Shown: positions 1 through 27,299 of the stretch, one piece after another
How positions within the stretch are numbered: the stretch's first letter is position 1
Layout of the letters: each line of letters starts with the position of its first letter
DNA from: a virus
IMG/VR virus record: IMGVR_UViG_3300035199_000041
Span: 1-27,299 of that record
Length of the DNA stretch: 27,299 nucleotides
Reading direction: 5' to 3' (one strand)
The notes under the pieces: generated by a model
Databases searched by the model: none
What the model was told of the DNA's origin: nothing
The model's input: the letters and a program-made list of their open reading frames with translations, nothing else
Program-made: the position numbers and the translations under genes

Positions 1-86
1 GTTTACTACCTTTGTGCTATTTTCTATACCATGCTTTGCTAAGTGTAAAACCGGTATTTAATCCGTAGCTAACGACCATCGACTTG

Positions 87-95
87 TGATATAAT
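87..95 (+). promoter_or_regulatory. Extended -10 promoter for the first gene
   Basis: The sequence TG-A-TATAAT is a perfect -10 hexamer with the extended TGn motif, 39 nt before the ATG of the first gene. No good -35 hexamer lies 16-18 nt upstream, as is common for extended -10 promoters. The first 86 bases hold no gene that I can support. They are AT-rich and probably belong to the promoter and upstream regulatory region. Confidence 0.55.
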
Positions 96-133
96 CGAGG
101 TGGATTCATAGCCTATCAGGCATAGGAGACCGG

Positions 134-340
134 ATGAAAACGCCGAACCAAGAACTGCTGGAACTCCAGCGGCATCTCCCGATCAAGGACATCCTACTAA
201 CCACCCTGGAGCAATACCGCGGACGCCGGAACTCTAACGTGATGGCGGCGGCGGACCTGGGCATCAGCGTCCAAACGCTGGCGAACTGGTGCCGGGAGTA
301 CGAGATAGACATCCATTCCTACCGGCTGGTCCGGTCTTAG
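134..340 (+). CDS. Small helix-turn-helix DNA-binding protein
   Basis: 68-residue protein. Residues about 36-60 (VMAAADLGISVQTLANWCRE and following) match the pattern of a Fis- or transposase-type helix-turn-helix: an alanine-rich first helix, a Gly-Ile turn, then a recognition helix with Gln, Thr and Trp. An SD (AGGAG) lies 7 nt before the ATG, and the gene follows the extended -10 promoter directly. As first gene of the early operon it could be a regulator. The fold is inferred from pattern only, and no target is visible. The next gene starts with GTG immediately after its stop. Confidence 0.75.
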   Translation: MKTPNQELLELQRHLPIKDILLTTLEQYRGRRNSNVMAAADLGISVQTLANWCREYEIDIHSYRLVRS

Positions 341-472
341 GTGGCGTTGCGGATGCACCGGGTCGAGTGCCTGGATTGCGGCAAGGTCGCCATCCGGTTG
401 GTCCCGGAAGACATCCCGCTCTACTGCGGGAGATGCGGGTCCGCGGCCCTGATGTGGATGCCGACCGCATGA
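341..472 (+). CDS. Tiny zinc-ribbon protein
   Basis: 43-residue protein starting at GTG, directly after the TAG of the upstream gene, so translation is probably coupled. Two Cys pairs, ECLDCG (C10, C13) and YCGRCG (C29, C32), are spaced as in a treble-clef or rubredoxin-like zinc ribbon. Nothing else fits in so short a chain. The stop overlaps the start of the next gene (ATGA). The role is unknown; small zinc ribbons of this kind in phages are generally uncharacterised and may bind nucleic acid or a host protein. Confidence 0.65.
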   Translation: MALRMHRVECLDCGKVAIRLVPEDIPLYCGRCGSAALMWMPTA

Positions 473-768
473 CCACGCCCATCGCCAGGAGTACCGACCC
501 GTGGACTTCCCACGCTGGCGCGATGGAGGTCACCGACTCCGGTCGGCGCCGGACCCAGGCCGAGCGATGCCTGGATGTTGTCCTGACCCGTCCCGGCCTG
601 ACCGCTGGGGAGATCGGAGAACTGACCGGCCTCGGCCATGTACCGGCCCAGCGGCGATTGTCCGACCTCAAAGCCGCCGGGAAGGTCGGCGTTGGGATGG
701 CCCGTCAATACCTGGGCCGTCCTCAAGTGACATGGTGGCCGACCGACCGGCAGGGGACTCTCTTATAA
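469..768 (+). CDS. Winged-helix DNA-binding protein
   Basis: 99-residue protein. The ATG at 469 is chosen because it overlaps the stop of the preceding gene (ATGA); a longer ORF in the same frame would run over that gene. The N-terminus has the phrase STDPWTSHAGA, resembling the 'TDPxTSxxAA' lead-in of many phage winged-helix proteins. Residues about 45-80 (LTAGEIGELTGLGHVPAQRR, then LSDLKAAGKV) form a helix-turn-helix followed by a wing. It is likely a transcriptional or replication-associated DNA-binding protein. The target is not visible. Confidence 0.75.
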   Translation: MTTPIARSTDPWTSHAGAMEVTDSGRRRTQAERCLDVVLTRPGLTAGEIGELTGLGHVPAQRRLSDLKAAGKVGVGMARQYLGRPQVTWWPTDRQGTLL

Positions 769-810
769 CCGCCATAGATATATTCATTTGCAAATTGGTA
801 CAATAAATGC

Positions 811-857
811 TTGCTATATTATGGCGGTATCCCTTATAATGTACATAGTTAAGTAAG
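811..857 (+). promoter_or_regulatory. Promoter with repeated 27-nt box (copy 1)
   Basis: TTGCTA at 811-816 and a perfect TATAAT at 835-840 are 18 nt apart, giving a sigma70-type promoter in the 101-nt gap before the gene at 870. From CCC at 831 through the leader to 857 the sequence is 25/27 identical to 12041-12067, upstream of another small gene. The match extends past the -10 into the transcribed leader (TAGTTAAGTAAG shared exactly), so more than a -10 element is conserved. Confidence 0.75.
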
Positions 858-869
858 GGAGGAATCGAG

Positions 870-1046
870 ATGGCTAAACAAATGAAACCCAAACCGATCC
901 ATAAAGTATCAACCACAACGGTCCAGGCTGAAATGGCCGGAGTCAGGGATGGACTCCAAACCGAATGCGGTCGGGTAGACTTCTACCGGTACACACAATC
1001 CGACAAAGCCGTTACATGTAAACAATGTCTAGCGCGGGTTGCCTAA
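870..1046 (+). CDS. Small Cys-containing hypothetical protein
   Basis: 58-residue protein with a strong SD (GGGAGG) 6-7 nt before the ATG and its own promoter about 30 nt upstream. Residues 30-56 contain TECGR, a YRYT stretch and VTCKQCLARV. One Cys (C33) followed by CxxC (C50, C53) looks like a degenerate zinc ribbon of the type common in short phage proteins. The basic N-terminus (MAKQMKPKP) suggests nucleic acid contact. Function is unknown. It is worth note because its promoter box is duplicated at 12041. Confidence 0.7.
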   Translation: MAKQMKPKPIHKVSTTTVQAEMAGVRDGLQTECGRVDFYRYTQSDKAVTCKQCLARVA

Positions 1047-1105
1047 CCCGCCCTGACGAGGCCCGAAGGAGGGGAGACGGCAGAGGTATAGAACGGAGGT
1101 CTAGG

Positions 1106-1297
1106 GTGTACTGCATATCATGTGGCAAGAAGGAAGTCCACTGGCCCAAGCATAAGCCGGAAGCATGTTCGATGCTTTGTCTGGCTTGGCGGGTACTGAG
1201 TGAATACCACGCCGGCGGTGATGGGTACTATTGCACCGATTGCGGAGGCTGGACGGACTCAGACCATTGTCAAGACCCAGCCAAGGTGGAGATATAA
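1106..1297 (+). CDS. Small zinc-finger protein
   Basis: 63 residues from a GTG start at 1106, preceded by SD GGAGGT at 1095-1100 (5-nt spacing). An in-frame ATG at 1025 would overlap the previous gene by 22 nt, has no SD, and would add a low-complexity Arg-rich leader, so GTG 1106 is preferred. The protein begins with YCISCGK, then a Cys pair near residue 24-28 (ACSMLC), then YYCTDCGGW and DHC: about seven Cys/His ligands, enough for two zinc sites. No enzymatic motif is seen. Function unknown. Confidence 0.6.
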   Translation: MYCISCGKKEVHWPKHKPEACSMLCLAWRVLSEYHAGGDGYYCTDCGGWTDSDHCQDPAKVEI

Positions 1298-1311
1298 CAG
1301 GAGGTGGAACC

Positions 1312-1398
1312 ATGAACCAGACGATGCCGATCGTCAAAGTCAAAGACCTACGGGTCGCCCTCGCGGCGTACATCGCCCAGAAAAGGAGGACCGCATGA
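1312..1398 (+). CDS. Very small hypothetical protein (28 aa)
   Basis: 28-residue ORF with a good SD (AGGAGG, about 6 nt before ATG 1312) and an ATGA overlap with the next gene. Sequence MNQTMPIVKVKDLRVALAAY and a basic tail KRRTA: one amphipathic helix at most. The SD and coupling are the only evidence that it is translated. It could act purely as a leader that feeds ribosomes into the downstream gene. Confidence 0.4.
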   Translation: MNQTMPIVKVKDLRVALAAYIAQKRRTA

Positions 1399-1844
1399 CA
1401 ACCTCGGAGACTATCGAGAACCACTACGGCGAGGCCCACGCCCATCTTTCGGACGATGAACTCCTGGCCGAGATGGAGCATATCGGGGCCATTCTGGAAG
1501 GCTTCAAGAATACCCTCGGCCATCTGGAGCAAGAAGCCTACCGCCGGATCGAGGAACGCGGGGCGACCTCCATCCCGTCCGAGACTTACATCTGCGAGAT
1601 GGAGACCGGCTTCAAATACGACCAGCCATCCTTCGCGCCGCTGAAGGAAATCTTCAACGATGCCGACCTCAAGAAATGCCTGACTCCGGCCCACACCGAC
1701 GAGGTCAAGGTCGCGGACAAGTGGGCGACCGGGACGGTCAAGAGCTTGGCGGTCAAGTACGGCGCGGAAGCCTTGCGGATACTGGCGAACGCCCAGACGG
1801 AGAGCCGAGGTCGGCTGAAGTTCGCCCGGAGGGAGGCCAAATGA
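1395..1844 (+). CDS. Hypothetical early protein, helical N-terminus
   Basis: 149 residues from ATG 1395, which has SD AAAGGAGG at 1382-1389 and overlaps the upstream stop. The longer in-frame ORF from 1200 is rejected because it would overlap two genes. Residues 15-60 are acidic and helical with heptad-like spacing (LSDDELLAEMEHIGAILEGF), suggesting a coiled coil. The rest is mixed with no recognisable catalytic motif, and the C-terminus is basic (RGRLKFARREAK). It sits just before an OB-fold-like protein and the replication genes, so a role in DNA replication or recombination is possible but inferred from position only. Confidence 0.7.
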   Translation: MTTSETIENHYGEAHAHLSDDELLAEMEHIGAILEGFKNTLGHLEQEAYRRIEERGATSIPSETYICEMETGFKYDQPSFAPLKEIFNDADLKKCLTPAHTDEVKVADKWATGTVKSLAVKYGAEALRILANAQTESRGRLKFARREAK

Positions 1845-2587
1845 CCACCGCCATCGAGTCACAATATCATTTTACCGCCGAGGTGAAATCCAAGGGGAAA
1901 CAACAGAACCGGGACGGTTGGGCGATGCTGGTGGACTGGAAGTTGCCCGGTTCCCAATATGACCTGACCCTATACGGCCAGGACTGGGAGACCGTCCAGG
2001 ACGTTGTCATCGATGAGAAGGGCCAGGGGCCGTTGTGCATCTTCACCATCAGCCAAGGCAACCTCAAAACCAATAAAGACGGCACCATCAAAACCGGCCA
2101 ATATTCATCGGATTACTGGTGGGACTTGGTCGGGATAGAGCAGACATGGATCGCCGGGGACGGGGAGAGGGTAGCGTCCGACGAGGCGCCGCCAGTCCAA
2201 GCACCGCCCAAGCCCAACCCGGCTCCGGCTCCAAGGTCAGACCCACCGGCCCGGACTCCGGCGCCCAACATGGAACCGCCTCCCAACCCGGCGGCGTTGG
2301 GGGCTTGCCACAACCACGCCGTTGAATTCATCATCCGAGGTGTCATCCCGATCCCGGAAGGCCGGGAGTTGTTTGGCTGGGTCCGGGAACTCCGGGACCG
2401 ATTCTACCGGGAGATAAATCAGGCGCCGGTGATGCCGCTCCATTACTGCTACGAACACGACCAGGAACGGCGGCAAGGGCCAGACGGAGGATGGGGACAT
2501 AAACTCCCGAAACAGGCCGACGACCACGCGGACTCCTACTGCATCGAGGGCCGGGAGGGCTGGAGGGTATTCGACACGAACCAATAG
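1841..2587 (+). CDS. Probable ssDNA-binding-like (OB-fold) protein with Pro-rich linker
   Basis: 248 residues from ATG 1841, overlapping the upstream stop by ATGA, with SD GGGAGG 5 nt before. Residues 1-115 are a beta-rich, aromatic-rich domain (AMLVDWKLPGSQYDLTLYGQ, then CIFTISQGN and a YWWDLVGI strand), the pattern of an OB-fold binding unfolded nucleic acid. Residues about 118-150 are a proline/alanine linker. The C-terminal 95 residues carry CHNH and HYCYEHD motifs that could bind zinc. Position just upstream of the initiator and helicase loader fits a single-strand binding role. The fold assignment is inference; the C-terminal domain is not recognised. Confidence 0.55.
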   Translation: MTTAIESQYHFTAEVKSKGKQQNRDGWAMLVDWKLPGSQYDLTLYGQDWETVQDVVIDEKGQGPLCIFTISQGNLKTNKDGTIKTGQYSSDYWWDLVGIEQTWIAGDGERVASDEAPPVQAPPKPNPAPAPRSDPPARTPAPNMEPPPNPAALGACHNHAVEFIIRGVIPIPEGRELFGWVRELRDRFYREINQAPVMPLHYCYEHDQERRQGPDGGWGHKLPKQADDHADSYCIEGREGWRVFDTNQ

Positions 2588-2613
2588 AGCAACCGCTAGA
2601 CGATGGCCGGTCT

Positions 2614-2632
2614 GGGCCGAGCTTATCGGCCC
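2614..2632 (+). other. Intercistronic hairpin upstream of the replication initiator
   Basis: A perfect 7-bp inverted repeat GGGCCGA / TCGGCCC with a 5-nt loop lies in the 85-nt gap between the ssDNA-binding-like gene and the initiator. No T-run follows, so it is not a typical Rho-independent terminator. It may be an mRNA stabiliser, a processing site or a partial terminator. Confidence 0.5.
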
Positions 2633-2672
2633 ACTCCGAGCGTTATCTAACGGACGGGAGGAGGACGACGGG

Positions 2673-3494
2673 ATGAGCATCAAGATAATGTCCCAGGTCT
2701 GGGAATTGGATTTACCTCACAACGCCCAGTCGATATTCCTGGCATTGGCAGACCACGCCGACGACGATGGCTATTGCTACCCAAGCGTGGGGCGGCTGGC
2801 GTGGAAAACCGGTTACGGAATCCGACAAGTCCAGCGGACACTCAAAGACCTCCGGGACCAAAAGCTGGCGATCCCCACCGGGTCGGTGGCTGGCGGACGG
2901 CATAATACCGTCGTCTATAGACTCGACCCATCCGCCGGCAAGCAAAAACCGCCCTTCCAACCGAGGACAGAACGCCAGATATTGGCGGATATAAAGGGTG
3001 ACAATTTGACACCCTTTGACGCTGAGACCGAAATAAAGGGTGACACCCAGGACGCGGAAAGGGTGACATTTGAGACAGAAAGGGTGACACCGGAGACGCT
3101 AAAGGGTGACATAGCTATGTCATCCGAACCACCAGTAATCATCAAAGAATCATCAAAAGAACCGTCAGGGGAGATGTCCGACTTGCCGTCGGACCCATCG
3201 CCCGATTGGTTCGATGTCTTATCAGGACTCCCAAAGTTCAAAACCTCCCTGGCCGACGCCGAGGCGTGGTTATCAAAGAAAGCCATCACCGCCGACCAGG
3301 CCGAGGATACCGCTTACGAAGTCAAAGCATTTATCGCTCGATCCAAAAATGAAGGCCGCGACCCGTGGGCGACATTCCAGAATTGGGCGCGGAAGGATTC
3401 CCGGTCGAGTCCGCCGCCGGCCGCCGATGTTGACCCGATAGAGAAACACCGCCAAGCCGCCGCCGAGATCGCGGCCAGGAGGGCCAACCGATGA
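2673..3494 (+). CDS. Phage replication initiator, winged-helix (lambda O-like role)
   Basis: 273 residues with SD GGGAGGAGG before ATG 2673. Residues 1-95 form a winged helix typical of phage replication proteins: the opening MSQVWELDLPHNAQSIFLAL, the phrase DGYCYPSVGRLAWKTG and the recognition segment GIRQVQRTLKDLRDQ. The middle (about 100-170) is low complexity and encodes the iterons. Residues 175-245 (SLADAEAWLSKKAITADQAE and following) form a second helical domain that may contact the helicase loader. The downstream gene is a DnaC-type loader overlapping by ATGA, which is the classic phage initiator-loader pair. It would bind the origin and recruit the host helicase. Confidence 0.85.
   Translation: MSIKIMSQVWELDLPHNAQSIFLALADHADDDGYCYPSVGRLAWKTGYGIRQVQRTLKDLRDQKLAIPTGSVAGGRHNTVVYRLDPSAGKQKPPFQPRTERQILADIKGDNLTPFDAETEIKGDTQDAERVTFETERVTPETLKGDIAMSSEPPVIIKESSKEPSGEMSDLPSDPSPDWFDVLSGLPKFKTSLADAEAWLSKKAITADQAEDTAYEVKAFIARSKNEGRDPWATFQNWARKDSRSSPPPAADVDPIEKHRQAAAEIAARRANR
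2993..3111 (+). repeat. Iterons: five direct repeats of AAAGGGTGACA (probable origin)
   Basis: Five exact copies of AAAGGGTGACA start at 2993, 3035, 3058, 3079 and 3101; the last four are 21-23 nt apart, about two helical turns. A degenerate inverted copy lies at about 3007-3017. Copies 1, 2 and 5 are read as Lys-Gly-Asp, copies 3 and 4 as Glu-Arg-Val-Thr, so the DNA and not the peptide is conserved. Location inside the initiator gene matches lambda-type origins. Confidence 0.85.
3131..3160 (+). other. A-rich tandem repeats beside iterons, candidate unwinding element
   Basis: Directly after the iterons the sequence drops to about 30% GC (hand count) in a region otherwise near 60%. It contains two tandem copies of AATCATCAAAG (3137-3147 and 3148-3159, the second with one extra A). 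AT-rich tandem repeats next to iterons are the usual form of a DNA unwinding element. It encodes an Ile-Lys-Glu-Ser-rich linker of the initiator. Confidence 0.6.
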
Positions 3495-4333
3495 CACAAC
3501 CGCCCGATGTACTCCAACCGGGAGACTCCAAGTTCCACGCTTATCCCAAGCCGCCCAAGGTCAAGAGCGGGATGGAATCGCTGGGAGACATCTTCGCCCG
3601 TGTCCGGGCCGGTTCCACCAGAATCCCCGATGACGCCGTCTGCGGAGTATGCGATCAACTGCATGGCGACCATCCGGCCATCATCGAATGGAGGGAGTCC
3701 CATCCGGGCTACCGTCCGAGGGTCTGCCGGTGTCAGTACAACGCGGACGCCGAGGAGTCGGCCAGATTGCGCCGGTACGCCCAGGCGAATTTCCCATCAG
3801 GTGGCCCCAGGACATTCGATAATTTTTATCCGCGGGACGGGACCGACGATATGCTGGCCTCCGGGCGTATATTCCGCGACCAGAAAGGGCCGCGCCGGAT
3901 GGTCATCCAGGGCAGTTATGGGAGCGGCAAATCCCATATGCTGGAGGCCATCGGTCAGGCGTGGCTTGACCGCGGGAAGTTTGTCCGCTATGAAGGCGTC
4001 CCGACCTTGATGGACCGCCTCCGCTCGACCTATTCCAACGGGTCAGAGGAGAGCGTGGACTCCTTGCTGCATTGGTATTACGGCCATAGTTTGATATTGC
4101 TGGACGACCTCGGCGCCGAAAAGTCCAACGACGGGGCGGACGGGTACGTGGCCGAGCAGATTACGAAAATTTGGGACAATCATCCCTGGTGGCTGGTCAT
4201 CAGCACCAACAAAACCGAGCGGGAGATGGCCCAAAAGCTGGGCGACCGTCTGGCGTCCCGGCTTTACTCAAGCAATCCGGACTTGGACGAGATGATGCTG
4301 GTCGTCAACACAGCGGAGGACTACCGGGCATGA
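3491..4333 (+). CDS. DnaC-type helicase loader (AAA+ ATPase)
   Basis: 280 residues; ATG overlaps the initiator stop by ATGA. Residues 51-81 hold CGVC, a His-rich stretch and VCRCQ, an N-terminal zinc-binding module that is likely to grip the replicative helicase. The AAA+ core has Walker A GSYGSGKS (141-148), Walker B LILLDDLG (201-208), sensor 1 LVISTN (235-240) and the arginine-finger block GDRLASRL (251-258), all as in DnaC/DnaI loaders. Length is normal. Partner helicase is presumably the host DnaB, since no helicase gene is seen in the window. Confidence 0.93.
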   Translation: MTQPPDVLQPGDSKFHAYPKPPKVKSGMESLGDIFARVRAGSTRIPDDAVCGVCDQLHGDHPAIIEWRESHPGYRPRVCRCQYNADAEESARLRRYAQANFPSGGPRTFDNFYPRDGTDDMLASGRIFRDQKGPRRMVIQGSYGSGKSHMLEAIGQAWLDRGKFVRYEGVPTLMDRLRSTYSNGSEESVDSLLHWYYGHSLILLDDLGAEKSNDGADGYVAEQITKIWDNHPWWLVISTNKTEREMAQKLGDRLASRLYSSNPDLDEMMLVVNTAEDYRA

Positions 4334-4509
4334 TTACGATCCGCCGGACCTGTCCCAAATGCGGCGGCGAGATGGCCGTGGAGTTGTTGCGCCCGGACCC
4401 GCACGACGCGCCGGTCCCGTTCCTGGTCTGCCCATGCGGCTACTGGGAAGCGGCGCCGGCGGACATCGAGGCCGAGCTGGAAGACCGTCCCCGGATGCCG
4501 GGATTTTAG
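4330..4509 (+). CDS. Small zinc-ribbon protein
   Basis: 59 residues from ATG 4330, overlapping the helicase loader stop by ATGA. CPKCGGEM near the N-terminus and VCPCGYWE about 25 residues later form a complete four-Cys zinc ribbon. The remainder is acidic and short. Co-translation with the loader suggests an accessory role in replication, but that rests on position only. Long overlapping ORFs in other frames are GC-driven shadows. Confidence 0.7.
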   Translation: MITIRRTCPKCGGEMAVELLRPDPHDAPVPFLVCPCGYWEAAPADIEAELEDRPRMPGF

Positions 4510-4521
4510 GAGATGGAAAAA

Positions 4522-4752
4522 ATGACTGTTTACAACGTCGGAGACCATATCCGCATCGCCGGTCGGTGCGGTTGCGGCGAACTCCCCAAGCCAGCCAAGG
4601 GAGGCGTCCCGGCCCTGGCCCTCCGGGAGTCCAGCGCTTGTTGGCACGGACTGAGGACAAGGGTCATCCGGGTATTCGCAAGCGGGGACTACCTCCTCGA
4701 GAACGCCCACGGTGATGTCCGGCTGGCCCGACCCGACGAGGTCCGCCGCTGA
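4522..4752 (+). CDS. Small beta-rich protein (SH3/KOW-like), hypothetical
   Basis: 76 residues from the second in-frame ATG at 4522. The first ATG (4513) directly abuts the AGGAG at 4508-4512 and cannot use it; ATG 4522 has a 9-nt spacing. The protein (TVYNVGDHIRIAGRCGCGEL, then TRVIRVFASGDYLLENAHGD) looks like a five-strand SH3-like barrel with a GDxIRI opening strand and one CGCG site. Such barrels often bind RNA or proteins. Function unknown. The stop overlaps the next start (TGATG). Confidence 0.6.
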   Translation: MTVYNVGDHIRIAGRCGCGELPKPAKGGVPALALRESSACWHGLRTRVIRVFASGDYLLENAHGDVRLARPDEVRR

Positions 4753-5000
4753 TGTCCGCCCACGACAAACACCCGACCCGCGTCTTGGTGGAGGTTAACG
4801 GCTTTACATGGCGCATCCACGGCACCCGGCGGACGGGTCAGCGGTGGCATTGCCATCTTGTCGAACTGGTCGGCCCTCTGCCGCTGGACGGCCCGGTGAC
4901 CCAACCTCTCCGGGACAAGATAAGGACGGCGTTGGCGAAAGCTCTGGAGTTGCCGGAGTCCGAGGTCGCACGGATACCGGCGGACTTGATCCTGGCGTGA
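4752..5000 (+). CDS. Hypothetical protein
   Basis: 82 residues; ATG overlaps the upstream stop (TGATG). The N-terminal half looks beta-rich (TRVLVEVNGFTWRIHG, then WHCHLVELVG), the C-terminal half helical (LRDKIRTALAKALEL). It contains no metal-binding cluster or catalytic motif that I recognise. It belongs to the same translationally coupled run as the helicase loader. Base composition is still the GC-rich background; the compositional change comes just after its stop. Confidence 0.6.
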   Translation: MSAHDKHPTRVLVEVNGFTWRIHGTRRTGQRWHCHLVELVGPLPLDGPVTQPLRDKIRTALAKALELPESEVARIPADLILA

Positions 5001-5024
5001 AACCACATGGCTCAAGGAGGAACG

Positions 5025-5258
5025 GTGCGAAATAAGACTCGGCGATATATGGAGAGCCGCGTTACTGGCTATTATCCTTATTATAAATTGCAATGGTGGA
5101 ATCCTGTAATGATGGCTTGGCAAGACATCCAAAGACGCTATGAGACTCCAAGTGACGCATTAGCAGGAACGATTCCATCATTAGGAACAGGACAAGCCCG
5201 TCAAGTCATAGAAGTTCAAAGCCGAGGGCATAGGATAATATACGAATGCAACAAATAG
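5025..5258 (+). CDS. Hypothetical AT-rich small protein
   Basis: 77 residues from GTG 5025, preceded by AAGGAGG at 5014-5020 (4-nt spacing). The in-frame ATG at 5007 has no SD, and the SD would lie inside its coding region. The protein is aromatic and basic (MESRVTGYYPYYKLQWWNPV), ending in a strand-like HRIIYECNK. It resembles small phage proteins that modify an input string such as 'WxDxxxRYxTxxxA', but I do not recognise a family. GC is about 47% (hand count over 5101-5160), clearly below upstream genes, so it probably came in with the methyltransferase that overlaps its 3' end. Confidence 0.55.
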   Translation: MRNKTRRYMESRVTGYYPYYKLQWWNPVMMAWQDIQRRYETPSDALAGTIPSLGTGQARQVIEVQSRGHRIIYECNK

Positions 5259-6139
5259 ATTTATTCGGTAATCCGGTTGATGTGTTCAAGTCGGCCAAGG
5301 CCCGTTATGGCGTATGGCCTGTGACTATATGGCCCATTGATTCGTCAGACAAATATACAAAAGAACTAAAAACACTCATTGGAGATGACCCGAATGACAT
5401 CCTCGCCAATGGTAGCGGTGAGGCGACGCAATCCAGGACGAACTCCAATAGCGGACAACGGTCAGGGTCTAAAATCTATTCCTCTCCAAATGCACCAGGC
5501 CAAACAACCCACACAAGCATCTTTAATCCGGCAGTTGCGGCGTGGTTGTTGAATTGTTATGCACCTGATGGAGGAGTTTGTCTCGACCCGTTTGCCGGTG
5601 GTGGAACAAGGGCAATAATGGCGGCGAAGCATGGCCTGGAATATATCGGACTGGAAATACGCCCGGAGGAAGTGGCGGCGGTGCGTCGTCGTTGTGACAT
5701 GCTTGGGGCGCAGGCGACGATTATTAAAGACGATGCCCGGAATTGCGGCACATATGGCCCAGCAGCATTTTGCCTGACTTGTCCTCCCTATTACGACTTG
5801 GAAATGTACTCCGGCGGTGGGGCCGATCTGTCAATGTTGCCCACTTACAAGGACTTTCTCGATGCCATTTATGACGTTGTCGCAGGGACACGGGATGCCT
5901 TAATCCCTGGCGCTACATCATGTTGGGTCATAGGCTTACATCGGAGCAAAGATGGCGGTTTGTTACCTCTACACCATGACATAGCGAGAATACATCGGGA
6001 ACTCGGGTTCTTATTTCGGGAGGAAATCATCTTACATCATGCTAATAATGGGGCTATTCAACGTATCGGCAACTTTGACAAAGGGCAACATAGGCTTGTG
6101 CGTGTGCATGAATATGCCCTGATCTTTACACGCCCGTAA
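5246..6139 (+). CDS. DNA methyltransferase (amino-MTase, motif I before motif IV)
   Basis: 297 residues. The SAM-binding motif CLDPFAGGGT (112-121) precedes the catalytic motif TCPPYYD (178-184), an order opposite to the two other methyltransferases here. The PPY core marks an exocyclic-amine (N6-adenine or N4-cytosine) enzyme; which base cannot be told. Residues 1-90 form an extra N-terminal region with a polar spacer (GSGEATQSRTNSNSGQRSG). ATG 5246 overlaps the previous gene by 13 nt; its SD is weak. No restriction endonuclease partner is visible, so it is probably an orphan that protects phage DNA. The gene is AT-rich relative to its neighbours, suggesting transfer. Confidence 0.88.
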   Translation: MQQIDLFGNPVDVFKSAKARYGVWPVTIWPIDSSDKYTKELKTLIGDDPNDILANGSGEATQSRTNSNSGQRSGSKIYSSPNAPGQTTHTSIFNPAVAAWLLNCYAPDGGVCLDPFAGGGTRAIMAAKHGLEYIGLEIRPEEVAAVRRRCDMLGAQATIIKDDARNCGTYGPAAFCLTCPPYYDLEMYSGGGADLSMLPTYKDFLDAIYDVVAGTRDALIPGATSCWVIGLHRSKDGGLLPLHHDIARIHRELGFLFREEIILHHANNGAIQRIGNFDKGQHRLVRVHEYALIFTRP

Positions 6140-6176
6140 TTATGCGCAATCTTGGCCTTTGTTGTAGTTAGTAGCG

Positions 6177-6226
6177 GCCCGGAGGAGGTGTCCCATGCAT
6201 GCAAACGCACCGGCCCTCCTCCGGGC
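6177..6226 (+). promoter_or_regulatory. SD-sequestering hairpin over the nuclease start
   Basis: A perfect 12-bp inverted repeat: GCCCGGAGGAGG at 6177-6188 pairs with CCTCCTCCGGGC at 6215-6226. The 5' arm contains the whole SD (GGAGGAGG) of the nuclease gene, the 26-nt loop contains its ATG (6199) and the palindrome CATGCATG, and the 3' arm is in the coding sequence. This structure should keep translation low unless it is opened. Confidence 0.75.
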
Positions 6227-6615
6227 ATTCTTTGGAGTATGAAGATATAAACGCTCAAGAACTCATCACCGAGAAGGAACTCCAGTCCACGGTTATCGGT
6301 TGGGCCGAGACTTACGGCTGGCTCGTGTATCACCAGGTGGACATGGGATTCCAAGACCCGACGACCGGGAGATGGAAACACTCCCGGCGCATCGGTCCGG
6401 GCTTTCCCGACCTGGTTCTGGTGCATCCAAAGCGGGGCCGGCTGATCTTCGCAGAGTTGAAGGCCGAGAAGGGAAAGGTCAAGCTTCATCAACAGGAATG
6501 GCTGGACGCTCTGGATAACGCCCGGTCCAAGGACAAGCCGGGGCATACGCATATGGTCGCGGTCTGGCGTCCGAGCGACCTGGACGACGTCGAGCGGATA
6601 TTGAGAGGTGAATGA
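6199..6615 (+). CDS. VRR-NUC family nuclease
   Basis: 138 residues. The VRR-NUC version of the PD-(D/E)xK fold is clear: ITEKELQSTVIGWAE helix (23-37), GPGFPDLVLV (67-75) with the catalytic Asp71, FAELKAEKG (84-92) with Glu86 and Lys88, and Gln98-Gln99 of the conserved QxxW stretch. Family members are structure-specific or Holliday-junction nucleases and are common near phage replication genes. ATG 6199 has an SD GGAGGAGG, but this SD is locked in a hairpin, suggesting that nuclease synthesis is restrained. The stop overlaps the next ATG. The gene is again GC-rich, unlike the upstream methyltransferase. Confidence 0.9.
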   Translation: MQTHRPSSGHSLEYEDINAQELITEKELQSTVIGWAETYGWLVYHQVDMGFQDPTTGRWKHSRRIGPGFPDLVLVHPKRGRLIFAELKAEKGKVKLHQQEWLDALDNARSKDKPGHTHMVAVWRPSDLDDVERILRGE

Positions 6616-6833
6616 TGGGACTTCAATGGCTACAAGGGACCAGTGGCTCTGCCGTGAATAGTTGGGAATGTGCATTCTGTCGGCGCCGAAGCCGAGCGGA
6701 CAGGCGCATCGTCTTAACTATCGACAATGGTCGGGCGGGACAACAACGGGTGAGATGTTGCGACCTGGAATGCCTCCGGCGCCTCCTGGCATTGTGGGAG
6801 GAGTTGGAAACAAAGAAGGCCATTGATGCCTGA
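6612..6833 (+). CDS. Small zinc-finger protein
   Basis: 73 residues; ATG 6612 overlaps the nuclease stop, with GAGAGGTG as SD. The protein contains WECAFCRRR (CxxC) and, about 30 residues later, VRCCDLECLRRLL (CCxxxC), followed by a C-terminal helix. This is a four-to-five-Cys treble-clef-like zinc site flanked by arginines, suited to nucleic-acid binding. It may assist the nuclease or the following methyltransferase. No family name can be given. Confidence 0.65.
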   Translation: MMGLQWLQGTSGSAVNSWECAFCRRRSRADRRIVLTIDNGRAGQQRVRCCDLECLRRLLALWEELETKKAIDA

Positions 6834-7041
6834 CATCGGAGACATCGTCCGAGCTTCAGACCTGGGGATGGTCGGTGGCCGTAAATACCGCTGGACCCAA
6901 TGCCCCGACTGCCACCTCCAGCGGTGGGCGGTTATCAGGACATTGGACCGGAGCCCCTACCGCCAATGCCAGGACTGCGTCCGGGCGAAGGCCAAGAGGG
7001 TCTTCAAGATCGGACGGGCGCATACCATCGACCGGGAATGA
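6826..7041 (+). CDS. Small zinc-ribbon protein
   Basis: 71 residues from ATG 6826, preceded by AAAGAAGG; a TTG codon directly before it could also serve. The N-terminus (MPDIGDIVRASDLG) is followed by a four-Cys ribbon, QCPDCHLQ and QCQDCVRAKAK, and a basic C-terminus. Its stop overlaps the ATG of the methyltransferase at 7038. Like its upstream neighbour it sits between a nuclease and a methyltransferase; a role is not evident. Confidence 0.65.
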   Translation: MPDIGDIVRASDLGMVGGRKYRWTQCPDCHLQRWAVIRTLDRSPYRQCQDCVRAKAKRVFKIGRAHTIDRE

Positions 7042-7691
7042 AGCCCTATTACGATGACGGCCAGATTACCATTTACTACGGCGATTGCCGGGAGATTCTT
7101 CCGACGTTGGGGCCGGTGGACTTGGTGCTGACCGACCCGCCTTATGGGATTGGGGAGGCCGCAGGGAAGAATAAGTCCCGCGGTAAACTGGCTATCGCTC
7201 AAGACTTTGGTGATGATGCCTGGGATGATGCCCCTATCGCCCAAGACCTGATGGCTTGTGTATTAGCGGCTGGGTCAACTCAGATTATATTCGGCGGGAA
7301 CTACTATGATTTACCGCCAACATCTTGCTGGCTAATCTGGGATAAAGAAAACGGTGCAACTGACTTTGCTGATTGTGAGATGGCGTGGACTAATATGGGC
7401 AAGGCTACCCGATTACTACGCTGGCGGTGGCAAGGTATGCTGCAAGGTGATATGAAAGCCAAGGAATACCGTTACCATCCAACTCAGAAGCCGGTGCCTG
7501 TTATGCGTTGGTGTATTGAACAAGCTGGACAAGTTGACACCATCCTTGACCCGTTCATGGGCAGCGGAACGACGCTACGAGCGGCGAAGGACTTGGGCCG
7601 CAAGGCGACTGGCATTGAGATTGAAGAACGGTATTGTGAGGTCGCCGTCAAACGCTTGGCCCAGGAAGTCCTCCCGCTGGGCTTTACATAA
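7038..7691 (+). CDS. Beta-class DNA amino-methyltransferase
   Basis: 217 residues; ATG overlaps the upstream stop. Catalytic motif IV DPPYG (33-37) comes before the SAM-binding motif DPFMGSGTT (171-179), the beta-class order, with HPTQKP (147-152) before it as in many N6-adenine or N4-cytosine enzymes. The stretch between motif IV and motif I (about 50-165) would carry the target-recognition region. DNA coding for that stretch is about 45% GC (7261-7320), against about 65% on both sides (7081-7140 and 7561-7620), suggesting replacement of the recognition segment. No endonuclease partner is seen. Confidence 0.93.
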   Translation: MKPYYDDGQITIYYGDCREILPTLGPVDLVLTDPPYGIGEAAGKNKSRGKLAIAQDFGDDAWDDAPIAQDLMACVLAAGSTQIIFGGNYYDLPPTSCWLIWDKENGATDFADCEMAWTNMGKATRLLRWRWQGMLQGDMKAKEYRYHPTQKPVPVMRWCIEQAGQVDTILDPFMGSGTTLRAAKDLGRKATGIEIEERYCEVAVKRLAQEVLPLGFT

Positions 7692-7717
7692 CCGGCCCTA
7701 ACCCTCCCCTCAGATAT

Positions 7718-7755
7718 GCCCCTATACGGTTCAGAGAAGCCCATAGGGGCTGTTT
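7718..7755 (+). terminator. Probable terminator after the early region
   Basis: GCCCCTAT (7718-7725) pairs perfectly with ATAGGGGC (7743-7750), followed by TGTTT. The 17-nt loop and the short T-run make it weaker than a canonical Rho-independent terminator. It lies 27 nt after the stop of the second methyltransferase and just before a new promoter, so it probably marks the end of the early transcript. Confidence 0.5.
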
Positions 7756-7756
7756 G

Positions 7757-7769
7757 CTACCACTGGTAG
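7757..7769 (+). promoter_or_regulatory. Small inverted repeat, possible operator
   Basis: CTACC-ACT-GGTAG is a perfect 5-bp inverted repeat, 32-44 nt upstream of the probable -10 at 7801. A second one, ACCGC...GCGGT, lies just downstream at about 7778-7796. Either could be an operator for one of the small DNA-binding proteins. The short arms limit confidence. Confidence 0.3.
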
Positions 7770-7797
7770 TAGTCCAGACCGCCCACGCTATGCGGTA

Positions 7798-7806
7798 TGG
7801 TAGAAT
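7798..7806 (+). promoter_or_regulatory. Extended -10 promoter of the packaging operon
   Basis: TGG-TAGAAT is an extended -10 element (one mismatch to TATAAT) placed about 115 nt before the ParB-methyltransferase start. No consensus -35 is present at 17 nt. A start near 7813 would produce the structured leader that follows. Confidence 0.5.
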
Positions 7807-7812
7807 AGCGGC

Positions 7813-7921
7813 GCCACCCACGGGTGGACATTCATCCGTCACGGGATGGAGCATTGGTCCCGGGCGTTTGGCTCACCGGGTGTGACTCTGACACCTGGCA
7901 AGCGTCCGGGGATGAAATGAT
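7813..7921 (+). ncRNA. Structured 5' leader that covers the SD (unknown cis-regulatory RNA)
   Basis: Three successive hairpins: CCACC/GGTGG (7814-7827); TTCATCC/GGATGGA (7831-7850, 6-nt loop); and a long one, where TCCCGGGCGTTTG (7858-7870) pairs with CAAGCGTCCGGGG, continuing after a one-sided bulge GCTCA into CCGGGTGT/ACACCTGG with a 7-nt loop. The 3' strand of the long hairpin includes the GGGGA SD (7908-7912) of the gene at 7922. It matches no riboswitch I know by consensus. It may also overlap a packaging site, as it lies close to the terminase genes. Confidence 0.6.
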
Positions 7922-9133
7922 ATGACGATGAAAGACCGCGTCAAGGAACTCCGCCGAGTCCCGGCGTCCGAACTCCGGGCCAACCCGAAGAACTGGCGCC
8001 GGCATCCACCGTCCCAGGAAGCCGCCCTGCGGGGAGTCCTAGAGGACATCGGCTTCGCGGACGCGGTCATCGCCAGGGAGACCGACGACGGTCTGGAGCT
8101 GATAGACGGCCACCTCCGGCAAGAGGTCATGGGCGACCAAGTCGTCCCGGTGTTGATCGTGGACGTAACCGAGGAGGAAGCGGACAAGATGCTCCTCACT
8201 TACGACCCGCTGGCGATGATGGCCCACGCCGACCAGGACCAACTCCTCAACCTACTACGCGACACCCAGTTCGAATCCAAAGCGGTCAACGATATGCTGG
8301 AGGCCGTCGCCAACGGGGAACGGCTCCCGATGCCGGACTTGACCGAGCCGGTGGAAGACCCAGGCCCACAGATAGACCGGGCCGACGAGCTGCGGGAGAA
8401 GTGGCAGACCGAGCGGGGCCAGGTCTGGGAGGTCGGACGGCATCGGCTGATGTGCGGGGATTGTACATTGGCAGAAGCTCAGGATTTAATGGTCAATGTG
8501 ACAGTTCAGTTAATGCTAACTGACCCGCCTTATGGAGTTGACTATGGGGAGTTGGTAAGAAGTAGGGCTAATCAAAAAAAGGGAGGGTGGAGTGACATAA
8601 AGAACGATGCGCTTGATGATGATGAGTTATTGTCCTTATTGACGGCTGGCCTTGAAGGGTTTGGTGCTTCAGTGGCTTTTGTCTGGCACCCGCCGGGTGC
8701 CAGACGCATGTTGTTTTGGCAGGCTTTGGAAGCGCATGGATGGCGGATTGCACAAGAAATCATATGGGTTAAGAATGCATTGGTATTCGGTCGTTCTGAT
8801 TACCAATGGAGACATGAGCCTTGTTTATACGCCAAACGCGGTGAAGCACCAATCCAAGGGGACAGAACTCAAACGACGGTGTGGGAAATCCCGAAGCAAG
8901 CTCACGCTGAACATCCCACACAGAAACCGTTGGAATTATTCATAATCCCAATTAAAAATCATACAGCGAATGGAGCAATAGTAGTTGACCCATTCCTCGG
9001 CTCGGGGACGACGATGGTCGCCGCCGAGCAACTGGGTCGCATCTGCTACGGGATGGAGATTGAGCCGAAGTATGTCGCGGTGACCCTGGAGCGGATGTCC
9101 GGCATGGGACTTGAGCCGAAGTTGGTGGAGTGA
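7922..9133 (+). CDS. ParB-like nuclease domain fused to beta-class DNA methyltransferase
   Basis: 403 residues. Residues 10-130 are a ParB/Srx-type domain: VPASELRANPKNWRRHP, then ELIDGHLRQEV (59-69, the ParB GHxR-like motif) and PVLIVDVTEEEA. Residues 168-395 are a methyltransferase with LTDPPYG (199-205), HPTQKP (331-336) and DPFLGSGTT (356-364). This architecture is common beside phage terminases and may mark or protect DNA for packaging. SD GGGGA is 9 nt before ATG 7922 and sits in the leader hairpin. DNA from about 8460 to 8995 is only about 40-43% GC while both flanks are near 60%, so the methyltransferase core appears exchanged within an otherwise native gene. Confidence 0.93.
   Translation: MTMKDRVKELRRVPASELRANPKNWRRHPPSQEAALRGVLEDIGFADAVIARETDDGLELIDGHLRQEVMGDQVVPVLIVDVTEEEADKMLLTYDPLAMMAHADQDQLLNLLRDTQFESKAVNDMLEAVANGERLPMPDLTEPVEDPGPQIDRADELREKWQTERGQVWEVGRHRLMCGDCTLAEAQDLMVNVTVQLMLTDPPYGVDYGELVRSRANQKKGGWSDIKNDALDDDELLSLLTAGLEGFGASVAFVWHPPGARRMLFWQALEAHGWRIAQEIIWVKNALVFGRSDYQWRHEPCLYAKRGEAPIQGDRTQTTVWEIPKQAHAEHPTQKPLELFIIPIKNHTANGAIVVDPFLGSGTTMVAAEQLGRICYGMEIEPKYVAVTLERMSGMGLEPKLVE
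8681..8705 (+). repeat. Perfect 11-bp inverted repeat inside the methyltransferase
   Basis: GTCTGGCACCC and GGGTGCCAGAC are exact reverse complements separated by GCC. They encode Val-Trp-His-Pro-Pro-Gly-Ala-Arg within the low-GC methyltransferase core. A GC-rich hairpin of this quality in coding DNA is unusual. It could be an mRNA structure or a binding site, or simply chance. Confidence 0.7.
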
Positions 9134-9140
9134 CCAAGTC

Positions 9141-9656
9141 GTGGCTTTGAATAACGGCAAGGCTCTGGCGGCGGAGAATCGACGTTCCCAAGTCCTCCAG
9201 ATGAAGATGGCCGGGGCGACCGAGACCGCCATCGCGGAACAGCTCGGCGTCTCGAAGACCCAAGTCCACAACGACATCCACCGCCGCCTTTCCGAGGTGC
9301 GCCGCGACGACAAGGAAGCCGTCCAGCAAGAATACAACCTCCAGCGGTCGCGGTATGAACGGCTCCTCCTCCGATGGTGGAGTCAGGCAACCGGCCCCGA
9401 TGATGAAAGAGCGGCCAAGGCGACCCAGATGGTATTGGACATCCTCCGGCGCCTGGATACCATCGGCGGACTGATACCGGAGAAGCCTTTGATCCAACTC
9501 CAGCAACAGAACGTCATGGTTGGCGGCGTCACCTTCGCGGACCTACTCCGGGAAGCGATGGACGGCGCCGGACAAGTAGTGGAGGCTGAATGTGTCGATA
9601 TGGGGACTGAGCTGGCCGTGGGCCAAGAAGACAGGACGGACGGTCAAGAGCTATGA
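9141..9656 (+). CDS. terS: Terminase small subunit-like HTH protein
   Basis: 171 residues from GTG 9141, 8 nt after the upstream stop with GGTGGAG upstream; an in-frame TTG at 9111 would overlap the previous gene and is less likely. Residues about 11-50 carry a helix-turn-helix: ENRRSQVLQMKMAGATETA, IAEQLGVSKTQVHNDIHRRL. A long helical region follows (EYNLQRSRYERLLLRWWSQA), as expected for the oligomerisation helix of TerS. It lies just upstream of the large subunit. It would recognise the packaging site and present DNA to the large subunit. The family is highly divergent, so position carries much of the assignment. Confidence 0.75.
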   Translation: MALNNGKALAAENRRSQVLQMKMAGATETAIAEQLGVSKTQVHNDIHRRLSEVRRDDKEAVQQEYNLQRSRYERLLLRWWSQATGPDDERAAKATQMVLDILRRLDTIGGLIPEKPLIQLQQQNVMVGGVTFADLLREAMDGAGQVVEAECVDMGTELAVGQEDRTDGQEL

Positions 9657-9741
9657 CAAGATCGGACGGCTCCGGGTATTGTGTATCGCTGGCGGGTCTC
9701 CCGTAACCGGCGAGATCACGACGCAGAATAGCGAGGCGAGT

Positions 9742-9873
9742 ATGGCCGTGAAGGTCGGCGATGGCCGGGATTCCCGGTGGACACGGTGTCCGGAATGCGA
9801 CTGCAAGATACGAGTCACCGGGCCAAAAGCCAAGCCGCGCTTGACCGTCCATAATGCGTCCGACCGGACATGA
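9742..9873 (+). CDS. Small Cys-rich hypothetical protein
   Basis: 43 residues from ATG 9742, ending in an ATGA overlap with the large terminase. A weak SD (GAGGCGAG) precedes it. The sequence has RCPECDCK (CxxCxC) followed by a basic tail, a partial zinc knuckle. The ORF is open further upstream in the same frame, but no ATG with an SD is seen; 9657-9741 otherwise holds only a 17-codon ORF. It is short, so existence is uncertain. Confidence 0.4.
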   Translation: MAVKVGDGRDSRWTRCPECDCKIRVTGPKAKPRLTVHNASDRT

Positions 9874-11237
9874 CAACGCTTACCCAGGCCGAGAAGCAGT
9901 TCTTGGTTGACCACTCCAGGACTGACCCGGCCTGGTTCTGGGATGCCGTCCTCGGATGCTCCAGCGTTTACGATAAGCAGTTGGAGATGGCGAGGGCGGT
10001 CAGGGACCATAACCGGGTCGCGGTGGTCGGCGCCAACGGGACCGGCAAGGACTGGCAATCGGCGCGGGTGATGCTCTGGTGGATGGCGACCCGTTATCCC
10101 GCCATCTGTGTCGTCCTCGGCCCGACCCATCGCCAGGTGAGCGACATCGTCTGGAAGGAAGCCAGGTCGGCATACCTCACGGCGAGGGCGCCGCTGGGCG
10201 GTCAGATGTACCGGACGGCCCGGTGGGAGTTGGACGACCGCCACTACGCGGTCGGCTTCAGCACCGACAACGAGTACAACATCCAGGGCTTCCATAGCCC
10301 GAACCTCCTGGTCATCCTGACCGAGGCCCACAACATCGAGCAGTCCCACATCGACGCCGTCAAGAGACTCAACCCGGCCCGGATGCTCCTGACCGGGAAC
10401 GCCTTCGCCAGCTCCGGCGAGTTCTACGATGCCTTCCACGGCGGGTCCGACCTTTACCACACCATCGAGATCGCCGCCTCCGACACGCCCAACGTCCAAC
10501 AAGGCCGGGAGGTAATTCCTGGCATGGTGACCACCGAACAGATCGAGGAACGGCGGACGGAATGGGGCGAAGACTCGGCCCTATATATCGCGTCGGTCCT
10601 GGGCCGCTTCCCGGACAACCTGGAGGACGCCATCGTCCCGCGGTCTCTCCTGATGGAGGCGGTCGAGCGCCAACTGGAGCCGGTGGGCGAGGCCACGCTG
10701 GCTTGTGACGTCGCCAGATTCGGCGCGGACAAGACGGTGGTCTACCGCCGGCAGGGCAACGTCTGCCGTCTGGTCTGGAAGTCCCAAGGCCGGGACACCC
10801 AACAGGTCGCCGGACATCTCAAGATGATGGCCGAGGATGACCCGGACGTTACCGCGATAATCGTAGACGACACGGGCGTCGGCGGGGGAGTCACCGACAG
10901 GCTGAACGAGGAAGGGGTGGCTGGGGGACGAGTTAGGATCGTCCCGTTCAACGGCGGGGAGAAGGCCCGGAGGTCTGACAGGTACGTCAACGCCATCGCC
11001 GAGGCATGGCTGGAGTTGGGCCAAGCCTTCCGGGACGGCATGATCGACATCGACGACAACCCGTCCGTCATCGCCCAGCTTTCGGCGCGGCGGTACACCG
11101 TCCAGGGAGACCGGAGGCTAAAACTGGAGAGCAAGGACGATTTCAAAAAACGGTCCTCAACCGGCGGAAGCCCTGACGATGCCGACGCCCTGGCGATGTG
11201 CTACGCGGCGCCGGGTCCGGGCGTAGGAGTCTGGTGA
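9870..11237 (+). CDS. terL: Terminase large subunit (packaging ATPase-nuclease)
   Basis: 455 residues, ATG overlapping the upstream stop. ATPase: Walker A GANGTGKD (54-61); coupling region GFSTDNEYNIQGFHSPN (129-145); Walker B region LLVILTEAHNI (146-156); motif III LLTGNAF (173-179). Nuclease (RNase H fold): LACDVARFGADKTVVYR with Asp280, IIVDDTGVGGG with Asp333/334, and SPDDADALAMCYA with Asp437/439. Length and order are typical of TerL. The Walker B position that is usually Asp before the catalytic Glu is Thr151 here. It drives DNA into the prohead through the portal and cuts the concatemer. Confidence 0.93.
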   Translation: MTTLTQAEKQFLVDHSRTDPAWFWDAVLGCSSVYDKQLEMARAVRDHNRVAVVGANGTGKDWQSARVMLWWMATRYPAICVVLGPTHRQVSDIVWKEARSAYLTARAPLGGQMYRTARWELDDRHYAVGFSTDNEYNIQGFHSPNLLVILTEAHNIEQSHIDAVKRLNPARMLLTGNAFASSGEFYDAFHGGSDLYHTIEIAASDTPNVQQGREVIPGMVTTEQIEERRTEWGEDSALYIASVLGRFPDNLEDAIVPRSLLMEAVERQLEPVGEATLACDVARFGADKTVVYRRQGNVCRLVWKSQGRDTQQVAGHLKMMAEDDPDVTAIIVDDTGVGGGVTDRLNEEGVAGGRVRIVPFNGGEKARRSDRYVNAIAEAWLELGQAFRDGMIDIDDNPSVIAQLSARRYTVQGDRRLKLESKDDFKKRSSTGGSPDDADALAMCYAAPGPGVGVW

Positions 11238-11566
11238 TGGCTGGCTTGGACGTATTCGACAACTTTATTAGAGATTATTCCCGAGCGAGGCCGTGGATGT
11301 TCGAGGCTGACGGGAGTGACAAGATCAGTAGCTTGGATATGGACCCAGACAACCCAGCCGAGTGGGGAGATGCATCCATGACATCCGACGATCAGGAACC
11401 GAAGACTCCCGCGGAATACTTCCGGGACGGTCGGGCGTGGTTGGACGCGGCAGAGAGCAAGGTCGTGGAAGGCCAAGACTCGGCCACGCTGGGGATGCTG
11501 GCGATGGCGTCCGCTCTCCTGGGGATATGCTCCCAGTTCATCAAGGAGCAAGAGACGACCGATTGA
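11237..11566 (+). CDS. Hypothetical protein between terminase and portal
   Basis: 109 residues; ATG 11237 overlaps the terminase stop (TGATG) and has SD TAGGAG 7 nt upstream. The first 60 residues are acidic and Asp-rich (MDPDNPAEWGDAS). Residues 60-105 form helices (AEYFRDGRAWLDAAESKV, then GMLAMASALLGICSQFIKE). The latter resembles short helical accessory proteins found beside phage terminases. No catalytic motif is seen. Confidence 0.65.
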   Translation: MAGLDVFDNFIRDYSRARPWMFEADGSDKISSLDMDPDNPAEWGDASMTSDDQEPKTPAEYFRDGRAWLDAAESKVVEGQDSATLGMLAMASALLGICSQFIKEQETTD

Positions 11567-11673
11567 CCAAGGAACTCCGGTGCAACCTTTGCGGGAAGCT
11601 CCTGGCCGAGAAGGCCGAGCGCGGGACGGTCATCATCTGCGCCCGATGCAAGACCAGGAACGAGGCGGAGTAA
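11563..11673 (+). CDS. Com-like zinc-finger protein
   Basis: 36 residues from TTG 11563, overlapping the upstream stop. The sequence TKELRCNLCGKLLAEKAERG, then TVIICARCKTRNEAE, follows the Mu Com pattern: RCxxC-KLLA, a short spacer, IxCxRCKTxN. In Mu, Com is an RNA-binding protein that opens the mom mRNA for translation. No mom-like gene is recognised here. The start is uncertain, since the closest SD (AAGGAG) is 14 nt upstream; translation may depend on the upstream gene. Confidence 0.7.
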   Translation: MTKELRCNLCGKLLAEKAERGTVIICARCKTRNEAE

Positions 11674-11900
11674 TGGCATTAACCGTCAAGACCAAGGACT
11701 GGGCGGCTGGCCGGAGGTGGGCCAGGCGTAACGCCTTCGCGACTCCCGGCGTGACCTACACCATCGTCTGGGACGGGCGGCATCTGAGTTACCGATACGA
11801 GGACGGGCTGATGTATTGCACCGGGACCGGCAAGCGGGTCGAGCCGTATCGGCCTTGGCTCTGGGCCGAGTGGGATAAGAAACGGAAGGCCAAAGCATGA
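11673..11900 (+). CDS. Hypothetical Trp-rich small protein
   Basis: 75 residues; ATG 11673 overlaps the TAA of the Com-like gene. It is basic and Trp-rich (KDWAAGRRWARRNAFATPGV, then TIVWDGRHLSYRY and RPWLWAEWDKKRKAKA). No known motif. It is coupled on both sides, and the ATGA overlap with the next small ORF supports translation. Confidence 0.6.
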   Translation: MALTVKTKDWAAGRRWARRNAFATPGVTYTIVWDGRHLSYRYEDGLMYCTGTGKRVEPYRPWLWAEWDKKRKAKA

Positions 11901-12028
11901 CCGCTCCGAAGTCCCTGGCTTGTGTCTTCGATGCCCACGGTGTTTGTGGGTTGGCCGGTTGTTCCTGTCCATGCCATCAAAACGAGTTTATACCAATCCT
12001 CAATATTGGTTGCCAAAACACTTGCTAA
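11897..12028 (+). CDS. Small Cys-rich protein (43 aa)
   Basis: 43 residues from ATG 11897 (ATGA overlap; SD GGAAGG 8 nt upstream). Residues 9-27 contain C9, C17, C22, C24, C26 and H27 in a compact cluster (CVFDAHGVCGLAGCSCPCH), suggesting a metal site. The last 10 codons run into the -35 of the next promoter (TTGCTA at 12022), so the tail is AT-rich. Existence is supported by coupling and the Cys cluster only. Confidence 0.5.
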   Translation: MTAPKSLACVFDAHGVCGLAGCSCPCHQNEFIPILNIGCQNTC

Positions 12029-12067
12029 TCTATATGGTAGCCCTTATAATATACTTAGTTAAGTAAG
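12022..12067 (+). promoter_or_regulatory. Promoter with repeated 27-nt box (copy 2)
   Basis: TTGCTA (12022-12027) and TATAAT (12045-12050) are 17 nt apart. Positions 12041-12067 differ from 831-857 at only two of 27 bases, and both boxes stand about 30 nt before the ATG of a small Cys-containing gene. A shared activator or repressor site is likely. Confidence 0.75.
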
Positions 12068-12080
12068 AGGAGGGACCGAG

Positions 12081-12278
12081 ATGGCGCGAATAACCGAGGG
12101 AATCTGCCAGGGACTACCTACCGGGTGCGAATTTGGACCGCTCTGCTACCCCGAGGACATCGACGAGAACGACAACATTCGCCCGGTGGTGCTGGTGAAC
12201 GGTTTATGTGTAGCTTGCCTGGAAGTCGCCGAAGATGTGGAGGCATTTGAACTAGCCAACGCGCTAGACCTGGCATAA
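12081..12278 (+). CDS. Small Cys-containing protein with dedicated promoter and terminator
   Basis: 65 residues; SD GAGGAGGG precedes ATG 12081. Cysteines at 9, 16, 22 and CVAC (43, 46) suggest one zinc site; the C-terminus is acidic and helical (EVAEDVEAFELANALDL). It stands alone between a strong promoter and a strong terminator, so it forms a monocistronic unit. This isolation, plus the promoter box shared with position 831, suggests a regulated product, possibly acting on the host. Function unknown. Confidence 0.75.
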   Translation: MARITEGICQGLPTGCEFGPLCYPEDIDENDNIRPVVLVNGLCVACLEVAEDVEAFELANALDLA

Positions 12279-12300
12279 CCGACCAAAACCCAGCCACCCA

Positions 12301-12330
12301 GCCCCGGCCAACCGCCGGGGCTTTTCTTTT
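12301..12330 (+). terminator. Rho-independent terminator
   Basis: GCCCCGGC pairs perfectly with GCCGGGGC across the loop CAACC (12301-12321) and is followed by TTTTCTTTT. This is a canonical strong terminator, 22 nt after the stop of the small gene and 45 nt before the portal gene. Confidence 0.92.
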
Positions 12331-12341
12331 GCGCCCCGTTA

Positions 12342-12350
12342 TGCTAGATT
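12342..12350 (+). promoter_or_regulatory. Weak extended -10 promoter for the structural operon
   Basis: TGC-TAGATT lies 26 nt before the GTG of the portal gene and right after the terminator. A terminator here requires a new promoter for the virion genes, and this is the best candidate in the 45-nt gap. No consensus -35 is visible. Confidence 0.4.
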
Positions 12351-12375
12351 TATCCCCAGTGGCCTTATCCGGCAA

Positions 12376-14526
12376 GTGTCCGAGGCGATCTTCGCCCGAA
12401 GCCGGTGGAGGTCACTTTTGCCGTTCTGGGACTTCCTCCGAAAGCAAGAACCCGGTGACGTAGCAGTCGCCGTCCCGCTCAATTATGACGTTGGACAGGC
12501 GACCTATCCGGACGCCAGCTTCGAATCATTCGCTACCGAGGGATACGCCAAGAGCGAGATCGTCCATGCTTGCATCCGCGAGCTGGCGGTCAGCGCGGCC
12601 TCTCCCCGGTACTACGTCCAGGCTCCCGCCCAGGGTGGCGGCTCCGTTGAAATAACCTCTGGCCTTCTTCACGACCTGACCAGCAAGCCGAACCCGACCT
12701 CCGACTGGTATTCCTTTGTCGAGACCCTGGTCACATATCTCAACGTGGCCGGGAATACCTACACCCTCAAGGAACGCAACCGGAGCGGCAAGGTGTCCGC
12801 ACTCTACCACCTCCGGCCCGACCGGGTCCGGATCATCGGCGGGGACCACGGCGCCGAGGGCTATATTTATACCGTGGGCGGCAAGGACTACTCCATCCCG
12901 CGGGAGGACATCTGCCACCTCGCCCTCCCGAATCCCGGCGGCGACCTTTACGGATTGTCTCCCCTCCAGGTCTTGGCGCGTAACGTCAACCTTGATCTCA
13001 ACATGACGGACTTCGCCAAGGTCTACTTCCAGAACGCCGGCGTCCCGTCCGGTCTATTGAAACTAAAGCGGCGCCTCAATACCCAGGAAGAGGCCAGCGT
13101 CATCCGGTCCCGTTGGCGTTCTCAGTTTGGCGGACGGAACAACTTCCACCGCATCGCCATACTCGATGAGGATGCCGACTATGTCCCGATGGCAAACGCT
13201 CCGAAAGATATGGCGCTCCCGGAACTCCACAACCTGACCGAGAGCCGAATCTGCGCCGTTTTTGGAGTGCCAGCGATTTTAGTCGGGGCCAACGTGGGAC
13301 TCCAACGCTCGACATATAGCAACTACCGCGAGGCCCGGATGGCCTTCCACTCCGAGACATTGGAGCCGATGGTCTCCCGCATCCTCCGGCATTTGAACCG
13401 GAACCTGTTTGACGATTATCCCGGCAACGAGACCTTAACGGTGGACTGGGCCGAGATGCGCTCCGGTCTTGACGACCGCGAGGCGATGACATCCAGAGTT
13501 ACCGGCTTATTTGCCGGAGGCATCCTGACGCTGAACGAAGCCAGGGAACAACTCGGACTCCAGGCCGTCAGCGATGGCGCGATCCGGCGCATCCCATCGT
13601 CCATCTTTGAAGTGGCCGAGGGTACACCGGCCCCGGTCGCCGTTGGCGCCGCTCCGGTGGAGGAGTCATTGCCGGTCGGGACGCTCAAGGAATGGGACGA
13701 CCTCCCGGCCTTGAAGGCGCCGAGGGTGGCAAGACGGGCCGGGATATTACGCCGCCAACTCCTGGAGGACCGGGAGGAGGAGACCGACCAGATGGCGAAG
13801 CGGGTCCAGCGGCACTTCCGCGGACTTCGGAACCGGGTGGACGGCATCCTGGGACGGTGGATGGAGCGGACCAGCTCCGACTCCAAGGACTTCCCTTCGG
13901 GCTTTGATCCTTCCATGTTGGACTTACCGGACGGCATACCCGACCTCCAGGCCATCATCGAGCAAGCCATGAAGCGGATGTCAAAGAAGACCGTAGACGC
14001 GATAAACGCCACCGGCCTTGCCGGGACTCTTGAATGGACGGAGCAACTGCCCTTCGTGCAGTCGGTCTTAGTCCAGGCGCCAGCCAGGGCGACGATGATC
14101 CACCGGACGACCAACCGGGCCATCAGCCGAGCGGTGGGCATCGCCCTGGAGAATGGCTACTCCATCGCGCAACTGGCGCGGGGCGTCCCGACCGCCGACC
14201 CTCCATTCCCAGGTCTCCGGTCGATATTGACCGAGACCGAGAACCGCTCCCGGCTCATCGCCAGAACGGAGGTAATGAGGAGCCAAAATCTGACGAGTGT
14301 CGGCTTTTTCAAAGAACAGGGCTTTAGCTACGTCCGCGCCGACGATATAGACGGCGACCCGGACGACAACTACATCGACCCTGGCGACCCGTATGGGCGG
14401 ACGTGCGCCGAGCGCAACGGCCAGATATATACCGTGGAGGACGCCCAAAACATAGACGACCATCCCAACGGGACGCTTAACTGGCAACCGATGCCCCGGA
14501 ACTACAAGCCGGAGGAGACCGTATGA
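12376..14526 (+). CDS. Portal protein fused to MuF-type head protein
   Basis: 716 residues from GTG 12376; much longer than a normal HK97-type portal (about 400-450). Residues 1-430 are the portal: SEIVHACIRELAVSAASP, the DICHLALPNPGGDLYGLSPL block, and the CAVFGVPAILVGANVGLQRS stretch followed by the ETLEPMVSRILRHLNRNLF helix. Residues about 450-716 are a MuF-like minor head domain: ARTEVMRSQN (629-638), then TCAERNGQIYTVEDA (676-690) and DDHPNG. Such fusions occur in several phage lineages. It forms the DNA entry vertex; the MuF part is expected inside the head. No obvious SD before the GTG. Confidence 0.9.
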   Translation: MSEAIFARSRWRSLLPFWDFLRKQEPGDVAVAVPLNYDVGQATYPDASFESFATEGYAKSEIVHACIRELAVSAASPRYYVQAPAQGGGSVEITSGLLHDLTSKPNPTSDWYSFVETLVTYLNVAGNTYTLKERNRSGKVSALYHLRPDRVRIIGGDHGAEGYIYTVGGKDYSIPREDICHLALPNPGGDLYGLSPLQVLARNVNLDLNMTDFAKVYFQNAGVPSGLLKLKRRLNTQEEASVIRSRWRSQFGGRNNFHRIAILDEDADYVPMANAPKDMALPELHNLTESRICAVFGVPAILVGANVGLQRSTYSNYREARMAFHSETLEPMVSRILRHLNRNLFDDYPGNETLTVDWAEMRSGLDDREAMTSRVTGLFAGGILTLNEAREQLGLQAVSDGAIRRIPSSIFEVAEGTPAPVAVGAAPVEESLPVGTLKEWDDLPALKAPRVARRAGILRRQLLEDREEETDQMAKRVQRHFRGLRNRVDGILGRWMERTSSDSKDFPSGFDPSMLDLPDGIPDLQAIIEQAMKRMSKKTVDAINATGLAGTLEWTEQLPFVQSVLVQAPARATMIHRTTNRAISRAVGIALENGYSIAQLARGVPTADPPFPGLRSILTETENRSRLIARTEVMRSQNLTSVGFFKEQGFSYVRADDIDGDPDDNYIDPGDPYGRTCAERNGQIYTVEDAQNIDDHPNGTLNWQPMPRNYKPEETV

Positions 14527-15593
14527 TCAACAAGTTCTTTATCTCGGACGCTAAAGTCCTGGACGACCGCGCCGGTATTGTCGAGGCATACGTCAACACG
14601 ATGGGAATCCGGGACGCGGACGGGGACATCATCGACCCGGCAGCCTTCAACGCCTCCATTAAGTCCAACCTCCCCATCCCGGTCCTGGCCGGACACGACC
14701 AGAGCAAGTTGGTGGGCAAGGTCTTATTCGCCCAGTCCGAGCCGACCGGCTCCGCGGACGAGCATCGGCTATACACCCGGATGCAATTAAACATGGAGAC
14801 CCAGGCCGGTCAGGAAGCCTATTCCAACATCGCCGGAGAGTATATCCGGGAGTGGTCGGTGGGCTTCAACCTCCCAGCCGGGGACGCGGTCGTCTATGAC
14901 CGGGCCGGTAAAGAAACAACGCGGCGAATCCTTGACCTGGACTGGGTCGAGGTGTCAGCGGTCATCCGCGGCGCCTCGCCGTCAACGTCAACCATCGCCG
15001 CCAAGTCCGCGACCGTCAAAGCCCCGGACACTTACTCCACCAGGGAGGAGGCCGAGGCCAGGGCCGACGCATTGGGATGCTCCGGCGCCCACCGGATGGA
15101 GGTGGACGGGGAGTCCGTTTGGATGCCCTGCTCGACCCATTCGGCATATGAGACCGCCGCGGAGGGGAGCCGGTATTCGGCCCCGGACCCGGAGGTCAAA
15201 CCTTATCCGAACTTCCACGCTTGCCGCATCCTGGAGCCGGACGCATTCGACCGCTTCCGGACATCCTCCGAGACCATCGAGGACGGGGACTTTGACGGCA
15301 AGTCGATGGAGATACTTTTCGGACGCCACGCGGAGTCCGGAGAGTGGGCACTAACGTCTTACCGGATGCCAGTCGAGGAATGGTCAGAGACCGAGGCCCG
15401 GTCATTCTGCCGCGCCCACGACGGCATCCTGTTCGAACCAGCCACCGGCGAGTCCATGTCGGACGATCCAGTTGGCGCCGCCTCTGACACGGTTATGCTC
15501 GGCCTTGTGCCATTGATAACCGCCTCGGACACGGTAGCAAGCCAGCGGTTACGCCTCGCCCGGATGCGCCTTGAATTGAAAACAAACAGATAA
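14523..15593 (+). CDS. Prohead protease (HK97 type) with extra C-terminal domain
   Basis: 356 residues; ATG overlaps the portal stop. Residues 1-160 are an S78-type prohead protease: PVLAGHDQSKLVGKV with catalytic His58, EWSVGFNL with Ser112, and DWVEVSAVIRGAS supplying the acidic residue. The usual length is 180-230 aa. Residues about 184-213 (GCSGAHRMEVDGESVWMPCS) and 225-320 (YPNFHACRILEPDAF, then EEWSETEARSFCRAHDG) are an added Cys/His-containing region that recurs in other phage proteases and may bind metal. It processes the scaffold and capsid during maturation. Confidence 0.88.
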   Translation: MINKFFISDAKVLDDRAGIVEAYVNTMGIRDADGDIIDPAAFNASIKSNLPIPVLAGHDQSKLVGKVLFAQSEPTGSADEHRLYTRMQLNMETQAGQEAYSNIAGEYIREWSVGFNLPAGDAVVYDRAGKETTRRILDLDWVEVSAVIRGASPSTSTIAAKSATVKAPDTYSTREEAEARADALGCSGAHRMEVDGESVWMPCSTHSAYETAAEGSRYSAPDPEVKPYPNFHACRILEPDAFDRFRTSSETIEDGDFDGKSMEILFGRHAESGEWALTSYRMPVEEWSETEARSFCRAHDGILFEPATGESMSDDPVGAASDTVMLGLVPLITASDTVASQRLRLARMRLELKTNR

Positions 15594-15605
15594 GGAGACA
15601 CTCAA

Positions 15606-16913
15606 TTGGATACGAAAGAACTGAGAAGCCAAGCCGGCGCTCTGCTGGACCAGGCCCAAGTGGCTATGGATCAAGGCGAGATGGATACCTTCCGGCGATT
15701 GGTTGACGAGGCCCAGGTCACCATGACCAAAGCCGACGAGATCGACGCCGCCGCCTCCCAGGTGCGAAAGCTCCGCGGGGAGTTCAACCAGCCGCTCAAC
15801 GCCATCCCGGTGACATCCAACGATGTCGCGGTATACAACGCGATGGACACCACCGCCCGGATCAAGGGCGATTACAAGCCAGCGTCATATATCAAAGGAC
15901 TTCCGGCGATGGCGCAACCTCTCTGGGTCCAGGAACAGATGGGCGACAACGTCAAGGACGAAGCCCGGTTTATGACCGACACGTTCATCAAGTGGATGCG
16001 GAGTCCTTCCGACGACATGTTCTGGAAGACCGCAACGCCGGACGAAGCCAAAGCGATGCAGGAAGATACGGATGCCGAGGGCGGGTTCTTCGTGCCGGAA
16101 CAGTTCCTGGCGAACACCATCCACGATACGGGAGTCCCAGGCTCCCAGCTTCGGCCCCTATGCACCGTCATCCGGGTCGCATCCAAGGACGGGTATATCC
16201 CGACGATGGCATCCGCGACATGGGCGGCAATAGCGGAGGAAGCCGCACCGACCGAGTCCACGCCAGTCGTGGGCCAGGTCAACTTCTCCATCGAGAAGTC
16301 CGGAGGGCTGGTCAAGGTCAGCCGCGAACTCCTGGACGACTCGGCCATCAACCTCCCGGCCCTGCTATCGCAGATATTCCAGGAGGCGGCGGGTCAGTTT
16401 GAGGACGTTGGCATCATCAGTGGAAATAATACGACCCAGTACGCCGGTATCATGTCCGATGGGGATGTGGCGTTCTACACGATGGCCAATGCCACAAGCG
16501 TGGTCGGGGCCGACTTGATTGGCACCTACTACGCCCTCAACGCCCAGCACCGGGCGAATGCTTCGTGGGTGATGAAGTCCACCATCGCGGCGTTGGTAAA
16601 CTCGATCGCCATCACCGCCGCTGGCGTTCATAGCATCCCAAGCCTGACCGCCGCGCCGGCAGACTTCATCCTCGGCAAGCGGAACGTCTTAACCGATGTG
16701 GTAAGCGGCTTGGGTGGCAGCATCACCTCAACGGAGAAGATAGCCATCTTCGGCGACTTCAAACAGTATTACATCTTCGACCGGGTCGGCTTCACCATCC
16801 GGAGGAACGACTCGCTCTATATGGGCAACGACCAAGTTGGTTTCTTCGCCACCCGCAGGGGTGACGGCCAGGTCGGCCTCGCCGCCGCCTTCAAGATTCC
16901 GAGAGCCGCCTAG
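15606..16913 (+). CDS. Major capsid protein (HK97 fold)
   Basis: 435 residues from TTG 15606, which has SD AAGGAG about 9 nt upstream. The first 70 residues are a helical delta-type scaffolding segment (ELRSQAGALLDQAQVAMDQG and onward). The capsid core begins near residue 155 with EGGFFVPEQF and continues with IPTMASATWAAIAEE, the KSGGLVKVSRELLDDS beta hairpin/spine-helix boundary and a long C-terminal domain with FGDFKQYYIFDRVGF. These match HK97-like capsid proteins. The upstream protease probably removes the N-terminal segment. A GC-rich hairpin follows the stop. Confidence 0.93.
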   Translation: MDTKELRSQAGALLDQAQVAMDQGEMDTFRRLVDEAQVTMTKADEIDAAASQVRKLRGEFNQPLNAIPVTSNDVAVYNAMDTTARIKGDYKPASYIKGLPAMAQPLWVQEQMGDNVKDEARFMTDTFIKWMRSPSDDMFWKTATPDEAKAMQEDTDAEGGFFVPEQFLANTIHDTGVPGSQLRPLCTVIRVASKDGYIPTMASATWAAIAEEAAPTESTPVVGQVNFSIEKSGGLVKVSRELLDDSAINLPALLSQIFQEAAGQFEDVGIISGNNTTQYAGIMSDGDVAFYTMANATSVVGADLIGTYYALNAQHRANASWVMKSTIAALVNSIAITAAGVHSIPSLTAAPADFILGKRNVLTDVVSGLGGSITSTEKIAIFGDFKQYYIFDRVGFTIRRNDSLYMGNDQVGFFATRRGDGQVGLAAAFKIPRAA

Positions 16914-16931
16914 TCAGCGGACAGCTAATCA

Positions 16932-16955
16932 GGGGCGGGGCTACGGTCCCGCTCC
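16932..16955 (+). other. Intercistronic hairpin after the capsid gene
   Basis: GGGGCGGGG pairs with TCCCGCTCC (9 bp with two wobble pairs, 6-nt loop CTACGG). No T-run follows. Such hairpins after the capsid gene can stabilise the upstream mRNA and set the high capsid-to-downstream ratio. Confidence 0.55.
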
Positions 16956-16974
16956 TCAACCAAGGAGGACAAAT

Positions 16975-17184
16975 ATGCCCAATGTAACTTGCATCCAGAG
17001 CTTCTCCGATGGGAGCGGGATCGCCTACGAGTCCGGCGTGGAGTACGACGTACCAGCCGAGACCATCAAAGCCAATCCTGACTACTTCAAGCAGTCCGGG
17101 ACCGCAGAGAATAAACAGGCCGACACCGCCGAGGACAAGTCCGCGGATGAGGCCACAGAGGAAGTCAACGAGGAAGCTGAATAG
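16975..17184 (+). CDS. Small acidic protein after capsid
   Basis: 69 residues with SD AAGGAGG before ATG 16975. The N-terminal half is a small beta structure (PNVTCIQSFSDGSGIAYESG, VEYDVPAETIKANPDYF). The C-terminal 30 residues are almost only Ala, Glu, Asp, Lys and Thr and probably disordered. Short proteins with this 'Y-G-V-YxV' shape are common between capsid and adaptor genes and may be capsid accessory proteins, but no activity is visible. Confidence 0.7.
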   Translation: MPNVTCIQSFSDGSGIAYESGVEYDVPAETIKANPDYFKQSGTAENKQADTAEDKSADEATEEVNEEAE

Positions 17185-18101
17185 TGGCGACTCGCCACAC
17201 ATACGCCAGCTCGGACGACCTCCGGGACTACCTGGCCGGGACATCGTTCTCGTCCGGGTGGACGAGTGACGCCGGGAGCATCCGGCGAATCCTGGAGGCA
17301 TCGTCCCGGCGTATCGACCTTTACTGCGAGGGCGGGACGTTTGGGCCGCTGACCGAGACCCGGTTCTATGACATCGGGTCCGGGTCATTGGTCCAGTCTC
17401 CCCAGTACGCCGTCCTGGCCGGGACGGACGCCATCGCGACCACGGTCTCCCTGGCGAATGTCATCCCGCTGGACGGCTGGCTGGTCTCCACGACGACGGT
17501 CACCGCTTACGATGACACCGACCGCGGAGCCAGTACGGTATTAACCGAGGGCTACGCCAACGACTTCTTCCTGATGCCCTACAACTCCGCGCCCAAGACG
17601 GTCTTCAAATTGAACGAGGACACCAGCAATACCCTGGACGCCGGTCAACAGACCCTCTCGATTCTGGGAAGCTGGGGATATACCGCGGACACGTTGTCCG
17701 TTACGACGGCGGACGCCATAGGATCAACGACCGCGACCTCCGTCAGCGTGACCAGCGCGGCAGACCTGGGACCGGCCCAGACCGTCCTGGTCGATTCCGA
17801 GCAGCTTTACATAACGGCCATCAGCGGAAATACCTTGACCGTCCAGCGGGGCGTCAACGGCACGACGGCGGCGACCCATTCCGGAGGCGCCGGTCTGACC
17901 CGGTACGATTATCCGGAGCTGGTCGTCCAGGCTTGTCTCGACATCGCCAAGCTGACCTTCCGCAACCGCGACCTCGGGGCGGTGGGAAGCATCGGCGCCG
18001 GGGAGATGTCGATGACGGTGGCCGAGGGAGAGGTCCGGTCGGTGCTGATGACCCTGGAGGACTTCCGGGTGACCGGGACCAGCAACGGAGTGATCTTCTG
18101 A
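17184..18101 (+). CDS. Head-tail adaptor (connector) protein
   Basis: 305 residues from GTG 17184 overlapping the upstream TAG. Residues 1-60 (TYASSDDLRDYLAGTSFSSG, then RRILEASSRRIDLYC) and the C-terminal helices (ELVVQACLDIAKLTFRNRDL) match gp6/gp15-like head completion proteins. Residues about 185-235 are an inserted beta domain (SVTSAADLGPAQTVLVDSEQ, then NTLTVQRGVNGTTAATHSGG) that recurs in phage adaptors and tails. It would bind the portal ring and start the neck. Confidence 0.78.
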   Translation: MATRHTYASSDDLRDYLAGTSFSSGWTSDAGSIRRILEASSRRIDLYCEGGTFGPLTETRFYDIGSGSLVQSPQYAVLAGTDAIATTVSLANVIPLDGWLVSTTTVTAYDDTDRGASTVLTEGYANDFFLMPYNSAPKTVFKLNEDTSNTLDAGQQTLSILGSWGYTADTLSVTTADAIGSTTATSVSVTSAADLGPAQTVLVDSEQLYITAISGNTLTVQRGVNGTTAATHSGGAGLTRYDYPELVVQACLDIAKLTFRNRDLGAVGSIGAGEMSMTVAEGEVRSVLMTLEDFRVTGTSNGVIF

Positions 18102-18505
18102 TGGCTGAACCATTCGGCGTCCACTTTGAGGTTACGGGCCCGGTCTTTGACGGGTCCGGACTCCGGGTTATGCAAGGCATCATTAACCGGGGACTATTCG
18201 ACATCGCGGTCTTAGAAGGGGCCAACAAGGTCAAGGACCAGCTTTACGGCCCTCCGGCTTCGCAGTATTGGAAGGCCGACCCGAAGACGCGCCACGGCGC
18301 CCACACCCGCGACCTCAAGCGGCGGGTCGCCGCCAGTCAACCTTCCGACAATCTAGCCGTCTTCAATGCCGGCGGCGTCCACTACGCCGAGAAGGTCGAG
18401 GCGTTGTATGGGATGTTTGAGAAGGCCACCGCCGCCATAAACCGGGACAAGGCCGCGCTATACCACAAGTACATCGGCGGGGCTTTGATCGAGGCATTCG
18501 ATTGA
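18101..18505 (+). CDS. Neck / head-closure protein (HK97 gp10-like)
   Basis: 134 residues; ATG 18101 overlaps the adaptor stop (TGATG). The mid-region HTRDLKRRVAAS, FNAGGVHYAEKVEALYGMFE and a C-terminal helix fit the HK97-gp10 family of tail-completion proteins. Position between adaptor and tail terminator supports this. Assembly, not enzymatic, role. Confidence 0.72.
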   Translation: MAEPFGVHFEVTGPVFDGSGLRVMQGIINRGLFDIAVLEGANKVKDQLYGPPASQYWKADPKTRHGAHTRDLKRRVAASQPSDNLAVFNAGGVHYAEKVEALYGMFEKATAAINRDKAALYHKYIGGALIEAFD

Positions 18506-18936
18506 GCCGGTCGGGAGCATTGGACAGGATCGATGTATTGCTATCGACCATCACTGACCCGGCATTCGTCGCGGTCATCCGGGCCGAGCCTCTGGCGTTG
18601 TCCGGGACTCCCATCCTGGCGTATTGGGTCCAGGCGCGGACCAACGGGTGGCAGACCTTGTCCGACATCGGCAGCACGACGACCATCATGGTCCGGGCTT
18701 ATTTCCGGCTCCAGGCGTCGGCAGATGTCCGGGAGTCCATCGAGTTGGAGTTATGGGACGCGATGGTGGAGGTGGACACCAAGCTCCGGTCCGACGCCAA
18801 CCTGGACGGCAACTGCACCGACTCCACGGTCGGGTCCGCCACGGTCGCCACGCTGGACATGGGCGGGGCTTTATACCGCACGGCGACCATCCCATTCGAC
18901 ATCCAACTTTATGAAGAAGTAACCATCACTCCATAG
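18502..18936 (+). CDS. Tail terminator protein
   Basis: 144 residues from TTG 18502 overlapping the upstream stop. It reads as a helix (ALDRIDVLLSTI), then alternating strands with a central helix RESIELELWDAMVEVDTKLR, and ends in PFDIQLYEEVTIT. This is the layout of tail terminator proteins, which cap the tail tube and join it to the head. The size (about 140 aa) and location directly before the tail tube gene agree. Confidence 0.68.
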   Translation: MSRSGALDRIDVLLSTITDPAFVAVIRAEPLALSGTPILAYWVQARTNGWQTLSDIGSTTTIMVRAYFRLQASADVRESIELELWDAMVEVDTKLRSDANLDGNCTDSTVGSATVATLDMGGALYRTATIPFDIQLYEEVTITP

Positions 18937-18945
18937 GGAGAGGAT

Positions 18946-19692
18946 ATGGCAAAGAAAAGCGGACTCGGTCAACAGATATTCGTCCACGGTTACGACCTGA
19001 GCGGGGACGTTGCGGCCATCGACAACGCCGGGAGTCCTCGGGAATTGCTGGACACCACGGCCCTCAACGCCTCGGCCCACGAGCGGGTGATGGGATTGTC
19101 GGACGGCAACCTCGGCGTCTCCTCCTGGTTCAACGATGCCACCGAGCAAGAACACGCCGCCTTCAAGGGATTGGTGACCACCGACCGGATCGTGACCTGG
19201 GCATTCGGCGCGACCCGCGGGGACGTTGCCGCTTGTCTGGTAGGGAAGCAGATCAACTATGACCCGAGCCGCGGGGCCGATGGGTCGTTGTCCTTCACCA
19301 TCGACACCCAAGCGGACGGCGTCTCCCTGGACTGGTGCGAGACATTGACCACCGGCAAGGAGACCCATTCCTCGGCTGGCAATTCGACCAGCCGGGACGA
19401 CGGCGCCGCGACTAGCGCCGGGATGGTGGCATATCTGGAGATAACCGACTGCGACTCCGGGACGCCTACCGTGACCATCCAGCAATCCAGCGATAATGGG
19501 TCCAGCGATGCCTTCGCCACCGTCCTGAGTTTTTCCGCGGTTGGTTACGCCTCGGCGCCCACCGCGGAGCGGGTAACGGTCAGCGGGGCCGTAGAACGGT
19601 ATCTCCGGATCACGACAACCGGGACGTTCTCCAACCTGGACTTCTGCGTATCGACCAGGAGAGGGACGAGCCAGGATGATGTCGCCTTCTAA
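18946..19692 (+). CDS. Major tail tube protein with C-terminal beta-sandwich
   Basis: 248 residues; SD GGGAGAGG before ATG 18946. Residues 1-130 are the tube domain: MAKKSGLGQQIFVHGYDLSG, TALNASAHERVMGLSDG, WFNDATEQEH. Residues about 133-240 form an added beta-sandwich (AYLEITDCDSGTPTVTIQQS, VERYLRITTTGTF) that likely decorates the tube surface, as in other siphophages. A shorter homologue with only the tube domain is encoded at 22208. Confidence 0.82.
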   Translation: MAKKSGLGQQIFVHGYDLSGDVAAIDNAGSPRELLDTTALNASAHERVMGLSDGNLGVSSWFNDATEQEHAAFKGLVTTDRIVTWAFGATRGDVAACLVGKQINYDPSRGADGSLSFTIDTQADGVSLDWCETLTTGKETHSSAGNSTSRDDGAATSAGMVAYLEITDCDSGTPTVTIQQSSDNGSSDAFATVLSFSAVGYASAPTAERVTVSGAVERYLRITTTGTFSNLDFCVSTRRGTSQDDVAF

Positions 19693-20000
19693 TGACAACG
19701 CCGGACGATGCCGTCCAGGAGGAATTGCGCCTCGCGAGGGAGGAATTAGCACGATTAAAGGCGACCGACGACAAGTCCGAAAAGATACAGATGACCAGCG
19801 GGGACATAGTCCGGCTGGTGATAGCGGCGCCGGTTGTGTTCACCTGGTTATTCCTCGGGTCCAGAATCATAATCTCAGCGACCACCAGCCAGCATGTTTT
19901 ATCCAACGTCGAACCTTTGGTAATGACCCTCTCCATCTTGACCATCCCGGTCACCGGCATCCTCCAAAGCCTATTTGCCGCACCAGGAAATGGTAAATGA
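19692..20000 (+). CDS. Holin-like membrane protein, two TM segments
   Basis: 102 residues; ATG overlaps the tail tube stop. Residues 1-33 are a charged helix (EELRLAREELARLKATDDK). Two hydrophobic segments follow: about 40-62 (VRLVIAAPVVFTWLFLGSRI) and 75-95 (LVMTLSILTIPVTGILQSLF). The arrangement fits a class II-type holin or another small membrane protein. No endolysin lies next to it in this window, so lysis function is not established. Confidence 0.6.
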   Translation: MTTPDDAVQEELRLAREELARLKATDDKSEKIQMTSGDIVRLVIAAPVVFTWLFLGSRIIISATTSQHVLSNVEPLVMTLSILTIPVTGILQSLFAAPGNGK

Positions 20001-20878
20001 CGCTATTTGAGAAGATATGCCGGATGGTGGGAGACCGTCGCATCCCGTCTCCCAGACTGCCGGCGTTCAAAATGTTCCGGGTGGGCTTCGCCAACCGGCA
20101 CGTTTCGACGGTCGTGGTAATGGCCATCGTGGTCAGCGCGGCGGCGGTGAGCGTGGGGCTTTATTTCGCCATCAAGGATGTGGCGTCCAGCACGTACAAC
20201 TGGCCGGAGCCAGCCGAATACCAGGTGACCGCCGCGGGGCTTCAGACGATGGGGAAGAAGAATGAGGACTACCCGGACGGAACGGAGAGCCAGACCTTAT
20301 CGATTCGCCTCGCTGATGGAGCCAGGATTTCCAACCTGTCCATCTCCGGCACTGACCTTGGCCGCGCCGGTATCGCCAGGGCGTTAGACATTTCTCCACT
20401 GACGAGCGCGGTCACCGGGAATACGGCCTATCTTTTCGTTGGCAATCTGACCATGACCGGGTCGGCCTTTCCGACATTGAAGATGGAGCAAAGCGAGGTC
20501 GGGACGTTGACCACGGGCCTACTTTGCGATGGGCACACGATGGCGGCAACAATAACGAATACCATCCCGGACCAGGTGCTTACATCAAAGCGTTTAAGTT
20601 CGACTTATACCGTTTCCGACTCCATCGTTGACAGGATTCAAATCCATATTACAGGCACGACGGGAGCCTATATCGACCAGTTGACCCTAAGTGATGTCCA
20701 GGCGTGGAACGGGGAGGCCTATTTCTCCCGAATGAAGGTCGGGAATCTGACCATGAACAACACATCGAAAATCGGGGACGGCTCCGGCCAGGACTCGGCG
20801 AGTTGTTACTTCGACTCAAGCGTCCTGGCCCGAAATATAGCAAACACGATCCAGGACAAACCCATCAAGGTGCAATAG
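19997..20878 (+). CDS. Membrane-anchored protein with large beta-rich ectodomain
   Basis: 293 residues; ATG overlaps the upstream stop. Residues 1-34 are basic (RRIPSPRLPAFKMFRVGF) and face the cytoplasm. One transmembrane segment at about 38-60 (TVVVMAIVVSAAAVSVGLYF) lacks a clear signal peptidase site, so it is likely a signal anchor. Residues 75-293 are Thr/Ser/Gly/Asn-rich with short strand-turn units, including VGNLTM twice, suggesting a beta-helix or beta-sandwich outside the membrane. I do not recognise the family. It is odd in the middle of a tail operon. Confidence 0.65.
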   Translation: MTLFEKICRMVGDRRIPSPRLPAFKMFRVGFANRHVSTVVVMAIVVSAAAVSVGLYFAIKDVASSTYNWPEPAEYQVTAAGLQTMGKKNEDYPDGTESQTLSIRLADGARISNLSISGTDLGRAGIARALDISPLTSAVTGNTAYLFVGNLTMTGSAFPTLKMEQSEVGTLTTGLLCDGHTMAATITNTIPDQVLTSKRLSSTYTVSDSIVDRIQIHITGTTGAYIDQLTLSDVQAWNGEAYFSRMKVGNLTMNNTSKIGDGSGQDSASCYFDSSVLARNIANTIQDKPIKVQ

Positions 20879-20880
20879 TG

Positions 20881-21279
20881 ATGAAGCATCTCGGACTCGT
20901 CGGCGCCATCCTCCCGTTGGTATTACTAGCCATCGGCATGATCGGCTGGGTGCTGACCGTCCGCAATGACGTTACCGACGCGGTCAAGCAGATAACCGCC
21001 GTCCAGGAGGAGATCGCCGGCATCAACGAGCGGATGGAGAACGAGAGGACATTAAGGACGACCCTCCACACCGACCAGGCGGAAGACCTGGTGGACATCA
21101 CCAACGGACTCAGTGACCGGATTAGCGGGATGGAGACCGACCTCGTTCTGGCAAACGACCAGATGGCGACCATCATGGGGGACCATGAAGGCTTCGCGGA
21201 CGTGTTGCGGGAGTTGGGAGAGATCGGCGCCCTGCCGTCCGGGGAGCGCCGGGAGTATGGCGGGTACGGCGGCAAGTGA
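20881..21279 (+). CDS. Single-TM coiled-coil protein (spanin-like or lysis accessory)
   Basis: 132 residues from ATG 20881 (GTG 20878, overlapping the upstream TAG, is an alternative). A transmembrane segment at 5-28 (GLVGAILPLVLLAIGMIGWV) is followed by a long coiled coil at 30-105 (DAVKQITAVQEEIAGINERM and onward) and a Gly/Tyr-rich tail YGGYGG. N-terminal TM plus periplasmic coiled coil is the inner-membrane spanin layout, but the outer-membrane partner is not identified. Confidence 0.6.
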   Translation: MKHLGLVGAILPLVLLAIGMIGWVLTVRNDVTDAVKQITAVQEEIAGINERMENERTLRTTLHTDQAEDLVDITNGLSDRISGMETDLVLANDQMATIMGDHEGFADVLRELGEIGALPSGERREYGGYGGK

Positions 21280-21449
21280 TGCGGAGGATGAGCAATCGAC
21301 TCGATAACGGTATAGACCGGGACGGCTTCACCTTGGGAGTAAGCCTGGACTGGAGCCATGTATTCCTGGGGATAATCGGTATCTTGTTTTTAGCCCTGGC
21401 CTTCTTTGTCGGTCTGGCTTACGGAGTGGGTGTCTTATGCGACTCTTAG
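21279..21449 (+). CDS. Small single-TM protein (56 aa)
   Basis: 56 residues from ATG 21279, overlapping the upstream TGA. A polar N-terminus (MRRMSNRLDNGIDRDG) is followed by one hydrophobic helix at 28-50 (VFLGIIGILFLALAFFVGLA). It is translationally coupled on the left and overlaps the next ORF by 13 nt on the right. Size and topology fit a small lysis or membrane-modifying peptide; no family recognised. Confidence 0.55.
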   Translation: MRRMSNRLDNGIDRDGFTLGVSLDWSHVFLGIIGILFLALAFFVGLAYGVGVLCDS

Positions 21450-21562
21450 CGCTAATAGTCCTGGCTGGTTTGGTCGCCGTCATCGGGAGCGGCTTGATGT
21501 TGGGCTGGCTATATGAGGGGCCACGGCGCCTGGTAAGACTCGCCACTGTCAAGGCGTGCTGA
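21437..21562 (+). CDS. Small membrane peptide (41 aa)
   Basis: 41 residues from ATG 21437, overlapping the previous gene by 13 nt in another frame. A hydrophobic N-terminus (RLLALIVLAGLVAVIGSGLM) and a basic C-terminus (EGPRRLVRLATVKAC) give one TM segment. The stop TGA overlaps the next ATG. The overlap with a second small membrane ORF in a different frame is noteworthy. Evidence is coupling and hydrophobicity only. Confidence 0.45.
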   Translation: MRLLALIVLAGLVAVIGSGLMLGWLYEGPRRLVRLATVKAC

Positions 21563-21693
21563 TGTGCTGGTTTAACCGACATTGGTGGCGACCGCATCCG
21601 GAGGAGTGGGCCGTCCGGGTCTGCCGCATCTGCCGAGCTAGGGAGCAAGCGATGTATAACCCGACCACCGGGCTTTATTGGATACGGTTGTAG
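21562..21693 (+). CDS. Small aromatic protein with CxxC (43 aa)
   Basis: 43 residues from ATG 21562 (TGATG overlap). The sequence MCWFNRHWWRPHPEEWAVRV is followed by CRICRAREQ and an aromatic tail GLYWIRL. Short phage proteins of this 'HxW...CxxC' type are common and uncharacterised; the CxxC with His7 or His12 may bind zinc. It sits between two membrane peptides. Confidence 0.5.
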   Translation: MCWFNRHWWRPHPEEWAVRVCRICRAREQAMYNPTTGLYWIRL

Positions 21694-21695
21694 TC

Positions 21696-21854
21696 ATGTT
21701 TCCTATGGGGAAACTCAGGCCACAGATATTCCTTGCCATCGCCCTCCTGGGTTGTATCACCGGGTATGCCATTTACGCCGATATGGTGGAAGTGGCGACC
21801 GGGACCATAGGCGGATTAGTGGCGCTTGGCATGAAGGTGCTTGAGAATGACTAG
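21696..21854 (+). CDS. Small holin-like protein, two hydrophobic segments
   Basis: 52 residues from ATG 21696. QIFLAIALLGCITGYAIYAD (10-29) and a second, weaker segment at 34-48 (ATGTIGGLVALGMKV) suggest two short membrane helices joined by a brief turn, with a KVLEND tail. Similar short proteins appear in phages of many bacteria, often annotated as holin-like. It overlaps the next gene by 8 nt. A second SD-linked start (ATG 21705, Met4) is possible. Confidence 0.5.
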   Translation: MFPMGKLRPQIFLAIALLGCITGYAIYADMVEVATGTIGGLVALGMKVLEND

Positions 21855-22215
21855 CCGAGGGCTATTGACCCATTTCGTTCTCAACCGCCCACGGGACCAC
21901 TGGCGGGAGGTGAGCTGTCTGGAGATCGGATGCGTCAATTATGCGAATGGATGGAAGACCATCCTTCCGGTGGGCGATATAGCCAACATCGAGATGGTCC
22001 GCCGGTCGAATCTGGGCTTCAGGGAGGAGCGCGAGGACGGGCTAGTCGTCTTCGTATTTTCACCGGGACAGGAGTGCTTCACCGGCCAAGGTGGAGGGCA
22101 TAGGGTAGCGGTCGAGCGAGACCCGATATTGACCAGGGACAACCGGGTCATGGAGCCGCTGGAATTTATGGACAACTGGAACGACCACCAATATCGGAGG
22201 AGTGTAAATGGCTAA
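21847..22215 (+). CDS. Hypothetical tail-region protein
   Basis: 122 residues from ATG 21847; a TTG two codons upstream is an alternative. The protein is soluble, mixed alpha/beta: VSCLEIGCVNYANGWKTILP, then EDGLVVFVFSPGQECFTGQG and a C-terminal EFMDNWNDHQYRR. The pattern 'CxNxxxGWxT... F.F..GQxCF' recalls small proteins encoded near tail genes in many siphophages, with no known function. It overlaps the following tail-tube homologue by 8 nt. Confidence 0.6.
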   Translation: MTSRGLLTHFVLNRPRDHWREVSCLEIGCVNYANGWKTILPVGDIANIEMVRRSNLGFREEREDGLVVFVFSPGQECFTGQGGGHRVAVERDPILTRDNRVMEPLEFMDNWNDHQYRRSVNG

Positions 22216-22612
22216 AGAATCAGGGCTAGGAATGAGCGCGATCATCGACGATTCGGGCGGGTCGGCCCGGACTATATCCAACGACATAACAAGCATCGAC
22301 ATCGCCACGCCGAGGGAGGAGCAAGACATCACCGGGCTGGACAAGTCGGCCAGGGAACGTCTGCTACTCCTGGCGGACTTCACGGTGGCGATCTCGGGCG
22401 TCTTCAACGACGCCAGCAATATGAGCCATGACGTATTCAAGACGGTCCCATCGACCAGCGTGGCGCGGACGACGACCCTGGCGGTCTCCGGCCAGACCTT
22501 GCCGGGTGAGTTGTTCTATACCGACTACGCCTTGAGCCGGTCGGCATCCGGGGAACTGACCTGGTCCGCGCCCGGCTCACTGGCTGGTGGCGTGGTTCCT
22601 ACCTGGGCATAA
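22208..22612 (+). CDS. Second tail tube protein homologue (short form)
   Basis: 134 residues with GGAGG before ATG 22208. It is a paralogue of the 18946 product: MAKESGLG versus MAKKSGLG, TGLDKSARERLLLLADF versus TALNASAHERVMGLSDG, and a shared FNDA motif followed by a DVFKTV / AAFKGLV helix. It lacks the C-terminal beta-sandwich. It lies at the standard position of the tail tube, directly before the assembly chaperones. It could be the true tube, with the longer copy as a decorated or distal form, or the two could co-polymerise. Confidence 0.8.
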   Translation: MAKESGLGMSAIIDDSGGSARTISNDITSIDIATPREEQDITGLDKSARERLLLLADFTVAISGVFNDASNMSHDVFKTVPSTSVARTTTLAVSGQTLPGELFYTDYALSRSASGELTWSAPGSLAGGVVPTWA

Positions 22613-22613
22613 C

Positions 22614-23024
22614 ATGGTAGCTATTAACGGGACAACGGCCAAAGCCAAGAAGGGCTTCCGCATCCCGGACCAGACCGCCCATATAACCTTTAGCGGGACG
22701 GACTACGACGGGGCCGAGATATGGGTCAAGCTGAACGTCAGCTTCGCCCACTACATCGCCCTCCGGGAAGCCGCCGAGGGTGACGACCAGGCCAAGATGG
22801 CCGAGCTATTCGGCGGCGAGGTCTTGATGGAGTGGAACCTGGAGGACGCGTCCGGGGAGCCGGTCCCGGCCAACGGCGCCGGAATGCTCCAGATTCCATT
22901 GTCGTTGGCGATGCTCATCGTCCAGCATTGGATCGAGGCGGTCTCGGCGGTGCCTGTCCCTTTAGAACCGCCATCCGGCGATTTAAGCATGTTGGCGGCG
23001 GCATCGACCGCAACGGGCGAATGA
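22614..23024 (+). CDS. Tail assembly chaperone (G-type)
   Basis: 136 residues from ATG 22614; GTG 22587, inside the previous gene, is an alternative, and no strong SD is seen for either. The protein has an N-terminal beta region (HITFSGTDYDGAEIWVKLNV) and helices (VSFAHYIALREAAEGDDQAK). Position between tail tube and tape measure identifies it as the tail assembly chaperone that coats the tape measure. A CCCTTTA heptamer near its 3' end, in the correct frame for -1 slippage, would yield a longer product. Confidence 0.72.
   Translation: MVAINGTTAKAKKGFRIPDQTAHITFSGTDYDGAEIWVKLNVSFAHYIALREAAEGDDQAKMAELFGGEVLMEWNLEDASGEPVPANGAGMLQIPLSLAMLIVQHWIEAVSAVPVPLEPPSGDLSMLAAASTATGE
22958..22998 (+). promoter_or_regulatory. 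Probable -1 programmed frameshift site
   Basis: C CCT TTA in the zero frame is an X XXY YYZ heptamer (22958-22964). After a 3-nt spacer, CCGCCA (22968-22973) can pair with TGGCGG (22993-22998). Slippage leads into an ORF with no stop until 23176, giving a G-GT fusion as in lambda-like phages. Confidence 0.6.
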
Positions 23025-23176
23025 TCAGCAAACCTTGGGAACTGGAGGAGGCCGAATTGATAGACGGCCTCTGCCAGAGGTATTCATGTCTACCATCCCA
23101 GTTGATGGCCGAGGACGTAACGCTCCTCCGCATGGTGGCGATAGTCCAGGAGGGACAACCAGAGAGCGATGGCTAA
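23021..23176 (+). CDS. Second tail assembly chaperone (T-type; separate or frameshift product)
   Basis: 51 residues from ATG 23021 (ATGA overlap with the first chaperone). The sequence KPWELEEAELIDGLCQRYSC, then LPSQLMAEDVTLLRMVAIVQ, is a compact helical domain like the T-domain that recruits the tape measure in many siphophages. The same frame is open upstream, so it can be made as a C-terminal extension by -1 frameshift. In most phages only the fusion is made; whether this ATG is also used is unknown. It overlaps the tape measure ATG by 8 nt. Confidence 0.7.
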   Translation: MISKPWELEEAELIDGLCQRYSCLPSQLMAEDVTLLRMVAIVQEGQPESDG

Positions 23177-24776
23177 CCAGGTCGAGATACAGATAACCGC
23201 GGACCCGAAGAATGCCCAGGCGGGATTCAAAAGCACTCAGACGGCCTTCGGCAAGATGGCGGACGGCATCAAACGCCACCGCAAGGCCATCGGCGTCGGC
23301 CTCTCGGCTATCGGCGCCGGGATAACCGCGCTCGGCGTCTCCGCGGTCAAGTCCGCCCAGGAGGAAGCCATCGGCATCGCCCAATTGGACGTTGCCTTGA
23401 AGAACGTGGGGACATCCTACGATGCCCAGGCCGCGGCCATCGAGAAGGTCATCGCCGCCCAACAGAATAAGACCAACTTCGGGGACGAGGCCCAGCGGGA
23501 CGCCCTGATGGGCTTGATAAGTGTCTCCGGGGACTACGAGTCCGCGATGGCGGCATTGCCGGCGGTACTCGACCTGGCGGCTGGGAAGGGGATGGACCTG
23601 GGCGCGGCCTCGACCCTGGTGGCGAGAGCCATCGGCGGCGAGACCTCCGCGCTCAAGCGTTATGGGATCGAGGTGGAGAAGGGCGCCGGGTCAACCGAGG
23701 TCATCACGGCCATCATGGCTAAATTCGGCGGACAGGCCGAGGCGGCGGCGGACCCGATGGTGCAATTAAAGAACCGGGTCGGAGACCTCCAGCAAGAGTT
23801 CGGAAAGGCGTTGATGCCGGCGCTGACCTCGATGGCGGTCATCCTGGAGAAAGTGACGACCAAGCTGATCGCGTTCTCTACCGAGCATCCGCAACTAACA
23901 AACGTCCTGATGATAGTGGTCGCGGCATTCGGAGCGTTGGCCCTGGTCTTGGGGCCAATCTTGTTATTGTTGCCAACGATGGCGGCGTCCATCGGTATAC
24001 TCAGCGGCGCCTTCGGGATGCTCAGTCTTTCTATGCTCCCCATCACGGCGGTCGTCCTGGGCATCACCGCGGCCATCGTGGCCGGGATCATCATATACAA
24101 GAATTGGGATAAGATCGTCAAGGCGTTGAAAGTCACCTTCGAGAAGGTCTTCAACTTCATCTCGTCCATCGTCAAGAAGGTCTTGACCGCTATAACCGAT
24201 ATCTATAACTCCAAGCTGGGTTGGCTCCTCCCGGCGGGGCCGCTGGTTAAGGCCATATTCTTCCTCCGGGACAACTGGGACGAGATATGGACCGGCATCC
24301 AGACCAAGTTCAAAAGCGTAACCGATGCCCTGGCCTCGACATTCCGGAGCGTAAAGCGGACCATCCTGTCCATCTGGGACGGCATGGTGTCCGGTATCAA
24401 GGGCGCGATAAATAGCGTCATCGGTGCGATTAACGGATTCATCCGGAGCATCAACTCCATCAGGATCAGAGTCCCCGGCGTGGACATCCCGCTCGTCGGA
24501 CGGGTCGGCGGGTTCTCGGTGGGGATGCCCCAGATACCGGAGATTCCAAGTCTAGCCAAGGGCGGCATCGTCAACCGGCCCACCCTGGCGATGCTGGGGG
24601 AGTCCGGGCCGGAGGCGGTCGTCCCGTTGGGGCGTGGCCGCGGCGCCGGTATGACGATCAACCTCGTGATAAATGGGGACGTAAATGGGTTCGATGACTT
24701 CCAGCAAAAGGTGACCAGCGTCATCAGGGACGCCGTCCTGGGCGGCGGATTCTCCGGCGTACTGGCGAGGGCTTAG
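23169..24776 (+). CDS. Tape measure protein
   Basis: 535 residues; ATG 23169 overlaps the chaperone end. The N-terminus (MANQVEIQITADPKNAQAGF) and the helical region 25-230 are typical. Strong hydrophobic segments at about 245-310 (LMIVVAAFGALALVLGPILL, ILSGAFGMLSLSMLPITAVV) may help DNA cross the host membrane. The C-terminal signature SLAKGGIVNRPTLAMLGESG, then PEAVVPLGRG, is common in tape measures. At about 1.5 angstrom per residue the tail would be near 80 nm, a short siphovirus tail. No lysozyme or peptidase domain is seen. Confidence 0.9.
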   Translation: MANQVEIQITADPKNAQAGFKSTQTAFGKMADGIKRHRKAIGVGLSAIGAGITALGVSAVKSAQEEAIGIAQLDVALKNVGTSYDAQAAAIEKVIAAQQNKTNFGDEAQRDALMGLISVSGDYESAMAALPAVLDLAAGKGMDLGAASTLVARAIGGETSALKRYGIEVEKGAGSTEVITAIMAKFGGQAEAAADPMVQLKNRVGDLQQEFGKALMPALTSMAVILEKVTTKLIAFSTEHPQLTNVLMIVVAAFGALALVLGPILLLLPTMAASIGILSGAFGMLSLSMLPITAVVLGITAAIVAGIIIYKNWDKIVKALKVTFEKVFNFISSIVKKVLTAITDIYNSKLGWLLPAGPLVKAIFFLRDNWDEIWTGIQTKFKSVTDALASTFRSVKRTILSIWDGMVSGIKGAINSVIGAINGFIRSINSIRIRVPGVDIPLVGRVGGFSVGMPQIPEIPSLAKGGIVNRPTLAMLGESGPEAVVPLGRGRGAGMTINLVINGDVNGFDDFQQKVTSVIRDAVLGGGFSGVLARA

Positions 24777-26309
24777 ATGGTCGTTGCAACGTACAAGCTC
24801 CAGGTAGATTGGAACAACGACGGTGACTGGGGTGACACCGGGGAGGAGATCGACATGGGCCGGGTCCGCGGTATCACTTGCAGTTTCGGGAGGGACCGGG
24901 CATCGCAACTGACCGGGAAATCGAAATCGGGAAGCCTCCGGGCCGTGCTAGACAACCGGTCCGGGGACTATAACCAGTTCAATGCCGACTCGCCCATATA
25001 TGGCAACATCCTCCCAGGCCGTCCGGTCCGGTTGTTGGGGACATCAACCACCCAGTCCGATCAAGCTATATGGCAGGGCTACCTCCTCCGGATAACTCCC
25101 CAAGTTTTCCTGGGCGGCGATGCGATTGCGATCCTTGAATGCACCGGGCCGCTCGGCCAGGTAAATCTGGACCAAATCGAAGTCGCCATGGTCACTTCCC
25201 AAAGGACGGACCAGGTCGTGGACGACATCCTGGACGCCGCCGGTTGGGGCGCGGGGAGTAGCTACCGGACCCTGGACACCGGGAAGACGACCATTACGAG
25301 ATATTGGAAGTCGGCCACCTACACCGTCCCGGCCCTCCAGGAGGTGGAGTCCACCGAGGGCGGATTCATCAGGGAAGGGAAGAACGGGAAGATTATCTTC
25401 GACAACCGCCACCATCGCCTGTCCGGCGTGGGTCTGACCTCTCAGGCAACCTACTCGGACGCCTCGGGCGCGGCGAGGGTATATTCCGGCCTCATCATGG
25501 ATGACCCGCTCCCGCATATATTCAACATCTTTGAGACCGATGTCCAGACCTACACGACCGCCAGCGTGGCGGTACTCTGGACGCTTTCGGAGACCGGCGC
25601 CAGCTCCCCGTCCATCTCTCCCGGTGTGGCTAAGACTTACATCGCCCGGTATCCGACCACCGCCTCGGCCAACAACGCCAGGGGAGTTAACGCCTGGACA
25701 ACCACGGCGGCAACAACCGATATGCTGGGGAATACGGCGGCTGACGGCTCTGGGACTAACGTGACGGCGTCCATCGGTATCTCCGTTAGCAAGTCCTCGG
25801 AGACGATGGAGATCACCCTGACGAATAACACCTCGGCCACGGCTTACATAACCAAACTCCAGGCCAGGGGAACGGCCATCACGGCGGACGACCCGGCCTC
25901 CATCAAACAGGAAGACGCCACCTCCAAGACCGCCTTCGGCAAAAGAACTTGGCCGAGCAAGACCAAATTCATCCCGGATACCGGCGAGGCATTGGACTGG
26001 GCCGATTTCAACCTCTCGATCTATAAAGACCCGACCGCCGTCCTTGAGTTGAGTTATTTCGCCAATCGGGACACCAACGCCATCAATGAGATGTTGGACC
26101 GGGACATATCGGAACGGGTGACCGTGGTCGCAGACAACACGGCAGACCTCTCGCTGAACCGGGACTTCTTCATCGAGGGAGTCCACCATCAGATCGACGC
26201 CAACCGGCTCCATCAGGTGACGTACCTCCTCTCGGACGCCATTCAATTCTCTGATTTTTGGGTCTTGAATACGTCCGCCCTCGGGACTCAAACCAGGCTG
26301 GCTTACTGA
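24777..26309 (+). CDS. Distal tail / hub-associated protein
   Basis: 510 residues; ATG directly follows the tape measure stop. The N-terminal part (MVVATYKLQVDWNNDGDWGD, then SGSLRAVLDNRSGDYNQFNA and PGRPVRLLG) is a beta-rich domain common in distal tail proteins of phages from actinobacteria and others; 'LxVDWNxDGxW' is a distinctive opening. The middle (about 260-370) is a Thr/Ser-rich beta domain that may bind the surface. The C-terminal part (ELSYFANRDTNAINEMLDRD, then GVHHQID) resembles hub-type baseplate domains. Location after the tape measure supports a tail-tip role. No peptidase motif is visible. Confidence 0.75.
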   Translation: MVVATYKLQVDWNNDGDWGDTGEEIDMGRVRGITCSFGRDRASQLTGKSKSGSLRAVLDNRSGDYNQFNADSPIYGNILPGRPVRLLGTSTTQSDQAIWQGYLLRITPQVFLGGDAIAILECTGPLGQVNLDQIEVAMVTSQRTDQVVDDILDAAGWGAGSSYRTLDTGKTTITRYWKSATYTVPALQEVESTEGGFIREGKNGKIIFDNRHHRLSGVGLTSQATYSDASGAARVYSGLIMDDPLPHIFNIFETDVQTYTTASVAVLWTLSETGASSPSISPGVAKTYIARYPTTASANNARGVNAWTTTAATTDMLGNTAADGSGTNVTASIGISVSKSSETMEITLTNNTSATAYITKLQARGTAITADDPASIKQEDATSKTAFGKRTWPSKTKFIPDTGEALDWADFNLSIYKDPTAVLELSYFANRDTNAINEMLDRDISERVTVVADNTADLSLNRDFFIEGVHHQIDANRLHQVTYLLSDAIQFSDFWVLNTSALGTQTRLAY

Positions 26310-26743
26310 TGCCCGATGACTACATAGTCCAACACCAAGACCTCCAGCCGGAGGACTATCTGGTTATGGTCCGGGGGATGTATATGCGGATGGGATTCGG
26401 CCCACTCCCGGAGCCGACCGAGGACAACACTTCCGGGGAGGTTGCGGCCCGGATAAATCATGGCCGGTGGCTGGTCGATTGTCCTGGGTGCAACAGCGCC
26501 CTCGTTGTTGACCTTTCCCAGCCGGTCTTTATGTGTGTCGAATGCGGGAACACCGCCAACGACGGGAAATGGTTCCAGGTGACGATCCCGACCAACCGGA
26601 AGTCCATCGAGGCCGAGTTATTAAAGCGGCCCATGAACGGGCGCAACCCAGCCGAGGCGGTCAACCGGAACTGGGAACCAGGGGAGACCGTGGCAACGCT
26701 TAGACAAGAAAATTCCGACCACGGCATAGGAGGAGACAATTAG
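26309..26743 (+). CDS. Zinc-ribbon protein in the tail-tip operon
   Basis: 144 residues; ATG overlaps the upstream stop (TGATG). Residues 55-80 hold DCPGCNSALVVD and FMCVECGN, a four-Cys zinc ribbon, followed by a short helix (RKSIEAELLKRPMNG). The N-terminal 50 residues are polar with a Met-rich helix (YLVMVRGMYMRMGFG). A zinc ribbon is unusual among tail-tip proteins. It overlaps the fibre start, so it is produced with structural genes. Function unknown. Confidence 0.65.
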   Translation: MPDDYIVQHQDLQPEDYLVMVRGMYMRMGFGPLPEPTEDNTSGEVAARINHGRWLVDCPGCNSALVVDLSQPVFMCVECGNTANDGKWFQVTIPTNRKSIEAELLKRPMNGRNPAEAVNRNWEPGETVATLRQENSDHGIGGDN

Positions 26744-27299
26744 CTGGACAAGCCCGAAGACCTGGGCCAGCGGCTACGTCGTTTTGGCCGCAGATTTGAA
26801 CACGCACCTCCGGGATAATCTCAACGTCACCGCTCCGGCGGTGCTGACCACGGCGGGGGATATCCTCTATGCTTCGGGAGCCAACACTCCCGCGAGGCTT
26901 GCCAAGGACACCAACTCGACGAGGTCATTAACGAATACCGGGTCCAGCAACATCCCGGCGTGGGCACAAGTCGCCCTCGCGACCGGAGTCAGCGGGACTC
27001 TCCCGGTCGGGAACGGTGGCACCGGGGCCACAACATTCACGGCCAACGGAATCCTGGTCGGGAATGGGACATCAGCCGTCGCGGTCACCGCCACGATGGC
27101 CACCAAAGGCCATCTGATGGCCGGGGATGGGTCTGGTGCGCCGAGTATGTTAGCGGTCGGAACCAATGATTACGTCTTAACCGCCGACAGTGGTGAGGCT
27201 ACGGGTATCAAGTGGGCGGCGGCGGCGGGCGGCTCAGTAGACGAACAACTTTTCACCGGCAACGGTACATGGACGAAAGCGGCGGGAGTGACGGTGGTC
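26739..27299 (+). CDS. Tail fibre protein, N-terminal part (runs off the window), ATT start
   Basis: 187 codons to the window end, still open. The frame has a stop at 26727-26729; the only plausible initiation codon with an SD is ATT 26739, 5 nt after AGGAGG (26728-26733). The product then begins ISWTSPKTWASGYVVLAADL, matching the usual fibre N-terminus 'MxWTxPRTWxAGEVVTAAxLN'. Next come NTHLRDNL, the GNGGTGATT repeat type and a FTGNGTWTKAAGVTVV stretch, which in other fibres opens a glycine-rich tip domain. It overlaps the zinc-ribbon gene by 5 nt. Confidence 0.8.
   Translation, partial: MSWTSPKTWASGYVVLAADLNTHLRDNLNVTAPAVLTTAGDILYASGANTPARLAKDTNSTRSLTNTGSSNIPAWAQVALATGVSGTLPVGNGGTGATTFTANGILVGNGTSAVAVTATMATKGHLMAGDGSGAPSMLAVGTNDYVLTADSGEATGIKWAAAAGGSVDEQLFTGNGTWTKAAGVTVV

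Follow-up and report, generated by a model that had tools for sequence, protein, structure and literature searches.

The locus examined in the present study raises the question of whether exact repeats inside a phage initiator gene form a replication origin. To our knowledge, phage origins have seldom been mapped apart from those of a handful of models, and sequence is all that is available for most phages. The window, i.e., the whole stretch analysed, is the IMG/VR fragment IMGVR_UViG_3300035199_000041 (27,299 bases), which is the entire record. It belongs to a tailed phage, as shown by matches to portal, capsid, terminase, and tape-measure proteins in other parts of the window. We estimate a probability of approximately 0.88 that the repeats belong to the replication origin of the phage and that this origin lies within the gene of its own initiator. 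The features of the locus are listed in Table 1.

Table 1. Positions of the features of the initiator locus in the window
Feature	Position	Strand	Basis or remark
Initiator gene, 273 aa	2673..3494	+	HTH_36, phrog_1032, AlphaFold2 model
Recognition helix, residues 50-62	2820..2858	+	AlphaFold2 model and covariation
Iteron 1 AAAGGGTGACA	2993..3003	+	codon phase 2, read IKGDN
Inverted iteron copy AAAGGGTGTCA, faces iteron 1	3007..3017	-	sequence match
Iteron 2 AAAGGGTGACA	3035..3045	+	codon phase 2, read IKGDT
Iteron 3 AAAGGGTGACA	3058..3068	+	codon phase 1, read ERVTF
Iteron 4 AAAGGGTGACA	3079..3089	+	codon phase 1, read ERVTP
Iteron 5 AAAGGGTGACA	3101..3111	+	codon phase 2, read LKGDI
22-bp near-palindrome GGGTGACATAGCTATGTCATCC, end of array, overlaps iteron 5	3104..3125		sequence inspection
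AT-rich stretch, proposed DNA unwinding element	3127..3168		GC content
Candidate unwinding-element repeat 1 AACCACCA, degenerate AAYCRYCA	3127..3134	+	sequence match
Candidate unwinding-element repeat 2 AATCATCA	3137..3144	+	sequence match
Candidate unwinding-element repeat 3 AATCATCA	3148..3155	+	sequence match
Candidate unwinding-element repeat 4 AACCGTCA	3160..3167	+	sequence match
DnaC-like helicase loader, 280 aa	3491..4333	+	phrog_50 3.8e-27; IstB_IS21 1.3e-07

Initiator gene and iteron array

The initiator comprises an N-terminal winged-helix DNA-binding domain, a linker that holds the putative origin, and a variable C-terminal domain. Its product matched HTH_36 in Pfam (5.9e-13, 48.8 bits against a cut-off of 25) and, with residues 1-245 covered, the phrog_1032 profile of replication initiation proteins (7.9e-23). 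The AlphaFold2 model of residues 1-96, for which 38 N-terminal domain sequences were aligned, was a confident winged helix (pLDDT 92). A sequence-based search found no solved structure for the initiator, and a fold search with the model retrieved generic winged helices only (best E 3e-3); the plasmid initiators RepE-ssDNA (8ac8) and pPS10 RepA (1hkq) ranked far down and were not counted as evidence. The start of the loader gene overlaps the initiator stop. Rfam and tRNA scans of the 27,299-base window gave no match. Two DNA methyltransferase-like genes are located at 5246-6139 and 7922-9133 of the window. Methyltransferase profiles matched the product of the latter from residue 175 onward only, and its N-terminal part may be ParB-like, as judged by eye.

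Five exact copies of AAAGGGTGACA lie inside the initiator gene, downstream of the DNA-binding domain, as in lambda-type origins, at steps of 42, 23, 21, and 22 nt. The earlier note had described these copies, the last four at a spacing of 21-23 nt, as read KGD in three cases and ERVT in two, and both observations were reproduced: three copies use codon phase 2, and the other two use phase 1. The array is non-random. In 40,000 protein-preserving nulls (20,000 synonymous-codon permutations and 20,000 resamplings from the codon usage of the record), no 11-mer reached more than three copies. The scan for further copies that had been proposed found none in the rest of the 27,299-base record, which is an IMG/VR fragment. 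The core GGGTGWCA has seven occurrences in the cluster, two of which are on the minus strand; the rest of the record contains one more, at 24830.

This array lies in the segment that encodes a low-complexity linker joining two domains, and such linkers are commonly repetitive; a tandem KGD/RVT peptide may, in principle, be the actual feature and the DNA repeats its by-product. However, the codon phase differs among the copies, the repeats vanish under codon permutation, and the step across the family is 22 nt, which is no multiple of 3. As neither 22 nor 23 is divisible by three, arrays with these steps are not peptide repeats. Substitutions among relatives also argue against a peptide linker (Table 1 positions; relatives L006 and L008). 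Third-position changes affected 18 of the first 105 codons in L006 and 28 of 105 in L008, and 3/23 and 5/23 codons, respectively, between the iterons, versus 0/20 inside the iterons in both. Each relative differed at a single iteron base, where T replaced a central A (GGGTGACA to GGGTGTCA). This substitution altered the amino acid and kept GGGTGWCA; changes in the iterons thus alter the protein and preserve the DNA motif. The protein-repeat reading was rejected based on the phase shifts and codon permutation, and we assign it a negligible probability. The iterons are conserved at the DNA level, as the change of frame had led the earlier note to claim.

The site of the terminal near-palindrome is a perfect palindrome, GGGTGACATAGCTATGTCACCC, in L006, L008, and L016, and slightly altered forms of the iteron 1 dyad and the terminal near-palindrome are present in L006, L008, L015, and L016. 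The inverted copy and the palindrome look like operator-type dimer sites, and the sites bound by an initiator close to its gene often have a control function too. The sites may, therefore, be operators of the initiator, acting in autoregulation, as a transcription roadblock, or in copy-number control by handcuffing, and not the origin itself. We consider this improbable: the array is approximately 320 nt inside the gene, away from the promoter, and a conserved AT-rich tandem repeat comes next, in a constant position, ahead of the loader gene. An identical order is found in the origin of lambda (PMC7466680).

Iteron words and the recognition helix across the family

Relatives were gathered by protein only from IMG/VR and GTDB genomes and reduced to 123 initiators that were less than 80% identical. 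Exact 8-mers downstream of codon 60 were surveyed with no preset spacing and with codon permutation as the null. Repeats at 22 nt were present in 83/123 genes (null 4.7), at 23 nt in 44 (null 3.0), and at 21 nt in 29 (null 7.8). Further classes were detected at 17 nt (49 genes, null 3.6), which chiefly consists of C-tract arrays such as CACCCCCGCAG, and at 11 nt (33 genes, null 1.9). About a fifth of the relatives had no clear 22-nt array by this exact-word method. Four C-tract arrays (CACCCCCGCAG...CTGC; L040, L391, L598, and L600) mix 17- and 22-nt steps, which suggests alternating spacers between dyad half-sites.

The iteron word, which the earlier note did not recognise, is indeed unfamiliar; of 12 papers with text matches for AAAGGGTGACA, the 11 listed were unrelated by title. 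However, it is not unique to the window, with a protein-blind scan of IMG/VR detecting tandem AAAGGGTGWCA in approximately 100 stretches. In the 80 stretches examined, most clusters were inside same-strand HTH initiators and were mostly spaced at 21, 22, or 23 nt, a peak that is informative within 19-27 only because the scan preset one pair to steps in that range. In eight stretches (L144, L152, L161, L175, L185, L186, L206, and L207), three or four copies of AAAGGGTGACA are spaced at 11-12 nt, which equals one helical turn, and the gene that contains them encodes an HTH protein of another, short type. The recognition helix SVQR was also found in the two of these short proteins examined, L144 and L175. 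These arrays are possibly a one-turn variant of the same recognition.

An iteron word, defined as the 4-mer that, on either strand, was most enriched beside a C or G tract relative to codon permutations, was assigned in 104/123 initiators. Among 83 positions, residue 55 was the most informative on the repeated word (1.61 bits; shuffled 0.64), with residues 52 and 49 next; these three are about one helical turn apart, on the same face of the helix. Residues 49, 52, 55, and 58 of the window initiator, at the same spacing, are G, Q, R, and K. Lys55 occurred with GAAC in 10/10 initiators, Gly55 with GCAG in 6/7, and Ala55 with GAAG in 7/12; Arg55 occurred with GWCA in only 30 of the 54 word-assigned Arg55 initiators, and, thus, exceptions exist. 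Among pairs less than 45% identical, 34% of those with the same residue 55 shared the word, versus 4% of those in which this residue differed. Phylogenetically independent pairs (n=52), taken from a tree that omitted positions 49, 52, and 55, had the same word in 19/29 cases with the same residue 55 and in 3/23 with a different one (p=1.4e-4); position 55 ranked first of 78, followed by 52 and 58, with 49 fifth. All 25 initiators with at least two AAAGGGTGWCA copies, whose median pairwise identity is 36%, have Arg55, a residue found in 50 of the remaining 98 (p=6e-7, with no correction for relatedness). Since the iteron word tracks residues 55, 52, 49, and 58 and Arg55 is present in 25/25, the product of the gene very probably reads its own iterons. 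This correlation between helix and word is the best available evidence for initiator-repeat binding, which it suggests at the level of sequence.

Relatives have exchanged the DNA-binding domain and iterons together, as would be the case for two matched partners. The window and L008 share iterons and a 94% identical DNA-binding domain, whereas their C-terminal domains are 27% identical. The window and L009 are 75% identical in the C-terminal domain and 48% in the DNA-binding domain, and their iterons differ; L008 and L011 are 52% identical in the DNA-binding domain and 82% in the C-terminal domain. The loader of L010 is 96% identical to that of the window, with a DNA-binding domain at 53% and different iterons. 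L010 and L019 (contig IMGVR_UViG_3300035199_000057) both combine this 96% loader with the 53% domain and iterons AAAGGCGGACA, and their sequences indicate a recent swap of the initiator-origin module. The L009 initiator (L009:2416-3450) has an HNH endonuclease domain (PF01844, 1e-07) between the DNA-binding domain and iteron region, and its own iterons are AAAAGGGTGCCA.

The AT-rich array

The earlier note had reported two tandem repeats in a stretch of approximately 30% GC on the 3' side of the iterons. A tandem exists; however, the second repeat is AATCATCAAAA followed by G, and the exact tandem word is, therefore, AATCATCAAA, which is part of a four-copy AAYCRYCA array. The dip is local and reaches 31% in the lowest 35-nt segment, but amounts to 34% over 3137-3168, versus 56% in the initiator gene, and is not the lowest of the record. 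An AT-rich sequence is thus present 3' of the iterons, as in lambda-type origins.

Across the family, the corresponding repeats at 10-12 nt are AACC[A/G]TCA. Of the 123 genes, 82 contained AACCRTCA at least once (null 19.0) and 49 contained it as a tandem pair (null 1.1). Copies numbered 160 on the coding strand versus 1 on the opposite strand, and all three reading frames were used (93/39/28). GC was 0.41 at the motif versus approximately 0.59 around it, and the first copy was 3' of the first iteron in 72 of the 72 genes scored. In a protein-blind scan for AACCRTCA tandems, 42 of 80 loci were inside HTH initiators, among the matches listed. The motif co-occurs with every large iteron class, and the genes adjoining its initiators encode DnaC-like, DnaB-like, and other families; therefore, it belongs to the initiator family and not to one iteron or loader. 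A loader-specific role was not favored because the neighboring genes are of several families.

Short tandem repeats on one strand of a DNA unwinding element (DUE) are known from other replicons. In RK2 oriV with TrfA and Vibrio cholerae ori2 with RctB, the iterons are bound as duplex and one DUE strand is bound single-stranded; the DUE repeats are four GGTT in RK2 and six ATCA in ori2 (PMC4081077, PMC10797057, PMC10316083). The present family has such repeats on one strand, in the form of degenerate copies in the window. TrfA and RctB are members of other families, distinct from the phage HTH_36 proteins. Both ATCA and GGTT (as its complement) occur within AACCATCA, which may be a coincidence. 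These features suggest that the AACCRTCA array is probably the unwinding element, and, by analogy with TrfA and RctB, we propose that one of its strands may be bound single-stranded.

The breakpoints of exchange between the DNA-binding domain plus iterons and the C-terminal domain fall around this array. It may, therefore, be a boundary sequence that aids recombinational module swaps rather than an unwinding element. We regard this explanation, which concerns the AACCRTCA array alone, as unlikely, but less so than an operator function of the iterons. Neither a strand bias nor a GC dip is needed at a recombination boundary, whereas the 10-12-nt tandems, strict strand bias, and GC dip of the array resemble the DUE repeats of RK2 and V. 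cholerae ori2 (PMC4081077, PMC10316083).

Comparison with lambda and proposed function

In the lambda ori, as in the window, iterons reside in the initiator gene between the DNA-binding and C-terminal domains, and the loader gene overlaps the end of the initiator. An AT-rich element is located just downstream of the lambda iterons (PMC7466680). The four annotated iterons of lambda O have steps of 20, 24, and 23, and the spacing in the window is likewise two-turn. In contrast, lambda O is a Phage_rep_O protein (PF04492, 5.7e-36), whereas the window initiator matched HTH_36 only and not PF04492; BLASTP detected no significant similarity between the two, and they match phrog_391 via opposite ends. 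Each lambda iteron is an 18-bp word with inverted symmetry and differs in form from those of the window, and AACCRTCA is absent from lambda O. The lambda loader P is PF06992, a family that the DnaC-like neighbor (phrog_50, IstB_IS21) did not match. The earlier note had called the locus a complete lambda-like origin. The layout, with iterons inside the initiator gene, an AT-rich element, and an adjacent loader, bears this out, but the likeness is confined to it: the HTH_36 domain, iterons, DnaC-like loader, and AACCRTCA repeats are not those of lambda. Based on the same layout with a different DNA-binding family, iterons, DUE repeat, and loader, the window origin is predicted to work like that of lambda without membership of the O family.

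The HTH "O-like" initiators of phages D14E, TC7, 1.236.O, VSN-002, and CUB19, whose hosts are Pseudomonas, Vibrio, Sphingopyxis, and Stenotrophomonas, have the HTH domain of the window's family. They carry in-gene arrays at 17, 21, or 22 nt together with AACCRTCA repeats. Their iteron words (e.g., CACCCCCGCAG and CCTAGTGACA) differ from that of the window, as do the neighbors of their initiators (a P-family protein and a DnaB-like helicase). The listed features of these five phage stretches included no origin annotation.

We infer initiator-iteron binding and origin activity from these sequences. The winged-helix domain of the 2673-3494 product would bind the AAAGGGTGWCA iterons, four of which are about two helical turns apart (21-23 nt); this spacing would align the initiators on one face of the DNA. 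Their assembly may strain the AT-rich stretch on the 3' side, upon which the tandem AAYCRYCA repeats would melt, and the coding strand of these repeats would probably be held single-stranded by the initiator or a partner. The host helicase may then be loaded by the DnaC-like product of the adjacent gene. No loader was recognized beside the initiator in several relatives. Cumulative GC skew, a check suggested by the earlier note, had no extreme near 3 kb and is uninformative there in a fragment.

The presence of iterons inside an initiator gene is an old idea. We found no description of the family-wide plan, the helix-word relation, or the common AACCRTCA array in open PMC papers, and their novelty is provisional because the literature search was confined to these papers. 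The odds appear even that these initiators represent a large, little-described class of phage origins, in which lineage-specific iterons are read by residues 49/52/55/58 (Arg55 GWCA, Lys55 GAAC, Gly55 GCAG, and Ala55 GAAG) and a common, strand-specific array of tandem AACCRTCA is held single-stranded by a conserved partner or by the initiator itself, with any iteron and any loader.

If this is true, the origins of many uncultured phages may be located from sequence, and iteron specificity may be predicted from a few residues. A single gene combines the protein, the sites that it would bind, and a candidate unwinding motif, and the variation of more than 100 lineages would provide a testable protein-DNA code. 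The family may also be a clean system for the evolution of an initiator gene that is constrained to double as a binding-site array. Moreover, with this family it could be tested concretely whether phage initiators, like those of plasmids and second chromosomes, hold one specific DUE strand.
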